DNA of 64,000 nucleotides, taken from positions 292 to 64,291 of the forward strand of contig NZ_JAFKCS010000007.1 of assembly GCF_017255015.1 (NCBI RefSeq), read 5' to 3'. Below the pieces are notes generated by a model that searched no databases, was not told the DNA's origin, and saw only the letters and a list, made by a program, of their open reading frames with translations. The stretch is from Bowmanella yangjiangensis. GTDB taxonomy: Bacteria > Pseudomonadota > Gammaproteobacteria > Enterobacterales > Alteromonadaceae. The translations under genes and the position numbers were made by a program. This document shows, piece by piece, positions 1 through 64,000 of the stretch. Numbering within the stretch: position 1 is the first letter of the stretch; each line of letters begins with the position of its first letter.

Positions 1-1
1 A

Positions 2-43
2 GCGGATGGCTGGCGCGCTGTGCGGAGGTCAGTATCCAAGTAG
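2..43 (+). CDS. Possible 3' end of a gene cut by the window edge
   Basis: Frame 2 is open from the window edge to a TAG at 41-43 and encodes 13 residues, just before a strong intrinsic terminator at 51-78. A gene end immediately ahead of a terminator is plausible. The fragment is too short for a family to be recognised. Another frame is open to a TGA at 64-66, inside the terminator, which is less likely as a gene end. Confidence 0.25.
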   Translation, partial: ADGWRAVRRSVSK

Positions 44-50
44 TAATACA

Positions 51-78
51 CCCCGGTCAGAAATGACCGGGGTATTTT
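51..78 (+). terminator. Rho-independent terminator (repeat copy 1)
   Basis: A perfect 9-bp stem CCCCGGTCA / TGACCGGGG with a GAAA tetraloop is followed by TATTTTTTTAT. It is probably the original terminator of the gene that enters from the left. Copies 2 and 3 of the repeat keep the TGACCGGGG arm, loop and T-run, but their 5' arm is partly lost (CTACAGTCA instead of CCCCGGTCA). Confidence 0.8.
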
Positions 79-430
79 TTTATATGTTGTATCCGCGCGG
101 GATGCAGAACCCCTTGGGTTCGACTACAACGTCCGGAACGTTGTAGAACAGCCGCAGGCTGGCCCGCAGGGCGGAGGGCAGGAAGCCCGGAGTAATCCCC
201 TACAGTCAGAAATGACCGGGGTATTTTTTTATATGTTGTATCCGCGCGGGATGCAGAACCCCTTGGGTTCGACTACAACGCCAGGAGCGTTGTAGAACAG
301 CCACAGGCTGGCCCGCAGGGGGGAGGGCCGGAAGCCCGGAGTAATCCCCTACAGTCAGAAATGACCGGGGTATTTTTTTATATGCGGTATCCGCGCAGGA
401 TGCACAACCCCTTGGACTCGACTGAATCGC
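56..430. repeat. 149-bp tandem repeat, two full copies and one partial
   Basis: Copies start at 56, 205 and 354, a constant 149-bp period. Each begins with GTCAGAAATGACCGGGG and a T7 run. A GAACCC-CTT-GGGTTC hairpin follows, then a 9-bp hairpin (CTACAACGT/ACGTTGTAG in copy 1, CTACAACGC/GCGTTGTAG in copy 2), then CAGCC-NCA-GGCTG. The third copy decays after about 70 bp. The T-A pair of copy 1 becomes a C-G pair in copy 2, a compensatory change suggesting selection on, or templated maintenance of, the hairpin. No protein is credible here; open frames across it simply follow the repeat. Confidence 0.85.
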
Positions 431-514
431 AAAGCCTAGAACCCTGCATAGTCTGATTTTTTTCACCGAAAAATTCCGGCACAATATGTCCTAAAACCTA
501 GAGTGGAACCAACC

Positions 515-892
515 ATGACACAGCCCCATACACCGGATGCACTGATAGATCAGGATCCTGAGACCCGTGCCGAGTATTGTTTTCAGTTATTACTGGACAA
601 GCAACCACTATGGGGGCTGGAAGGCCAGCTGGGATGGGTGATGCTAAGCGCCGAAGGAGACGCCTGTACACCACTGTTTCCTGACGCCCAAAGTGCCCAG
701 CTGTGGTGCGCTCAGCAATATCCTGAGTCTAAGCCAAAAATGATCCCTTTTGCACAGTTGCAACAGACATTGTTTTCCCAGTGGCAGCAAGACGAAGTGC
801 TGCTGATGCTATTCCCTCTGGCGCAAGAAGAGGAGGGGATTATGGTTAAGGTGGAAGAATTGCTGGACGCACTGGCACAAGCGGGTGAGTAA
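515..892 (+). CDS. DUF2750-like protein
   Basis: A 125-residue soluble protein resembling the DUF2750 family of small uncharacterised proteins. Features that match are an N-terminal stretch with a WGL motif (LLDKQPLWGLEGQLGW), a central PLFPDAQSAQLWC segment, and a C-terminal MLFP...EEEGIMVKVEELLDAL segment. An in-frame GTG lies at 503. The ATG at 515 is preferred because GAGTGGAA lies just ahead of it. The 3' end overlaps the next gene by 8 nt, so the two are probably co-translated. No signal peptide or membrane segment is seen and the function is unknown. Confidence 0.7.
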   Translation: MTQPHTPDALIDQDPETRAEYCFQLLLDKQPLWGLEGQLGWVMLSAEGDACTPLFPDAQSAQLWCAQQYPESKPKMIPFAQLQQTLFSQWQQDEVLLMLFPLAQEEEGIMVKVEELLDALAQAGE

Positions 893-1442
893 AACCTTGC
901 CTGTTACTGTGGGGCTTGGGGACACTAATGCCCTTATTAAAGTGTATATTGCCAACCGGCCTATGCCTTATCAGCATCTGTCTGTTTGCCAACCTATAGT
1001 TATTGGCGATATTGCCGAACTAGGCCGGGCCTGCGGCAATGGCTGGCGTAAGGTGTTTAATGTGTATGCCAAGCTGGTCTTTGCGCTGCAGGCGCAAGAT
1101 ATCAAACTAGCGTCGGGGACACCCAATTGGCAGCATTATCGCGACAATCACCTGCTTCAAGCTGGCTCTGCAACGGCCCTTTTGTTTTCTCCGCCAGTTT
1201 TGGATGAGCAGCAGCAGGCCATACAGATTATCAGCGGCCGTACTTATGCCAATGCGCTGAACAAGCAGCAGAGTCTGGGGCTTTTTTGGTTAACCCCTGA
1301 GTTCGCAGTAAATCCGCGTTATCGGCTATTTGTTTGCCCGTATTTTGATTACCGTCAACTGAGCAATGACAAGATTGGCTATTTACAATCTTTGCTTGGT
1401 GAATACTTAGCACAACCTTGCGGAGACACTAAGCATGACTGA
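885..1442 (+). CDS. Uncharacterised conserved protein (possibly DUF6942)
   Basis: A 185-residue protein starting at a GTG inside the end of the previous gene; its own end overlaps the SufE-like gene by 8 nt. The reading frame is clearly coding, with conserved-looking blocks GDTNALIKVYIANRP, GNGWRKVFNVYAKL and FVCPYFDYRQLSNDKIGYL. I recall similar proteins in Shewanella and Alteromonas filed as a domain of unknown function, perhaps DUF6942, but this is from memory. No catalytic motif, signal peptide or membrane helix is visible. Tight coupling to a sulfur-acceptor protein is the only functional hint. Confidence 0.65.
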   Translation: MSKTLPVTVGLGDTNALIKVYIANRPMPYQHLSVCQPIVIGDIAELGRACGNGWRKVFNVYAKLVFALQAQDIKLASGTPNWQHYRDNHLLQAGSATALLFSPPVLDEQQQAIQIISGRTYANALNKQQSLGLFWLTPEFAVNPRYRLFVCPYFDYRQLSNDKIGYLQSLLGEYLAQPCGDTKHD

Positions 1443-1845
1443 GCTGGCTGATAAGCTGCGCCAGACAACCGGATGGGACGCTCAAATGCGCGAGCTGATG
1501 CTGGCGGGGCGCGTTTTACCATTGCCATCAGATGCGCTTTGCCAGCCTGAACATGAAGTGCCGGGCTGTGAGAGCCAGGTATGGCTTAGCTGCACCGTCA
1601 ATGTACAAGGTTTGCTATCTGTGCAGGCGTGGTCAAACAGTAAGATTGTGCGGGGGTTATTAGCGGTATTGATAGAGTATGTGCAAAGCCATTCTATAGC
1701 CGAGATCCAATCACTGGATTTGGCCGGATATCTGGATACGCTTGGTCTTGGAAGGCACCTAAGCCAGTCCCGCAGTAATGGCCTTAATGCCGTGATGTCC
1801 GCGATTAAAAGCCGGGCTATGACGCTAAACTTAAACCAGTCATAG
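1435..1845 (+). CDS. csdE: SufE/CsdE-family cysteine desulfurase sulfur acceptor
   Basis: A 136-residue SufE-family protein. The hallmark PGCESQVWLS block (about residues 42-51) carries the cysteine that accepts persulfide sulfur from a cysteine desulfurase. An LP.....C..E.EV..C pattern precedes it, as in SufE/CsdE. The family stimulates SufS or CsdA by removing sulfane sulfur. CsdE rather than SufE is suggested because tcdA (csdL) lies two genes away; in E. coli csdA, csdE and tcdA are neighbours. No csdA or suf gene is present here, so the partner desulfurase must be elsewhere. It overlaps the upstream gene by 8 nt. Confidence 0.85.
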   Translation: MTELADKLRQTTGWDAQMRELMLAGRVLPLPSDALCQPEHEVPGCESQVWLSCTVNVQGLLSVQAWSNSKIVRGLLAVLIEYVQSHSIAEIQSLDLAGYLDTLGLGRHLSQSRSNGLNAVMSAIKSRAMTLNLNQS

Positions 1846-1859
1846 GCAAGGAGCCTGAT

Positions 1860-3290
1860 ATGGCACATCAGTTTGTCGATTCATCCGCTATTTCTTCCTC
1901 CCCAGGCCCTGTGGCCGACGCACAACGATTGGTCATTCTGGATATTTTACGAGGTTTCGCTTTGTGGGGGATCCTGCTGATGAATATCGAATGGTTTAAC
2001 CGACCGGTATCTGAAATTGGCCAATGGGATGAGTCGCAGCAAGGCCTGTCTTTGGCGGCTGGCTGGTTCGTGCGGCTATTTATAGAAGGTAAATTTTATA
2101 CCTTATTTTCCCTGCTATTCGGTATGGGCTTTGCGATTATGTTACGCCACGGCAAGGCGACTGGACGCGACTATTTTGCCTGGTTTTCACGGCGCTTGAC
2201 GGTGCTTTTCCTGTTCGGTTTGCTGCATCTGGTGTTCCTATGGAGTGGCGATATTCTGCATAGCTATGCCATGGCGGGGTTTATCTTGCTGGGCATGGTG
2301 TGGTTGTTTGATAAGGGCTATCTGCAGGACTTGCATCGGCCTCACAACCAGCTGCGCGTGGCGCTTTGGTGGCTTGGGGCGCCCAGTGTGCTGCTGTTAT
2401 TGGCAGCTTTACTGTTTAGTACTCAGGATACCGGCAATCAGCATGAGCAGGACTGGCAATACGAGCAAGCGGTAGAGGCCAGAGCTAAGCTGCTGATGTC
2501 AGGCGCGACGCCTATGCCTGTGGATGAAAACAGCACCGAGTTATCCGAGCCGGAGCTGCTCGAATTGGATGCCCGACTGCGCGCAGAGGAGCTTAAGCAA
2601 AATGCCCTTGAGCTTGAGCAGGAAATACAAGCTCTGGGACAGGGGACATTTTTGCAAGCTAGCGCGTTCCGTTTGCAACAGGCAACAGCGGAGTTTCCGT
2701 TTAGCCTAATTAACATCCTGTTGGCGATCTTTCCGCTGTTTTTGCTCGGCTATGCGCTGCAGGGGAGCGGTATGATAGAAAATTATCAGCGCTATTCCAG
2801 AGTATGGAAATTACTTTGCTGTGGGGGAATCGGCATAGGTTTGCCCTTGAGTTTATGGGCTCTGATACTTATGCAGGCTCCCAGATTTGAGTTGGACTCC
2901 TGGTTAGGCGCGGTGGCCTATTCCCTGTACTATTTAAGCCAATATGTGCTGAGTGCCGGGTATCTGGGCGGATTGTTATGGCTTTGCAGTCAACCCCGTT
3001 GGTTGGCAAGGCTAAGTGGGCTAGCGGCCATGGGCAAAATGGCACTGACCCATTATTTAACCCATTCGTTGGTGCTAAGCCTGCTGTTTTTCGGTTATGG
3101 TCTGGGCTGGTATGGGCAAGTCGACAGAGCCTGGCAACTGCTTATTGCCCTTGCGCTGCTTATCTGCCAATTATTGATCAGCCCCTGGTGGCTAACGTAT
3201 TTTCAGTTTGGGCCGCTCGAATGGCTATGGCGCTGCCTGACCTATAAAGCCTGGCAGCCCTTCAGAAGGCTAAAACCCAAAATGGATTAA
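1860..3290 (+). CDS. YeiB/DUF418 family multi-pass membrane protein
   Basis: A 476-residue inner-membrane protein. The start ATG follows an AAGGAG-type site 14 bp after csdE. Near residue 22 it has the family N-terminal signature LDILRGFALWGILLMNI, followed by a LIEGKFYTLFSLLFGMGFA-like segment. Roughly nine hydrophobic helices are interrupted by a charged loop at about residues 195-265. The C-terminal half carries the DUF418 motif around GKMALTHYLTHS and ends in FGPLEWLWRCLTY. E. coli YeiB belongs here; the molecular role is not established. Its last codons overlap convergent tcdA by 4 bp. Confidence 0.85.
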   Translation: MAHQFVDSSAISSSPGPVADAQRLVILDILRGFALWGILLMNIEWFNRPVSEIGQWDESQQGLSLAAGWFVRLFIEGKFYTLFSLLFGMGFAIMLRHGKATGRDYFAWFSRRLTVLFLFGLLHLVFLWSGDILHSYAMAGFILLGMVWLFDKGYLQDLHRPHNQLRVALWWLGAPSVLLLLAALLFSTQDTGNQHEQDWQYEQAVEARAKLLMSGATPMPVDENSTELSEPELLELDARLRAEELKQNALELEQEIQALGQGTFLQASAFRLQQATAEFPFSLINILLAIFPLFLLGYALQGSGMIENYQRYSRVWKLLCCGGIGIGLPLSLWALILMQAPRFELDSWLGAVAYSLYYLSQYVLSAGYLGGLLWLCSQPRWLARLSGLAAMGKMALTHYLTHSLVLSLLFFGYGLGWYGQVDRAWQLLIALALLICQLLISPWWLTYFQFGPLEWLWRCLTYKAWQPFRRLKPKMD

Positions 3291-4081
3291 GCTTGGACCT
3301 GCCTCTGACAGCGCTCTAAGTATTTTTCAATACAACGTGCGGCGGCCACAAAACCGAAAGTTCCTGTTACGGCCACAGAGGCACCAAAGCCTGAGTTGCA
3401 GTCCAGTTTCATGCTGCCATCCGGAAATTGCTTAGCAGTACATACGCTGCCGTCTTGCTGAGGGTATTTTAACTGTTCGGTGGAATACACGCAGTCCACC
3501 GAAAAGCGCCTTTTGGGATTGCTGGAAAATTTGTAATCGCGTCGCAATAGAGAGCGCACTTTGGCCGCCAGGGGGTCCTGCACCGTCTTCGCCAGATCAG
3601 CCACTTTGACCTGAGTGGGATCGGTTTGTCCACCCGCGCCGCCTACGGTCAGCACAGGTATTTTATTACGCTTGCAGTGGGCTATCATGGCCGCCTTGGC
3701 TTTTACCGAGTCTGTGGCATCAATCACATAGTCGAACCTTTGCAGACAATCGCGGACATTCTCTGGTGTGACAAAGTCCTCAACACAATGTACCTGACAT
3801 TGTGGATTAATCTGGCGGATGCGCTCCGCCATTACCTCGACCTTGCATTGGCCGATGGTATTTTGTAGTGCATGAATCTGACGGTTGGTGTTGGTGGTGC
3901 AGATATCATCCAGGTCAATCAGGGTGAGTTCACCCACCGCCGTGCGCGCCAGCGCTTCTGTTACCCAGCAACCGACGCCACCTATGCCCACCACGCAAAA
4001 ATGGGCCTGGCTTAACCATAGCGTCTGTTGGTTTCCGTATAACCGACTGGTACCGCCAAAGCGTTGGCTAAAATCACTCAT
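3287..4081 (-). CDS. tcdA: tRNA threonylcarbamoyladenosine dehydratase
   Basis: A 264-residue ThiF/E1-like ATP-dependent enzyme that cyclises the t6A37 tRNA modification to ct6A. The start is followed by RFGGTSRLYG. The nucleotide-binding GIGGVGCWVTEALAR motif lies at about residues 32-46, with LIDLDDICTTNTNRQ next and DATDSVKAKAAM near residue 120. Length matches E. coli TcdA (about 268 residues). The sulfur acceptor CsdE, which supports TcdA in E. coli, is encoded 1.4 kb away on the other strand. Transcription is divergent from the chemoreceptor gene. Confidence 0.93.
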   Translation of the reverse strand: MSDFSQRFGGTSRLYGNQQTLWLSQAHFCVVGIGGVGCWVTEALARTAVGELTLIDLDDICTTNTNRQIHALQNTIGQCKVEVMAERIRQINPQCQVHCVEDFVTPENVRDCLQRFDYVIDATDSVKAKAAMIAHCKRNKIPVLTVGGAGGQTDPTQVKVADLAKTVQDPLAAKVRSLLRRDYKFSSNPKRRFSVDCVYSTEQLKYPQQDGSVCTAKQFPDGSMKLDCNSGFGASVAVTGTFGFVAAARCIEKYLERCQRQVQA

Positions 4082-4216
4082 TCACACACCACCCTAAGCT
4101 GCAGGGCGCGCACTATAGCACACTCTATTTATCCTCGGAAAAGTTGTTCTCGTGCCTACATCAAGCTATTGAATAAATATATAACCATTTATTTATTGTG
4201 GTCTTTGCATCAAAGT

Positions 4217-4230
4217 TTGATCTAGATCAA
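4217..4230 (+). promoter_or_regulatory. FNR/Anr/EtrA-type operator
   Basis: TTGATCTAGATCAA is an exact match to the FNR consensus TTGAT-N4-ATCAA. It lies 121 bp upstream of the PAS chemoreceptor start and 136 bp upstream of tcdA, in the 270-bp divergent region. Control of an oxygen or redox-sensing receptor by an anaerobiosis regulator is plausible. Binding is inference. Confidence 0.7.
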
Positions 4231-4273
4231 TTTTTTTGCCCAAGGCCGAGAATATTTTATTACAGGTATTTAA

Positions 4274-4302
4274 CAAGTTCGTGTTGGTCTAGTACGAACT
4301 TG
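4274..4302. promoter_or_regulatory. 9-bp inverted repeat in the chemoreceptor leader
   Basis: CAAGTTCGT and ACGAACTTG are perfect arms separated by 11 nt, about 50 bp upstream of the chemoreceptor start. Nine bases later comes a T5 run. It could be a second operator or a leader hairpin; the sequence does not decide. Confidence 0.4.
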
Positions 4303-4351
4303 CTCAGCTTTTTATCAGTTCCTTTTAATAATAATTATAGTAAGGATAGCT

Positions 4352-5920
4352 ATGCGCAGAGGTGCGACTGTAACGCAACAAGAGAAGCACTTTTCACCAG
4401 AACTCTATTTAATTACCACTACAGATCCCCGGGGAGTTATCACCTACGTTAATCAAGATTTTGTTGATGTGTCTGGCTACCAGCAGGAAGAATTACTGGG
4501 TAAAAATCACAACTTAATTCGTCATCCGGATATGCCTAAAGAAGCCTTTGCTGATCTCTGGTCTACCATTCAGGCCGGTCGTTCATGGCGAGGTGTAGTC
4601 AAAAACCGCTGTAAAAATGGTGATCACTATTGGGTGGATGCTTACGTAACGCCGGTTTTTTCTGACAGGCGGATCGTCGAGTATCAGTCCATTCGGACGG
4701 CACTGACAGAAGAGCAGAAAAAACGAGCTGCAAAAGTTTATGCCAAATGGCCTTCACGCTTATCACCTGCTTGGCATCATGAATTGCCATGGGGTTGGCT
4801 ATTGCCGCTTAGCCTGCCGATAGCGAGTGCATTGCAGGCTTCCATTGGGCATGGTGTTGCTGCTTTGTTAACTTTGTTGCTTTGGCCACTTCTAGGTGTT
4901 TATGGCATTAAGCAAAATAGCGATCATCGTCAGATGAAAGCGCTGCTGCAACATGCAGAAATTAATCCTCTGATGGGATACATATACACAGGCAAACGAG
5001 GAATCAGCGCTAGTCTCAGCCATGCTTACGAATCGCAGCGAAAGGAATTAGAAGCGCTAATGGCCAGACTTAGCAATACAGCGGCGCAACTATTGGATGT
5101 TCGTAGTCAGGCTGCCAGTGATATCTGTCAGGCTGCTGAGCTAAGCCTACAGCAACAGCAAAATATCGAAGCTTTGTTGGATGATTTAGCCACTATGCTG
5201 CAGGCTCAAAATCAAACCTCTGACTCGTCCCGCAGAACCAATGAATACTCCAGTCATGTCGAGAATGCTGCAAGGCAAGGCGAAGAGCAACTTAGCAATA
5301 TGCGTCATGCTATGGCGCAGTTGAACGGTCAGTTGCTAGGGCTTCAGTCGGGTTTTAGTCAGGTCAACCACCAAAGTGGCAGTATTAGTCAGGTGGTCAA
5401 TGTTATCCGAGAGGTGGCTGAAAAAATTAACCTTCTAGCGCTTAATGCTGCAATAGAGGCGGCCAGAGCGGGTGAGCAGGGACGAGGCTTTGCTGTTGTG
5501 GCAGATGAAGTCAGAGAACTGGCAAACCGCACTCAGCAATCTACAGAAGAGATTAGAAGTATTATTGACCAGCTGTTGCTGGCCGTTGACGCATCATCGG
5601 CGAGTATGGGAGAGGGAGCAAAGATGTCAGAATCAACTAATTTGGCTGTGGAAGAAGCGGTTACTTCTATTGCTGATATTCTCTGTGCTATCGGAGATAT
5701 CAAGCTGCAGGCTCAGCATACCGATCAGTCGACCTCTCGCCAGTTGGATACCTTAGAAGCATTAAATAAACGTGCCGATGACTTGTTCGAGCAAGCCAGA
5801 TGTTCTGCCGCGGCGGCCAGCTCTGCGCAATTGAAAGGACAACAGTTGGGGGCTGATGTAGAGAAGTTGCATTTGCTGGCTCAGCATTTTTTGAGCTTGC
5901 AAAGAAGAGGGATGGTATGA
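4352..5920 (+). CDS. Aer-like PAS-domain methyl-accepting chemotaxis protein
   Basis: A 522-residue chemoreceptor. A PAS domain occupies about residues 10-120, with [16 protein letters not shown], a [13 protein letters not shown] segment and a W near the end of the fold, as in Aer-type FAD-PAS sensors. Two adjacent hydrophobic helices follow at about residues 145-185. The cytoplasmic signalling domain carries the hairpin-tip sequence [25 protein letters not shown] precedes the ATG. There is no periplasmic domain, so sensing is internal, probably of redox or oxygen if a flavin is bound. It shares an ATGA overlap with the downstream c-di-GMP gene, and an FNR-type box lies upstream. Confidence 0.9.
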
Positions 5921-7662
5921 ATGAGTTTGCGATGTCCTTGCCTCGCTTTTCCGGGCAAGAAGCTATTGATGTATTACCTGATGTCGCGGATCTTTTGTTT
6001 AATGAAGCTAGTCAGGGGCTGATGTTAACTGATGCCAGTGCACGTATTGTTCGTGTGAATAAAACGTTTTGCCAAATCACAGGTTTTGCCAGTGAAGAAG
6101 TCATTGGCAAAACCCCTGTGCTGTTTCGGTCTTCGCAGCATCCGGCCTCATTTTATGAGGAAATGTGGCAGACCATATCTAAACAAGGTTGTTGGCAAGG
6201 TGAAATATGGAATCGCCGGCGAGACCATGCCATTTATCGTCAGTGGCTGAAAATCACGGAAATAAAAGATCAATCCGGTGAGGTTCGCTTCTACCTCGGG
6301 ATGATGCAAGATCTCAGTGAACAGCCAACCCGGAAAAGTCACTCATTCGACTTCATCCACTATGATCGCCTGACGGGGCTTGGCAGTCGGGAGATGTTGA
6401 TCAATAGATTTCCTCAGGCCTTGGCACAATCTAAAGCAACACGAACTAAGCTTTTAATTCTTTGGATAGATGCCAGTCAACTGGGGCATATCAATGAACA
6501 GTATGGACTGACCATTGGCGATTTGGTGGTCAGGGTGCAGGGACTTCGGCTAAAAAAAATCATTGACGAGCAAGATACCCTGGTACGTTTATACGCTGAT
6601 GATTTTGTATTGCTTCATCAAAGTCGTGACGCTTGTGCGGACATGCTATGTGAAGCAATTTTGGATGTATTGCGTCAGCCCATTAGTCTGGGGGATAAGC
6701 AAATCAGTTGCTGCGCCAGTATAGGCGTAGCATGTTTTCCACATGACTCTGACAAACGAGAGACGCTTCTTAACGCCGCTGAAATGGCTGTGCAAGATGC
6801 CAAACGCAGGGGAGGCAATTGTGTCGCCTATTATAATCCCTCGGATGGTCAGGCAAGTGTGCGCCGACATCAGATATTAAGGCGTCTATCCCAAGCGCTA
6901 GTGGAAGACGATGATGCATTGCATTTATTCTTTCAGCCCAAGTGGAGCATGAATAGTCGTCACTTAACTGGTATTGAAGCGCTAATTCGCTGGCGTGATG
7001 TTGAGCTGGGCGATATATCTCCAGCTGAGTTTATTCCCATCGCAGAACAAAGTGACCTGATTATTAAACTGGACCGTTGGGTCGTTTTACAGCTTTGCAA
7101 ACTGCTGCCGAATATGCGCGGTCAGAGTAGAGAGCTACCAACGCTGTCGATTAACTTGTCGGCCAGGCATTTATGTCAGCCAGATCTATGTGACTGGCTG
7201 CTGAGCTGTTTATCGGCCCATGGTGTGAGGCCTTGTGAATTGGAATTGGAAATCACAGAAACCGCATTAATGGACAACGAAGATAAGGCCAGCGAAATCC
7301 TGGTCGAGCTCAAAAGGCAAGGTTTCCATATTGCTTTGGATGATTTTGGTAGTGGTTACTCAAGTTTGAGTCACCTGAAAAACATGCCATTGGATACCGT
7401 GAAAATTGATCGCTCGTTGATTCAGGACCTCACCTGTAACAACAAAGCCTGCAGCATAGTTAAAAACCTGACGGCAATGGTTGCTGATTTATCGCTGAAC
7501 CTAGTGGTCGAAGGTGTGGAAACCATAGAGCAACATGAGTTGCTCAGGCAACTTGGGTGCCAGCAATCTCAAGGCTATCTGTACGCCAGACCAATGCCCA
7601 TGCAGGAACTCCTGGCACTATTAGCTTATCCTGCCTGGCATTTCAGTACAAAGCGCGAATAA
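5917..7662 (+). CDS. PAS-GGDEF-EAL protein, probable c-di-GMP phosphodiesterase
   Basis: A 581-residue cytoplasmic protein. PAS with a PAC-like tail covers about residues 20-135, GGDEF about 145-310 and EAL about 320-570. The GGDEF active-site loop reads YADDF in [10 protein letters not shown], so cyclase activity is unlikely. The EAL half is intact: [43 protein letters not shown] and QGYLYARP, so it should hydrolyse c-di-GMP. It overlaps the chemoreceptor by ATGA. Co-expression suggests that the same cue sets swimming direction and c-di-GMP level. No membrane helix is seen. Confidence 0.9.
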
Positions 7663-7818
7663 CATCGCTTTACTACATTTATCCCCTTGAAATAGGTGCA
7701 GCAGAGGAACTTTAGCGGTTTTCCTCTCTGCATCTATACTGTCAATATAATTTACATAATTCAGATAAGAAGACTTCACGTTTAAATAATATCCATAAAA
7801 AATAATTGGTTATATTTT

Positions 7819-7834
7819 GGTCTGAATCATGCTT
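7819..7834 (+). promoter_or_regulatory. Candidate sigma-54 (-24/-12) promoter
   Basis: TTGG-TCTGAATCAT-GCTT has GG and GC exactly 10 nt apart, with the TTGG and GCTT contexts of RpoN promoters. It lies about 57 bp upstream of the PEP-CTERM gene. PEP-CTERM/exosortase loci are often controlled by the RpoN-dependent PrsK/PrsR pair, which makes the site credible. The CACG part of the -24 element is poor. Confidence 0.45.
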
Positions 7835-7890
7835 AATTAAAAAGCACATGGACGTCAAAAGTTTTACATGAGGTAACTTACTTGAGGTTC

Positions 7891-8499
7891 ATGATGTTTA
7901 TGAAAGTGTTTGCCTTACTTTTTGCTGTTATCAGCTTATCCTGCCAAGCGTCACTCATCCGTGCCGATTTTCGTACTGAATCTAACCTACCTGATTTTGG
8001 GAATGGATTACCTTTGGTTTATCAGAGTCTTGACCAGCAAGTAGGGACTGGATTTGAATTAGATAGCGCTGACTTCCTACAAAACCCTGATGACTGGCAA
8101 GGCGGTGAAGTGTGGATAGACTATGATCCCTTGTCATCAGTTTTGACCTTGTTATCCCGAGATGACTGGGATTTTCAGACCTTTGATGCCTGGATCAGCA
8201 ACATTGTGTTCTCCCAGGCTGGTGAAACTATCGCCAATATCGTACTCTTAACCAATAATCTGACGCAGGACGGTATTGTGCCTTTTATCAGCGTGACTGA
8301 TAACAGCCTGCACATTAGCTACAGTGCAGGTTCTGATGTGTTTTTATTTAGTGGTGGCAGTGCAACTTTCAAGATAGAAACATTGTTGTCGCAAGCTGTG
8401 GTAACGGCTGCTGTGCCTGAGCCAGCATCTGTATTGTTGTTAATGGTCGGCGTATGTATGCTTGTTTACCGCCTAAACAAAAGAATCATTCTCCAATGA
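7891..8499 (+). CDS. PEP-CTERM surface protein
   Basis: About 202 residues. An N-terminal signal peptide (KVFALLFAVISLSCQA) precedes a beta-rich acidic body. The C-terminus has the PEP-CTERM sorting tail: VPEPAS, a hydrophobic helix (VLLLMVGVCMLVY) and a basic end (RLNKR). Such tails are processed by an exosortase (EpsH/XrtA), leaving the protein at or outside the cell surface, often with exopolysaccharide. Starts at TTG 7882, ATG 7891 or ATG 7900 are possible; a GAGG lies at 7884-7887, so the exact start is uncertain. The body has no recognised domain. No exosortase gene is in the window. Confidence 0.85.
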   Translation: MMFMKVFALLFAVISLSCQASLIRADFRTESNLPDFGNGLPLVYQSLDQQVGTGFELDSADFLQNPDDWQGGEVWIDYDPLSSVLTLLSRDDWDFQTFDAWISNIVFSQAGETIANIVLLTNNLTQDGIVPFISVTDNSLHISYSAGSDVFLFSGGSATFKIETLLSQAVVTAAVPEPASVLLLMVGVCMLVYRLNKRIILQ

Positions 8500-8505
8500 C
8501 TTATG

Positions 8506-8530
8506 GCCCTGTTTAACAGGGCTTTTTTTT
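8506..8530 (+). terminator. Rho-independent terminator of the PEP-CTERM gene
   Basis: GCCCTG-TTTAA-CAGGGC is followed by T8, 7 nt after the stop codon. Confidence 0.85.
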
Positions 8531-8611
8531 AGCCCTGGCTGTTTGAGCAGATGAGTTACGCTTTGAAGAAATAATAATGTTGGCATGGCTATCTGGTGCA
8601 GCCTGCTTGAT

Positions 8612-8636
8612 AAAAAAAGCCAGCGTTGACGCTGGC
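8612..8636 (-). terminator. Rho-independent terminator of the CoA-transferase operon
   Basis: On the minus strand GCCAGCG-TCAA-CGCTGGC is followed by T7, 24 bp past the scoB stop. Confidence 0.85.
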
Positions 8637-8660
8637 CTTGGTATGCTCTAACTCTATAGG

Positions 8661-9317
8661 TCAGAATTGCATTTCTGGAATATCGCCTTCAACAACAAGC
8701 TTACCTGCGGTTTTCTGCTTAATTTCCTCAACCGATACACCTGGAGCACGTTCAAGTAGGTGGAAAGTGTTGTCACGAATTTCCAGCATAGCTAAATCGG
8801 TGATAATACGGTTTATGCAATTTACGCCGGTTAATGGCAGTGTGCATTGTTCTAGCAGCTTTGAATTACCATGTTTATCAGCATGAGTCATGGTAACGAT
8901 GATATTCTTGGCACCTGCTACCAAGTCCATAGCACCGCCCATACCTTTCACCAATTTGCCCGGAATCATCCAGGATGCAATGTTGCCATTTTGGTCCACC
9001 TCAAAGGCACCCAGTACGGTAATATCCACATGGCCACCGCGGATCATGGCAAAGCTTTCCGCTGAGCTGAAGATAGAGGCACCAGTACTGGCGGTAACAG
9101 TTTCCTTACCCGCATTGATCATGTCGGCGTCCACCTGCTCTTCGGTCGGGTAAGGTCCCATGCCGAGCAAGCCATTTTCCGACTGTAGCATCACTGTAAT
9201 GCCTTGAGGGACGTAGTTGGCGGCCAGGGTTGGAATACCAATGCCCAAATTGATATAGCTGCCGTCTTTAAATTCCTGCGCCACACGCATGGCGATTTGT
9301 TCTCTAGATAGGGCCAT
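8661..9317 (-). CDS. scoB: 3-oxoacid CoA-transferase subunit B
   Basis: A 218-residue beta subunit of a SCOT-type CoA-transferase, which moves CoA from succinyl-CoA to acetoacetate or a related 3-oxoacid. The catalytic glutamate lies in QSENGLLGMGP (about residue 46). NLGIGIPTLAANYVP near the start and GGAMDLVAGAKN near residue 128 are typical. Its ATG follows AAGGAGAAC, 10 bp after scoA, so the subunits form one operon ended by the terminator at 8612-8636. Acetoacetate activation would allow growth on ketone bodies or help ketogenic catabolism. Confidence 0.93.
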   Translation of the reverse strand: MALSREQIAMRVAQEFKDGSYINLGIGIPTLAANYVPQGITVMLQSENGLLGMGPYPTEEQVDADMINAGKETVTASTGASIFSSAESFAMIRGGHVDITVLGAFEVDQNGNIASWMIPGKLVKGMGGAMDLVAGAKNIIVTMTHADKHGNSKLLEQCTLPLTGVNCINRIITDLAMLEIRDNTFHLLERAPGVSVEEIKQKTAGKLVVEGDIPEMQF

Positions 9318-9327
9318 GATGTTCTCC

Positions 9328-10029
9328 TTATGCGCTGCGAGTCACTTTGCGTTCAATGCGTTTTTCAAAGTTACCTTTAATAACGCGGTTGACATAAATA
9401 CCTGGGGTATGAATTTGGCTTGGCGGAATTTCCCCTGGTTCGACAATTTCTTCTACTTCCACCACGGTTATCTTGCCCGCCGTGGCGGCCATGGGGTTGA
9501 AGTTTTGTGCAGTATGGCGGTAGACACAGTTGCCATAGCGGTCTGCTTTCCAGGCTTTGACAATGGCAAAGTCACCTGTAATAGATGGCTCAAGAATGTA
9601 AGGTCGGCCATTGAATTCGCGTACTTCTTTGCCTTCGCCGACGGGGGTTCCGTAGCCTGTAGCAGTGTAGAATGCCGGGATGCCCGCGCCACCGGCGCGC
9701 ATTTTTTCAGCCAGCGTACCTTGTGGTGTTAGCTCAACTTCTAGCTCGCCGTTGAGTAACTGTTTTTCAAACAACGCATTTTCGCCCACATATGAAGCAA
9801 TCATTTTGCGAATTTGCCGATCTTCCAGCAATATTCCTAAGCCAAAACCATCTACACCGCAGTTATTCGACACTACGGTGAGGCCACTAACGCCCATTTT
9901 CTTAATTTGTGCAATTAAGCCTTCAGGAATGCCGCAAAGGCCGAAGCCGCCGGCGATCACCGTCATGTTGTCTTCCAGTCCGGCCATGGCCTCTTCGTAG
10001 CTGGACACCACCTTGTCAAAACCTGCCAT
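9328..10029 (-). CDS. scoA: 3-oxoacid CoA-transferase subunit A
   Basis: A 233-residue alpha subunit with the family motifs [31 protein letters not shown] and [18 protein letters not shown]. An upstream in-frame start at 10086 exists. The ATG at 10029 is chosen because AGGAGAAGC sits immediately ahead and homologues begin with MAGFDKV-like sequence. It is co-transcribed with scoB and divergent from a LysR regulator that probably controls the pair. Confidence 0.92.
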
Positions 10030-10156
10030 CTGCTTCTCCTGTCTTATGATTGTTTGCCTGAATATCAGGTATAGCGTATCAGGCACTTGCCTCAGTATTG
10101 AGTAATGTTGTAAATATGTAAAATCAATTTAATTTAAGGATTAATTAATAATATTT

Positions 10157-11068
10157 ATGAATGTGCAAGCGCCCAACAGTATCACAATTCGACAGTTACA
10201 GATTTTCGTTCAATTGGCCGAAAGCCGGTCTTTTGCTGAAGCAGCCCTTAGGCTGCATTTGTCCCAGCCGGCCTTATCCATTGCTATCCGTAAGTTTGAA
10301 GAGTCGGTGGGGGGCTGCTTGTTGTCGCGTAGTACCCGAATGTTGGAGTTAACGCCGGAGGGCCGGGCATTTTTGCCTGTAGCACAGCGCTTATTACACG
10401 ACTGGGATGAAGCCTTTACCGACTTACACAATTTGTTTGCCATGCAGCGAGGCAAGCTGACCATTGCGGCCATGCCGTCTTTTGCAAACAGCCTGTTGCC
10501 GCAAATACTTAAGCTGTTTCACCAGCAGCACGCCAATATCAATATCAGCTTATTGGATGTGGTAATGGAACGGGTCATGGAAGCCGTGTTGGATGGACGG
10601 GCTGAGCTCGGCATTATCTTTGAGGCTCAGCATATGCCAGGACTTGAGTTTATGCCGCTTTGTGAAGACAGCTTTGTGGTGTTACTTAATCCAGAACACC
10701 GGCTAAGCCAGCTAAAATCACTGAGCTGGACTGATTTGCACGGGCAAAGTTATGTGGCGATGAACAGAGGGTCTACTATCCGGGCTTGGTGTGAAGAGGC
10801 CGTTAAACAGACGGATGCCCATATCAACATAGTTGCCGAGGCCAGTCAGCTATCTACTGTTGGGCAGTTGGTGGCGGCTGGTCTGGGGGTCTCTGTGGTT
10901 CCGGCCATTTGTCGTGACGACATGTTACGCCGCGGACTTTGCTGCGTACCGCTGGCGCACTCGGGGCCAGCTAAACGTATTGGTGTGATTCGGCGCAGTC
11001 GAAGTAACTTGTCTGTGCCAGCCACGCATTTTTTGGCTCTGATATTTGAGCGTTTTGTGTTTGCTTAG
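10157..11068 (+). CDS. LysR-family transcriptional regulator
   Basis: 303 residues. The winged helix-turn-helix lies at about residues 9-68 (RQLQIFVQLAESRSFAEAA, LHLSQPALSIAIRKFEE). The C-terminal substrate-binding domain includes SQLSTVGQLVAAGLGVSVVP. It is divergently transcribed from scoAB with 127 bp between the starts, the usual arrangement for a LysR activator and its target. Control of ketone-body activation is inference; the inducer is unknown. Confidence 0.88.
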   Translation: MNVQAPNSITIRQLQIFVQLAESRSFAEAALRLHLSQPALSIAIRKFEESVGGCLLSRSTRMLELTPEGRAFLPVAQRLLHDWDEAFTDLHNLFAMQRGKLTIAAMPSFANSLLPQILKLFHQQHANINISLLDVVMERVMEAVLDGRAELGIIFEAQHMPGLEFMPLCEDSFVVLLNPEHRLSQLKSLSWTDLHGQSYVAMNRGSTIRAWCEEAVKQTDAHINIVAEASQLSTVGQLVAAGLGVSVVPAICRDDMLRRGLCCVPLAHSGPAKRIGVIRRSRSNLSVPATHFLALIFERFVFA

Positions 11069-11069
11069 C

Positions 11070-11099
11070 GGCAGAAATACCGACTGTGTATTTTCTGCC
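11070..11099. terminator. Hairpin between convergent genes
   Basis: GGCAGAAATAC and GTATTTTCTGCC pair with one bulged base. The hairpin sits in the 34-bp gap between the lysR gene and the convergent coiled-coil gene, where a bidirectional terminator is expected. The U-tract is poor. Confidence 0.4.
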
Positions 11100-11102
11100 T
11101 TG

Positions 11103-11870
11103 TCACCATTTCTTCTTGGGTGCAAACAGCTCGTCTAAATCCGCTCGTTCTGAATCTTGCCGCTTAGCTCTGTCTGCGGCGTTGGCGTTACGCAGGTTGT
11201 CTTTAATATTTTGTAATTGCTCTTCCAGCTCATGGCGTTTTTTAACAACGTATTCATCTGGATTGGGCTGGGCACTCAAGGCCACAATTGCTTTCTCGTA
11301 GTATTGTCGTGCAGAGCCCAACATATTGCTCTGAATCGCACTTCGGGCTCGCTTGCCTAAGGTTTCTACATTGACTTTTAATTGCAGGCGCTCAAGGCGC
11401 TTGTCTTCTTCAATAAAGACATGGGTATCGACTTTGCCCTTAGAATTCTCTGAACGCAACAAGGTGCGAAGTTTCTTTATACCTTGTATTAACACTATGA
11501 TTTGTTTGTCATTTTCTGGTAGCAGAAAGTGATCGCTGGGCGGCGCCAACTGCTCTGGCTTGGTGGCGTCAACCCGTTCTTTGGCATCTTTGACCCGCTG
11601 TTTAATGTCCATGGCTTTGGGATTAAGCTCAAACATAGTCTGTAAGGCGTTATGTACGCGCTTGTGTAATATCAGTATTAACTGCTGGGAAATTGGCATC
11701 TGCGCAGCAGCCATCAGCGCATCTTCTGTCTCGTCGACGATTGATTTCTGTTTAGCTAATTCGGCACGCTTTTCCGCTTCAACCTGCTCTTTATGCTGTT
11801 GAATGGCATTGATAACGATGGCCATAATGACCAAAGCAACAATCAAAATTATGATAGTGGGAAACAACAT
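11103..11870 (-). CDS. Uncharacterised membrane-anchored coiled-coil protein
   Basis: 255 residues. One N-terminal helix (residues 3-24, IIILIVALVIMAIVINAI) is followed by a long, charged, mostly alpha-helical cytoplasmic region rich in E, K and Q. A segment near residues 180-225 (ARSAIQSNMLGSARQYYEKA) looks TPR-like. The tail is basic (APKKKW). I do not recognise a named family. It lies 44 bp downstream of an orphan histidine kinase on the same strand, so the two may share an operon. Confidence 0.7.
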   Translation of the reverse strand: MLFPTIIILIVALVIMAIVINAIQQHKEQVEAEKRAELAKQKSIVDETEDALMAAAQMPISQQLILILHKRVHNALQTMFELNPKAMDIKQRVKDAKERVDATKPEQLAPPSDHFLLPENDKQIIVLIQGIKKLRTLLRSENSKGKVDTHVFIEEDKRLERLQLKVNVETLGKRARSAIQSNMLGSARQYYEKAIVALSAQPNPDEYVVKKRHELEEQLQNIKDNLRNANAADRAKRQDSERADLDELFAPKKKW

Positions 11871-11914
11871 ATACTTGTCACTTTTTGTTATTGTAACTGC
11901 CTAGGCAGGGCATA

Positions 11915-12607
11915 CTAAGGTAATCTCAGAGTAAAAACACTGCCACCCAATACACCGCCGTTTTCCATGTGAATTGAACCTTGTCGGCCGTTATTATTAT
12001 GAGCCTGAGCAATCATACGGGCGAAAAATAAACCCAGTCCTGTGCGACCGCTAGCAATGTCAAACTCGTGCATGGTGCAATTGCCGGCTTGCAGCATACT
12101 CTCTGGATAACCCGGACCATCATCTTCAATACGAAAACACAAGTAACCTTCATCTTCAAAGGTACTGAGTTTCAACCGTTGTTTGCTGTATCGCATGGCG
12201 TTGATCAAGATGTCATTGAGCAGCACATTGATGAGATCTGCATCCAGGTACCAGGCAATATCTTCTTCGACGTCCACCTCTAACTGCATTTTCTTGTTGG
12301 CAACATAGCCTTCGTTGGTTGCCAGCAGGTCATCAACAATGTCGCCAACATAATGTTCATCAACACTGATAGGCAAATTCTGTTTCTCTGCACGATACAA
12401 GGATAACAGTTGCATCAGGCCGGTATTCAGTCGAAAAGCTTCATATTGCAAGCTCGCCAGATTTTCGCTGATCTGTGGATTCGCCTCGGGCATCATCAGG
12501 CTGAGATTTTCAATGGACTGCAATAACAGACACAGAGAATTTTTCATGTCGTGCACCCCGGCTGCCAGTACAGACGAGAAATCGATCAGCTTCGATGAGG
12601 TTGGCAT
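11915..12607 (-). CDS. Soluble sensor histidine kinase without a sensor domain
   Basis: A 230-residue kinase core only. The H-box is GVHDMKNSLCLLLQSIE, the N-box NDILINAMRYS, the G1 box DDGPGY and the G2 region GRTGLGLFFA. No membrane helix or PAS domain is present. The start at 12607 (MPTSSKLIDF) is preferred to 12655 on family resemblance; the ribosome-binding site is weak either way. No response regulator gene is nearby, so its partner is unknown. It is followed by the coiled-coil gene on the same strand. Confidence 0.82.
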   Translation of the reverse strand: MPTSSKLIDFSSVLAAGVHDMKNSLCLLLQSIENLSLMMPEANPQISENLASLQYEAFRLNTGLMQLLSLYRAEKQNLPISVDEHYVGDIVDDLLATNEGYVANKKMQLEVDVEEDIAWYLDADLINVLLNDILINAMRYSKQRLKLSTFEDEGYLCFRIEDDGPGYPESMLQAGNCTMHEFDIASGRTGLGLFFARMIAQAHNNNGRQGSIHMENGGVLGGSVFTLRLP

Positions 12608-12747
12608 AGTCACTACTACCCGGAAAAGATGTTCTGATTTATACCAATAATGCACCGGCAGGGAAAGCCAATTGCCTGGCCAGCCAATTGGTTATCGTCC
12701 ATAAATGAAGAAAATCCCGGTATTTATCTAAAATTTTATGGAATTAA

Positions 12748-13785
<1,038 letters not shown>

Positions 13786-13807
13786 GTCAGAGCTAATTTT
13801 TTACGCC

Positions 13808-13838
13808 GAGGGGGAGACATTTATGTCTCCCCCTCGCA
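13808..13838 (+). terminator. Strong hairpin after cysB
   Basis: Thirteen complementary bases (GAGGGGGAGACAT / ATGTCTCCCCCTC) are followed by GCATTTT. It lies between convergent cysB and sdaA and probably stops transcription from both sides, though the U-tract is short. Confidence 0.6.
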
Positions 13839-13863
13839 TTTTCATGCCCGGTAATAAAACGGC

Positions 13864-15237
13864 TTAACATTCGATGATATTAACTGCCAATCCGCCTCTT
13901 GCCGTTTCTTTGTACTTAGATTTCATATCGTTGCCGGTGTCCCACATGGTCTTAATGACTTTATCCAGTGACACTTTATGCTCGCCGCTGCCACGCATGG
14001 CCAATCGAGCGGCATTAATCGCTTTGATGGAACCCATGGCGTTGCGCTCAATGCAAGGCACTTGTACCAGGCCACCCACCGGGTCGCAGGTCAGACCTAA
14101 ATTGTGTTCCATACCGATTTCAGCGGCATTTTCCACTGCCGCGACACTGGCCCCGAGTATCTCTGTTAATGCGCCCGCGGCCATGGAGCAGGCTACGCCC
14201 ACTTCACCCTGACAGCCCACTTCGGCACCTGAGATGGAGGCATTCTTTTTATACAAAATACCTATTGCCGCAGCAGTAAGCAGGTAACGTACTGCTGTGT
14301 CTTCGTCCACCGGACGGACAAACTTGTCAAAGTAGCAAAGTACGGCGGGGATAATACCGGCAGCGCCATTGGTGGGGGCTGTTACCACCCGGCTACCTGC
14401 TGCATTCTCTTCATTGACGGCCAAGGCAAACAGATTCACCCAGTCCATGGCGGCCATGGGATCTGCGCTTTTTTCGTTTTGCAGTTTACGGTAGAGATCT
14501 GGTGCACGGCGTCTGACTTTCAGGCCGCCTGGCAAAATTCCTTCGGTCATTTTGCCTTTTTCTACGCACGCCGCCATGACTTGCCAGATATGCCAAAGTT
14601 TGGCGCGAATTTCTTTTTCACTCTGAAACACCTGCTCATTTTTCAGCATTAGGGTGCTGATGCGCATGCCATGTTCTTTGCAATGGGCCATTAGCTCTGC
14701 AGCCGTTTCAAAAGGAAAGGGCACGGGTTGTTCGTCATGTTTCAGCGCAGTGGCTTTCTCATCCTCGAAATCTTGTTCCTTGATAATAAAGCCTCCGCCA
14801 ATACTGTAATACGTTTGGCTGGCTAGCAATTCCTCGCCCTGATAGGCAAAAAACGTCAGGCCATTGGAATGCAGTTTAAGGGTTTTGCGACGGTGGAAAA
14901 CAATCGCCCCTTCACGCGGAAAACTTACCCGTTTTTCACCACCCAGATTAATCTGCTGAGTCTTGTCTATCTCAGCCAGCATGGAATCGACCTCATCCAC
15001 ATCAACGGTTTCAGGTTCATGGCCGAGTAAACCCAGAATAACGGCTTTGCCGGTGCCGTGACCTTTACCTGTTTGACCCAAGGAGCCGTAAAGCTCGGTT
15101 TTGACAAAATCAGTGCGCTCAAACAGCCCCTGATCCTTAAGATCCTGCAAAAAGGCTTTGGCCGCTCGCATAGGGCCAACTGTATGGGAGCTGGATGGGC
15201 CGATGCCGACACTGAACATGTCAAATACACTGATCAT
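13864..15237 (-). CDS. sdaA: L-serine ammonia-lyase (iron-sulfur type)
   Basis: A 457-residue single-chain L-serine dehydratase converting serine to pyruvate and ammonia. The beta domain begins [20 protein letters not shown]. The catalytic alpha domain carries the 4Fe-4S cysteines in [19 protein letters not shown] and [16 protein letters not shown]. The C-terminal cysteine (VNIIEC) matches the tail cysteine that enters the active site in this family. Gene order pabB-nudL-sdaA is the same as in E. coli. A 181-bp gap before it suggests its own promoter. Confidence 0.95.
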
Positions 15238-15418
15238 AGGGTTCTCATTTTAAAATTCTTGTAACTGTCCAATATTGACTATTCTGGTCAATCTGACAAA
15301 CAGACAAAAGTAATGCCCCGGATTAGAAAAGTTAATCTGATGTAAAGTTTTCTGGCTAAAAGTCAGGCAAAGGCGATAGAACACCAAGAGACAAGGCTCT
15401 GCAGCTGATACAGTTTGG

Positions 15419-15985
15419 TTACTCCAGATGATTGGCCAGATTGCGTACAAACGCCGCGGTGGCTCCCCAGATATGTTGATTCTGCCAGTGAATAAAATAA
15501 ATTGGGTGGGGCAGGCCGCGGCGCTCAGCTAAGTGAATCATATGATTCTGTTTGTTCATCAGATAGCTCAGTGGCACTTCAAATACCGACGCCACTTCAT
15601 TGTGATCGGGTACTAACACCTTGGGGGGGCGCAACAGCCCGATGAAAGGTGTGACTTCATAGCCGCTGACCGTGCGATAGCGGGGGAGTTGCCCGACAAT
15701 GTCTATGTTGCTGGTATCTATGCCGATTTCTTCGCGAGTCTCACGCAGGGCTGTGTCCAGTAAATCCGTGTCATTGGGTTCTTGCCGTCCTCCGGGAAAG
15801 CTGACTTGACCTGCATGGTGTTTAAGATGACTGGCCCTGCGGGTAAACAGTAATGTCAGCTCTTCACGTTCAATAATGGGCATGAGCACAGCGGCAGGGC
15901 AGCCAGGTTTTCTCAGTGGAAAATCTACCTCGCCTTCTACCTGGCGGGCATGATGGAATCGGTTTAGAAACTCACTCTTGCGCAT
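15419..15985 (-). CDS. nudL: Nudix CoA pyrophosphatase
   Basis: 188 residues. The CoA-specific extension TRRASHLKHHAGQVSFPGG directly precedes the Nudix box ending RETREEIGI. NudL-type enzymes cleave CoA and its derivatives to phosphopantetheine and 3',5'-ADP. The start codon lies 3 bp after the pabB stop (TAA GCT ATG), so the two are translationally coupled, as in Enterobacteriaceae. Confidence 0.9.
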   Translation of the reverse strand: MRKSEFLNRFHHARQVEGEVDFPLRKPGCPAAVLMPIIEREELTLLFTRRASHLKHHAGQVSFPGGRQEPNDTDLLDTALRETREEIGIDTSNIDIVGQLPRYRTVSGYEVTPFIGLLRPPKVLVPDHNEVASVFEVPLSYLMNKQNHMIHLAERRGLPHPIYFIHWQNQHIWGATAAFVRNLANHLE

Positions 15986-15988
15986 AGC

Positions 15989-17398
15989 TTATGGATGACT
16001 CTCCTGAGACTGCTCCTTGTCTGACCTGCAGTGTTTGGAAACGGTTGCTAATACAGGCAGAATTTTATTCACTTTATGCAGGGTCTCCTGATATTCAGCG
16101 TACGGCTGCGAATCCAGCACTATACCACCCCCTGCCCAGCAGTGAATGTGTTGATTTTCACATATCAGCGTACGTATGCAGATGCTGGTGTCCATACGAC
16201 CCTGGGCGGATAAATACCCAATACTGCCGCAATACAAATGCCGGCGATGGGGTTCCAGCTCCTCAATTACCTGCATGGCGCGTATTTTCGGGGCGCCGGT
16301 AATAGAGCCGCCGGGAAAGGCGCCGCGCAACAAATCCATAGCAGACGCCTCAGAATTCAGCTTTCCCTCTACGGTGCTGACCAGATGGTGTACGGCCGGG
16401 AAGCTTTCAATATCAAACAGCTTAGGCACCGTTACCGAGCCACTTTGGCAGTGCTTGCTTAAATCGTTGCGCAGCAGGTCCACAATCATCAGATTTTCGG
16501 CCCGGTCTTTGTCAGCTTGACGTAATTCGTCGGCAAGGAGGGCATCTTGCACAGCGTCCAGGTGTCTGGGGCGAGTGCCTTTGATCGGCTTGGTTTGCAC
16601 CTTATCGCCGTCTACCAATAAAAATCGCTCCGGCGACAAACTCAACATTGCGGTGTTGGCTAAACGCATATAGGCCGAAAAGGGCGCCTGATTACTGGCG
16701 CGCAGGGTCAAATAGGCCTGCCATTCATCACCCTCGTAAGGGGCGCTAAAGCGCTGCGCCAAATTTACCTGATAACAATCACCTGCCAGCAGGTAGTCGT
16801 GAATGCGTGCCAGCTTTTGCAGATATTCAGCCTCGCTCATATTGGCCTGCCAGTCACCGGTTAAGCTAAATTCACTGGGGCTTTCTGCTGGCTTATCTAT
16901 CAGTGCTATCAGTTCCTCTGCACTGGGTGTTGGGTAGTCAGGGTGCGCATAAAGCCGGGTCTGGCCAGTGTGGTTATCCCTTATCAGTGCCCAGCTATAA
17001 AAGCCTACCGCCATATCCGGCGCCTGAATATCTTTCTCTGCTTGCGCGGGCAGGGCTTCAAAACAGCGGCCCAGGTCGTAGCTAAAGTACCCCGCCGCAC
17101 CGCAGGTAAAAGGCGCATCCAGGGGAGGGACATCACCGAATAGAGCATGGTTTAAGTCTTCCACCAGACTGAGAGGGTCGCCCTTTTGGGGGTCAACACT
17201 GTCAGTACTGCGTTGCCATATCTGACTGGTACCTTCAAAGGTTTGAATAGTGGCAACCGGGTCGGCCAACAGTATGTCGTAGCGACCGTTTTCATGCTGG
17301 CTTTGCGCAGAGTCCAACAGAATTGCCCAGGGCTGGTCGGCAAAATGCGCGAACAGGCGCAGAATTGGTAAGTTATCAGGTAGTAAAGTGGTATTCAC
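15989..17398 (-). CDS. pabB: Aminodeoxychorismate synthase component I
   Basis: About 469 residues, near the usual PabB length. It makes 4-amino-4-deoxychorismate from chorismate for folate synthesis. The C-terminal chorismate-binding domain contains KPIKGTRPR, ENLMIVDLLRNDL, FPGGSITGAPKIRAMQVI and GSIGYLSAQGRMDTSICIRT. A GTG at 17398 is chosen because GGGAA lies about 8 nt upstream; a TTG at 17431 would add 11 residues. The PIKG lysine motif supports PabB rather than anthranilate synthase. It is the first gene of the pabB-nudL pair. Confidence 0.92.
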   Translation of the reverse strand: MNTTLLPDNLPILRLFAHFADQPWAILLDSAQSQHENGRYDILLADPVATIQTFEGTSQIWQRSTDSVDPQKGDPLSLVEDLNHALFGDVPPLDAPFTCGAAGYFSYDLGRCFEALPAQAEKDIQAPDMAVGFYSWALIRDNHTGQTRLYAHPDYPTPSAEELIALIDKPAESPSEFSLTGDWQANMSEAEYLQKLARIHDYLLAGDCYQVNLAQRFSAPYEGDEWQAYLTLRASNQAPFSAYMRLANTAMLSLSPERFLLVDGDKVQTKPIKGTRPRHLDAVQDALLADELRQADKDRAENLMIVDLLRNDLSKHCQSGSVTVPKLFDIESFPAVHHLVSTVEGKLNSEASAMDLLRGAFPGGSITGAPKIRAMQVIEELEPHRRHLYCGSIGYLSAQGRMDTSICIRTLICENQHIHCWAGGGIVLDSQPYAEYQETLHKVNKILPVLATVSKHCRSDKEQSQESHP

Positions 17399-17574
17399 AA
17401 CATTCCCAAAAAGGCATGAGATCCAGACCAAAGGCTAATCAGATACAGGCTATCCGGCCTTGGTCGCCGCGGCTAATGGGAGTATCATACTGCAACAATA
17501 AGAAAGACCAAGCAGGTAGCCGCATTGACGGTTACCGAGTGTGTAAAAATCAGACAACGCGATGAGGCAAAAGC

Positions 17575-19104
17575 ATGGCTGTGATTCGTCAGCAGGATTT
17601 TATTGATAGCATCGAAGATGCCCTACAGTTTATCTCCTATTACCACCCGCTGGATTATGTGAAGGCGGTTGAGAAGGCCTACGAAAAAGAACAAAGCCAG
17701 GCCGCCAAGGATGCCATGGCGCAAATCCTGATTAACTCCCGTATGTCTGCCGAAGGCCACCGTCCGCTTTGTCAGGACACTGGCATTGTGACCTGTTTTG
17801 TCAAAATCGGTATGGGTGTGCAGTGGGATAAGACCGATATGACAGTGCAGCAGATGGTGGATGAAGGCACTCGCCGTGCTTATACCAATCCGGACAATCC
17901 GCTGCGCGCTTCAATTGTGGCCGACCCGGCCGGTAGCCGTAAAAACACCAAAGATAACACCCCTTCAGTGGTGCATATCGATATGGTGGAAGGTGACCAT
18001 ATCGAGGTGATGATCGCGGCCAAAGGCGGCGGTAGCGAAAACAAATCCAAGATGGTGATGTTAAATCCCAGCGATGATATTGCCGAGTGGGTAGTCAAAA
18101 CTTTGCCCACTATGGGCGCAGGTTGGTGTCCACCAGGCATGTTAGGTTTGGGTATTGGTGGCACGGCAGAAAAAGCTGCGGTGCTGGCCAAAGAAAGCCT
18201 GATGGATCCGGTGGATATCCATGAACTGATGGAACGCGGCGCCGAGACCACTGAAGAAAAACTGCGTCTGGATATATTCAATAAGGTCAATGCCCTGGGC
18301 ATTGGTGCGCAGGGGCTGGGCGGTCTGACCACAGTGGTGGACATTAAAATCAAGTCTGTGCCCACCCACGCTGCCTCCAAACCTGTGGTGATGATCCCTA
18401 ACTGTGCCGCCACACGCCACGTGCATTTCCATTTAGATGGCAGCGGCCCTGCCGAGCTGACCCCACCTAAACTGGAAGACTGGCCACAAGTGACCTGGGA
18501 AGTGGGGGCCAATACGCGCCGCGTGAACCTGGATACCGTCACCAAAGAAGAAATTCAACAGTGGAAGTCCGGTGAAACTGTGTTGTTGTCAGGCAAAATG
18601 CTGACCGGTCGCGACGCTGCGCACAAACGTATTCAGACCATGCTGCAAAACGGCGAAGGCCTGCCTGAAGGGGTAGACCTGACCAATCGCTTTATTTACT
18701 ACGTGGGTCCTGTGGATGCCGTGGGTAACGAAGTCGTTGGCCCCGCTGGCCCGACTACGGCGACCCGTATGGATAAGTTTACCGATATGATGCTGGAGCA
18801 AACTGGTCTTATCGGCATGATAGGTAAAGCCGAGCGCGGTCCTGCCACCGTCGAGAGCATTGCCAAGCACAAAGCCGTGTATTTGATGGCTGTGGGCGGC
18901 GCCGCTTATCTGGTGTCTAAGGCAATTAAGAAATCCCGTGTGGTGGCCTTTGAAGATTTGGGCATGGAAGCTATCTACGAATTTGAAGTAGAAGATATGC
19001 CAGTGACCGTGGCGGTGGACAGCCAGGGCAGTAATGCTCACCAGACTGGCCCGGCCATCTGGAAAGCCAAAATTGAAGAACTGGACGCAGCATTGTCCAA
19101 GTAA
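17575..19104 (+). CDS. fumA: Fumarate hydratase, class I (4Fe-4S)
   Basis: A 509-residue class I fumarase, interconverting fumarate and malate in the TCA cycle. Cluster-ligand cysteines are in HRPLCQDTGIVTCF and IPNCAATRHVHFHL; a third is in the AGWCPPGMLGLGIGG region. The N-terminal alpha and C-terminal beta domains are fused as in FumA/FumB. A hairpin 11 bp after the stop marks its end. It is divergent from pabB. Confidence 0.94.
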   Translation: MAVIRQQDFIDSIEDALQFISYYHPLDYVKAVEKAYEKEQSQAAKDAMAQILINSRMSAEGHRPLCQDTGIVTCFVKIGMGVQWDKTDMTVQQMVDEGTRRAYTNPDNPLRASIVADPAGSRKNTKDNTPSVVHIDMVEGDHIEVMIAAKGGGSENKSKMVMLNPSDDIAEWVVKTLPTMGAGWCPPGMLGLGIGGTAEKAAVLAKESLMDPVDIHELMERGAETTEEKLRLDIFNKVNALGIGAQGLGGLTTVVDIKIKSVPTHAASKPVVMIPNCAATRHVHFHLDGSGPAELTPPKLEDWPQVTWEVGANTRRVNLDTVTKEEIQQWKSGETVLLSGKMLTGRDAAHKRIQTMLQNGEGLPEGVDLTNRFIYYVGPVDAVGNEVVGPAGPTTATRMDKFTDMMLEQTGLIGMIGKAERGPATVESIAKHKAVYLMAVGGAAYLVSKAIKKSRVVAFEDLGMEAIYEFEVEDMPVTVAVDSQGSNAHQTGPAIWKAKIEELDAALSK

Positions 19105-19115
19105 AGCAAACTGAT

Positions 19116-19140
19116 AAAGGCGTCTTAGGACGCCTTTATT
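19116..19140 (+). terminator. Hairpin between convergent fumarase and FKBP genes
   Basis: AAAGGCGTC-TTAG-GACGCCTTT followed by ATTCT; the A/T-flanked stem can act in both directions. Confidence 0.65.
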
Positions 19141-19153
19141 CTACCTATCTTAT

Positions 19154-19513
19154 TTAGTCATCCCGGGTTAGCACTTCCAGTAGTTCAATTTCGAAAATCA
19201 GATTGCTGTTGGGCGGGATCTTGTCGCCGATTTGTCTCTCGCCGTAGGCTAGTGTCGCCGGTACCCAAAGCTTGCGTTTACCGCCAACCTGCATACCTTG
19301 CATTCCTTGGAACCAGCCCTGGATCACTTTGTTAGCGGAGAGTACGGTCTGAAACGGTCGACCCTTATCGTAGGATGAATCAAACTCCCTGCCATCTTCC
19401 AGCCACCCGCGATAATGGGCGGTAATCAGCGCCCCTTTGACTGCCGTTTTGCCACTACCGGTAACCAGATCTTCAATTTTTACGCTGTCTGTCACGCCAC
19501 TTCTCACTTGCAT
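19154..19513 (-). CDS. FKBP-type peptidyl-prolyl cis-trans isomerase
   Basis: A 119-residue single-domain FKBP without signal peptide, so cytoplasmic. Typical residues are YRGWLEDGREFDSSYD, VIQGWFQGMQGMQVGGKRKL, PATLAYGERQIGDKIPPNSN and LIFEIELLEV. The frame is open much further upstream (to 19867), but that part is antisense to the transporter gene and not FKBP-like. The ATG at 19513 gives the compact family length; one at 19543 would add 10 residues. Confidence 0.88.
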   Translation of the reverse strand: MQVRSGVTDSVKIEDLVTGSGKTAVKGALITAHYRGWLEDGREFDSSYDKGRPFQTVLSANKVIQGWFQGMQGMQVGGKRKLWVPATLAYGERQIGDKIPPNSNLIFEIELLEVLTRDD

Positions 19514-19652
19514 GGATCGCCAAAAACCGCAGCTTACGTGCATGTGTCTGCATTTTCTAGCTGAGGTGTAGCGAAGGAGTGTTTGTACCTCAGCTTGGTG
19601 TGCCGCAAAAATGGCTATATGCTGTTGCCTTGATTGGTCGCCGACGGCTTTT

Positions 19653-20504
19653 ATGTTGAAACTTTTTCTGCTAACAACTTTAGCTCTGGTGGCCTTTGCT
19701 GGCAATTCGGTGCTAAATCGTCTGGCGTTGCTGGATGGCAGTACCGATGCGACCAGTTTTACTGCAATGCGCCTGTTATCTGGTGCGCTGGTTTTGCTGC
19801 TGATTGCCTCGGCAAGAACCGGAACAGCGCAGGTTCTCAAACGAGGCAGTTGGCTGTCTGCAGCCATGTTATTTATCTATGCGGCAGCCTTTTCTTATGC
19901 CTACCAATGGCTTGAAACCGGCATTGGCGCGCTTATCCTGTTTGGTTTTGTGCAACTTAGCATGCTAGTCATAGGTATGTTGACCGGCCAGCGGCCGAAA
20001 AAGCTTGAGTTGCTGGGCATGCTGGTAGCCATGGCGGGGCTGGGGTACTTACTGGCACCTGACAAATGGCAGCCGGACCCTTTGGGTTTTCTCTTTATGG
20101 CCACTGCTGGCACTGCCTGGGGCTGTTATACCTTGCTGGGTAAGGGCACCAAACAGCCGCTCAATGACACAGCAATGAATTTTGTTCGCGCAGCGCCGCT
20201 GGTAGCGATTCTGATGCTCTTTAGCTGGCGCCATATGCAGGTGTCAGATAATGGCGTGGTATTGGCGCTACTCTCCGGCATTCTTACCTCGGGGATCGGC
20301 TATGCCATCTGGTATGCGGCCTTGCCACATTTACCCGTTCCGCTGGCGGCGTCCTTGCAGTTACTGGTCCCCTTACTGGCAACGGCGGGGGGCGTGGTAT
20401 TCAGTGCTGAGCAGGTGTCAGTGAAACTGATATTATCCGCGCTACTGATTCTGGGCGGTATCGCACTGGTAGTTAGGGCGCGAAGCTTGCCTAAAACTCG
20501 CTAA
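19653..20504 (+). CDS. EamA/DMT-family transporter
   Basis: About 283 residues with ten predicted hydrophobic helices in two EamA halves. The N-terminus is LKLFLLTTLALVAFAGNSVLNRLAL; the second half includes GTAWGCYTLLGKG and SGILTSGIGYAIWYAALPHLP. It is a drug/metabolite exporter of unknown substrate. The ATG at 19653 starts directly at the first helix; one at 19611 would add a hydrophilic stretch. It is divergent from the FKBP gene. Confidence 0.87.
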   Translation: MLKLFLLTTLALVAFAGNSVLNRLALLDGSTDATSFTAMRLLSGALVLLLIASARTGTAQVLKRGSWLSAAMLFIYAAAFSYAYQWLETGIGALILFGFVQLSMLVIGMLTGQRPKKLELLGMLVAMAGLGYLLAPDKWQPDPLGFLFMATAGTAWGCYTLLGKGTKQPLNDTAMNFVRAAPLVAILMLFSWRHMQVSDNGVVLALLSGILTSGIGYAIWYAALPHLPVPLAASLQLLVPLLATAGGVVFSAEQVSVKLILSALLILGGIALVVRARSLPKTR

Positions 20505-20612
20505 TTATCAGCTTAGGGGAACAGCATGCGGGTCCCTTTCATCAGCAGATTTTTGCCCTTGCTAAGCTTTGTGCAGATCAGCTAGGCTGCGTAAAAAACA
20601 CAGGGATGGATT

Positions 20613-21236
20613 ATGCAGCCTCATTCTTATCTCACAAGGCCTTCCAAACAGCAGATACGGGAACTGCCTGCCTTCGCTGGCCTAACACCCAAGCACATTC
20701 ATATGTTGACCAGCGGCAACCAAGTGGCGGCGGCTTGCCAAGTGTTGGAGCAGGCAGATGTACTGGGCTTTGATACGGAGAGCAAGCCGAACTTTGTGGC
20801 CAATCAGTCCACCGGTGGCCCACATTTGCTGCAATTGGCTACCGATAAAGAGGCGTTTTTATTTAGCGCCGCTTTACTTGAGGGAAACGCTCACCTGGCG
20901 ACAATTATTCAGGCCGAACATATTCTCAAAGTGGGCTTTGGTCTTCGCTCTGACAGAGGGCCTTTGCAGCATAAATTGGGGGTGGCACTCAAACCTTGTG
21001 TTGACCTGGCCAAGGTGGTGAAATCACTGGGTTATAAAGATCAGGTTGGGGTGCAGGCGGCCGTGGCTATAGTGCTTAAACAGTATCTGCCCAAGTCTAA
21101 GCATCTGTCCACATCCAACTGGGCGCGTTTGCCCTTATCTGAGGCACAGATTGCCTACGCAGCCAATGACGCTTACGCCAGTTTATGTGTGTACCGGTAT
21201 TTGCAACGCACTGCTCCACAGCTGTTTAACACCTAA
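20613..21236 (+). CDS. DEDDy 3'-5' exonuclease domain protein
   Basis: 207 residues of the DnaQ/RNase D superfamily. VLGFDTESKPNF supplies the first acidic pair (D-x-E), a later acidic residue is in LKPCVDLAKV, and LSEAQIAYAANDAYASLCVY gives the Y-x3-D fourth motif. No HRDC domain is present, so it is shorter than RNase D. It probably trims RNA or DNA; the substrate is unknown. It is followed at 11 bp by a repeat-helix protein and then rmuC, a possible nucleic-acid-processing group. Confidence 0.82.
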   Translation: MQPHSYLTRPSKQQIRELPAFAGLTPKHIHMLTSGNQVAAACQVLEQADVLGFDTESKPNFVANQSTGGPHLLQLATDKEAFLFSAALLEGNAHLATIIQAEHILKVGFGLRSDRGPLQHKLGVALKPCVDLAKVVKSLGYKDQVGVQAAVAIVLKQYLPKSKHLSTSNWARLPLSEAQIAYAANDAYASLCVYRYLQRTAPQLFNT

Positions 21237-21247
21237 TCTGGCTAAGC

Positions 21248-21754
21248 ATGATGGCACTCAGGCAGGCTATCTTAAACTGGGATGGAAAAAGCTCGGACTA
21301 TCTCGCCGGGGTTTACCAAGACCTTGTTGCTCAGACCGGCGCTATTACCCAACTGGTTGAATTGATGGCCGAGCCAGCTTGCCAACCCGGCGCAAGTTGG
21401 CTGCTAAAGCAACATCTTGCTCATCTACAAGAACTGACTCCTGTGCAGCAACACCGTTTACTGGATATCTTTGTTGCGCTGGACTGTTGGCAGACACAAC
21501 TGCACCTTTTGCAATGCTTTGCGGCTTTTATCGTTGATGCTTCTCGCAAAACAGCAGTGGAAGCTAAGTTGCGTTGGGGGCTCAGCCATAGCAACAAATT
21601 TGTGCGAGCCTGGTCTTTTCACGGCCTTTTTTACCTGGCAAAGCAGTATCCTGATATGCAGGACGAGGTCACGCAGTTGCTGGAGATGGCGCTGATTGAT
21701 GAGCCTGCGTCAGTCAAAGCCAGGGTACGCAGCTTGTTAAAGCTAGGTTTTTAG
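21248..21754 (+). CDS. Uncharacterised HEAT-like helical protein
   Basis: 168 residues, almost entirely helical with leucine- and alanine-rich repeats (LLDIFVALDCWQTQLHLLQ, WSFHGLFYLAKQYPDMQDEV). The pattern resembles HEAT/ARM repeats, which bind proteins or nucleic acids. No enzyme motif is seen. It lies 11 bp downstream of the DEDD exonuclease and is probably co-transcribed with it. Confidence 0.65.
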   Translation: MMALRQAILNWDGKSSDYLAGVYQDLVAQTGAITQLVELMAEPACQPGASWLLKQHLAHLQELTPVQQHRLLDIFVALDCWQTQLHLLQCFAAFIVDASRKTAVEAKLRWGLSHSNKFVRAWSFHGLFYLAKQYPDMQDEVTQLLEMALIDEPASVKARVRSLLKLGF

Positions 21755-21854
21755 TGTGTTTATGCCGCCAATCCAACGGCCTGCATGATAAACTCGCCAG
21801 TTGATTGGTAGGGCATAGTCCTGCAAACGAATTCTTTGTTGGAGAACAATAATA

Positions 21855-23324
21855 ATGAATCTGGAACTCAATGCATTGCATCTGGCCCTTGGCTTTGGCG
21901 GGCTTGTGGTGGGCAGCGTGATTAGCTGGATGTTAGTGGCCAGTCGCGCCCGCACCGACAAGCAGCAGTTTCAGAACGAGCTGGATAAATTGGCGCAGCA
22001 GTTAGCGCAAAGTCAGCACAGTCTGCATCAGGCCTATGAGGAGGTCAGCGACAAAGAGCGGAGCATTGAGGCTTATCATCAACAGCAATTGCAAGTGCAA
22101 AACCAATTGGGCCAGTTCCGCCAGCAGGCCGAGCGTATCCCGGAGCTACAGGCGCAAAGCCGCGAGTGGCAGGACAAATGGCAGCACGCCAACGATCAGT
22201 TAAGCAGCCTTCGTACCCAGCTTGAGACGCAGTCGGCCCGATTTGAGCAAGAGCAAAAGGCCATGGCGGAAAAGCTGACGGTGTTGCAGGAAGCCGAAAC
22301 TCGCTTAAAAGAGCAGTTTGAAAATCTGGCCAATAAGATATTTGAGCAGAAGACCCAGAACTTCAGTCAGGCCAGCAAGCAGAGTCTGGACTCTTTGTTA
22401 ACCCCTCTTAAAGATCAGATTGAAGGCTTTAAAAAGCAGGTTAGTGATCAATATGTAAGGGAAGGTCAGGAGCGCGCCTCGCTGAAAACCGAGATCCTGG
22501 GCCTCAAAGAGCTGAATAAGCAGATTACCGAAGAAGCTGCAGCGCTGACCAAGGCCCTTAAGGGCGACAATAAACAGCAGGGCAACTGGGGTGAGATTGT
22601 GCTGGAACGCATTCTTACCGAGTCCGGGCTGCGCGAAGGGCATGAGTATGAAACCCAGGGCCAGTACAAAGATGAACAGGGCAAGGCTTACAAACCTGAT
22701 GTGATTGTGCATTTGCCTGGTGGCAAGGATGTGATCATCGATGCCAAAATGTCACTGGCCGCCTATGAACGTTATTTTAATGAGCAGGACGATGATAACC
22801 GCGCCCGCCATTTAAATGAGCATATTCAGTCTCTGCGTAATCATATTAAGGGCTTGGGTAATAAGGACTATCAGAAGTTAGATGGGGTGCGAACCCTGGA
22901 TTATGTATTGATGTTCGTGCCGGTAGAGCCCGCGTTTTTGCTGGCCATCGACCAGGCCCCCGACCTTATCAAGCTGGCGCTGGACAATAATATTATGTTG
23001 GTCAGTCCCACCAATCTGCTGGTGGCCCTGCGCACCATCAATAATATCTGGCAGTACGAATACCAAAATCAGAATGCTCAGAAAATTGCCAAGAAAGCCG
23101 CGGACCTGTACGACAAGTTCGTCGCTTTTACTGCTGACATGGAAGGGCTGGGAGCGTCTTTGCAGACAGTGCAGAAGAAGTATGATGGTGCCCTGAAAAA
23201 ACTCTCTGAGGGGCGTGGCAATCTGGTACGGCGAGCGGAAGAGTTTAAGAGCCTTGGCGTGCAATCGTCGAAGAAAATCAGCAGCAACCTGGCGGAATTG
23301 TCGGTTGACGAGGACGCTGATTAG
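21855..23324 (+). CDS. rmuC: DNA recombination protein RmuC
   Basis: 489 residues. An N-terminal membrane helix (residues 8-30) is followed by a long coiled coil (about 35-150), then the RmuC nuclease-like core: GNWGEIVLERILTESGL, KPDVIVHLPGGKDVIIDAK and MFVPVEPAFLLAI. RmuC limits inversions and recombination at repeats; its core resembles restriction-type nucleases. The TAG stop lies inside the left terminal repeat of the element at 23319-23592, so the last codon context was set by an insertion. Confidence 0.92.
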   Translation: MNLELNALHLALGFGGLVVGSVISWMLVASRARTDKQQFQNELDKLAQQLAQSQHSLHQAYEEVSDKERSIEAYHQQQLQVQNQLGQFRQQAERIPELQAQSREWQDKWQHANDQLSSLRTQLETQSARFEQEQKAMAEKLTVLQEAETRLKEQFENLANKIFEQKTQNFSQASKQSLDSLLTPLKDQIEGFKKQVSDQYVREGQERASLKTEILGLKELNKQITEEAAALTKALKGDNKQQGNWGEIVLERILTESGLREGHEYETQGQYKDEQGKAYKPDVIVHLPGGKDVIIDAKMSLAAYERYFNEQDDDNRARHLNEHIQSLRNHIKGLGNKDYQKLDGVRTLDYVLMFVPVEPAFLLAIDQAPDLIKLALDNNIMLVSPTNLLVALRTINNIWQYEYQNQNAQKIAKKAADLYDKFVAFTADMEGLGASLQTVQKKYDGALKKLSEGRGNLVRRAEEFKSLGVQSSKKISSNLAELSVDEDAD

Positions 23325-23592
23325 AGTGTGTTGACCTTTTGAGTATAGATTTTGTTCAAATCCAGCCCCTTCTGGTCACGACGCCGGGCTGAAGGCCTAG
23401 TGGGCCTAAGTCAAAGCCCGGCAACACCGAGCAGGACGGGCTGGGTTGAACCCTTCGGGCCGCGCTTGTGGGCTCTTTCTACGGCGTTATCACTCACTCA
23501 TGTAGAATAACTACACCACGTTCGCTCTGCCTTGTATAAAGGGCCCACAAACTGCTGCAAAATCATACTTAAAAGGTCAACACACTCTAATC
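23319..23592. mobile_element. MITE-like element with about 35-bp terminal inverted repeats
   Basis: The left end 23319-23354 and right end 23558-23592 are inverted copies: the first 22 bases are identical, with one substitution and one 1-nt length difference after that. Both ends contain GAGTGTGTTGACC flanked by TA, consistent with a TA target site as in the IS630/Tc1-mariner group. Inside, a second inverted pair (TTGTGGGCTCTTT against AAAGGGCCCACAA) makes the whole folded. No transposase is encoded, so mobilisation would be in trans. Confidence 0.75.
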
Positions 23593-23667
23593 TACTGGCG
23601 GTTATTCTGCGGTTTCGCTATAGTGCCGGTAAGGCGCTGTTAACTTTTTGTTCTGGAAGGTAAAAGG

Positions 23668-24111
23668 GTGAAAGTTAGCAAAATAATGAGTGCCCCGGTG
23701 GTGACGGTCAAGATGGATGACAACCTACATCGGGTGCATGAGATATTTCAAAAGCACAAATTCCACCATGTATTAGTGGTGGACGGGAAAACCTTACTGG
23801 GGGTCATTTCCGACCGCGACCTGCTAAAGGCAGTGAGTGCCCGTATTGGCTCATCCAGTGCGGACGCCAGAGATATGGCATCCTTTCAGAAAAAGGTGTA
23901 TCAGATCATGACCCGTGATCTGATCACTATTAACCAAAACCACACCGTATTACAGGCTGTTAGGCTGTTTAATCGTCATCCCATTTCCTGTTTGCCCGTT
24001 GTTGATGATAATGATCATTGGGTGGGTATCGTCAGTTGGCGGGATATATTTAAGCAAATTGAACAGCGTACAGATGGCAAATTGATCCCCGCCGATCCGA
24101 CTAAAATTTGA
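23668..24111 (+). CDS. Two-CBS-domain protein
   Basis: 147 residues starting at GTG after GGAAGG. CBS domain 1 covers about residues 1-55 (MSAPVVTVKMDDNL, HHVLVVDGKTLLGVISDRDLL) and CBS domain 2 about 78-135 (MTRDLITINQNHTV, ISCLPVVDDNDHWVGIVSWRD). CBS pairs bind adenine nucleotides or c-di-AMP-like ligands and usually regulate a partner. It stands alone here and its partner is unknown. Confidence 0.85.
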   Translation: MKVSKIMSAPVVTVKMDDNLHRVHEIFQKHKFHHVLVVDGKTLLGVISDRDLLKAVSARIGSSSADARDMASFQKKVYQIMTRDLITINQNHTVLQAVRLFNRHPISCLPVVDDNDHWVGIVSWRDIFKQIEQRTDGKLIPADPTKI

Positions 24112-24222
24112 GCTTCCTCTGCCTTTACCTGTGGCTATGCAGGGCGTAAACAATCGAATTCCTCCCCTAATCTGCGGCTGGTATGCTGTGGAAGATAATA
24201 GCTATTCAAAAAAGGATCGCCC

Positions 24223-25542
24223 GTGACGTTCAGACCCGCTCTTCTTTCTTTTGCCCTTTGCTCAGCGCTGTTTGGTGCCCAGGCCCAAGCCAATAGCGTT
24301 ACCGACGCTATTAATAAAGATTTGCCGTCATTGATGAAGGTTTATAAAGACTTGCATCAATACCCGGAGCTAAGTGGCCAGGAAGTTAACTCTGCTGCAA
24401 AGCTAGCCAAAGAAGCGCGCAAGCTGGGCTTTGATGTCACCGAAAAGGTGGGTGGCACCGGCGTTGTGGCCTTGATGAAAAATGGCCCGGGTCCGGTGGT
24501 GATGATCCGTGCTGATATGGACGGCTTACCTGTCATCGAGCAAACCGGTCTGGACTTTGCGTCTAAGGTGATTGCGACCACCGAGGAAGGCATGGAAACC
24601 GGCGTCATGCACGCTTGTGGTCATGACACCCATATGACGGGCTGGCTAGGGGCTGCACGTCAATTGGCGGCTCGCAAAAATGAGTGGTCAGGCACCCTGA
24701 TGATGATCCTGCAACCTGCCGAAGAGCGTGGGCGCGGGGCACGCGATATGCTCAATGACGGCTTGTTCAAGCGCTTCCCCAAGCCGGATTATGCCCTGGC
24801 GTTTCACAATTCATCTGCGGCACCGGCCGGTGAGATTGGCTATACCGCAGGTTACACCCTGGCCAATGTGGACAGCATAAATATTGTGGTACATGGGGTA
24901 GGAGGGCATGGTGCCTATCCGCAAAGCACCAAAGACCCTATCGTTTTAGCCAGTCGTATAGTCAGTACCTTACAAACCCTGGTTAGCCGTGAGCTGGATC
25001 CGCAGGACCCGGCAGTGGTCACAGTGGGGAGTTTCCAAGCCGGCAGCAAGCACAATATTATTTCTGACAAGGCGACCTTATTGCTGACAGTGCGCAGTTA
25101 CTCAGATGCCACTCGTCAGCAAATTATTGATGGTATTACCCGTATCGCAAAGGGCGAAGCTATAGCGGCGGGGATCCCAGAAGATCTGATGCCGGAGGTT
25201 ACCTATAAGAAAGAATACACGCCTTCCACCTGGAATGATCCTGACTTTACCCGACAAATGGCGGGGGTATTTGCCGAGCATTTTGGTGCAGATCGGGTTA
25301 AAGAAGGTAAGCCAAGTATGGCCGGTGAGGACTTTGGTCGTTATTACCGCGCAGATAACAGTATTAAAAGCATGATTTTCTGGGTAGGTGGTGTACCGCA
25401 AGAAATCTGGGATGAAGCGCAGAAAAATGGCAGTAAATTGCCTTCTTTGCATAGCCCGTTCTGGGCACCGCAGGCGGATAAAGTGGTTGCCACAGGTGCT
25501 GAAGCACTGACGCTGGCGACACTTAAGCTTTTGAAAAAGTAA
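24223..25542 (+). CDS. Secreted M20D-family amidohydrolase/peptidase
   Basis: 439 residues, GTG start. The signal peptide ends AQAQA (about residue 24). Metal-site motifs are DLHQYPELSGQE, VMIRADMDGLP, MHACGHDTHM with the metal-binding Cys/His, and PAEERGRGARDML with the catalytic glutamate. The dimerisation domain follows GVGGHGAYPQSTKDP. It is related to hippurate and N-acyl-amino-acid hydrolases. Periplasmic location makes it a likely scavenger of acylated amino acids or dipeptides. The substrate is not known. Confidence 0.88.
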   Translation: MTFRPALLSFALCSALFGAQAQANSVTDAINKDLPSLMKVYKDLHQYPELSGQEVNSAAKLAKEARKLGFDVTEKVGGTGVVALMKNGPGPVVMIRADMDGLPVIEQTGLDFASKVIATTEEGMETGVMHACGHDTHMTGWLGAARQLAARKNEWSGTLMMILQPAEERGRGARDMLNDGLFKRFPKPDYALAFHNSSAAPAGEIGYTAGYTLANVDSINIVVHGVGGHGAYPQSTKDPIVLASRIVSTLQTLVSRELDPQDPAVVTVGSFQAGSKHNIISDKATLLLTVRSYSDATRQQIIDGITRIAKGEAIAAGIPEDLMPEVTYKKEYTPSTWNDPDFTRQMAGVFAEHFGADRVKEGKPSMAGEDFGRYYRADNSIKSMIFWVGGVPQEIWDEAQKNGSKLPSLHSPFWAPQADKVVATGAEALTLATLKLLKK

Positions 25543-25549
25543 CTCGCTA

Positions 25550-25582
25550 TTGGCAGGCCGCTATTCCTAATCGGCCTGCCAA
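25550..25582. repeat. 11-bp inverted repeat after the M20 gene
   Basis: TTGGCAGGCCG and CGGCCTGCCAA with an 11-nt loop, 7 bp after the stop. It is followed by A-rich rather than T-rich DNA, so it may protect the mRNA end rather than act as an intrinsic terminator. Confidence 0.5.
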
Positions 25583-25660
25583 AAAAATCACCACATTCTG
25601 ATTGATTTTCAGGCATAATGCGCCGGTCTTAATCCCCTCGGCCGAATACGCTTTCCCATT

Positions 25661-26497
25661 GTGAATATAACTGCTCTAAAACTTTACTTGTTGCCAAGCC
25701 TGTTGGTACTTGGTTCATCTGTTGTGGCCAACGAAGCGCTATGCAACAAAGAACTTAAAGTGCATCTGGACTTACATGCTCCTTCTGCTTATCTCAATGA
25801 CCAACAGCGAGTGGTGGGCATGGATGCTGATATGGCTAATTTGATCTTAACCGAAGCGGGATGTCAGATAAGTTGGCATTTATTGCCAATGACGGGGGCA
25901 AGAATTATTCGTAGCCTGCAGGATGGCGAATTTGATGTGATGGTTCGTGCTTCAAACACTGCTGAACGACGGGAATACGCCTATTTTAGTCAGGCCTATC
26001 GGCAGGAAGTCGTGGGGCTGTTCAGTCATAAGCGGGATGGATTGCCCGCTTCCCTGACATTGGAACAAGCACAGGCCAAAGGACTGCGTTTAATTGGCCC
26101 GGCCAGCGGTTGGTACGGCGAGCACTTTCAGCGCTTAAGAGCGCGCTGGCAGGAATTGAATTTATATACACCTTATCCAGACGCCGCCAAAGCCACTGAA
26201 CTGTTTTTCGCACGTCCCAGCCGGGGGGAACTGGTTTTGGTCGATGCGGATATCTTTTTTCAAAATTTGGGCCCTGACCGCTATGACTCAGTGGTGCTAA
26301 ATGGCCCGGCGTTGATTGTTACCCCGGCTCATCTGATGATCAGAAAAGGTGCCTTGGATACCACAGATTTAGCTGCAATTAATCAAGCTATTGAGACCCT
26401 GCTCAAAGAGGGGCGCTTGCAACAGCTGGAAAATCGTTATCGTCCTCTTGCTTTGCAGCGTATGTTACCTCCCTCCCTATTCCCTGTTGTTCGATAA
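25661..26497 (+). CDS. Periplasmic amino-acid-type solute-binding protein
   Basis: 278 residues, GTG start. A signal peptide (LYLLPSLLVLGSSVVA) precedes a family 3 solute-binding fold: VHLDLHAPSAYLNDQQRVVGMDADMANLIL, then DGEFDVMVRASNTAERREYAYFS. No ABC permease or ATPase lies nearby, so it is an orphan binding protein, like many in Alteromonadales that may feed sensors rather than transporters. A histidine kinase gene follows 224 bp downstream. Confidence 0.8.
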   Translation: MNITALKLYLLPSLLVLGSSVVANEALCNKELKVHLDLHAPSAYLNDQQRVVGMDADMANLILTEAGCQISWHLLPMTGARIIRSLQDGEFDVMVRASNTAERREYAYFSQAYRQEVVGLFSHKRDGLPASLTLEQAQAKGLRLIGPASGWYGEHFQRLRARWQELNLYTPYPDAAKATELFFARPSRGELVLVDADIFFQNLGPDRYDSVVLNGPALIVTPAHLMIRKGALDTTDLAAINQAIETLLKEGRLQQLENRYRPLALQRMLPPSLFPVVR

Positions 26498-26527
26498 CAC
26501 CCCGGTAATCTGCGGGTTTGTTAGCTA

Positions 26528-26548
26528 CTGTCACTACTCCTGTGACAG
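26528..26548. promoter_or_regulatory. CTGTCAC-N7-GTGACAG inverted repeat
   Basis: Perfect 7-bp arms with a 7-nt spacer, in the gap between the binding-protein gene and the GAF kinase gene. It could be an operator for the kinase or a transcript-end hairpin of the upstream gene. Confidence 0.35.
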
Positions 26549-26721
26549 CCATGTTTATTCTTGACCGACATCAACTAAGTGCTCTTGAGCCATAGGATTA
26601 TCTTGCATTTATATGATGTCACTTCATTATTGGCGTCGTGGTGTTGTGGCACCTGCTGTTTGTTTAACTACTGCGCTTTTGTATCCTTGCGAAAGGCGTT
26701 CGATGGAATTGAGAGTTCATT

Positions 26722-28041
26722 TTGGAAAAGATTATCAAGGATATTATCCGTAGCGTGTCTAATACCTACGGACAAGCGTTCTTTGAACAGATTTGTTTAG
26801 CACTGGATTACGCTATCAAAGCGGATTATACCTTTGTGGCTTCTTTACAAGCCGACGTGTATGAGGCCAAGACATTGGCGCTGGTGGCTAACGGTAAGCT
26901 TGTGGACAATATCAGCTATTCATTAAAGGATACGCCGTGCGCAGGGGTGCTGGATAGGCAGTCTTGCTGTTACCCCTCTGGTGTGACCAGTTATTTTCCT
27001 AATGACCAGATGCTTGTTGATATGCAGATCACCGGTTACTTAGGTACCGCGATTCATGACTCTGACGGTAAGGTGATGGGAATTGTAGTGGCACTCTACA
27101 AACGCCCCATTCATGAGCCGGATACAACACAAACCTTGTTTGAACTGTTTTCCGGCCGTATATCCGGTGAGATGGAGCGTCTTCAATATCAGGAAAAGCT
27201 GCAGCGTCTCAATGCATCATTGGAAAAACGGGTTGAAGATCGTACTAACGAGTTACAAGACGCTATTGCGCATTTGAAGGAAGCTCAGGAGCAACTTATT
27301 GAGTCGGAAAAAATGGCGGCTCTGGGCAATTTAGTTGCGGGTGTCGCCCATGAAGTGAATACCCCGCTGGGCGTCGCCATTACATCGGCTAGCGTGGTGC
27401 AGGACAGCTTGAATACATTTTGGCAGTTGCTCCATAAAGGGAAGGTACGACGCTCTGATGTGGCTGCCGTAGAACAACGCACCGCACAAGCTATGACCCT
27501 GCTGAGTAATAATTTGAGCAGAGCCAAAGAGCTGGTTACCAGCTTTAAGCAAACCGCCGCAGATCAAGAGTCACTGGTGCTTGAAGAGCTGGAGATAATG
27601 CACTACTACCAGAATCTCTTGCATCTGTTGTCACCTAAAACACAGCAAAAGCACATTAAGGTCAGCATCCAGGGATGTGTATCCCAACCTGTTCTTACTT
27701 TTCCCGGCGCACATGCACAGATCCTGACGAACCTTATCAATAACAGTATTAGTCATGGCTTTGATGAAGCGAAAAACGACCAGGCTGAAATACAAATCTC
27801 GCTGATGCAAAAAGAGAATCATTTGATCATTCATTATCAGGATAATGGACGAGGGCTGTCCGAGCATGAGCGCATGCATATTTTCGAACCATTTTTTACC
27901 ACGGACAGAAAGGCTGGCAACGTCGGACTGGGCATGTCCATTTTATTCAACTTGGTCACACAGAAACTCAAAGGGCAGTTGCAATTGGATCCGCCAGGCA
28001 AAGGGTTCGGTATCACCATACAATTACCCCAACAAAGTTAA
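26722..28041 (+). CDS. GAF-domain sensor histidine kinase
   Basis: 439 residues, TTG start. A GAF-like domain covers about residues 10-150, a coiled coil about 155-195 (LNASLEKRVEDRTNELQ). The H-box is NLVAGVAHEVNTPLGVAI, with N-box ILTNLINNSISHGF, G1 DNGRGLSEHE, F-box HIFEPFFTT and G2 GNVGLGMSILFNLV. There are no membrane helices. No response regulator is adjacent. The kinase type (GAF plus HPK4-like core) is common in signalling-rich gammaproteobacteria. Confidence 0.88.
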   Translation: MEKIIKDIIRSVSNTYGQAFFEQICLALDYAIKADYTFVASLQADVYEAKTLALVANGKLVDNISYSLKDTPCAGVLDRQSCCYPSGVTSYFPNDQMLVDMQITGYLGTAIHDSDGKVMGIVVALYKRPIHEPDTTQTLFELFSGRISGEMERLQYQEKLQRLNASLEKRVEDRTNELQDAIAHLKEAQEQLIESEKMAALGNLVAGVAHEVNTPLGVAITSASVVQDSLNTFWQLLHKGKVRRSDVAAVEQRTAQAMTLLSNNLSRAKELVTSFKQTAADQESLVLEELEIMHYYQNLLHLLSPKTQQKHIKVSIQGCVSQPVLTFPGAHAQILTNLINNSISHGFDEAKNDQAEIQISLMQKENHLIIHYQDNGRGLSEHERMHIFEPFFTTDRKAGNVGLGMSILFNLVTQKLKGQLQLDPPGKGFGITIQLPQQS

Positions 28042-28072
28042 GTTAGGTCTGAGCTACCACGGGTATGTGCAG

Positions 28073-28702
28073 CTACAACTGTATACTGTTCAGGTAGTGG
28101 CTAAGTTCCAGGTCGGTCTCTTCTTCAAGCTCAGCCAGTGCGCCCAGATCCGTCTTTAACCTGCGTATATCGCGACGCAGCCTGTCATTGTCTTTCAGTA
28201 GCTCTTCCCTTTGTGTTTTCGTGCTGTTTTCATCGATGATACTGGCTTGATTGTCCTTAAGCTGCTGCTGGTTTTGTTCAATCCTGCTTTCTATAGACGC
28301 CATATCACGGCGAAGTTTGGCCAGCTTGTTCTCCATCTGATGTAGTTGTTGTCCCTGAAAATAGCCTTCCTGAAAGTCCTCGAACCGCTCGCTTTCACAC
28401 AAGGTATTAAAATTGTTACCTTGCCTGCCCAGAGCTACGCCATTGGAATACACACAGTAGTTTACAACGCCTTGTTGGTGACCGGCCTGGTACTGCTCAA
28501 AATCACTGCTCAGTTGGTGCTTAGCGCAGTCGGCCTGATAGTCTCTGAATGCTGCCAATGCACGTCCCTGGCTGCCATCAGTCACACCCATCGCATACCA
28601 GTCTGCCACCAGACACTCCTCTTTACTGATGCTGGCACAGCCAGCAAGCAACAAGGTTGTCAGCGGAACGCTGAGTTTGAGAGTGTTGAACAGAGTTGGC
28701 AT
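28073..28702 (-). CDS. DUF2799 lipoprotein
   Basis: 209 residues. The lipobox LLLAGC is at about residue 22 after a short hydrophobic signal. The DUF2799 repeat pattern is visible: DWYAMGVTDGSQGR, QYQAGHQQGVVNYC, NGVALGRQGN and FQEGYFQGQQLH. The C-terminal half is a coiled coil (about 125-200). It should be an envelope-anchored protein of unknown function. Convergent with the GAF kinase. Confidence 0.85.
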   Translation of the reverse strand: MPTLFNTLKLSVPLTTLLLAGCASISKEECLVADWYAMGVTDGSQGRALAAFRDYQADCAKHQLSSDFEQYQAGHQQGVVNYCVYSNGVALGRQGNNFNTLCESERFEDFQEGYFQGQQLHQMENKLAKLRRDMASIESRIEQNQQQLKDNQASIIDENSTKTQREELLKDNDRLRRDIRRLKTDLGALAELEEETDLELSHYLNSIQL

Positions 28703-28811
28703 CGCGGGGTTCCTTATTGATTGAGTCCGGTGTTTATCTTTTACGGTGTCCAGGATTATCGCAAAATTAAAGCAGATACGGACATTGACCTTAACCTATC
28801 TGCCTGAACAG

Positions 28812-28837
28812 AAAATTAACCCTGCCTAAGGCAGGGC
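28812..28837 (-). terminator. Terminator of the sugar dehydrogenase gene
   Basis: On the minus strand CCCTGCC-TTA-GGCAGGG is followed by TTAATTTT, about 53 bp past the stop at 28890. Confidence 0.65.
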
Positions 28838-28889
28838 TGATAAATAAACGGGCAGACGCAACGACAGTCAGCAGACCGCCGCTTTTACG

Positions 28890-30008
28890 CTATTTTCTGG
28901 CGGGCGTGAGCTTCAGCAGTTCGCCATTAGGTTGGTCTGTCAGTAGATATAAAACCCCGTCTTGTCCTTGTTCCACATCCCTTACGCGCTGGCCGATATC
29001 CATGCGTTCTTCATGCGTGACTTTGTCGCCATCCAGCTCCAAACGTACCAATTGACTGAACTTCAAAGAGCCAACAAAGAGATCACCTTGCCAGGCATCA
29101 AATTGCTTGCCGGTGTAGAACAACATGCCACTGGGGGCGATAGAAGGCACCCAATGATAGAGAGGCTGTTCCAGCCCATCCTGGCTGGTGGTACCAATTT
29201 TACCGCCACCGTATTCTTCGCCGTAAGTAATAAGCGGCCAACCATAATTCTTAGTGGCTCTGGCAATGTTTATTTCATCACCGCCCTGGGGGCCATGCTC
29301 ATGGGTCCACAGTTCGCCGGTTTGTGGGTTCAGCGCCGCGCCTTGCATATTCCTGTGCCCCAAAGACCAGATTTCGTTTAGGGCACCCTCTTGATTAATG
29401 TAGGGATTATCTTTGGGGATCTCACCATCTTTACGGATGCGCACTACTTTGCCGTGGTGGGTATCCAGGGTTTGCGCATCCTGGCGTCTGGAGCCGCGGT
29501 CGCCCAGAGTAATAAACAGATTGCCCTGGCGGTCAAACACCAGACGACTGCCAAAGTGATAGGGGCTTTCTATTTTCGGGTTCGCTCTGAAAATAACTTC
29601 AAGATCGCTCAGGCTATCGCCATTTAGCTTGGCTCTGGCAACGGCGGTGCTGCTTTCTTTGCCATTATTTAGCGGTTCACTAAAACTGAAATATATCCAC
29701 TGATTACTGGCAAAATCAGGGTCCAGTTGCACATCTAGCAAGCCGCCTTGGCCGTATACCCTGATATCAGGTAAGCCTTTGATGGGCTCGCTGATCTGAC
29801 CGGCTGGACTGATAATGCGCAAATTGCCACTTCGTTCGGTTACCAGCAGGTTGCCATCTGGCATAACGCTCATGCCCCAGGGATGGGATAGGCCATCAGC
29901 GACTTTTTCAATACTGATGATGGCTTTTTCGCTGGTTAAGGTGGTTGCTGCCAGTGCACTGTTACCCAGGCTCAGTGCGGTTAACAGCAGACTTGTTACT
30001 AGTTTCAT
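28890..30008 (-). CDS. PQQ-dependent aldose sugar dehydrogenase-like protein
   Basis: 372 residues starting after an ACGAGG site. The signal peptide MKLVTSLLLTALSLGNSALA is clear. A six-bladed propeller of the glucose/sorbosone dehydrogenase family follows: LSHPWGMSVMPDGNLLVTER, GGLLDVQLDPDFASNQWIY, SLGHRNMQGAALNPQTGELW and EHGPQGGDEIN. E. coli YliI is the best-known relative. The enzyme would oxidise aldoses in the periplasm with PQQ as cofactor. The frame extends to 30104 but that lacks a ribosome-binding site. Confidence 0.87.
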   Translation of the reverse strand: MKLVTSLLLTALSLGNSALAATTLTSEKAIISIEKVADGLSHPWGMSVMPDGNLLVTERSGNLRIISPAGQISEPIKGLPDIRVYGQGGLLDVQLDPDFASNQWIYFSFSEPLNNGKESSTAVARAKLNGDSLSDLEVIFRANPKIESPYHFGSRLVFDRQGNLFITLGDRGSRRQDAQTLDTHHGKVVRIRKDGEIPKDNPYINQEGALNEIWSLGHRNMQGAALNPQTGELWTHEHGPQGGDEINIARATKNYGWPLITYGEEYGGGKIGTTSQDGLEQPLYHWVPSIAPSGMLFYTGKQFDAWQGDLFVGSLKFSQLVRLELDGDKVTHEERMDIGQRVRDVEQGQDGVLYLLTDQPNGELLKLTPARK

Positions 30009-30160
30009 TAAAATGCCTCGTTTATTGTAATTTTTCTGAGATAGTAGCCTTATTATATCTGGATCCCAGACAATCGGGTTAAACTTACCAGGATTAGCGG
30101 CCAAGTCTGACCGTTACCATTGGATGCTTGGATTCACTGATTATCAGATTGGTTGCGGGC

Positions 30161-30187
30161 AAAAAAAACGCCTCTTCAGAGGCGTTT
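30161..30187 (-). terminator. Rho-independent terminator of rimO
   Basis: On the minus strand the stem CGCCTCT/AGAGGCG is followed by a T8 run, 7 bp after the rimO stop. Confidence 0.85.
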
Positions 30188-30193
30188 ATCGGT

Positions 30194-31615
30194 TTAAAGC
30201 AAGTCTACCCGGGTTCCCCACAGGTCGTACTCATCAGAATGCTCTATTTGTACTTTGACCAAGTCTCCGGGCTTAAGCTCGGTATCGCCGTTTAGGTAAA
30301 CTACACCGTCAATCTCTGGAGCGTCGGCGTAGGTGCGCCCAATCGCGCCTTCTTCGTCCACTTCGTCAATCAACACATCCATTTGTGTACCGATACGCTT
30401 TGCCAGCTTAGCAGTACTGATTGCCTGTTGCTTCTCCATAAAGCGCTCATAACGTTCTTGTTTGACCTCTTCAGAGACAGGATCTGGTAGATCGTTAGCT
30501 GTCGCGCCTTCAACGTCGGAATACTTAAAGCAACCAACCCGGTCAAGCTGCGCGTCGTCCAGGAAATCCAGCAGCATCTGAAAGTCTTCTTCGGTTTCAC
30601 CTGGGAATCCGACAATAAAAGTGGAGCGGATCACCAACTGTGGACAGATCTCGCGCCAATCCTTGATGCGTTCTTTGGTCCGCTCAGCTGCAGCGGGGCG
30701 CTTCATCAGCTTAAGAATGCGCGGGCTGGCATGCTGCAGTGGAATATCCAGATAAGGCAGAATTTTTCCTGCCGCCATCAGTGGGATGACTTTATCCACT
30801 GAAGGGTAGGGGTAAACATAATGAAGGCGCACCCAGATACCCATTTCGGCCAGTTTTTCACAGAGTTCGGTCATACCGGTTTTGACCGGCATGCCATTCC
30901 AGAAACCCGTACGGTTTTTCACATCCACGCCGTAGGCGCTGGTGTCCTGTGAAATTACCAACAATTCTTTCACACCGGCTGCTTGCAGCCGTTTTGCCTC
31001 GTCCAATACTTCACCGACGGGACGGCTCACCAGATCGCCGCGCATCGAGGGGATAATGCAGAAAGTACAACGGTGGTTGCAGCCTTCGGAAATTTTCAGG
31101 TAGGCAAAATGACGAGGGGTCAGTTTCACACCATGATCCGGCACCAGATTCACAAAGGGATTGTGCTCGGGTTTTGGCAGATAGCCATGCACCTGCTCAA
31201 CCACGCTTTCATAAGCGTGTGGGCCAGTGATGGCCAGCACATTAGGATGCACTTCACGAATTTCGTCTTCCTTGACGCCAAGGCAGCCGGTCACTATTAC
31301 TTTGCCGTTTTCAGCCAGGGCTTCGCCTATAGTATCCAATGATTCCTGCACAGCTGAGTCAATAAAACCGCAGGTGTTGACGATAACCAGGTCGGCATCG
31401 TTATAGGTATTCACCACATCATAACCTTCGGTGCGCAGCTGAGTCAGGATGCGTTCTGAGTCCACCAGGTTTTTCGGACAACCCAGAGAAATAAAACCGA
31501 TACGGTTACCACCAGCAATGTCGACTTCCTGTCCCTGTTTGGCTTGTTCAGCCAAGACTTTCTTGGGGGTGTCCAGTGTCGTGGTCTGGTTTGGGGTATA
31601 GGTTTCTACGGTCAT
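30194..31615 (-). CDS. rimO: Ribosomal protein S12 methylthiotransferase
   Basis: 473 residues. The N-terminal MTTase domain has [17 protein letters not shown] and [10 protein letters not shown]. The radical SAM cluster is [19 protein letters not shown]-terminal TRAM domain follows from about residue 405. RimO adds the beta-methylthio group to an aspartate of ribosomal protein S12. The first 35 residues are a longer lead than in E. coli, but the ATG is the best available. Single-gene unit with its own terminator. Confidence 0.95.
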
Positions 31616-32062
31616 AGTGTCTCGCTGGCTAAAGGCATTACTGGCCGGCTCTCAGGTAGGCCGGAAAAAAGTCGGCGGATTATACACAAAGCCTAGTGCA
31701 ATGGCAGTAGCTTAGCTTAAAAACTGTGCAGTACGAACGTGGTTTTTGTATGGTATTCCCCACATGATGCGCCTAAATGCAATATCAGATGATACCTTTC
31801 TGAAGCAGAGCTACATGACTTCATGAATTGGCGAGTTTGCATTGGCTGATCGAACACATAAAATCTCCTCTAGGCTTGGCAAACGCCAGGAGGCCTCTCG
31901 CTCTTACGTCCTTATTTTACTTAGGTTCAGACTGAGTGAATGCCTCACTGATAAAATGGATGCGGACCTGATTATCGTCACCTTGCCGTCGGTCATCAAA
32001 TCCGAGACTAATCCTGACAGATAAGTTTACACTAACAGCTTCGAGCAAAAGGGCTTTTATCG
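31616..32062. other. 447-bp intergenic region
   Basis: Lies between the divergent rimO and patatin genes. It should hold both promoters. I see no strong palindrome, repeat or RNA motif. A 60-codon open frame at 31842-32024 starts with TTG and has no family resemblance. Confidence 0.4.
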
Positions 32063-34315
32063 ATGCTAGGTCGTTTTCTTATTTTAGTGTTGAGCTTGGC
32101 TATATTGCCGCTTAGGGCGGAGTCCCCCCTGCCTTGTGAAAAAGTTGAGGGGCGGCCTTGTATTGCTTTGGTGTTAGGCGGCGGCGGCGCGCGCGGCGGC
32201 GCACATTTGGGGGTTATCCGTGAACTTGAAGCGCGCCAGATCCCCATAGATCTGGTGGTAGGTACCAGTATAGGGGCCTTTGTTGGCGGCTTGTATGCGT
32301 CGGGTAAAAGCCCAGATGAGATCGCGGATATTCTGCATGACCTGAATTGGGGTGATGGTTTTCGCGATCAGGTTTACCGCGATGAAATGCCCATGCGTCG
32401 CAAACAGCAGCGTGATGAGTATCCCATTCGATTGGAGTTGGGGGTCGGTCTGGAAGGCGTCAGGGTGCCCAAAGGCGTGTTAGCCGGACAGGCCATGGCC
32501 GATCTCGTGGAGCAGGCCTTTGGTGTGCAGTCTGACTGGGTGCATTTTGACCGTATGCCCATCCCATTTCGGGCAGTGGCCACAGATTTAACTAACAGTG
32601 ATGAGGTGGTATTAGAAAAAGGTAGCTTACTGGCGGCGGTACAAGCTTCTATGTCGATTCCTGGCGTCGTCCGACCGATGAAATTGAATGACAAGCTGTT
32701 GGTGGATGGTGGTGTCGTCAATAACCTGCCGGTAAGTATCGCCAAAGCCCTTGGTGCCGATAGGGTGATAGCGGTAAATATTGATGGTCCGCTGAAAAGC
32801 GCTGAACAACTGGACTCGGCGTTTGCCATTACCGAACAGCTAACCAGTTTTCTTGTCAGACAGGGGGTGCTAAAGCAACTGGCCTTGTTGCAGGAGACTG
32901 ACTTACATTTGCGACCTGAGATTGATGATATCGGCACTCTGGACTTTTTCCGCCTTGAAGAGGCGGTGGCGGCAGGACGTTTGATAGCTAGCCAACACGC
33001 CGAGCAGTTGCTGGAATTCAGTCAGGATACCGACAATTATCAACATTGGCTAAGTTCGCATCGCAATGCGCAGGTCAGCGAAATGGCGATTAATAGGTTG
33101 ATTCTGGATAACCAAAGTCGTCTGGATGATGAGGTACTGATTGCGCGTTTGGGTTACCAGTATGGGCAGGCGCTTGACTCAAAACAACTTCGTGAAGGTA
33201 TCCGCAGCATGTATGGTCTGGATACTTTAGAGCGGGTGTCGTATCAGCTCTATCACACCAATGAGAAAGAGACCACTATGGTGCTCAAGGCTGAAGAAAA
33301 AAGCTGGGGGCCAGGCTATCTGAATTTTCGCTTTCGTCTTGAAGATGATTTTGGCAGTAACCGCCATGTGCAACTTGGCGCTTCTTATACCCTGACCAAT
33401 CTCACAAAATTGGGCGCAGAGTGGCATTCAGAGCTGGCGCTTGGCACGGATAAGCTGCTTAGCAGTGAATTGTATTGGCCGCTGTTGTCACCTGCCACTT
33501 TTGTCAGTGGTAAGGTGGTGCGAGAAAGCGGCGCATTGGTCGTAGAAGACAGCAGAGGGTTGTCTTTAGGTGACTTTTATAAAGAGCAGCTCATGCTTAG
33601 CGTGGATGCGGGATGGAATGTTTCCGATGATGCCGTGCTCAAAGCGGGCTGGATCGACAAGAACGGCAGCTACCAATTGCCCGCGGCGCTGGCCAGCAGC
33701 TTTGGCTATAACCATTTGCATTACGACAGGCACGGTCCTCAGTTCGCTTTCGCCTGGGACACCCTGGACAATCGCGCGTTTCCTACCCGGGGAATCAAGT
33801 TGTCGGCGGTTTATCAATGGCTGGATGACCGCTTCGCTGACGAACATTCCGATAGTGTCAATCAATCCTGGGAGCTGGTGGCGGCACATCAATGGCAGTC
33901 TCATATACTTAACACCCGTTGGCGCTTTGAACAGTATGAATCAGACGATGGCGATATTGCCTTGGAACAATATTCGCTGGGTGGGCTGTTTAATTTGTCG
34001 GGATACCCTAAAAACTATCTGTTTGGTCCCAAGGTGGCATTTGGTAGCCTGATCTACATGTACAAGTTGCATGAAGACAAGTTCGGGTTCTTTAAGTCTC
34101 CGTTGTACTTGGGGATGTCGGTTGAGCGCGGCAGAGTGGAAGACAACTGGTTACAGCCAGACATAACCAGAACGGCCCCTTGGATTTGGGCCGGCAGTAT
34201 CTTCGCTGGTTGGGATAGCCCCATCGGGCCGGTGTTTTTGGGTTATGGGCAGGCGGAGGCGGAGTATCAGGACCGAGCCTATCAGTTGTACTTATCTTTG
34301 GGGCAGAGCTACTAA
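32063..34315 (+). CDS. Patatin-like phospholipase with outer-membrane barrel (type Vd autotransporter)
   Basis: 750 residues. After a signal peptide (ending LPLRA) comes the patatin domain at about 30-320: oxyanion GGGGARGGAHLG, nucleophile elbow GTSIGA and catalytic aspartate in DGGVVNNLP. A POTRA-like segment at about 330-410 leads to a 16-strand barrel with the motifs DNRAFPTRGIKLS and LGGLFNLSGYP, ending in the aromatic-poor strand LYLSLGQSY. This order matches PlpD and FplA, which secrete or display a lipase. The active site looks complete. Confidence 0.9.
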   Translation: MLGRFLILVLSLAILPLRAESPLPCEKVEGRPCIALVLGGGGARGGAHLGVIRELEARQIPIDLVVGTSIGAFVGGLYASGKSPDEIADILHDLNWGDGFRDQVYRDEMPMRRKQQRDEYPIRLELGVGLEGVRVPKGVLAGQAMADLVEQAFGVQSDWVHFDRMPIPFRAVATDLTNSDEVVLEKGSLLAAVQASMSIPGVVRPMKLNDKLLVDGGVVNNLPVSIAKALGADRVIAVNIDGPLKSAEQLDSAFAITEQLTSFLVRQGVLKQLALLQETDLHLRPEIDDIGTLDFFRLEEAVAAGRLIASQHAEQLLEFSQDTDNYQHWLSSHRNAQVSEMAINRLILDNQSRLDDEVLIARLGYQYGQALDSKQLREGIRSMYGLDTLERVSYQLYHTNEKETTMVLKAEEKSWGPGYLNFRFRLEDDFGSNRHVQLGASYTLTNLTKLGAEWHSELALGTDKLLSSELYWPLLSPATFVSGKVVRESGALVVEDSRGLSLGDFYKEQLMLSVDAGWNVSDDAVLKAGWIDKNGSYQLPAALASSFGYNHLHYDRHGPQFAFAWDTLDNRAFPTRGIKLSAVYQWLDDRFADEHSDSVNQSWELVAAHQWQSHILNTRWRFEQYESDDGDIALEQYSLGGLFNLSGYPKNYLFGPKVAFGSLIYMYKLHEDKFGFFKSPLYLGMSVERGRVEDNWLQPDITRTAPWIWAGSIFAGWDSPIGPVFLGYGQAEAEYQDRAYQLYLSLGQSY

Positions 34316-34469
34316 AACGCCTATTATGATTGACCCACGTGGATGATCTTTGGGTTGCATTAGCCCTGGCATTCGTAATATTAAGTTCGCCGAAAATGCA
34401 TAAGAGCGCAGAGCGTTTTCAGTGATTTTAAGACTCAATTCACCTTGCTGGTGGCTGCTGCTCACTGAC

Positions 34470-35333
34470 TCAGGATGGATTTTTCGGTGTGTCCCCTATG
34501 TCATCGGTATCTTGCTGAGCTTGTATCCATCGCTGTACCTTCTGTATGACGCGCGGCTCGCATAGTAGACCAATATGGCTGACGGCAAATAGCTTGACCT
34601 GCCTGGCTCTGGGTTGCATGGCATTTTTCAACGGGTAGACAACCAGATCGTTGCGTGAACCCAGGGTCATGACTGGTACGTTGGGAAGCATTTGACAGAT
34701 ATCGGGTAAGGTTTGCAATTCGGGGCTGGCTGGATGAAAAAGCTGTTTTAGCCAGGGCAGGGCGAAGTCACCGATTATAGCCGTACCTTTGTGGGGGGTG
34801 CCCAAAGTGGCAACTGATGCAATAAGGCGGGCATCCTCAGGATGGTGGTTTAGCAGCATGCGGATCACCAAACCACCCATGGAGTGCGCTACTAAATGGA
34901 CTTTTTCGCCATTTGCAATCTTATCCAATACCTGGTGCAGAGTATGGATATAGCGTTCGACCGGAATATAAGGTTTACCCAGGTTAATGCTGTAGGTGCG
35001 AAAACCTGCTTGCTCCAGAGACTGGCGGAATGCCCAAAAGCAGTTGCCGTTCATATGCAGTCCATGTATCAGCAACACTTTGGGACCAAAGCCAGAGCGG
35101 AGCGGGTGTAAGCCTTTACGGTTCTTAGTTAGCAGATACCAGCTCAGTTTCAGTATGGTGCGAATAATTTGCCAGATGAATGCCAGACTGCCGAGCAACC
35201 CCATAGCTGCATAGCGCCCCCCAGTCATCTTATAATGACGACTTACCCGCCACTGCAACAACACAAAGGATAATGCATAGAAAGCCAAGGTTAAAAATAG
35301 CAGGATAAGAGGAAAAGTAAGCCACAGATCCAT
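34470..35333 (-). CDS. Membrane-anchored alpha/beta hydrolase (lipase-like)
   Basis: 287 residues. The start at 35333 follows GGTGGAAG. An N-terminal helix (LWLTFPLILLFLTLAFYALSF) anchors it. The hydrolase core has VLLIHGLHMNG, the elbow VHLVAHSMGGLVIRM (Ser in AHSMGG) and a late histidine in FAVSHIGLL. The oxyanion HG and the elbow resemble those of triacylglycerol lipases. An upstream in-frame start at 35426 lacks a ribosome-binding site. Divergent from the diguanylate cyclase by 110 bp. Confidence 0.82.
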   Translation of the reverse strand: MDLWLTFPLILLFLTLAFYALSFVLLQWRVSRHYKMTGGRYAAMGLLGSLAFIWQIIRTILKLSWYLLTKNRKGLHPLRSGFGPKVLLIHGLHMNGNCFWAFRQSLEQAGFRTYSINLGKPYIPVERYIHTLHQVLDKIANGEKVHLVAHSMGGLVIRMLLNHHPEDARLIASVATLGTPHKGTAIIGDFALPWLKQLFHPASPELQTLPDICQMLPNVPVMTLGSRNDLVVYPLKNAMQPRARQVKLFAVSHIGLLCEPRVIQKVQRWIQAQQDTDDIGDTPKNPS

Positions 35334-35443
35334 GAAGCTTCCACCGTTCTGTTTATGAGTACATTGAACCAGAACGGCGGCAAGCTGGCAATTAAGCTGG
35401 CAATATGAACATAATGTAGAAGTCAAAAATAACAGGACTGGCT

Positions 35444-36652
35444 ATGTTGCAATCTGTGGCTTTTAATTTAGCAATATTGACGATTGCAACCCTGGCGTTT
35501 TATCTGTTTATTTTTGTTTTACCCAAACAGCCCAAACGTCACCAGCATCGTGCGCTCTTGTGCTTCCAATATTCTTTTGTGCTTAGCTATCTGGCCTATG
35601 CTGGGCTGTGTCTGCGTTACTTAGGGTTTTGGGGCACCTCGGTGCTGACGGTGAATTTATTTTTGCTCGCCGCGTTTTATCTGTTTTATCAAGGTGTGAG
35701 GCTTAGATTTAATGCCCCCCTGAATTGCCGCGCGGGTCTGCTGGTTGTCGCTCATCTGGTTCTGTTCACCTTGGTGCAATGGTGGTTGTGGCGGGAGGGG
35801 CACTGGTACGGCACGCGAGAATTGCTGGCTTTTTTTAACCACAGTATCCCCTTGCTCCTGACCCAGCAATTCTTGTTTGTACGACGACGGGCACACAACG
35901 GCGGCGACCGCTTGATGCAACTGACGCTGTTGTTGATTTGGTTGATGATACTGGTGGTGATGCCCATTTATGCCTATGCAGGTCAACCACTGGGCGGATT
36001 ACTGCCGATTGCGACCCTATTTGCCCTGGCACTGGAGTGTTTACTCTTTGCTGGGGTGGCTATGAGCTACATCCATGATCTGATCGCTAAGCTGAAAGAT
36101 GAGGCCTATACCGACAATTTGACCGGCTTAAAGAACAGACGCTTTTTCAAACGGATTTCTGCCGGAGTGTTTTCATCTGCAAAGCGATACCAATTTTCTA
36201 TTTGTGTAATTCTGGCTGACATTGATGATTTTAAAACGTTAAACGATGAGTTCGGTCACGCCGAGGGGGATATGGCTATTCGTTTGGTCGCAGATACCCT
36301 GAAAAGTATTGTCAGAGAGGAAGATGTACTGGTGCGTTTTGGTGGTGAGGAGTTTTTGATCCTAACGCCAAACACTCAGGTTGAGGAGGCTGTGCGCATA
36401 GCCGAACGTATGCGTGCCAATGTTGCTGCCCTGGAACCTAAGAATACCGCCCTTTGCCGGGAAATAAGTTTGAGTGTTGGAGTGAGCCTGGTGCAGGACT
36501 ATGCTGATTTGGAGCTGGCAATTCAACGTGCCGACAAGGCCATGTACGAAGCCAAGAAAGGTGGCAAAAACAGGGTCGTACTAGCCCAAGCGCCCGAACA
36601 TACCGTGGCAAAAAACGAAAGTAAAACTGCTCTGATAAAGTCAGCTAAGTGA
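35444..36652 (+). CDS. Membrane-bound diguanylate cyclase
   Basis: 402 residues. Seven hydrophobic helices over residues 5-210 form a membrane sensory module. A GGDEF domain covers about 225-390, with the active loop RFGGEEFLIL (GGEEF) and the end motif DKAMYEAKKGGKNRV. No RxxD inhibitory site is seen at the usual place (the residues read FKRISAGVF). It should make c-di-GMP from GTP. A long hairpin spans its last codons. Confidence 0.9.
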   Translation: MLQSVAFNLAILTIATLAFYLFIFVLPKQPKRHQHRALLCFQYSFVLSYLAYAGLCLRYLGFWGTSVLTVNLFLLAAFYLFYQGVRLRFNAPLNCRAGLLVVAHLVLFTLVQWWLWREGHWYGTRELLAFFNHSIPLLLTQQFLFVRRRAHNGGDRLMQLTLLLIWLMILVVMPIYAYAGQPLGGLLPIATLFALALECLLFAGVAMSYIHDLIAKLKDEAYTDNLTGLKNRRFFKRISAGVFSSAKRYQFSICVILADIDDFKTLNDEFGHAEGDMAIRLVADTLKSIVREEDVLVRFGGEEFLILTPNTQVEEAVRIAERMRANVAALEPKNTALCREISLSVGVSLVQDYADLELAIQRADKAMYEAKKGGKNRVVLAQAPEHTVAKNESKTALIKSAK

Positions 36653-36670
36653 GTTTAGCGACTTTATCAG
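36632..36670. terminator. 16-bp bulged hairpin across the cyclase stop codon
   Basis: CTGATAAAGTC plus GCTAA pairs with TTAGC plus GACTTTATCAG, with one bulged A and a 6-nt loop. It lies between convergent genes. There is no U-tract, so it may act as a 3' stabiliser or a weak bidirectional barrier. Confidence 0.45.
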
Positions 36671-36691
36671 GTTGTGCTCGCACCTACCGAA

Positions 36692-38470
36692 CTAATTTTC
36701 CATTCCAAAGGGCAGATTCTGGTAACTGCAGGTCAGGTTGTTTTGCGGCTGAGCGTGACTGAAATACGTATCTTCGCTGGGCATCAGTACGATGGCGATA
36801 TCTCCTTGTTGCCAGCGAAGCGGCTCTGTGGCGCCGCAAGCCTGACGCACTGTGTTGCGCCATACACCATCCTCGCTGGCTTCAAATGGCTGTGGCTGAG
36901 CCAGGGTAAAGTCCAAGCTTTGGGTTTTATCGTTATAGCTGACTTTATCGCCATGAGTCAGATAGTGGCTCATACCCACCACCTGGCGTTTTGAGCCTTG
37001 CAATTTATAAATACTGTGGGCCAGATCCACAATAAACACACCGCCTTGGCCTATGACCTGCATAGCAAGATCGTTGTTCTGCCAACCGACCAGCAAGGCC
37101 GTGGTTTCATCGACACCAAAACCGAAGCGGCTGCCTGTTTGTGCCGCCAATAAGGTTAGTCTGGCTTCTCTGTCTCGCTCTGAAAAATGTGTGTCCAGAA
37201 CACCAAGCTGGAAAAGCCCGGTTCCGCCCAGCGCCCGGTAGGTCAGATCACCGCCCATCAGGCCGTTTATGCAAGGACTGTTATTGGCGCAGGACTCGGG
37301 TGGTGGGGCAGCGGCAAATGCGCCTCGTTCAAAGGCCATTTCAGATGTACCGCTGCTGATCATCGGTACGGGTCTGCCTGAGAATACCCCGCCTGATTGC
37401 ACCGCCGTGCCGGCGCTGGTGCCACCGACCACCATAAGGTTAGCGGCAAGTCGTTGTTTTATCAGTGTCAGTTCCGGGCTATCTGCACCATTTGGTAGGG
37501 TCAGAGCAGCCAGAGTGCGGCTTTGATCGCCACCATTAAAAAACACCCCCTGTACCTGACTTAACTGTTCCAGCATCAGCTCGGGATGCTGACAAAATTG
37601 CAGTTGTTGTTGGGTACGCTCGGGGTAAATGGCTTCGCGGTTATGGCTGCCATTTTGTGCTCGTAGTCTGCTTAGCTGCTGACAGCCCTGTAAACCCATG
37701 GCCTCCAGTGCCCGGGCCTGTTGGTAGCTTTGGTCCAGTGGTAACCACAAGACATCGGCGCCGGCCTGGGTAAATACCGAAGTATAAAAATCTGCGGATT
37801 CAAAGGGATCTCGACTGGATGCTGTTATAACAGCTATTTTGGCCTTGCTGTGCGTGGCAGATTGGCCTCTGCTTTGGGCCATGGCAACAAAATGCTGGTA
37901 AATGCTCAGGGCGGATTGATTACTGTTGTTGGCCAGATCCACCCGTTCTTTTTTGCGTTGGCCGTGGCTGTCTGTTTGCGCCACTTCCAGATAATCCAGC
38001 ATGGCATCAAACAAGATGGCGGGAATCTCATCATAGAAAATGGCGCCGTTGATATGCTGGAACTGGGTGTGGTCAAAGGCATCGCGAAGTTGTGTTCGGG
38101 TCAGCAGTTTATCCTGCTGGCGTGAATAAATATGCTGTATTACCTGGGTGAAATCCTGCCGATAATTTTCACTTTGCTGCAAAAAGGGCGGGGCAGCATA
38201 CAGGGCGGTTAGCCGATTTGGTGAAAATTGATACAGGTTCTGTTGCTTGTCCTGTTCATCAAACCGGGCAGTCAGACAATTTTTCTGGCTCAGGCTGGAG
38301 CAGGTTTTCAGGCCGCCACCCACCAGCATAAGCTGATGTCGTTTTGCATTTAACTTGATGTTTTCCTGTATTTTAGTCTCTTTTTCACTGCCATTGTCGG
38401 CATGTACCTCGATGTTGCTTAATGCAAATAAAAGTATTAAAGAGGCGAATCTTTTAGCAGATATGCTCAT
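36692..38470 (-). CDS. cphE: Secreted cyanophycinase (peptidase family S51)
   Basis: 592 residues. The signal peptide ends at about residue 24 (LFALSNIEVHA). The S51 catalytic region has GVFFNGGDQSRT (313-316 GGDQ), the nucleophile elbow VVGGTSAGTAVQ (Ser352), DTHFSERDREARL (426-438) and GFGVDETTAL (451-459), all expected of cyanophycinases. These enzymes cut cyanophycin (poly-Asp with Arg side chains) into beta-Asp-Arg dipeptides. The signal peptide and an extra N-terminal region match the extracellular CphE type. It is divergent from a TonB receptor, permease and isoaspartyl dipeptidase, which supports the assignment. No cyanophycin synthetase is present. Confidence 0.88.
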   Translation of the reverse strand: MSISAKRFASLILLFALSNIEVHADNGSEKETKIQENIKLNAKRHQLMLVGGGLKTCSSLSQKNCLTARFDEQDKQQNLYQFSPNRLTALYAAPPFLQQSENYRQDFTQVIQHIYSRQQDKLLTRTQLRDAFDHTQFQHINGAIFYDEIPAILFDAMLDYLEVAQTDSHGQRKKERVDLANNSNQSALSIYQHFVAMAQSRGQSATHSKAKIAVITASSRDPFESADFYTSVFTQAGADVLWLPLDQSYQQARALEAMGLQGCQQLSRLRAQNGSHNREAIYPERTQQQLQFCQHPELMLEQLSQVQGVFFNGGDQSRTLAALTLPNGADSPELTLIKQRLAANLMVVGGTSAGTAVQSGGVFSGRPVPMISSGTSEMAFERGAFAAAPPPESCANNSPCINGLMGGDLTYRALGGTGLFQLGVLDTHFSERDREARLTLLAAQTGSRFGFGVDETTALLVGWQNNDLAMQVIGQGGVFIVDLAHSIYKLQGSKRQVVGMSHYLTHGDKVSYNDKTQSLDFTLAQPQPFEASEDGVWRNTVRQACGATEPLRWQQGDIAIVLMPSEDTYFSHAQPQNNLTCSYQNLPFGMEN

Positions 38471-38490
38471 TTTATTTAGTTAAATTTTTG

Positions 38491-38519
38491 TTGACATGAT
38501 TTTACGCTACGGGTATCTC
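38491..38519 (+). promoter_or_regulatory. Candidate sigma-70 promoter for the receptor operon
   Basis: TTGACA, a 17-nt spacer, then TATCTC. It lies 306 bp upstream of the receptor start. A separate TTGACA on the minus strand (38533-38528) could serve cphE. Confidence 0.35.
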
Positions 38520-38548
38520 TAATTGGGTGTCAAATATTAATTGTTCCT

Positions 38549-38564
38549 TCAGACGACCGTCTGA
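38549..38564. promoter_or_regulatory. Perfect 16-bp palindrome, candidate operator
   Basis: TCAGACG-AC-CGTCTGA in the cphE/receptor divergent region, about 80 bp from the cphE start. The shape is typical of a dimeric repressor site. No regulator gene is adjacent. Confidence 0.5.
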
Positions 38565-38567
38565 TAC

Positions 38568-38581
38568 TGAATAAATATTGA
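38568..38581. promoter_or_regulatory. ARG-box-like site
   Basis: TGAATAAATATTGA matches the ArgR consensus TGAATWWWWATTCA at 13 of 14 positions. It lies 3 bp from the palindrome. Arginine is an end product of cyanophycin breakdown, which makes ArgR control reasonable; only one box is seen, whereas ArgR usually uses two. Confidence 0.4.
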
Positions 38582-38610
38582 CGACTTATTAGCCAAAACC
38601 AGAAGATTTC

Positions 38611-38685
38611 ATGTTAAAAAAAGCGGTCAACCTGACCACCTACTATTACAAGAGCTTCTACCTGTCAGAGTGGTTTGACGAGTAG
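38611..38685 (+). CDS. Possible 24-codon leader ORF rich in aromatic residues
   Basis: ATG at 38611 preceded by AGAAG and ending TAG at 38683-38685. It encodes 24 residues, of which seven are Y, F or W, with a run TTYYYKSFYL. It lies 139 bp upstream of the TonB receptor start, inside the presumed leader transcript. A GTGTTGC/GCAGCAC hairpin follows at about 38711-38729. It may be a regulatory leader peptide or chance. Confidence 0.25.
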   Translation: MLKKAVNLTTYYYKSFYLSEWFDE

Positions 38686-38824
38686 AAACTGCCTTTCGCG
38701 TTATCGCTGAGTGTTGCTTCAGGCAGCACTGCATCTGCATTTAAAAAACATAACGATTAATTTCTGGTCGCACTGGACTGCCCTTGAGGCGTTCATGCGC
38801 CCGGTATGCGACAGGTATTCGAAC

Positions 38825-41758
38825 ATGAAATTCAGCAAATTAACGATGGCGCTGGCCTTCAGCTTTTCGGGTTATGCACTGGCTCAGCAGGCCAGTAATC
38901 TGCCAACCCTGCAGGATGACAGTAACCTGGAGAAAATTCAGGTCACAGGTACTCACATCAAAGGGGTGGATATGGAAGGGGCGCAGCCACTGACCATTAT
39001 CAGCGCCGAGGATATTCGCAAATCCGGCGCCACCACGGTGTTTGAGTTGATGAGTACCTTGACTCAGACCCGTGGCGGTGAAGGGGCTTTTTCCACCTCA
39101 CAAAGTGGTGCGACGTCAACCTCGACCCCCGCTGGACAAGCTGCCGCTTCACTGCGTGGCTTAGGGCCTTCTGCCACCCTGACACTGATTAATGGTCGGC
39201 GCATTGCGGCCAGTTCTTTTGCTTCTGGTACGCAGAACTTCGTCGATATCAACAGCATTCCCCTGGCGGCTATCGAACGCATCGAGGTATTGGCAACCGG
39301 CGCTTCTGCAACCTATGGTGCTGATGCGGTGGCCGGGGTGATTAACTACATCCTTAAAAAAGATTTTCAGGGGGCAGAGTTCAATGCCGTTTACGGTAAT
39401 AGCACTGCCAGTTCTGATGAAGGTAGCTTGAACCTGAATATCATTTGGGGTGACAAGCTGGCAGGCGGCGATTTGATGCTGTTTATGGACTATTATGACC
39501 GCAAGGATTTTAGAGCCACCGACCGACAGTCAACTCGAATGCCAGTGCTGCAAAGCAGCTATTCCTATTTGTCTAAAACCCCGAATATCTACTACAACTC
39601 ATCCAATGTGACGGATGCCGACGGCAATTATCTGGAAATTGCCAATCCGAATTGTGCCACCCCTTTGGTGACGACGGAATTCGGTGAAGACATTTGTGCC
39701 TATTATGGAAACGAAGATGACTGGCTGGAAACGCCGCTGGAAAGCCTGTCTGCAGGTTTCACCTATCAAAAGAGCCTGGGCGGACTGGATTGGAAAACCG
39801 ACTTCTTTTATACCCGCACCAAGTCCACGTCTTATTCCAGCCCATCGCCTATTAACAGAATTGATGATTCTGAAGGGCCTTTTACTGAAGAAACCGCCAT
39901 TGATATTTTTCCTGATGCCATTCGCAACCAGCTTATGGATGACATTTATTTTCAGCGTTTTGATACCCAAGCTGGCCGTGAAATCTGGGGCTTTATGTTC
40001 GATGGGCGCTTTGCCACCCCCCGGACCGTGGAGATTGAAAGCAATGCGTTTCGCCTGGTAACAAGTTTGTCTGGCACCCTTGGACGTTGGGACTGGGAAT
40101 CGGCCCTGACGCTGTCAGAATCTGAGTCTGATCAGGTGGCGGTAGCGGGTGTGTATAACCGGTACAAATATCATGCAGCCCTGGCCGGTGAGCTTTGCTC
40201 AGACGGCAGCCTGGCCAGTTACGATGGGGAAAACCTAAACTGTAGCAGCGGCGATTTGCTTGGCCTTTATAACCCGTTTCTAAGTGGTGATGCCAGCAAT
40301 GACAGCATATTGGCCACTGCTCAGGAACAGCCTACCCGCAAAGGTGAAAGTCGGGTTTATGGCTGGGATCTGCGTTTCTCTGGCGACCTGGTTGAATTCA
40401 ACGACGAGATGATTCGTTCGGCTTTTGGCGTGGAAGTGCGTCAGGAAGAAATTACCGATGTTCCGTCGCAGAATGCCAGGGCCCGATTCGATAACGGTTA
40501 TCTGGTGGATGTGTTTGGTTTTGGTTCCAGTTTATCCGAGGCGAAAAGAACCCAATGGGGCGCTTTTGCCGAGTTACATATCCCGTTAACGGAGCAACTG
40601 GAAATGCAACTGGCGGGTCGTTATGACCATTATGATGATTTTGGTGGCGACCTTAATCCAAAAGTAGCGCTAACCTACCGGCCGGGCGAAGACTGGGTGC
40701 TGCGGGCATCCTGGGCAACGTCTTTCCGGGCACCTTCACTCACTCAGGCGGGGGTGAAACTGCGCACCACCCGTGCATCCTTTGATTGCTCGGCGAACCA
40801 GGCGGTGGCCGACCTTTATTGTGAAGGCTTTGGGGATTTGCGTGGTCATAATGTACTGGAATTGGGGAATCCTAAATTGCAGGCTGAAGAGTCTGAATCG
40901 CTCAGCCTGGGATTCGGCTATAGCCCCACCCGCAATACCAGCCTGACCCTGGACTATTGGCGTTTTGATCACGAGAAGCTGGTGGACACGGATATGACAG
41001 GGGTACTGAATCGTGCCATCACTGATGCATCGCTGCGTCATTGCGGCCTGGTGCCGGAAGGACAAATGGGGATTTCCTACGATCCACAAATGTGTGATGT
41101 AACCGACAGTCAGGGCCTGACCATTGAACAGCAGGGGGCGAACCTCACTGAAATACTGGATGCCTGGGTGGATTATGCCGACCCACGCTATGCCGAGTTG
41201 GAACTGTATCGCGACCATGTACTGCTGCTGGAAAATACCGGTACGCAAACCGTGTCCGGACTGGATTTGACCTTTGACCATCGTCTCGAATTTGCAACTG
41301 GTGCATTAAGCTTTAGCCTGGATGCCACCCATTACATCAGTTATGAACGCAATAAGCCGGGCTCCGATGACATTGAAGAGCTGGCTGGTACCTGGCGTTA
41401 TCCCAAGAATATCGCTACCGCACGTGTATTCTGGGATCAGGACAACTGGTACGCAGGTCTGACGGCTTACTACACAGGCGCTTATGAGGATGATATCGAA
41501 CGTTTGCGGGGCCGGGAATTGGATGAACTGGACGCCTTGGGCGAGTTAGACGCCGATGGCAAGCGCGATGTCAGTGCTTGGACCACATTCAGGGCAACCT
41601 TAGGTTATGAGTTTGATAACGCCAGTATCAGCCTGTCGGTAGACAACCTGTTTGACCGTGAACCGCCCAAAGCTTATGGCTCGGCCAGAGGCTTTGATTC
41701 GATTAATCATAATGCCTACGGCACCCTTTACAAGGTATCGTTAGCCTACCGTTTCTAA
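38825..41758 (+). CDS. TonB-dependent outer-membrane receptor
   Basis: About 977 residues. The signal peptide is MKFSKLTMALAFSFSGYALA. A TonB-box-like segment (LEKIQVTGTHIKG) precedes the plug domain at about 45-165 (IRKSGATTVFELMSTLTQT, SLRGLGPSATLTLINGRR, AATYGADAVAGVINYIL-type sequence). A 22-strand barrel follows, ending LYKVSLAYRF with the terminal Phe. The class resembles peptide/amino-acid-type receptors of Alteromonadales. Position, divergent from a secreted cyanophycinase and ahead of a permease and an isoaspartyl dipeptidase, suggests uptake of cyanophycin dipeptides. The start at 38825 begins the signal peptide. Confidence 0.9.
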   Translation: MKFSKLTMALAFSFSGYALAQQASNLPTLQDDSNLEKIQVTGTHIKGVDMEGAQPLTIISAEDIRKSGATTVFELMSTLTQTRGGEGAFSTSQSGATSTSTPAGQAAASLRGLGPSATLTLINGRRIAASSFASGTQNFVDINSIPLAAIERIEVLATGASATYGADAVAGVINYILKKDFQGAEFNAVYGNSTASSDEGSLNLNIIWGDKLAGGDLMLFMDYYDRKDFRATDRQSTRMPVLQSSYSYLSKTPNIYYNSSNVTDADGNYLEIANPNCATPLVTTEFGEDICAYYGNEDDWLETPLESLSAGFTYQKSLGGLDWKTDFFYTRTKSTSYSSPSPINRIDDSEGPFTEETAIDIFPDAIRNQLMDDIYFQRFDTQAGREIWGFMFDGRFATPRTVEIESNAFRLVTSLSGTLGRWDWESALTLSESESDQVAVAGVYNRYKYHAALAGELCSDGSLASYDGENLNCSSGDLLGLYNPFLSGDASNDSILATAQEQPTRKGESRVYGWDLRFSGDLVEFNDEMIRSAFGVEVRQEEITDVPSQNARARFDNGYLVDVFGFGSSLSEAKRTQWGAFAELHIPLTEQLEMQLAGRYDHYDDFGGDLNPKVALTYRPGEDWVLRASWATSFRAPSLTQAGVKLRTTRASFDCSANQAVADLYCEGFGDLRGHNVLELGNPKLQAEESESLSLGFGYSPTRNTSLTLDYWRFDHEKLVDTDMTGVLNRAITDASLRHCGLVPEGQMGISYDPQMCDVTDSQGLTIEQQGANLTEILDAWVDYADPRYAELELYRDHVLLLENTGTQTVSGLDLTFDHRLEFATGALSFSLDATHYISYERNKPGSDDIEELAGTWRYPKNIATARVFWDQDNWYAGLTAYYTGAYEDDIERLRGRELDELDALGELDADGKRDVSAWTTFRATLGYEFDNASISLSVDNLFDREPPKAYGSARGFDSINHNAYGTLYKVSLAYRF

Positions 41759-41767
41759 GTTTAGTGT

Positions 41768-41785
41768 GGGGAGGGTTGCCTCCCC
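41768..41785 (+). terminator. Intercistronic hairpin after the receptor gene
   Basis: GGGGAGG-GTTG-CCTCCCC lies in the 72-bp gap before the permease gene and is followed by AAAATTCTT, not a U-tract. It may be an attenuator or mRNA stabiliser within the operon. Confidence 0.5.
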
Positions 41786-41830
41786 AAAATTCTTCACTTA
41801 TCAGGCCAACGTATACGGCCGGGATATGCT

Positions 41831-43327
41831 ATGCAACAAGATAACGATCAAGCCAAGGGGCTTTCCAGTCGCATGCCGGATGCCTTTGTCATCCTGTTTT
41901 TTGTGGTGGCCCTGGCCACTTTACTGACTCATCTGCTGCCTGCTGGTTACTTTGAATTAGAAGAAGTGACACAAAACATCAATGGCCAAACCCAGGTTCG
42001 CCAGCTTATCAGGCCGGACAGTTTTCGCTTTGCTCAAGATTCGCAGGGGCAGGCCGGGCTGTTTGATGCAAAGGGCAGCCAGGGCTTTTTGAATTATGCC
42101 TTTGAAGGCATGGTGTCGGGGGATAAATGGGGGGCTGCTGTTGGGGTGGTGGCCTTTATTCTGATTGTGGGTGGCGCCTTTGCCATCATTATGCAAACCG
42201 GCGCAGTGAATAATGGCATCCTTGCCCTGATAAACCGTACCAGGCGCGCCGACAGGCTGATCCTGCCACTGATGTTTTTACTGTTTTCCCTGGGCGGCGC
42301 CGTATTTGGTATGGGCGAAGAGGCTATCGCCTTTTGTATTGTGCTGACCCCGCTGGTGATTGCCATGGGCTATAACGCCATTACCGCCGTGCTTATTACC
42401 TATATTGCCACGCAAATTGGCTTTGCCACCTCCTGGATGAACCCCTTTAGTGTGGCGATTGCGCAGGGTATTGCCGATGTACCGCTGATGTCCGGCAGTG
42501 GTTACCGGATGATCCTGTGGGCGGTGTTTACCTTATGCGGTATGTTGTTTACGTTGCGCTATGCGGCTAGGGTGAAGGCTAACCCTGCAGCCAGTCTCAG
42601 TCAAAGCGCAGACAACTATTTTCGTGCCCAGCAGCAAGCGCAGCTAAGCAATCATTTCAGCAAGGCCGATGCAGCTATACTGCTGAGCCTGCTGGCAGGG
42701 ATTCTATGGGTATTGTGGGGTGTTACTTTTCATCAATATTATATTCCGCAGATTGCCAGTCAGTTTTTTGCCATGGGTATTGCCGCTGCTTTTATTGCGG
42801 TGCTGGTCGGGCGCATGACACTGAATCAGGCCTCTCAGGCGTTTCAGCAAGGCGCCAAAGATTTGCTGCCTGCCGCCCTGATTGTCGGCATGGCCAAGGG
42901 TATTGTGCTGATTCTTGGTGGCGACAATGCCACCACCCCCTCGGTGCTGAACACGCTGTTGCACTATGTTGGCAGTGGCATGTCCAGCGTATCTGAAAGC
43001 GTTTCCGCGCTGTTTATGCTGGGCTTTCAGTCGCTGTTTAACTTCTTTATAGCCTCGGGGTCGGGCCAGGCGGCCCTGACCATGCCTTTGATGGCGCCGC
43101 TGTCTGATTTAGTCGGCGTATCAAGGCAAACGGCAGTGCTGGCATTTCAGTTAGGAGACGGGCTGACCAATATCATCATTCCCACCTCGGCCTCTCTGAT
43201 TGGTTGCCTTGGCGTGGCCAGAATTGACTGGGCGGTATGGGCGCGCTTTGCCTGGAAGCCCATGCTGGCGCTGATGGCCATGGCCGCGTCAGCTATGTTG
43301 ATTGCAGTAACGATAGGATATCAATGA
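41831..43327 (+). CDS. YfcC/DcuC-family inner-membrane permease
   Basis: 498 residues with about 12-13 membrane helices. The N-terminus MPDAFVILFFVVALATLLTHLLPAGYFE and the motifs GGAFAIIMQTGAVNNGI and LFSLGGAVFGMGEEAIAF are those of the YfcC family (C4-dicarboxylate/basic amino acid carriers). GDGLTNIIIPTSASLIGCLG near the C-terminus is also typical. The gene shares an ATGA overlap with the dipeptidase gene. Here it probably moves beta-Asp-Arg or a similar dipeptide from the periplasm to the cytoplasm; this is inference from context. Confidence 0.85.
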   Translation: MQQDNDQAKGLSSRMPDAFVILFFVVALATLLTHLLPAGYFELEEVTQNINGQTQVRQLIRPDSFRFAQDSQGQAGLFDAKGSQGFLNYAFEGMVSGDKWGAAVGVVAFILIVGGAFAIIMQTGAVNNGILALINRTRRADRLILPLMFLLFSLGGAVFGMGEEAIAFCIVLTPLVIAMGYNAITAVLITYIATQIGFATSWMNPFSVAIAQGIADVPLMSGSGYRMILWAVFTLCGMLFTLRYAARVKANPAASLSQSADNYFRAQQQAQLSNHFSKADAAILLSLLAGILWVLWGVTFHQYYIPQIASQFFAMGIAAAFIAVLVGRMTLNQASQAFQQGAKDLLPAALIVGMAKGIVLILGGDNATTPSVLNTLLHYVGSGMSSVSESVSALFMLGFQSLFNFFIASGSGQAALTMPLMAPLSDLVGVSRQTAVLAFQLGDGLTNIIIPTSASLIGCLGVARIDWAVWARFAWKPMLALMAMAASAMLIAVTIGYQ

Positions 43328-44496
43328 ACAATTTAACCCTAATTAAGAATGCCCATGTGTTTGCCCCACAAGATATGGGCAGACAAGACGTACTTTTTGC
43401 TGGCCAGCAGATTCTGGCGGTGGGTCATCACCTCGACTTGCAAGGCGGCGCACTTCATGTCGTCGATGGCAGCGGCAAGCTACTGTTGCCAGGACTGGTG
43501 GACAGCCTGGTGCACATTACCGGTGGTGGTGGGGAAGGTGGATTTCATACCCGAACCCCGCAGATGAACCTGACCGATGCCACCCTGAGCGGCGTGACAA
43601 CCCTGATTGGTGCACTTGGTACCGATGCCACCACCCGTACCCTGACCGATTTGCTTGCCAAAGCCGGCGCACTTTGCACTGAAGGTCTGAGTGTGTACTG
43701 TTACACCGGCTCTTATCAGATACCGGCACGAACTATCACGGGCAATATCACCGACGATATTGTGCTGATTGATAAGTTTATTGGTATTGGTGAGGTGGCT
43801 ATTGCCGATCACCGCTCATCACAGCCTTGTGCCAAGGAACTGATGCGTCTTGCCTCTGAGGCCAGAATTGGCGGTATGCTCAGTGGTAAGGCCGGTATTG
43901 TCAGTATTCATGTGGGAGAGGGAGCCAGCCGGTTGGCGCTATTGGAACAGGTTGTCAGAGAGTCAGATATTCCGGCCTCACAGTTTTATCCCACCCATAT
44001 TAATCGCAATCTGGATTTATTAGAGGCGGGCATGGCCTGGGCTGCGCAGGGCGGCTTTGTGGATATGACCACCAGTACCAATGCACAGTTTATTGCCGAA
44101 GGGGAAATTCCGGCCGCCAAAGCGTTGGCAATGTGTTTGCAGCGGGGCGTGCCGGTCAGCCAATTAACCATGAGTTCGGACGGTAATGCCAGTTTACCTG
44201 TGTTTGATGCGCATGGCCGTTTGATTGGGTTGGAAGTCGGGCAGGTTGCCAGTTTATATAAGGCGATGGTCGAAGCCGTGCAGCAATATAATGTCCCACT
44301 TACGCAAGCCCTTACCTCGGTCACGCTAACGCCGGCCCGGATCCTGGGATTGGCCGCCAAAGGCCGGATTGACTCTGGTGCAGATGCCGATCTGCTGCTA
44401 GTCGATAAGGATACCCTGGCCATCGACAGTGTGTATGCCAGAGGACAGCAGATGGTAGCGGAAGGTATGCCCTTGGTTAAAGGTACCTTTGAATAA
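43324..44496 (+). CDS. iadA: Isoaspartyl dipeptidase homologue with altered metal site
   Basis: 390 residues, near the E. coli IadA length, with similarity along the whole chain: GGGGEGGFHTRTP, GVTTLIGALGTD, TGSYQIPARTITG, ADHRSS, PTHINRN and MSSDGN. IadA releases aspartate from isoaspartyl dipeptides. Metal ligands H196, H225 and D286 are kept. However the first His of the HxH pair is L62 (DSLVHI; H64 kept), and the carboxylated lysine position appears to be E157 in GIGEVAIADH. This recalls mononuclear relatives such as NagA. It may still hydrolyse beta-Asp-Arg, or have changed chemistry. It overlaps the permease gene by ATGA and is followed by a hairpin. Confidence 0.85.
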   Translation: MNNLTLIKNAHVFAPQDMGRQDVLFAGQQILAVGHHLDLQGGALHVVDGSGKLLLPGLVDSLVHITGGGGEGGFHTRTPQMNLTDATLSGVTTLIGALGTDATTRTLTDLLAKAGALCTEGLSVYCYTGSYQIPARTITGNITDDIVLIDKFIGIGEVAIADHRSSQPCAKELMRLASEARIGGMLSGKAGIVSIHVGEGASRLALLEQVVRESDIPASQFYPTHINRNLDLLEAGMAWAAQGGFVDMTTSTNAQFIAEGEIPAAKALAMCLQRGVPVSQLTMSSDGNASLPVFDAHGRLIGLEVGQVASLYKAMVEAVQQYNVPLTQALTSVTLTPARILGLAAKGRIDSGADADLLLVDKDTLAIDSVYARGQQMVAEGMPLVKGTFE

Positions 44497-44501
44497 CTAA
44501 C

Positions 44502-44533
44502 ATGACATGCCGGTACATCGGCATGTCATATTT
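44502..44533 (+). terminator. Hairpin ending the receptor-permease-dipeptidase operon
   Basis: An 11-bp perfect stem ATGACATGCCG/CGGCATGTCAT with a 6-nt loop, 5 bp after the stop, then ATTTCC. Confidence 0.65.
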
Positions 44534-44552
44534 CCTGCCTTTCCTTGCAAAG

Positions 44553-44570
44553 CTGTCATTAAACTGTCAC
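44553..44570 (+). promoter_or_regulatory. Pho box (PhoB-binding site)
   Basis: CTGTCATTAAA followed by CTGTCAC: two direct CTGTCA repeats 11 bp apart, a full match to the PhoB consensus. It lies 268 bp upstream of the nuclease start. Phosphate-starvation control of extracellular nucleases is known in Vibrio (Xds) and Shewanella. Confidence 0.7.
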
Positions 44571-44837
44571 CAGTGGCAAATTCTGATAAATTTCTGCAAT
44601 CTTTACAGAATTGTTAATTGCTCTTAGCCCTTCAGCCTTACTTATCCCTTTAAGTAATTTTACTTAATAAGTGTAACTTTTTGATTTTTAAAATATATGT
44701 ACAAGAAGTTATGAATTTTTATGACGTCTTCCTGTTTTTATACCAAAGCACAGAATTGGATAAGTTTATATACGCTGCCCTGACTTGGGTGAAGCTAACC
44801 GACAAGCACCATTCAACACTTTGTGAAAGGAAGGACA

Positions 44838-47800
44838 ATGAAAACAAAACTTACCCTGCTGTCTGTTGCCATACTGGCGTCGATGCAGGTGACCGCAGCA
44901 CCTGCAGATTCTTTAATTCTGACTGGCGTTATTGATGGGCCACTAACGGGGGGCATTCCCAAGGCCGTCGAGCTGTACGTGGCAAAAGATATTGACGACC
45001 TCAGCCATTGTGGTGTCGGCTTTGCCAATAATGGCGAGGGAACCGATGGTCAGGAATTTACCTTTCCAGCTCAGGCAGTTAGCGCTGGTACATTCTTGTA
45101 TGTGGCCTCTGAGTCGACGGGTTTCACCAGCTTCTTTGGTTTCTCACCTGACTTTACCTCAGGGTTTGCAAGTATTAATGGTGATGATGCCATTGAAGTT
45201 TTTTGTGATGGCGTTGTGGTTGATAGCTTTGGGGATGTGAATGTTGATGGCAGCGGCCAGGCTTGGGATTACCTGGATGGCTGGGCTTATCGCACGGCCA
45301 ATACTGGTCCTGACGGTGCTAACTTTGCGTTGGCTAATTGGACCTTCAGTGGCACTAATGCGCTGGATGGCGTTGCGAATAACACCAGTACCGGTTCTCC
45401 TTTCCCGCTTAAGTCATTTGGTCCGGAAACCGATCCCGGTGATGGGGGCGATACGGGGGGAGATGGCGATATTATTGATGGTAGCGTGTGTTTCAATTGC
45501 CCGGATTTAAGCAAGATAGCCGATGCCGCACTGTTTAATGATGGGCAATATTATGCACCGGTTATTGCGGCTATCGGCGCTGGCAGTACTGCAACGGAAG
45601 TTAAGCCATTACTGACTAACACCATCAGCAACGACCACAGGGTACTGAGCTACGCTGAAGTGTGGACCGCCCTGACAGTTACCGACCAAGACCCACAAAA
45701 CAGCAACAACGTGACGCTACTTTACAAAGGTACGTCACTGGCCAAGTCGAGTAACGGCAGTGGTAGCCAAAGCAGCAACCCGGATAACTGGAACCGCGAA
45801 CATGTTTGGCCTAACAGCCACGGCTTCAATAGCCAGTCTTTTGAGGCTTACACCGATATTCACCATTTACGTCCCACCGATATTTCGGTAAATGCCTCGC
45901 GTGGCAATCTGGATTTTGATACCAGTGACTCCCCACTGGCTGAAGCGCCGCAAAACCGCATCGATAGCGATTCTTTTGAACCAAGAGACGCCGTAAAAGG
46001 TGATGTGGCGAGAATGATGCTCTATATGGACGTTCGCTATGAAGGCGCGGATGTGACGCCTGATCTGCAGTTGGTGGACCGACTCACTGGCCCCGGCGAA
46101 CCTGCTCTTGGCAAGTTATGTCGCTTGGTTGAATGGCACAATGCTGATCCTGTGGACAGTGTTGAGCAGAACCGCAACAACGCCATCTACGAATTCCAGG
46201 GCAACAGAAATCCATTTATTGATCATCCCGAGTGGGTTGAGGTGTTGTACAGCACAGATGAGTGCGACAACGGCGGCGGTGACAATGGTGGTGGCGATCC
46301 GCAAGAGCCAACCCCAGGTGAAGCTGGTTTGATTTTCTCTGAATACGTGGAAGGTGCCGGCGGCAACAATAAAGCTATCGAGCTTTTCAACGCCACAGGC
46401 GCAAGCATTAATCTGTCTGGTTATCAGGTGTTGCTATATGCCAACGGCTCAACTACTCCAGGCAACAAACTGGATCTACAGGGCAGCCTGGCTTCTGGCG
46501 CAACCTATGTAATTGCCAACTCCGGCTCCAATGCTGAAATCCTGGCCGTAGCAGACACTACCTCCACGGTAACTTTCTTTAATGGTAACGATGTACTGGA
46601 GCTACGTAAAAATGGTGAGTTGGTAGATAGCTTCGGTCAGGTTGGTAACAGCAGCAATTTTGCCGTGGATGTGACACTGGTGCGTAAGCCCGAAATTGTC
46701 AGCGGCGATACCGACTCGTCTGACACCTTCGACTATAACCAGGAATGGATAAATCTGGGCACTAACGTGTTTACTAACCTGGGCTCGCATAATGGCGATA
46801 TAGGTGGTGAGCCGGGCAATGATATTGGTCTGTGTGGTGAAGACGCGACCTTGATCAGCGCCATTCAAGGCAGTGGTGCCGCATCGCCCATGGTGGATCA
46901 GAACAAAGTGATCGAAGGTGTCGTCACTAATACTGTGCCAAACCTGCGTGGTTACTTTGTGCAGGAAGAAAGCAGCCAGTGGGATAATGACAATACCACC
47001 TCTGAAGGTATTTTTGTTTACCAGGGCACGGATACTAACCTGCCTGCAGTTGGTAGCCTGGTTCGGGTTAAGGGCAACGTCACTGAGTTCTACACCAGAA
47101 CCCAGTTGGCTGCAGATGTTCAGCCTTTGGATTGCGGCACGGCGGCTGTTGAGCCCGTGACTATTAGTCTGCCCTTTGCCAGCGCCGAGCAGCCAGAGTC
47201 TTTCGAAGGCATGTTAGTTAACTTCAGTCATGTGCTGACGGTGAACGACAACTTCAATCTGGGCCGTTATGGTGATGTAGGCTTGGGCAATGGCCGTAAC
47301 TATATTCCTACCAACCTGCATGCACCTGGCACGCCGGAAGCCATTGCTCTGGCTGACCAGAACAAGCGCAATCGGATTATTCTGGACGACACTATCAGTG
47401 CCCAGAATCCGAACCCTGTGGTTTACCCAACCGGCGGCTTGTCTGCACAAAATACCCTGCGTACCGGAGATACAGTAACAGCCTTACTTGGCAACCTGGA
47501 TTACAGCTTCAATGCCTATCGGGTCGTTCCTGCTCAGGAACCAACCTTTGTGCATTCTAATGCCAGAACTGCATCGCCGGAGCTGACCCGCGGTAATGTC
47601 ACCGTTGCCAGCCTAAACGTATTGAACTTCTTCAACGGTGATGGCCAGGGTAACGGTTTCCCCACTGCCCGCGGTGCCGATGATCTGAACGAGTATCAAC
47701 GCCAATTGGATAAGTTAGTTCAGGCATTGGCAGCTATGGATGCGGATGTGATTGGCCTGATGGAAATTGAAAATGACGGCTACGGCCAAAACAGTGCTAT

Positions 47801-48710
47801 TGCCCAACTGACAGCCGCGCTCAATAGCTATGTGGGCGAGTCGCGTTATGCTTATGTCGATCCCGGCGTAAGCCCGATTGGTAGCGATGAAATTGCTGTA
47901 GGACTACTGTACAAACCCGCGGTGGTTAGCCTGCAAGGAGCAAGCCGTATCAATAACGATGGGGTATTCAGTCGTCCGCCGCTGGCCCAGCGCTTTGCTG
48001 TGGCAGAAAACGGTGCCGAGCTGACCGTGGTGGTGAATCACTTTAAGTCTAAAGGTTGTGGCGGTGCCTCTGGCGCTGACAGCGATCAGGGCGATGGTCA
48101 AAGCTGCTACAACGCCAGACGGGTAGCACAAGCTCAGGCGCTGATCGATTGGTTGGCACAGGATGCCGAACTGAGCGCAAACCCCAATCAACTCGTGATT
48201 GGTGATTTGAATGCCTATGCCAAAGAAGATCCTATCCGCACCTTCACCAGCAGTGGCTTTACCAACCTGGTGGAAACCCATGTGGGCGCCGAAGCCTACT
48301 CATACGCCTTTGGCGGGGAAATGGGGTATCTGGACCACGCTATCGGCAGCGAAGCCTTGGCGGAGCAGGTTGTGGATGTGGTCGAGTGGCATATCAACGC
48401 CGATGAACCTCGTGCGCTGGATTACGACACCCAATACAACCATCCGCAGTTCTATGCGGTCAATCCATACCGTGTATCTGACCATGATCCAGTGCTTGTC
48501 AGCTTAAACCTGCTACCTCCACCTGTACCGGGTGACTTTGATGGTGACGGTGATGTGGATCGTTTGGACTTCACTGGCCTGCTGCGCGCGTTGGCGGCTA
48601 AACAGACCATCGATATGTCTTTTGATTTAAACCAAGACGGTACCGTCAACGTTCGTGACGCACAGTTAATGCGTCAGCTTTGTACACGTACCGGCTGTGC
48701 CACTGAATAA
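44838..48710 (+). CDS. Secreted multidomain nuclease with C-terminal dockerin
   Basis: 1290 residues; AAGGA precedes the ATG. Signal peptide to about 21. Lamin-tail domain (about 25-190). Endonuclease I domain (about 215-475) with NREHVWPNSHGF. Second lamin-tail domain (about 495-640, GLIFSEYVEGAGGNNKAIEL). OB-like region (about 670-890). ExeM/NucH-type exonuclease-endonuclease-phosphatase domain (about 918-1222): SLNVLNFF, GLMEIEND, GDLNAYAKEDPI and SDHDPVLVS. The end holds two calcium-loop repeats, GDFDGDGDVDRLDFTGLL and FDLNQDGTVNVRDAQLMR, which fit a type I dockerin. It should degrade extracellular DNA. The next gene encodes a cohesin-like PEP-CTERM protein. Fusion of two nuclease types in one chain is notable. 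No GlyGly-CTERM tail. Confidence 0.9.
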   Translation: MKTKLTLLSVAILASMQVTAAPADSLILTGVIDGPLTGGIPKAVELYVAKDIDDLSHCGVGFANNGEGTDGQEFTFPAQAVSAGTFLYVASESTGFTSFFGFSPDFTSGFASINGDDAIEVFCDGVVVDSFGDVNVDGSGQAWDYLDGWAYRTANTGPDGANFALANWTFSGTNALDGVANNTSTGSPFPLKSFGPETDPGDGGDTGGDGDIIDGSVCFNCPDLSKIADAALFNDGQYYAPVIAAIGAGSTATEVKPLLTNTISNDHRVLSYAEVWTALTVTDQDPQNSNNVTLLYKGTSLAKSSNGSGSQSSNPDNWNREHVWPNSHGFNSQSFEAYTDIHHLRPTDISVNASRGNLDFDTSDSPLAEAPQNRIDSDSFEPRDAVKGDVARMMLYMDVRYEGADVTPDLQLVDRLTGPGEPALGKLCRLVEWHNADPVDSVEQNRNNAIYEFQGNRNPFIDHPEWVEVLYSTDECDNGGGDNGGGDPQEPTPGEAGLIFSEYVEGAGGNNKAIELFNATGASINLSGYQVLLYANGSTTPGNKLDLQGSLASGATYVIANSGSNAEILAVADTTSTVTFFNGNDVLELRKNGELVDSFGQVGNSSNFAVDVTLVRKPEIVSGDTDSSDTFDYNQEWINLGTNVFTNLGSHNGDIGGEPGNDIGLCGEDATLISAIQGSGAASPMVDQNKVIEGVVTNTVPNLRGYFVQEESSQWDNDNTTSEGIFVYQGTDTNLPAVGSLVRVKGNVTEFYTRTQLAADVQPLDCGTAAVEPVTISLPFASAEQPESFEGMLVNFSHVLTVNDNFNLGRYGDVGLGNGRNYIPTNLHAPGTPEAIALADQNKRNRIILDDTISAQNPNPVVYPTGGLSAQNTLRTGDTVTALLGNLDYSFNAYRVVPAQEPTFVHSNARTASPELTRGNVTVASLNVLNFFNGDGQGNGFPTARGADDLNEYQRQLDKLVQALAAMDADVIGLMEIENDGYGQNSAIAQLTAALNSYVGESRYAYVDPGVSPIGSDEIAVGLLYKPAVVSLQGASRINNDGVFSRPPLAQRFAVAENGAELTVVVNHFKSKGCGGASGADSDQGDGQSCYNARRVAQAQALIDWLAQDAELSANPNQLVIGDLNAYAKEDPIRTFTSSGFTNLVETHVGAEAYSYAFGGEMGYLDHAIGSEALAEQVVDVVEWHINADEPRALDYDTQYNHPQFYAVNPYRVSDHDPVLVSLNLLPPPVPGDFDGDGDVDRLDFTGLLRALAAKQTIDMSFDLNQDGTVNVRDAQLMRQLCTRTGCATE

Positions 48711-48727
48711 TATTTAAGGAGTGAAAA

Positions 48728-49282
48728 ATGAAAAAGTTAATTACCTTATTTGCATTACTGACAAGCATCAACCTACAAGCGGCCATCATTAACGTAGAAA
48801 CTGATCAAGGCAACTACCAGGTGGGCGATGAGGTGACCGTTACAATCACAGGCCAGAATTTGGCGGAGATTACCGCTTTCCAGTTCGATTTGTTGTTTGA
48901 CAATACCGCCTTTGCCTATATGTCAACCTTTAGCTCTGATCTGGGTGATGCGTTCTCCTGGCCTTGGATGCTGACCGACGAAGCCAATGCACTTGGGCGA
49001 GGTCTGGCATTTGTCGATTGGGACTTTATGGGTATCGGTACGGATGCTGTGCTGACCATTGCCAAGTTCAGTTTTACAGCAGTTAAGTCTGGCGTGTTTG
49101 GATTCGGTGTCGGTGGACCTGATGCGGTGTTTGGTGATCTGAACGGCCAGGACGTGCAGGCGAGTTTTGCATCGCTGTCCAGTGTCAATGTGGCCGACGC
49201 CAGTGCAGTGCCAGAGCCAAGTGCATTAGCGCTGATGTTACTGGCGCTGGTTGGTTGGGCCGGTGTTCGCCGCCGTGCTTAA
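48728..49282 (+). CDS. Cohesin-like PEP-CTERM protein
   Basis: 184 residues, AAGGAG site, 17 bp after the nuclease. Signal peptide ends LQAA. Residues about 20-158 look like a cohesin fold: YQVGDEVTVTITGQNLAEI, AFQFDLLFDNTAFAY, ILTI-type strands (VLTIAKFSFTAVKSG). The tail is PEP-CTERM: VPEPSA, hydrophobic helix LALMLLALVGWAG, then VRRRA. An exosortase would place it at the surface. Paired with a dockerin-bearing nuclease it suggests a docking partner. Cohesin assignment is by pattern, not by search. Confidence 0.8.
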   Translation: MKKLITLFALLTSINLQAAIINVETDQGNYQVGDEVTVTITGQNLAEITAFQFDLLFDNTAFAYMSTFSSDLGDAFSWPWMLTDEANALGRGLAFVDWDFMGIGTDAVLTIAKFSFTAVKSGVFGFGVGGPDAVFGDLNGQDVQASFASLSSVNVADASAVPEPSALALMLLALVGWAGVRRRA

Positions 49283-49305
49283 AGTACTGCACTGAAAATA
49301 ATGTA

Positions 49306-49329
49306 AACCCCGCTTAGGCGGGGTTTTTT
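49306..49329 (+). terminator. Rho-independent terminator of the nuclease operon
   Basis: AACCCCGC-TTAG-GCGGGGTT followed by T6. It overlaps the last codons of the convergent YeiB-type gene. Confidence 0.88.
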
Positions 49330-50420
49330 GTGTTTGCCTTGGACAAGCTGCGCAACAATAGTCGGAACAACCATTCAAGTGGGCCTCGTTCAAACAAGCT
49401 CAGGCAGATGACACTGAGCACTATCGCAAACAGGCTGAATACACCTGCTGCCAGCAGCGCCATTTCAATAGTTTGATTACCCAGCATTCCTAGCGCTTCC
49501 AGAGTACCCATACCAAGGATGACATGAGCGACATACAAACTTAGCGCCATTTGTCCGGTTTTGATTAGAGGCGAACACAGGCGCGGTGCGCTATTGGCAA
49601 CATATTGGCAAAGGCAGATAACAACCAGCGCGCTGCCACTGGCTGATAGCATGTACAAAGGCATGGGGGGGATCATATCGGTACTGACTAATATGCTTGC
49701 CTCGGCGAGCTCGACAGGATCGCTAATGACAGATGCCAGTAGCTGGCTACCCAGCCAGGACAAGCCTTCAGCAATAAGCCATAAACTCACGCCAAGTAGC
49801 AGCAATACTCTTTGGGTAGCAGGTTTGTACCACGACCTTCTGCCCAGCCACAACCCGAAGAGTAAAAATGCCAGCCACGGAATAACAGGGTGAAAACCGT
49901 TAAACAGAATACGCCGCCAAAGCCCATCCAGGCTCCACATATTATGATAGGTGAGGGTCGTCCAATCCCAGTGGCGGTCATAGTCCACCAGCAGCAACAT
50001 CAAAGGAAATAGCAGCATCAGGGCAATGGCCAGTTGCAGCAGGCGCCGATCCGGGACGAAACAAACCAATGCGGCCAGCATAAAATAGCAGCCGTAGAAA
50101 TGCAGAATATCCGCTGGCCAAATAGTGATATACGCCAGACCTATGCCAAGTAACAGCACACCCCGGGTGAAGATATCTGTTTGCACTTGTCTGCGCTGAG
50201 ACAAGGACCCGTTTTGCTGCGCTTTAGCGCTGATTAGGGCAATGCCGATACCTGCCAGAATGACAAACAGCGCAGCTGCTCTGCCTTCCAATAGGCTGGT
50301 AAGATAAAGCCAATGAGCTTGGCCTTGTTCAGCTCCCATCACCAGTTTGAAGTTCACTATCACCATACCAAACAGGGCAAGGGCCCTGGCGAGGTCAAAT
50401 CCCTGGTTTCTGCTTAGCAT
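49314..50420 (-). CDS. YeiB/DUF418-like membrane protein
   Basis: 368 residues, about ten membrane helices. The N-terminus NQGFDLARALALFGMVIVNF and LLEGRAAALFVILAGIG match the family seen also at 1860-3290, as do the C-terminal GQMALSLYVAHVILG and FERGPLEWLFRLLL. It is shorter than the first copy and lacks its charged insert. Function unknown. Confidence 0.82.
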   Translation of the reverse strand: MLSRNQGFDLARALALFGMVIVNFKLVMGAEQGQAHWLYLTSLLEGRAAALFVILAGIGIALISAKAQQNGSLSQRRQVQTDIFTRGVLLLGIGLAYITIWPADILHFYGCYFMLAALVCFVPDRRLLQLAIALMLLFPLMLLLVDYDRHWDWTTLTYHNMWSLDGLWRRILFNGFHPVIPWLAFLLFGLWLGRRSWYKPATQRVLLLLGVSLWLIAEGLSWLGSQLLASVISDPVELAEASILVSTDMIPPMPLYMLSASGSALVVICLCQYVANSAPRLCSPLIKTGQMALSLYVAHVILGMGTLEALGMLGNQTIEMALLAAGVFSLFAIVLSVICLSLFERGPLEWLFRLLLRSLSKANTKNPA

Positions 50421-50509
50421 TTATCTCCTCCCTGTAAATTTTTGCTACAGATTAACGCTAGCCAACAGATTTGGCGGTAAATTAAATGTAAAACACTGTA
50501 TGTTGATGC

Positions 50510-50836
50510 CTACTTTTTCCACTTTTCCTTGGATTTGAGAAGCCTTAAGTAAGCGATAGTGGGATATTGTGCCATTTGATTATTGATGGTGTCGTTTTTA
50601 ACAAAATACCCAAAGGCGTTTTTAGAACTGACAGTCGTTTTGCTGAACTGGCTGAGATCATCCGGCAAACGTTTTATTTTAAAACTGTATATGGTTCTGA
50701 CGTCTGATGAGGTAGGCCACCAGGCAGCCAGAGTCGCATTGAGATGATCCCAGTAGGTGGGCTCTGCCATGCACACGGCCACCACCCTATGTCCGTGAGC
50801 AAGTGCTTCACGTAATGCCTGAAAAACGGTTTGCTC
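50510..50836 (-). pseudogene. Probable 5'-truncated gene remnant
   Basis: An open frame of about 109 codons whose only nearby start is a TTG at 50839, with no ribosome-binding site; a TAG lies 6 codons upstream. The protein starts abruptly in what looks like the middle of a fold (VFQALREALAHGHRVVAVCMAEP, WPTSSDVRTIYSFKIKRLPDDL). I do not recognise it. It abuts a 300-bp region without genes that may carry an intron scar. It could instead be an intact small gene. Confidence 0.35.
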
Positions 50837-51100
50837 CAAAGTGTAACTAACCGACTAGAAATATCCTGCTGTCATTTTCTTTAACTAAGGGCTTGCTATG
50901 CTTTAAGCACTCAAGGGGCTGGCTGTGTAATCTCATGGGGATCCTAAACGAGGGGCGAGAGTCAAACCTTCTGCGCTGTGGTGATGCCCTCAGGCTATTT
51001 CCATAATCTGCAATTTCATTGGCAAGCTATTGAATTTGCTAACGTAAATCGGTACTGTCGGGCAAACTGAAGCTCCGGCACAGTGTACCTTTCAATTAAT

Positions 51101-51118
51101 GAGCCGGACGTACGGCTC
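51101..51118 (+). other. Possible group II intron domain V remnant
   Basis: GAGCCGGACGTACGGCTC forms a 6-bp hairpin with a GACGTA loop. ACGTACGG next to GAGCCG recalls the two sides of intron domain V, but the central stem-loop is missing, so it could only be a dead scar. It may equally be an ordinary leader hairpin of the gene at 51139. Confidence 0.25.
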
Positions 51119-51138
51119 TGTTTTCGCGAGACAGGACT

Positions 51139-53046
51139 ATGGCATACGATTTTGGCGCCAATACGCTGGGGATAAAGAACCCCTTTAAGTTTGAAGGTTT
51201 CACCAAGTTAATCGGTGGAATACTTATCTGTATGCTGGCCATCGTGCCACTGTTGGGGATCAGTGAAGCGCTTAAACTGGACATGATTAAAGCCTGGTTG
51301 AATGCAGGTTTAGGTCTGGTGCTGTTGATATGGGGTTTGCAGCAGGCTGGTGTTGGTCTGTTTCAGATGTTTAAGTATTTTGTCGGCCGTTCGGTACCGA
51401 CCTCATTGGCGCAAAACTTTAATCCCAGCGAGCGCGAAAATGCTCAGGAAGAACGTGCATTTACCGAGTACCGTGCCGAAGAGCTTGAATCCATGCTGAT
51501 GGGGCGTAAAAACTCCACCTTTAAGGAGCCGCTGGGCTGGACCGCCAGGTTGATCCATACCTTACTGCCCAAGCTCATTTTTACCCCATACCCCATTCGC
51601 AACTTCGTACAGGAGTTAGGTGGCCTGGTGGTAACCAGTGTGATGGCGCTGGTGGTATTTGCCGTGGCTTACTTTGTTTCCGTATCAGGCCTGGTTGGTG
51701 AGGCCGGCATTTTGATTACGCCTGTGCTGTCAGTTTTGCTGCTGCTTTATCTGATTATGGCCTGGCGCAGCATGGCGGCATCTCTGGTATCCGCGCGTAA
51801 CCGCAAGCTGCACAGTAAAAATGCCACCAGTATTGCCAAGCTGTTGGTGATCGCCATTGTCGTGCCTGTAGGCCTTGGCTATCTCTATTCGCAGTTTAAC
51901 GCTTCTACCCGCGGCGATCTGAAGCTGTGGTTTGACAATGTGATTGTATTCAGTGCCTGGGGCAACCTGGCGCTGCTGTTTGTGGTGAGCCTGGCGGTGA
52001 TTGCCGTATCTGCACTGATGATTAAAGAGCGTTTCGCCTTGGCTCAGCCCAAAACCGAAGTGGCGGAGTTCCGTGAGAATATGCAGGAGTCGGTGCACCC
52101 GAACGAAATCTTTATCAACATTGAAAATATTGTGTTGGCTAATCGCCGTTATAAAGAGATCCCCAACCGTATTTATCAGGGATTTGAGCCTGTATTGCAG
52201 GAGCAAAGCCAGGGCAAGGGCAACTTCAAAGGGCAACTTTTGATTGAAACGCAACCCGAAGTGCATGAAATGGACTACAGCGCGACCTTTAAGCGTTTCC
52301 GTTTGCTGTCCACCATAGTGGGGCAAGCTTTGTTAGTTGCCGCCGCAGTATTGTTTTATTTTCTGGTAGGCAGCGCGTACGACATTTATGCTTTTGCCAG
52401 CGAACGCATGGCGGGACTGGGTCGTATGTCAGACAGCCAGGCAATGGCGCTTTTGTCAGAGTTAGGCGCATTATCCTCTGCGGCAATTGTGTTGTTCTTC
52501 AGCTGGCAGACCCTATTGGCCGGTGGTCGTATTTTGGAACGTGGTACCCATTTGTTCTGGTCGGAAATGCAGTTTTCCAGCTTGCTGATGTGGATGAAAA
52601 CCGAAGGCACCTACACGGAAAGTAAGATTTCCACAGGTATGGCGATTCATGACTCCACCCGTTCTGAGAACGTGGTGGTCAGAAGCTCCATTACCCCTTG
52701 GATTATTACCTCCAGGATCACTACCTCGACCTTTGCCACCAGTGGTACCCGCAATCTGGAAATGCCTCGCTACGTACTGAGCTTGTCCAGAAATAGCGAG
52801 GAGTTGGATACTATTGTCAGAGAAATCAAAGGCTTCCTGCGTGGCCGCGAAGCCATAGCCTCTATTACCAATGAAAAAGATTTGCACAATGCCGAGACCA
52901 TTTATCAAGTCAATCAGGCATCCCGTGCACCCATGCTGGATAACGAACAACAACAAAAACTGGAAGAAGCGGGGGCTGCCAGGCGCATTGAAGAGGGCGC
53001 AGGGCAGGATGGTCAGGACGCTAACGACGTAGACAAACCAAACTAA
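51139..53046 (+). CDS. Uncharacterised large membrane protein
   Basis: 635 residues. Hydrophobic helices lie near residues 24-42, 50-72, 160-182, 186-208, 232-252, 270-292, 393-413 and 440-460. Between them are two hydrophilic regions, and the last 170 residues are soluble and charged, including TRSENVVVRSSITPWIITSR and a Q/E-rich end. I do not recognise the family. A strong terminator follows. No partner gene is adjacent, metY being separately initiated. Confidence 0.75.
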   Translation: MAYDFGANTLGIKNPFKFEGFTKLIGGILICMLAIVPLLGISEALKLDMIKAWLNAGLGLVLLIWGLQQAGVGLFQMFKYFVGRSVPTSLAQNFNPSERENAQEERAFTEYRAEELESMLMGRKNSTFKEPLGWTARLIHTLLPKLIFTPYPIRNFVQELGGLVVTSVMALVVFAVAYFVSVSGLVGEAGILITPVLSVLLLLYLIMAWRSMAASLVSARNRKLHSKNATSIAKLLVIAIVVPVGLGYLYSQFNASTRGDLKLWFDNVIVFSAWGNLALLFVVSLAVIAVSALMIKERFALAQPKTEVAEFRENMQESVHPNEIFINIENIVLANRRYKEIPNRIYQGFEPVLQEQSQGKGNFKGQLLIETQPEVHEMDYSATFKRFRLLSTIVGQALLVAAAVLFYFLVGSAYDIYAFASERMAGLGRMSDSQAMALLSELGALSSAAIVLFFSWQTLLAGGRILERGTHLFWSEMQFSSLLMWMKTEGTYTESKISTGMAIHDSTRSENVVVRSSITPWIITSRITTSTFATSGTRNLEMPRYVLSLSRNSEELDTIVREIKGFLRGREAIASITNEKDLHNAETIYQVNQASRAPMLDNEQQQKLEEAGAARRIEEGAGQDGQDANDVDKPN

Positions 53047-53052
53047 CCCGAC

Positions 53053-53090
53053 AAGGCGGTACGAATAATTCGACCGCCTTTTATTTTTTT
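53053..53090 (+). terminator. Rho-independent terminator
   Basis: AAGGCGGT and ACCGCCTT arms with an inner GAAT/ATTC pair, followed by TTATTTTTTT. Confidence 0.85.
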
Positions 53091-53113
53091 ACCCTCTCTA
53101 CAAGGAGTTGAGC

Positions 53114-54391
53114 ATGAAGCTGGAATCCCTGGCGCTGCATCACGGCTATGAATCAGAGGCAACCACAAAAGCGGCTGCCGTACCTATTTATCAAACCACC
53201 TCATACACTTTTGACAGCACTCAGCATGGGGCTGATTTGTTCGATTTAAAAGTGCAGGGGAATATCTATACCCGCATTATGAATCCGACCACCGCGGTGC
53301 TGGAACAGCGCGTTGCGGCCATGGAAGGGGGCATTGGTGGTTTGGCACTGGCCTCAGGCATGGCGGCTATTACCTATGCCATACAGTGTTTGTGTGAGGT
53401 GGGCAGCAATATTGTCAGCACCAGCCAACTCTACGGTGGCACCTACAATCTGTTTGCCCATACCTTCCCGCGTCAGGGTATCGAAGTACGTATGTGCTCT
53501 CACGACGACTACCAGGCCTTTGAAGACGCCATTGACGAAAACACCAAAGCGCTGTTTTGTGAGTCTATCGGTAACCCGGCCGGTAACGTAGTGGATATAC
53601 AGAAACTGGCTGAAATCGGCCTTCGTCATGGTGTGCCGCTGATTGTGGACAACACGGTGGCCACGCCATATTTGTGCCGTCCCATTGAGCAGGGTGCCGC
53701 TATTGTGGTGCATTCCCTGACCAAATACATTGGCGGGCACGGTGTGGCCGTGGGCGGCATCATTGTTGACTCAGGTAAGTTTGATTGGGCCGCCAACAAA
53801 GCGCGTTTCCCACTATTGAACCAACCAGACCCTTCTTATCACGGTGTGGTGTATACCGAAGCGCTGGGGCCGGCCGCTTACATTGGCCGTTGCCGCGTGG
53901 TGCCGCTGCGTAATACTGGTGCGGCCATTTCGCCTTTCAATGCTTTCCAAATTCTGCAGGGGCTGGAAACCCTGGGCCTGCGTATGGAGCGTCATTGTGA
54001 CAACGCCATGCAACTGGCGCGTTATCTGTCTGATCATCCACAGGTATCCTGGGTTAACTATGCCGGTTTAAGCGACAGCCCATATCAGGCAAGCTGCCAG
54101 AAAATCACTGGGGGTAAAGCCTCTGGTATTCTGAGCTTCGGTATCAAAGGCGGTAAAGAAGCCGGTGGGCGTTTTATCGATGCACTGCAAATGATCCTGC
54201 GCCTGGTTAATATTGGTGATGCCAAGTCTCTGGCTTGTCACCCAGCCTCTACCACTCACCGCCAGTTGAATGACGAGGAACTGAAAAAGGCCGGGGTCAG
54301 TGCCGACCTTATCCGTATTTCAGTGGGGATCGAGCATATCGACGATATTATTGCCGATGTAGCCCAGGCACTGGATGCGGTGGGTAAATAG
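53114..54391 (+). CDS. metY: O-acetylhomoserine sulfhydrylase-type PLP enzyme
   Basis: 425 residues, AAGGAG 7 nt before the ATG; a TTG at 53108 is in frame but overlaps that site. The Cys/Met-metabolism PLP fold is clear: PIYQTTSYTFDST, PTTAVLEQRVAAMEGG, LFCESIGNPAGNV, and the PLP lysine in VVHSLTKYIGGHGVAVGG. MetY makes homocysteine directly from O-acetylhomoserine and sulfide. It is followed at 2 bp by an alpha/beta hydrolase gene, possibly co-transcribed. Confidence 0.92.
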   Translation: MKLESLALHHGYESEATTKAAAVPIYQTTSYTFDSTQHGADLFDLKVQGNIYTRIMNPTTAVLEQRVAAMEGGIGGLALASGMAAITYAIQCLCEVGSNIVSTSQLYGGTYNLFAHTFPRQGIEVRMCSHDDYQAFEDAIDENTKALFCESIGNPAGNVVDIQKLAEIGLRHGVPLIVDNTVATPYLCRPIEQGAAIVVHSLTKYIGGHGVAVGGIIVDSGKFDWAANKARFPLLNQPDPSYHGVVYTEALGPAAYIGRCRVVPLRNTGAAISPFNAFQILQGLETLGLRMERHCDNAMQLARYLSDHPQVSWVNYAGLSDSPYQASCQKITGGKASGILSFGIKGGKEAGGRFIDALQMILRLVNIGDAKSLACHPASTTHRQLNDEELKKAGVSADLIRISVGIEHIDDIIADVAQALDAVGK

Positions 54392-54393
54392 CA

Positions 54394-55167
54394 GTGAGTT
54401 ATGCACAGAACCAGGCTGGCCGTTATTTGGAGGTTGACGGCTGCCGGATTTATTATGAGCTGGCAGGTAACCCGCAGGGTAAAGCCTTGCTTATATTGCA
54501 CGGTGGTTTGGGATCCAGTCGGGAAATGGCCTGCCTGCAGGCCCATATTCCCGCTGACTACCAACTGATCTGCATGGACTTTCGTGGTCATGGTCGTTCC
54601 ACCCTGGGGCAACAACCGCTGAGCTATGCCCGTTATCAACAGGACATAGAAGCTTTACTCAATCATCTTGGTGTTGAGCAATATTCGGTGCTGGGCTTTA
54701 GCGACGGCGGTATTGTGGCCTATCGTCTGGCTGCTTACCATCCCGGCAGGGTCGCGCGACTGATTGCTATCGGCGCGCAGTGGCGGCTTTTGCCAGACGA
54801 TCCGTCAATTGAGATCCTTAAGGGCTTAAACGCGGATTTCTGGCGTCAACGCTTCGCAGGCGATGTAACCTGGTACCAAAGCGCTAACCCAGAACCTCAC
54901 TTTGATTTGTTGGTGGACAGGGTCAAGGCGGTCTGGCTGGATAGCGCTGAATCCGGTTACCCCAATAAATTGGTGGAGCAGGTGAGCTGTCCGGTTCTGC
55001 AGATCCGCGGTGACAAGGATTTTTTGTTTTCGCTGCATGAAGCCTGCGCGTTGGCAGAGCGGCTGCAGCAGAGCGATTTGTGCAATGTACCCTTTGCCAG
55101 CCATGCCGTGCATCAGGAAGCGCAAGACATAGTGGGGCCTGTAGTAAAACGCTTTTTGCTTACTTAA
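54394..55167 (+). CDS. Alpha/beta hydrolase
   Basis: 257 residues, GTG start 2 bp after metY. Oxyanion HGG in LLILHGGLGSSREM, nucleophile elbow VLGFSDGGIVAYRLA (Ser in FSDGG), late aspartate in IRGDKDFLF and histidine in ASHAVHQE. It is a soluble esterase or peptidase-like enzyme. Co-transcription with metY is suggested by spacing only; a metabolic link is unknown. Confidence 0.85.
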   Translation: MSYAQNQAGRYLEVDGCRIYYELAGNPQGKALLILHGGLGSSREMACLQAHIPADYQLICMDFRGHGRSTLGQQPLSYARYQQDIEALLNHLGVEQYSVLGFSDGGIVAYRLAAYHPGRVARLIAIGAQWRLLPDDPSIEILKGLNADFWRQRFAGDVTWYQSANPEPHFDLLVDRVKAVWLDSAESGYPNKLVEQVSCPVLQIRGDKDFLFSLHEACALAERLQQSDLCNVPFASHAVHQEAQDIVGPVVKRFLLT

Positions 55168-55580
55168 CCTATGTCGGCAGAGATTTTTTCGACCCTCACA
55201 GTACGACTAAACCAGTGTGTTTTAGGGTAGTCGATGGTCAAATTAAAACGTTCTTTTTGATTAAAAACCAGTTGGAACTGATTTGCCGTGGTTTCGCTGA
55301 TACTGCTTAGTAGATAGTTGTTGAGAAAGGGCGTGAAACTATAAGTGCCAACCACTTTAAGTCTGTGACTTATCACAATCACCTCGTAGCCTTCCTCAAA
55401 GGGGCAATCCCAGTTAACCAGTAACAAATAGTAGTCTTTTAGCGCGAATTGCCCCTCGATTACATAGCCTGGAATGCGTATTCCCAGACTCTGCCCCTTG
55501 TAATACAGCACGGAGCTTAAAGGCCACTCATGGTAGTGGCCTTGATGCTGCTGCAGAGAGAATAAATTTATGGCTAACAT
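55164..55580 (-). CDS. Uncharacterised protein
   Basis: 138 residues, beta-rich, with no signal peptide or membrane helix and no motif I recognise (WPLSSVLYYKGQSLGIRIPG, NWDCPFEEGYEVIVISHRL). Its stop overlaps the convergent hydrolase by 4 bp. It lies 6 bp downstream of the TetR gene on the same strand, so the two are probably one operon. Confidence 0.6.
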   Translation of the reverse strand: MLAINLFSLQQHQGHYHEWPLSSVLYYKGQSLGIRIPGYVIEGQFALKDYYLLLVNWDCPFEEGYEVIVISHRLKVVGTYSFTPFLNNYLLSSISETTANQFQLVFNQKERFNLTIDYPKTHWFSRTVRVEKISADIG

Positions 55581-55586
55581 CTTTGG

Positions 55587-56108
55587 TTACAGCGCTATTA
55601 AGGCCAGCTTATCACGCAGATTGTTGAGCATTGTTTGCTGATTTTGCTTGCCATGCAAACCGTCTAGCAGGGTCATAAAGTAGCAGTCCATCAGCAAATT
55701 GGCAGCAATGGCATTGTAGTGGCTGCGGGAAAACAGGGTATGTTTAAAGTCTTCCAGTTCCGCTTCCAGATCATCCCATTGCCAGATAAGTTCTCTGAAT
55801 AGCTCGCGGCTGAGTTCTCTTTGTTCAAGGTAAAACTGATATAGGTGGCTGGCATAGTGCAGCAGTCTGTTTTTAGGGTTATCCAGTTTGTCAGTCTGAC
55901 TGGCACATGCCAGGGTTTCATCCAGCTTATCCTGTAAACCTTCTTTCAATAAATCCAGCTTAGTGGGGAAGTGGGAGAACACAGTACCCGTTGCTACCTG
56001 TGCGGCTATGGCTATCTGCCTGGTGCTGGTTTGCGCATAGCCTTGGTCCGCAAAAAGCTGCCAGGCGGCAACCAAAATTTGCTTACGAGTTTGCTGCTTC
56101 TTGTCCAT
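55587..56108 (-). CDS. TetR-family transcriptional regulator
   Basis: 173 residues. GGAAG precedes the ATG at 56108; an in-frame start at 56144 would add 12 residues. The HTH is at about residues 8-50 (KQILVAAWQLFADQGYAQTS, IAIAAQVATGTVFSHFPTKLDLL). The ligand domain is unassigned. Twin palindromes 49-85 bp upstream, between it and a divergent operon, are the likely operators, so it probably represses both itself and that operon. Confidence 0.9.
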   Translation of the reverse strand: MDKKQQTRKQILVAAWQLFADQGYAQTSTRQIAIAAQVATGTVFSHFPTKLDLLKEGLQDKLDETLACASQTDKLDNPKNRLLHYASHLYQFYLEQRELSRELFRELIWQWDDLEAELEDFKHTLFSRSHYNAIAANLLMDCYFMTLLDGLHGKQNQQTMLNNLRDKLALIAL

Positions 56109-56156
56109 TTTTTCTTCCAGATTGCCGCCAGGTATTTTGCACATTCTAGTTGAAAA

Positions 56157-56193
56157 TTGAGCGCGCTCAAAATATATTGTTGAGCGCGCTCAA
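56157..56193. promoter_or_regulatory. Twin TetR-type operators
   Basis: The identical 14-bp palindrome TTGAGCGCGCTCAA occurs at 56157-56170 and 56180-56193, 23 bp centre to centre. The second copy ends 17 bp before the start of the divergent small-protein gene. Confidence 0.75.
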
Positions 56194-56210
56194 TTTTACA
56201 GGTAAAGATA

Positions 56211-56432
56211 ATGAAAGAGTTTTGTGTACGTATACTGGGTTACATTCTGTTCCTGCCATTTCTATTCTTCTACAGTTACATTCTCGGGCATGCATTGAAG
56301 GCGGTGCTGGTGCCAGGAGGCCTGTTGTTGCTGTTTATAATTCAAGGTTGGAAAGACGGTGTTGTGCCTTTTATCGGTTGTATGAAAGGGCAGAAGTCTG
56401 GCGCAAATAGATTGATACAAACAAAACCTTGA
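56211..56432 (+). CDS. Small membrane protein
   Basis: 73 residues with two hydrophobic helices (LGYILFLPFLFFYSYILG and AVLVPGGLLLLFIIQGW). First gene of the operon divergent from the TetR gene, and presumably repressed by it. Its last codons overlap the next reading frame if that gene starts at its TTG. No family recognised. An overlapping frame at 56150-56410 is less likely because it spans the operators. Confidence 0.6.
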   Translation: MKEFCVRILGYILFLPFLFFYSYILGHALKAVLVPGGLLLLFIIQGWKDGVVPFIGCMKGQKSGANRLIQTKP

Positions 56433-56455
56433 GCAAGGTAACGAGAAACAACAGA

Positions 56456-56920
56456 ATGAAAAGTATGAAGAATAATGGATTATTAATTACCGCTGGCGGT
56501 GCCAGCCTGGGTGCTGCCGTTACCCATCTGGCAGTGATAGCAGGAGGGCCCGACTGGTATCGATTTTTTGGTGCCGGCGAACAAATGGCGCAGATGGCGG
56601 AGCAAGGCAGCCTTTATCCTGCCTTACTGACCCTGGCCATCAGTGCCGTGCTAGGTATCTGGGGAGCCTATGCATTGAGTGCCGCAGGCCTGATTCGTCG
56701 GCTTCCCTTGCTGCGCACGGCCATGTGCTTAATCAGCTTCGTCTATCTGTTTCGGGGGCTGTATGGTCTGTTTATCGTGGCAGTAAATGACTATAAATTC
56801 TTTGAACAAGTACTAGAACGCCCGGTATTTATGCTGGTCAGTTCACTGATTTGCTCGGCCATTGGTGGCCTGTATAGCATTGGTCTGGCTAGGCAATGGC
56901 CATACTTGCGCGCAAACTAG
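56456..56920 (+). CDS. Four-helix membrane protein
   Basis: About 154 residues with four hydrophobic helices (GLLITAGGASLGAAVTHLAV, YPALLTLAISAVLGIWGAYAL, LRTAMCLISFVYLFRGLYGL, PVFMLVSSLICSAIGGLYSI). An ATG at 56456 or 56465 is likely; a TTG at 56429 is also in frame. The glycine-rich start and size resemble small DUF-type membrane proteins; no function is assigned. Second gene of the TetR-controlled operon. Confidence 0.7.
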   Translation: MKSMKNNGLLITAGGASLGAAVTHLAVIAGGPDWYRFFGAGEQMAQMAEQGSLYPALLTLAISAVLGIWGAYALSAAGLIRRLPLLRTAMCLISFVYLFRGLYGLFIVAVNDYKFFEQVLERPVFMLVSSLICSAIGGLYSIGLARQWPYLRAN

Positions 56921-56933
56921 AGGAATGTAGAGA

Positions 56934-57419
56934 ATGGATATTCATCAGGACTGGCATCAAATCCGGCGGATTTTTGCTCAGAGTTTCAGCTCGTCTTCCC
57001 ATTATGCCATCGCCAGTATTGGTGAGGATGGTCTACCCCATGTAACGCCGATTGGCTCCTTGATGCTGACCGAGCCTGGCAAGGGGATCTTCTTTGAAAA
57101 ATTTACCCGTCAGTTACCGACTAATATCAGTCACAATGCCAGTATCTGTGTGCTGGCGGTTAACAGTGGCCGCTGGTTCTGGTTTAAGTCACTGCTAAGA
57201 GGTGGTTTTGACAACTGGCCCGCATTGAAGCTCAAAGGCGTGGCGGGTGAACGCAGAGAGGCCAGTGAAGAGGAATGCAAGCGCTGGTTTAAGCGGGTAA
57301 ACGCCATGTCGTTTACTAAAGGTTATGATCTGATGTGGAAAGACATGTGTCAGGTCAGGGAGTTGCAATTTCATTCGGTGGAGCCGGTTAAAATTGGCGC
57401 CATGACGCGCGGCTTATAA
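56934..57419 (+). CDS. Pyridoxamine 5'-phosphate oxidase-like FMN protein
   Basis: 161 residues of the split-barrel flavin-binding family. HYAIASIGEDGLPHVTPIGSL and GIFFEKFTRQLPTNISHNAS are the recognisable strands; LKLKGVAGER follows. Such proteins bind FMN, F420 or heme and reduce small substrates. Third gene of the TetR-controlled operon, 13 bp after the membrane protein. Confidence 0.8.
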   Translation: MDIHQDWHQIRRIFAQSFSSSSHYAIASIGEDGLPHVTPIGSLMLTEPGKGIFFEKFTRQLPTNISHNASICVLAVNSGRWFWFKSLLRGGFDNWPALKLKGVAGERREASEEECKRWFKRVNAMSFTKGYDLMWKDMCQVRELQFHSVEPVKIGAMTRGL

Positions 57420-57438
57420 AGCTGGGTAGGTTGTAGAC

Positions 57439-57954
57439 ATGCCCGATCTTCATGCTCTTCCGGAGCAAGCACTGATTCACGCAAAGCTTCCAGGCGCCTG
57501 GTTTGCTGACTGTCACAGCATTACTATTGTCTATTCTGGTCAGTCGGCGCTGGGTTTGTTCTTAAAACTGGCCAGCCAGACACCCGGCTGGGTAAACGCC
57601 TTAATGCTGATACGCAATAAACTGGTATCCCTGGTTGGGCTGAAGGATCTCGGCTTATTAAGCGAGCTGCAGAAAGGGCGGGCGGAGGCCGATTATCAGC
57701 CAGGTGATCGCGTGGGGATTTTCACGCTTTTGCACAACAGCCATAATGAAGTGCTGCTCACGGATCAGGATAAGCATCTGGATGTCATATTGTCCCTCCA
57801 CATAAAAGTGGAAGGACAACAAGCCCGGCTGTTTGCCACAACGGTTGTAAATGTACATAACCGACTTGGGCGACTTTACATGTTACCCGTCAGACCCATT
57901 CATCGCCTGATCGTGCCACATTCACTCAAAACACTGGCGAACACTATTGCCTGA
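57439..57954 (+). CDS. DUF2867-family protein
   Basis: 171 residues resembling DUF2867: GAWFADCHSITIV, then LMLIRNKLVSLVGLKDL, YQPGDRVGIFTLLHNSHNEVLLTDQDKHLD-type core and VNVHNRLGRLYMLPVRPIHRLIV near the end. No catalytic residues are known. Last gene of the TetR-controlled operon; its 3' end overlaps convergent mltD by 11 bp. Confidence 0.75.
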   Translation: MPDLHALPEQALIHAKLPGAWFADCHSITIVYSGQSALGLFLKLASQTPGWVNALMLIRNKLVSLVGLKDLGLLSELQKGRAEADYQPGDRVGIFTLLHNSHNEVLLTDQDKHLDVILSLHIKVEGQQARLFATTVVNVHNRLGRLYMLPVRPIHRLIVPHSLKTLANTIA

Positions 57955-59266
57955 TGACCAATATTTTGCCGGGAGCAATAAGGTCGTTGTCTAGATTATT
58001 CCAGCTTTTCAGCAGTTCTAACTTTACGCCGTGGCGACGAGCAATAGTCCATAAACTATCACCTTGCTGTACTTGATACTGCACGCTGCTGGCGAGGCTG
58101 GTTTCGGCCGACGCGGTGGCAGGAAGTGGCAGCATTAACGTCTTTCCGGCGCGTATTTGGTTAGTCTTAAGCTGATTCAAGAATTTAATGTCTTCTATTT
58201 TCAAGTCATAGCGTTTAGCTATCACGCTTAGGCTGTCGCCAGGTCGAATACGGTATTTAAGCCAGTTGTAGTCTTCCATGGGGGGGAGTTTATCCAATTG
58301 GCTGGCAAACAACGCTTGCTTGTCGGCGGGGATCAGTAAATGGTTAGCGCCTTTGGCCATGGCAGGAAAACGCTTGTGGCCAGGGTTCAGCTTGGCCAGC
58401 TGTTGATGGCTGATACCCGTCAAGCTGGCTACCACACTGAGATCCAAAGGTTGCGGTAATTCGACTAGCGTCACGGCTTGCTGGTTTTGAATGGGGGGGA
58501 AATGCATGCCATAAGACTCGGCATTCTTCAACAATGCTGCTGCGGCTAGCAACTTTGGAACGTAGCGGCGGGTTTCTCTGGGCAGATCCAGGGCAAAAAA
58601 TTCTGTGGATTTACCCAGACGCTTATTCTTTTCAATGGCGCGGGCAACCCGGCCTTCACCGGCGTTGTAGGCGGCTAAAGCATGCAGCCAATTACCATCG
58701 AAACGCTGCTGTAAATAGTCGAAGAAGGCCAACGCGGCCTGAGTGGAGTCCACTACATCCAGGCGGCCGTCATACCACCAGTTAATATCAACATCGTTAT
58801 GCTTGGCGATTAACGGCGTCAATTGCCACAAGCCACAGGCGCGCTCGCTGGAGCAAGCTTTAATATTAAAGTCGCTTTCAAACAGTGGGATCAGTGCCAG
58901 CTCAAGCGGGAATCCACGTTCTTCTACTTTCTCAACAATATGTAATAGGAAGGGGGCGGCACGTTGACTGATCACCTGCATATAGTTTGGATGCTGTAAG
59001 TACCAGTCAATACGTGCTTTTACTTTGGGGTGATGTGAAACCGGCATCTGCATTTGCATACGAATACGCTGCCAGACATCATCCACCTCTTGTGGAAGTG
59101 CAACGGCAATCTCTGGTTTTCTGCTAACGGGCGTTGGGCTCGGTTCTACAACGGCTGGCGCTGGGACATTGTTTTGCACCAGAGGCGCTTCTGGCGCCTG
59201 GGTGTTTTGGCAACCGGTCAGCAGCCAAGTTAGGCCACAGAAAAGGCTTAAGCGTTTGATTAACAT
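57944..59266 (-). CDS. mltD: Membrane-bound lytic transglycosylase D
   Basis: 440 residues. A lipoprotein signal ends at LTGC (about residue 19). The lytic transglycosylase domain (about 105-250) contains IPLFESDFN with the catalytic glutamate, ERACGLWQL and AYNAGEGRV. LysM repeats lie at about 330-376 (YRIRPGDSLSVIAKRYDL) and 395-438 (YQVQQGDSLWTIARRHGV). It cleaves peptidoglycan to 1,6-anhydro muropeptides. ATG 59266 fits the signal peptide; a GTG at 59278 is in frame. Confidence 0.93.
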   Translation of the reverse strand: MLIKRLSLFCGLTWLLTGCQNTQAPEAPLVQNNVPAPAVVEPSPTPVSRKPEIAVALPQEVDDVWQRIRMQMQMPVSHHPKVKARIDWYLQHPNYMQVISQRAAPFLLHIVEKVEERGFPLELALIPLFESDFNIKACSSERACGLWQLTPLIAKHNDVDINWWYDGRLDVVDSTQAALAFFDYLQQRFDGNWLHALAAYNAGEGRVARAIEKNKRLGKSTEFFALDLPRETRRYVPKLLAAAALLKNAESYGMHFPPIQNQQAVTLVELPQPLDLSVVASLTGISHQQLAKLNPGHKRFPAMAKGANHLLIPADKQALFASQLDKLPPMEDYNWLKYRIRPGDSLSVIAKRYDLKIEDIKFLNQLKTNQIRAGKTLMLPLPATASAETSLASSVQYQVQQGDSLWTIARRHGVKLELLKSWNNLDNDLIAPGKILVIRQ

Positions 59267-59380
59267 GAAAAATTGCACCGCTTTAAAAAACGCGAAGGGC
59301 GGACTATAACATGGCTTTAATGTTTAACTGAATACTGAGGGCTTTGGCAATACCTGCTTACATCTGCTCATTTTCCCTGC

Positions 59381-59414
59381 TTTTGTTATTAAGGTTATGA
59401 TGTTAATAACAAAA
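59381..59414. promoter_or_regulatory. 12-bp perfect inverted repeat before the amidohydrolase
   Basis: TTTTGTTATTAA and TTAATAACAAAA with a 10-nt spacer, ending 3 bp before an ATGGGAG stretch that serves as ribosome-binding site. It may be an operator or a leader hairpin that controls access to the start. Confidence 0.5.
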
Positions 59415-59428
59415 ATATGGGAGAAATT

Positions 59429-60883
59429 ATGTTTAAACGCGTTGTTGGCTTGTCTGCCTTGCTACCCTTTTCGGTTCTGTCGCAGTCCCTGCTGATTGAA
59501 AATGCCACGCTGATTTCTCCTGAGCAGGATCAGTCTAAACAGTCAGCCTATGTTCGCATTCGAGATGGTCGAATCACCCTGGTGTCTTTTTCGCCTTTAG
59601 CTGCGGAAGCTGGCGAGCAAAGACTGGATGCAACAGGCAAGTTTCTTATTCCTGGTTTGATGGACAGCCACGTGCATCTGTCGTTAATGCCGGGTTTACT
59701 GCCTAATGGTGAACCTCAGGCGTTGCAGAAGCAGTTTGAGATTCAGCAACCGCGAAGCTATCTGTACTTCGGCGTCACCCAACTGCTCGATCCTGCCCAG
59801 TCAGCTGAACAACTTAAGGTTTTTAAAAGCCAGCCACTGCATCCTGATATTTATCATTGCGGCGCTACGCCCATATTAGGTGGCTATCCAACTGTATTTA
59901 CCGGGCCGGAACAGGCCAGCGAGATGTTCAGCTATATGATCATTCGGGCCGATACAGGAATACCTGTTCCTGAAGGGCTGGATCCAGCTGAGCACACACC
60001 AGAGGCGGTGGTAGCCAAGATGGCCAGTGAGGGCGCTAACTGCGTTAAAGTTTTTATCGAGGATGGCTTTGGTGAGCGTAGTGATTGGCCGAATATCAGC
60101 GCTGAGTTGCTGAGCAGAGTTAAACAGGCAGCCAAACAGCATGGTCTGCCGGTTCTGGCCCATGCCAATGCCATTGATATGCAAAAAATTGCGGTTGATG
60201 CCGGGCTGGATGTGATGGCGCATGGCATGTGGAACTGGAACCAATACCGACAAGCGCAACAAATGCCGGAAGCGATCAGTCAGGTGTTGGATAGGGTGTT
60301 GAAAACTGGCATGACCTATCAGGCAACCTTTAATGTGATGGATGGTCTTACCGCGACCATGCTGCCGGAAACACTGAGCGATCCTAACTATGCCAACGTG
60401 GTGCCGCGAGACATTCTGAGCTGGTATCAGACTGAACCGGCGCAGTGGTTTAAACAAGAGCTGTTAAGCGACTTTGGGGGTTTGCCGACTGAGCGTATTC
60501 GCCAGATTCAACAGAACACCATTGATAATGGCGAACGGGTTATCCAGTACTTGTATGAAAAAGGCCATCCTATGGTGCTTGCCTCAGACACACCCTCTTC
60601 GCCGACTTATGCCGCACAGCCCGGGCTTTCTACTTTTAATGAGCTCCAGCATATGCATAAAGTGGGCATTAGCCTGAAGGATATTCTGGCCGCGGCCACC
60701 ATCAACAATGCTCGTGCCTTTGGGCTTGAGCAAGATTACGGCACCATCGAGCCGGGCAAAATGGCCAATTTACTGTTACTTAATAGTGATCCGCTGAAGA
60801 GTATTGAAGCATACGACAGCCTGGATAAAGTGATACTGCGTGGCGAAGTCATAGACAGGCAAAGCTTGGCGGCGTCACAATAA
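59429..60883 (+). CDS. Secreted amidohydrolase
   Basis: 484 residues; the start at 59429 follows GGGAGAA (an ATG at 59417 is in frame). Signal peptide MFKRVVGLSALLPFSVLSQS. Amidohydrolase-superfamily ligands are all visible: DSHVHLS (HxH), a lysine in CVKVFIED, histidines in LAHANA and MAHGMWNW, and an aspartate in LASDTPSS. It belongs with periplasmic prolidase or imidazolonepropionase-like hydrolases; the substrate is unknown. An SDR gene follows after 27 bp. Confidence 0.86.
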   Translation: MFKRVVGLSALLPFSVLSQSLLIENATLISPEQDQSKQSAYVRIRDGRITLVSFSPLAAEAGEQRLDATGKFLIPGLMDSHVHLSLMPGLLPNGEPQALQKQFEIQQPRSYLYFGVTQLLDPAQSAEQLKVFKSQPLHPDIYHCGATPILGGYPTVFTGPEQASEMFSYMIIRADTGIPVPEGLDPAEHTPEAVVAKMASEGANCVKVFIEDGFGERSDWPNISAELLSRVKQAAKQHGLPVLAHANAIDMQKIAVDAGLDVMAHGMWNWNQYRQAQQMPEAISQVLDRVLKTGMTYQATFNVMDGLTATMLPETLSDPNYANVVPRDILSWYQTEPAQWFKQELLSDFGGLPTERIRQIQQNTIDNGERVIQYLYEKGHPMVLASDTPSSPTYAAQPGLSTFNELQHMHKVGISLKDILAAATINNARAFGLEQDYGTIEPGKMANLLLLNSDPLKSIEAYDSLDKVILRGEVIDRQSLAASQ

Positions 60884-60910
60884 CCAATTGGCAACAAACA
60901 GGAGCAGGGT

Positions 60911-61657
60911 TTGCGACCTATTGCATTAATTACCGGCGCTAGTCGCGGAATTGGGGCGGCTACCGCCAGAGTACTGGCTGGGCAGGGCTATGATCTTTGC
61001 CTCAACTACCGAAAAGAGACTGCCCTGGCTGAAGCCCTGGCAACCGAGCTGCGGGGTATGGGCGCTCGGGTTTTAACAGTGCAGGCCGATGTGGCTGACG
61101 AGGCGCAGGTTGTGGCAATGTTTGGGCAAATTGACCAACAGTTAGGCCCCATCAGTGCGCTGGTCAATAACGTCGGTGTGCTTAAAACCCAAAGTAAACT
61201 GGTGGATATGGATGCGGCTCGTATCAATCATATTCTAAGCACAAACGTAACCAGCGCCTTTATATGCTGTCGTGAAGCGGTTAAACGTATGTCCAGCGAG
61301 TTTGGCGGAAAAGGCGGTGCTATCGTCAACGTGTCATCAGCCGCCTCAAAATACGGTTCACCCAACGAATACGTGGATTATGCTGCCAGTAAAGGTGCCA
61401 TGGACACACTCACTGTGGGGCTGGCCGCAGAGGTGGCGGGGCAGGGGATCCGAGTGAATGCAGTGAGACCCGGGTTTATCGATACCGATATTCACGCCGA
61501 TGGCGGCGAGCCAAACCGTCTTGAGCGGCTAAAAAATGCCATTCCATTAAAGCGTGGTGGACAGGCCATTGAAGTGGCCGAGGTGATTGCATTTTTGCTG
61601 GGCGAAGGGGCTTCTTATATGACCGGCAGTTTGCTGGATGTGGCAGGCGGGCGATAA
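60911..61657 (+). CDS. Short-chain dehydrogenase/reductase
   Basis: 248 residues, TTG start with AGGAG 10 nt ahead. Cofactor motif TGASRGIG at 9-16, NNVG near 88, catalytic serine in VNVSSAASK and YAASKGAMD (Tyr/Lys). A basic YRKE after beta-2 suggests NADP(H). It resembles YgfF-type oxidoreductases. The substrate is unknown. The close spacing suggests joint expression with the amidohydrolase. Confidence 0.88.
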   Translation: MRPIALITGASRGIGAATARVLAGQGYDLCLNYRKETALAEALATELRGMGARVLTVQADVADEAQVVAMFGQIDQQLGPISALVNNVGVLKTQSKLVDMDAARINHILSTNVTSAFICCREAVKRMSSEFGGKGGAIVNVSSAASKYGSPNEYVDYAASKGAMDTLTVGLAAEVAGQGIRVNAVRPGFIDTDIHADGGEPNRLERLKNAIPLKRGGQAIEVAEVIAFLLGEGASYMTGSLLDVAGGR

Positions 61658-61808
61658 GCTCATTTGGTAAGTAACGAATATATTTACTGCCAATTATGGC
61701 TATTTACCTCCTACATTAATCGGGGCTGCTTTAGCTGAGTAATGTCGTGTTTTGAGACTAAGTAGTCTTTATTGAAATTATGTATAAACAGTCTTTTTAA
61801 GGAAAACT

Positions 61809-62552
61809 ATGCGTTCTTCAATCCGCATCAGTCTGGCGCAAATCAGCAGTCGGCGCGGGCAGATTGCGGCAAATATGCAAAGCCACCTGCAGGCCATTGA
61901 GTTAGCAGCGCAGCATCACGCAGATATCTTAGTGTTTCCAGAGTTGTCCTTGTCTGGCTATGAACTGGATTTAGCCGCTGAGCTGGCACAACAGCAGGCT
62001 CACTGCGAAGCCGTGCTGTCTCAGGCCGCCAAAAAGCACAATGTACTAGTGATTGCCGGTTACCCGCTGCCGGGTGAAGATGGTAAGGCTTATATAGGTG
62101 CGTTGCTGTGTTTCCCGGATGGAAAGGTCGTTATCTACCGTAAGCAGTATTTGCATGCTGGAGAAGGGCAATATTGTTTAGCCGGGGATTCGCCCTGCTA
62201 TTTTGATATCAAGGGAAATAAAGTGGCGCTGGCTATTTGTGCTGATTTTGCCAATCCCCGTCATGCTGCGCATGCCAGAATGGCTGATGTTGATATTTAT
62301 CTGGCGAGTGCCTTGATAACGGCAGGCGGCTACCAAGCCGACAGTCAAATTTTGGCAACTATTGCTAAACAGGGGCAATGCCCGGTGTTACTGGCGAATT
62401 TTGTGGGTGAAACCGGCGGCTGGCAGGCTTGTGGGCAAAGCGCCATCTGGAACAGCCAAGGGAAACAGGTTTTTGCCGCCGCTGATAGTGCGTGTCTGGT
62501 GCTATGTGATACACGTGATGGACAGACAGAAGCCAGGCTCGTGCCTATTTGA
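61809..62552 (+). CDS. Nitrilase-family carbon-nitrogen hydrolase
   Basis: 247 residues. The catalytic triad is visible: Glu in LVFPELSLSGYE, Lys in YRKQYLHAGE and Cys in LAICADFANP. The length fits a small omega-amidase or carbamoylase-type member. A later stretch (GQCPVLLANFVGE, SAIWNSQGKQVF) is also characteristic. AAGGA precedes the ATG. Stand-alone gene. Confidence 0.85.
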   Translation: MRSSIRISLAQISSRRGQIAANMQSHLQAIELAAQHHADILVFPELSLSGYELDLAAELAQQQAHCEAVLSQAAKKHNVLVIAGYPLPGEDGKAYIGALLCFPDGKVVIYRKQYLHAGEGQYCLAGDSPCYFDIKGNKVALAICADFANPRHAAHARMADVDIYLASALITAGGYQADSQILATIAKQGQCPVLLANFVGETGGWQACGQSAIWNSQGKQVFAAADSACLVLCDTRDGQTEARLVPI

Positions 62553-62699
62553 TGCGAGCGCAGGGAAGGGGCAGATAAGTGGGGGATGTTATGCGGAGCG
62601 GCATATAGGCAGTGATAATCGCGATTGGGCCAAGGCCTCTGAGATTTACACAGGTTATTTTCAACCAACTCTGCGCCCGCAGTGCCTTTGCCGCAGCAT

Positions 62700-62727
62700 A
62701 AAAAAGCCCCGCAAAAAAATGCGGGGC
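62700..62727 (-). terminator. Rho-independent terminator of the BI-1 gene
   Basis: On the minus strand GCCCCGC-N8-GCGGGGC is followed by T6, 46 bp after the stop codon at 62773. Confidence 0.85.
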
Positions 62728-62772
62728 AAACTGACGATTGGGAAGTGTCATAACAAGATAGCTTTGCTTGGG

Positions 62773-63432
62773 CTACTCGGATTGCATAAAGCCCAACAAC
62801 TGCAGCAGACTGGTGAACAGGTTGAATATGGCCACATACAAAGAGACCGTGGCCATAATGTAGTTGGTTTCACCCCCATGCAGGATATTGCTGGTTTCGT
62901 ACAGGATAAGGCCCGACATCAGCAGCACAAACAGAGCCGACACGGCCAGTGACAAGGCCGGAATGTCAAACAGCAGCGCGCCAATACCTGCAAGAAAGGC
63001 CACTAATATTCCTACAAACAGTGAACTGCCGAGGAACGAGAAGTTTTTGCGGGTGGTCAGCACATAAGCCGACAGCCCGGCAAAAATCGCCCCGGTGGCA
63101 AGCAGTGCCTGGCCAACAACCGCAGGGGCGCCAGCCCAGTAACTGCCAAGCAAAGGGCCCAGGGTGTAACCCATAAAACCGGTGAGGGCGAATACACTGA
63201 CCAGGCCCCAGCCGCTATTGCGGGTTTTTACGGTTAAAAACAACAGACCAAAATAGCCAGCCAGGGTGACTAGCAGGCCCGGATGAGCAACGTTATTGAC
63301 CATGCTGAACATAGCCACGCCAGCGCTGAACAGTACGGTAAGAGACAGCAGCGCATAGGTGTTGCGCAGTACCTTGTGCGAAACGGATTGGCTACTCTGA
63401 GCCGATTGTAAAATGGCGGTATGCTGAGTCAT
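62773..63432 (-). CDS. Bax inhibitor-1 family membrane protein
   Basis: 219 residues, seven membrane helices, YccA/YbhL-like. SQSVSHKVLRNTYALLSLTV at the start and SGLILYETSNILHGGETNYI near the end are the family signatures. YccA binds and restrains FtsH; others in the family act as pH-sensitive calcium leaks. ATG preceded by AGGAGAG. It lies directly downstream of the HPF-like gene (9 bp), so probably one operon. Confidence 0.88.
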   Translation of the reverse strand: MTQHTAILQSAQSSQSVSHKVLRNTYALLSLTVLFSAGVAMFSMVNNVAHPGLLVTLAGYFGLLFLTVKTRNSGWGLVSVFALTGFMGYTLGPLLGSYWAGAPAVVGQALLATGAIFAGLSAYVLTTRKNFSFLGSSLFVGILVAFLAGIGALLFDIPALSLAVSALFVLLMSGLILYETSNILHGGETNYIMATVSLYVAIFNLFTSLLQLLGFMQSE

Positions 63433-63441
63433 AACACTCTC

Positions 63442-63816
63442 CTAATTGGACGCAATGATAGCCGGGCTACAAGTTATGTCGGTCAGTGCCTGGCGCGCAG
63501 GACGACGGTCAAACTGACGGGCACGTGACAATTTTCGTTTCAATACCATACTTGTCCGCAGGACAGCCTGAGCAATGGCCTGTGTGATGGATGCACGTCT
63601 TTCCACCACCAGAATGCTGGGCATGCCATGCATATCAACTTTAAGCTGGCATTGCTTATCGTTACCGCCCTTGGGGCCATTCACATCGGTGATTGATACC
63701 TGGATCCGGCGTATTTTCCCCGACAGTTTGGACAAGCCCTTGGCTATCCTGTTACTCAGGGTACGGCGAAGCCGCTTATTAAGATTAAGATTTGACGCGT
63801 TGATGATGAGCTGCAT
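63442..63816 (-). CDS. HPF/RaiA-like ribosome-associated protein
   Basis: 124 residues; GGAGGTG directly precedes ATG 63816. The S30AE-type fold is suggested by IRRIQVSITDVNGPKGGNDKQC and VVERRASITQAIAQAV. Members bind the small ribosomal subunit and dampen translation in stationary phase or under stress. The C-terminus is basic and short, as in the short HPF class. The tail beyond RRPARQAL is unusual. Confidence 0.72.
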   Translation of the reverse strand: MQLIINASNLNLNKRLRRTLSNRIAKGLSKLSGKIRRIQVSITDVNGPKGGNDKQCQLKVDMHGMPSILVVERRASITQAIAQAVLRTSMVLKRKLSRARQFDRRPARQALTDITCSPAIIASN

Positions 63817-64000
63817 AGTCACCTCCAAAAGTGGTTTACGCCTTAGAACGCCAATATGGTCGTCTTGGTCCGTTCCCTTTTGAGTTATAGAGCAGTTTTA
63901 ATAACAAATAAATTCGAATATATTTGATTTTTAATCAGTTAAAACCTGATAACAATGCAGCTTAACTACCACCATCTTCATTATTTTTACATTATCGCCC

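Follow-up and report, generated by a model that had tools for sequence, protein, structure and literature searches.

Dockerin-tagged enzymes and PEP-CTERM cohesins are encoded as a conserved gene pair in Bowmanella yangjiangensis and related marine Gammaproteobacteria

Among the cohesin anchors of Gram-positive bacteria, ScaE of Ruminococcus flavefaciens is attached by sortase, and OlpA and OlpC of Clostridium thermocellum are attached by S-layer modules. In the ExeM nucleases of Shewanella that end in GlyGly-CTERM, the sorting tail is carried by the enzyme itself. Cohesins and dockerins have been recorded in all domains of life and, in the portion of that paper available to us, their function outside cellulosomes is called unknown, and dockerin and exosortase are treated apart, in methane-oxidising archaea (PMC5244752). 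PEP-CTERM proteins were proposed to reach the exopolysaccharide layer in work that called for experiments and that, in its accessible text, mentions dockerin and cohesin 0 times (Haft et al., 2006; PMC1569441). The accessible part of a study of floc formers reports that a PEP-CTERM protein influences polymer binding in flocs (PMC9850573). The open PMC literature contained no paper joining dockerin or cohesin with PEP-CTERM, and no paper joining dockerin with an extracellular nuclease. The pair with PEP-CTERM may be unreported in that literature; a 2009 noncellulosomal survey and a 2012 exosortase paper could mention it.

The window, a 64,000-nucleotide stretch of DNA from Bowmanella yangjiangensis, encodes on its + strand a nuclease of 1290 aa (44838-48710, ATG start) and, after a gap of 17 bp on the same strand, a small protein of 184 aa (48728-49282). 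We located the following features in and around the two genes:

44838-44900, + strand: nuclease signal peptide of about 21 aa, judged by eye from the translation
45588-46232, + strand: Endonuclease I domain, residues 251-465 (PF04231, E 1.3e-45)
46317-46643, + strand: lamin tail domain, residues 494-602 (PF00932, E 2.2e-19)
46911-48512, + strand: ExeM/NucH extracellular nuclease domain, residues 692-1225 (NF033681, 648.6 bits, cut-off 300)
48528-48674, + strand: type I dockerin of the nuclease, residues 1231-1279 (PF00404, Dockerin_1)
48534-48569, + strand: dockerin calcium loop 1, DFDGDGDVDRLD
48624-48659, + strand: dockerin calcium loop 2, DLNQDGTVNVRD
48681-48698, + strand: Cys-x4-Cys tail following the dockerin, within LCTRTGCATE
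48716-48721, + strand: ribosome binding site AAGGAG of the small-protein gene, by eye
48728-48781, + strand: small-protein signal peptide of 18 aa, judged by eye and aligned in 30 relatives
48782-49201, + strand: lone cohesin domain, residues about 19-158 (PDB profile search, Foldseek, Pfam in relatives)
49205-49276, + strand: PEP-CTERM exosortase sorting tail, residues 160-183 (PF07589, TIGR02595)
49305-49326, + strand: terminator-like stem-loop after the small-protein gene, a 9-pair stem and then a T run

An Exo_endo_phos match (E 4.3e-14) falls within the ExeM/NucH region of the nuclease. The C-terminus of the enzyme, which an earlier note on this DNA had read as a type I dockerin, scores 32.4 bits against Pfam Dockerin_1, above the gathering cut-off of 22.9, and both of its loops are canonical, with ligands at positions 1, 3, 5 and 12. 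The close spacing of the genes and the terminator-like stem behind the second one, as described in the same note, agree with the coordinates, although terminator-like sites do not clearly exceed chance in number there (7 found vs 5.2 expected).

The small protein has the elements of a PEP-CTERM substrate: a signal peptide, a PEP motif, a hydrophobic stretch and a basic C-terminal end. Its tail scores 24.0 bits with PF07589 (cut-off 20.7) and 25.8 with TIGR02595 (cut-off 16). When searched alone against Pfam Cohesin, the protein reaches 22.8 bits (E 1.1e-4), which leaves its cohesin domain 1.3 bits under the cut-off of 24.1. Profile searches were based on an alignment of 30 relatives (A1), 20 of which match Pfam Cohesin at E<=0.01 (best 1.7e-7) and 18 of which match PEP-CTERM at E<=0.01. 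Run against the PDB, the A1 profile gave 32 matches with E up to 1, led by 3l8q (E 3.1e-14). Scaffoldin, scaffolding or anchoring protein names account for 24 of these 32; two labelled endoglucanase (5nrm and 5nrk) are titled cohesin complexes, four are NagJ entries, including 2jh2, titled cohesin-like module, and two are otherwise named (7urp, E 3.7e-4; 3vmn, a dextranase, E 0.073). An AlphaFold2 model of the small protein, built from seven sequences and of modest quality (pLDDT 70.3, pTM 0.60), matched 84 PDB chains at E<=0.001 in Foldseek, the best with E 1.6e-7 and TM 0.57/0.60. The 50 of these 84 matches that were listed are, by title, all cohesins or cohesin-bearing cellulosome chains or complexes, and among those listed are the OlpA and OlpC cohesins (3ul4, 4dh2) and a non-cellulosomal cohesin of Archaeoglobus fulgidus. 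The small protein is, on this model, predicted to have the beta-sandwich cohesin fold. The composition first proposed for the small protein, a signal peptide, a cohesin-like domain and a PEP-CTERM tail, is thus borne out by the tail scores and, for the cohesin, by sequence profile and predicted fold alike. We also folded the pair jointly, as a read-through of the adjoining Bowmanella denitrificans genes (L064) with TAA read as Q. This model (pTM 0.54) had a dockerin pLDDT of about 45-65 and is hence uninformative on docking; it contained two dockerin helices at low confidence and no confident dockerin-cohesin interface for the B. denitrificans pair.

We compared the locus with cellulosome modules (Acetivibrio cellulolyticus type II cohesins, 1qzn and 3l8q; Clostridium acetobutylicum CaCohA2, 6kgc). 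As in cellulosomes, a two-calcium-loop dockerin lies on the enzyme and a cohesin fold on the anchor side; unlike in cellulosomes, there is a single cohesin per protein, the host is Gram-negative, and the tagged enzymes comprise nucleases, proteases and enzymes acting on algal polysaccharides. The combination of one cohesin with a surface-attachment signal is shared with the Gram-positive anchors ScaE, OlpA and OlpC, whereas the signal here is of the PEP-CTERM/exosortase kind and the gene of each anchor follows that of its own enzyme. The nuclease core is common to the ExeM nucleases with GlyGly-CTERM (NCBIfam exonuc_ExeM-GG), yet in our protein a dockerin takes the place of that tail and the sorting signal is found on a separate protein. 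Finally, as far as the available portions of the two papers go, the signal peptide, the PEP-CTERM tail and an exosortase in an exopolysaccharide locus are shared with the PEP-CTERM/EpsH proteins (PMC1569441) and with PepA of floc formers (PMC9850573). The small protein differs from the proteins in those portions in that its cargo domain is a cohesin and its gene is the second in a two-gene unit.

The same genome carries a second pair on another contig (C445), in which an M9 collagenase-type protein of 781 aa with a dockerin is followed, 11 bp downstream of its gene, by a small protein of 186 aa. The latter has no match at E<=0.001 in a Pfam scan, and the A1 profile matches it at 1.6e-24, with that protein absent from A1. 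We reject a cellulosome: Pfam finds no multi-cohesin scaffoldin in the genome, and its two dockerins are carried by a nuclease and by a collagenase-type protease. At E<=10, Pfam finds one cohesin in this genome, as a single domain, and a second lone cohesin-type protein comes from the A1 profile.

To this we added a survey of 42 partners, comprising 40 paired dockerin genes hand-picked for genus spread and the two of the Bowmanella genome. Dockerin_1 was found at E<=0.001 in 37 of the 42 partner scans; for the other five (L180, L185, L194, L198 and L214) the dockerin comes from the Dockerin_1 search of 196 genomes described below. Nucleases with Endonuclease I and/or Exo_endo_phos domains made up 16 of the 42. 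Proteases were represented by M9 collagenase-type enzymes (6/42), M43 (4/42) and M4 metalloproteases (2/42), and the others were porphyranase-type (4/42), BNR_4 (2/42) and a glucuronoyl esterase with CBM9 (1/42), with 7/42 lacking a clear catalytic family, one of them with an IgGFc-binding domain. Because nucleases are only part of this range and many other enzymes share the arrangement, the pair is probably a general attachment module rather than a nuclease system. The docking system that the earlier note had proposed is supported for the nuclease-cohesin pair and extends to other enzymes, given the range of partners and the second, collagenase-type pair. On balance, we lean towards a general, enzyme-independent plug-and-socket display in marine Gammaproteobacteria, in which every dockerin enzyme would have a private cohesin and a cell could hold several pairs.

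To see how far the arrangement extends, we searched the 196 genomes of the family to which the window's organism belongs. Matches resembling the small protein numbered 105, in 71 of the genomes, and Dockerin_1 matches numbered 143, in 94 of them. By coordinates alone, 63 of the 105 small-protein matches have a same-strand dockerin less than 1500 bases upstream, and no other dockerin arrangement occurs within 1500 bases of any of the 105. In one set of 30 small-protein loci, all carry dockerin loops in the upstream frame, 13 of them beyond the 63; at three of these 30 loci, the dockerin is about 270 aa before the end of the upstream protein. Another 18 with a dockerin in the upstream frame came from the remaining 29 small-protein matches. 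Seven of the 105 matches cover the tail region only (query residue 94 or later) and were counted apart. They are a built-in control for adjacency: a dockerin profile applied to 1619-2042 bases upstream of the gene start found a dockerin at none of the seven, and bore out both the 18 additional pairs and the four orphan cohesins given next. Cohesin-type matches, by comparison, lie directly behind a dockerin gene in 94 of 98 cases (63 + 13 + 18), with four (L153, L165, L171 and L172) having no adjoining dockerin. The contrast between 94/98 and 0/7 confirms that the pairing of cohesin-type and dockerin genes is not due to chance, and neighbours of the window's organism retain the pair, a condition on which the docking proposal had been made to depend.

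Seen from the enzyme side, 100 of the 143 dockerin matches have a cohesin directly downstream (63 + 34 + 3). The 34 are those among the 80 dockerin matches outside the 63 whose downstream frame is recognised by a cohesin-only profile; this profile gave 35 matches, of which one, upstream of its dockerin, was left out of the count. The three further pairs (L087, L133 and L134) were assigned by eye. No cohesin was found directly downstream of the other 43 of 143, some of which are EF-hand-like or at contig ends. One of the 34 matches is a second dockerin in a gene that was counted as paired before (G112).

Taken together, these results make it probable that each pair works as one enzyme with one anchor, an exosortase-sorted cohesin holding its own dockerin-tagged enzyme at the cell surface or in the matrix. 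Counting against this reading are the four orphan cohesins, the 43 dockerin matches without a cohesin behind them and the pairing of only five of 12 readable loci outside the family. The first gene would give rise to a secreted enzyme, here the Endonuclease I and ExeM/NucH nuclease, ending in a calcium-binding dockerin. Both proteins would be exported via their signal peptides, the enzyme being secreted separately. Exosortase A would then cut the PEP-CTERM tail off the small protein, leaving essentially a single cohesin, whose destination would be the outer membrane or the exopolysaccharide layer. In the calcium-rich exterior the enzyme's dockerin would dock on the partner cohesin, so that one enzyme would be retained per anchor, near the cell. 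Cohesin identity, by profile and fold, and the conservation of the pair both support the one-enzyme, one-scaffold reading put forward in the earlier note; the binding of dockerin to cohesin, its need for calcium and the place of the complex on the surface or within the matrix are inferred.

A private partnership of this kind is consistent with how the two domains have diverged. We compared dockerin and cohesin distances for 105 pairs from 72 genomes, a set from which two same-genome duplicates had been removed (107 before removal). In both loops a lenient calcium-ligand pattern is present in 103 of the 105 paired dockerins, a set chosen by dockerin profile; 96 of the 105 have a Cys-x4/5-Cys tail behind them. 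Across genomes the distances of the two domains correlate with r 0.57, while free shuffling of partners gives r 0.08 at most. Swapping partners within genomes, which keeps the species history, lowered the correlation to a mean of 0.29 and a maximum of 0.46, with 0 of 1000 swaps reaching the observed value. Within the 27 genomes that have at least two pairs, the observed r of 0.56 dropped to 0.13 on average after such swaps (maximum 0.36). Each cohesin thus stays with the lineage of its own dockerin. Matched divergence is not proof of contact between dockerin and cohesin, because linked genes share their history. The loss of correlation on within-genome swaps also argues against a pooled system, in which any surface cohesin would take several dockerin enzymes and the pair would be an expression unit only. 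We regard this as unlikely and keep it as a rival because of genus g10, three genomes of which (G009, G058 and G144) hold both orphan dockerins and an orphan cohesin, a co-occurrence compatible with docking in trans or with a socket used in common. Pooling would also suit three genomes (G141, G160 and G054) with a second dockerin gene about 5 kb from a pair and without a downstream cohesin of its own.

The display of an enzyme on its own sorted cohesin would call for an exosortase, and the genomes of the family allowed us to examine this tie. The exosortase family PF09721 is present in 151 of the 196 genomes. Each of the 71 genomes in which the small protein has a match contains it, vs 80 of the 125 without (p 5e-11), a tie that is partly built in because the query carries the PEP-CTERM tail. 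One of the 71 genomes (G051) matches by the tail only. The dockerins carry no PEP-CTERM tail, and exosortase is present in 92 of the 94 dockerin genomes vs 59 of the 102 others. In the Bowmanella genome itself, the exosortase (PF09721, E 4.4e-67) is of the exosortase A type (325.3 bits vs a cut-off of 208) and sits among XrtA-type exopolysaccharide genes; nine of the ten proteins scanned at this locus score above the cut-off of an XrtA-system model. The association of dockerin genes with exosortase would be needless if the small protein were an exported folding helper or inhibitor that bound the dockerin transiently and was positioned by PEP-CTERM only during export. Adjacency and matched divergence suit any dedicated partner, this one included; however, the small protein contains little beyond its cohesin, and we consider a helper or inhibitor quite improbable. 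More improbable still, and by far, is that the dockerin-like tail is a calcium-stabilised C-terminal cap beside a cohesin-fold neighbour with an unrelated matrix role: dockerin-like loops occur also outside docking systems and docking itself is only inferred, but the adjacency of 94/98, the many unrelated partner enzymes and the matched divergence all speak against it.

If dockerin-tagged enzymes do dock on their own exosortase-sorted cohesins, the pair would give cohesins and dockerins a defined job outside cellulosomes in Gram-negative bacteria, the function called unknown in the accessible part of PMC5244752. It would also be a Gram-negative counterpart of the wall anchors with one cohesin that Gram-positive cellulosome producers have, and would account for how a marine cell may keep nucleases, proteases and algal-polysaccharide enzymes nearby. 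The conserved pair, its sorting signal and the range of enzymes make the role of non-cellulosomal cohesins and dockerins directly testable with two purified domains, and the family would supply small binding pairs for protein display.

The C-terminus of ExeM itself varies with the presence of exosortase. ExeM was found in 144 genomes; among the best 30 loci, the enzyme has a dockerin C-terminus in 19 of the 22 from exosortase genomes and in none of the eight from exosortase-free genomes. Four of the eight exosortase-free genomes have ExeM ending in a short hydrophobic-basic tail and four in other sequence. At one exosortase-free locus (L242), an acidic stretch gives one loose fit to the loop pattern. 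Because the C-terminus differs with exosortase presence, one and the same ExeM core seems to have been given different attachment ends.

A separate search with a narrower alignment of seven sequences gave six named loci. Beyond the family, a class-wide search gave matches in 68 of 274 genomes. We read 14 of the 19 new loci from the class-wide search, leaving out L233-L237, in which the match starts at query position >=43. One of those read (L219) belongs to the window's family and is paired, and another (L231) is truncated where its contig stops. Outside the family, seven of the 12 readable loci have no dockerin loops in the upstream frame and five do (L221, L223, L225, L229 and L230). At L220, dockerin-like loops lie instead in the gene immediately downstream. 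The match at L230 is without the tail, and its frame of 476 aa itself ends in dockerin-like loops.

The nuclease encoded at 44838-48710 of the window carries an Endonuclease I domain and, in the same polypeptide, a nuclease domain of another kind, ExeM/NucH. The same genome (G000) carries another pair on contig C445 (locus L178:2909-5826, minus strand), in which the gene for a dockerin-bearing M9 collagenase-type protein is followed by the gene for a cohesin-type protein that Pfam missed. The dockerin is not always terminal in the partner enzymes: at six loci (L011, L014, L029, L188, L192 and L204) it lies far ahead of the C-terminus and is followed by more sequence, and the proteins with such an internal dockerin at the last three of these loci are M43 metalloproteases.

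Some dockerin and cohesin genes stood apart from a partner. On contigs C1 of genome G141, C31 of G160 and C105 of G054 (loci L090, L086 and L088), an extra dockerin gene is found at a distance of roughly 5 kb from a pair, with no cohesin gene of its own downstream, suggesting that one cohesin may be common to two dockerin proteins in these genomes. Genomes G009, G058 and G144 have cohesin genes without an adjoining dockerin (L171, L172, L153) as well as dockerin genes without an adjoining cohesin (L092, L097, L112, L114, L124, L125); docking in trans is possible in them. Pfam Dockerin_1 matches at three loci (L130, L107 and L142; G029 C126/C128 and G073 C460), two of which (L130 and L142) resemble EF-hand proteins, showed no cohesin downstream and are likely false dockerins within the dockerin counts.

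The gene arrangement also varied. The dockerin and cohesin genes of Pseudocolwellia sp. AS88 are separated by what looks by eye like a terminator hairpin (L068:6928-7001), and from its intergenic position the two genes may be unequally expressed. Among the loci from the class-wide search, one from a different family of that class (L223, G332 C14) has a tandem of two cohesin-type matches downstream of a dockerin gene. At L230 (G271 C18), the cohesin-type frame downstream of the dockerin gene has dockerin-like loops at its own end, and at L220 (G259 C185) such loops are carried by the gene 3' of the cohesin-type gene.
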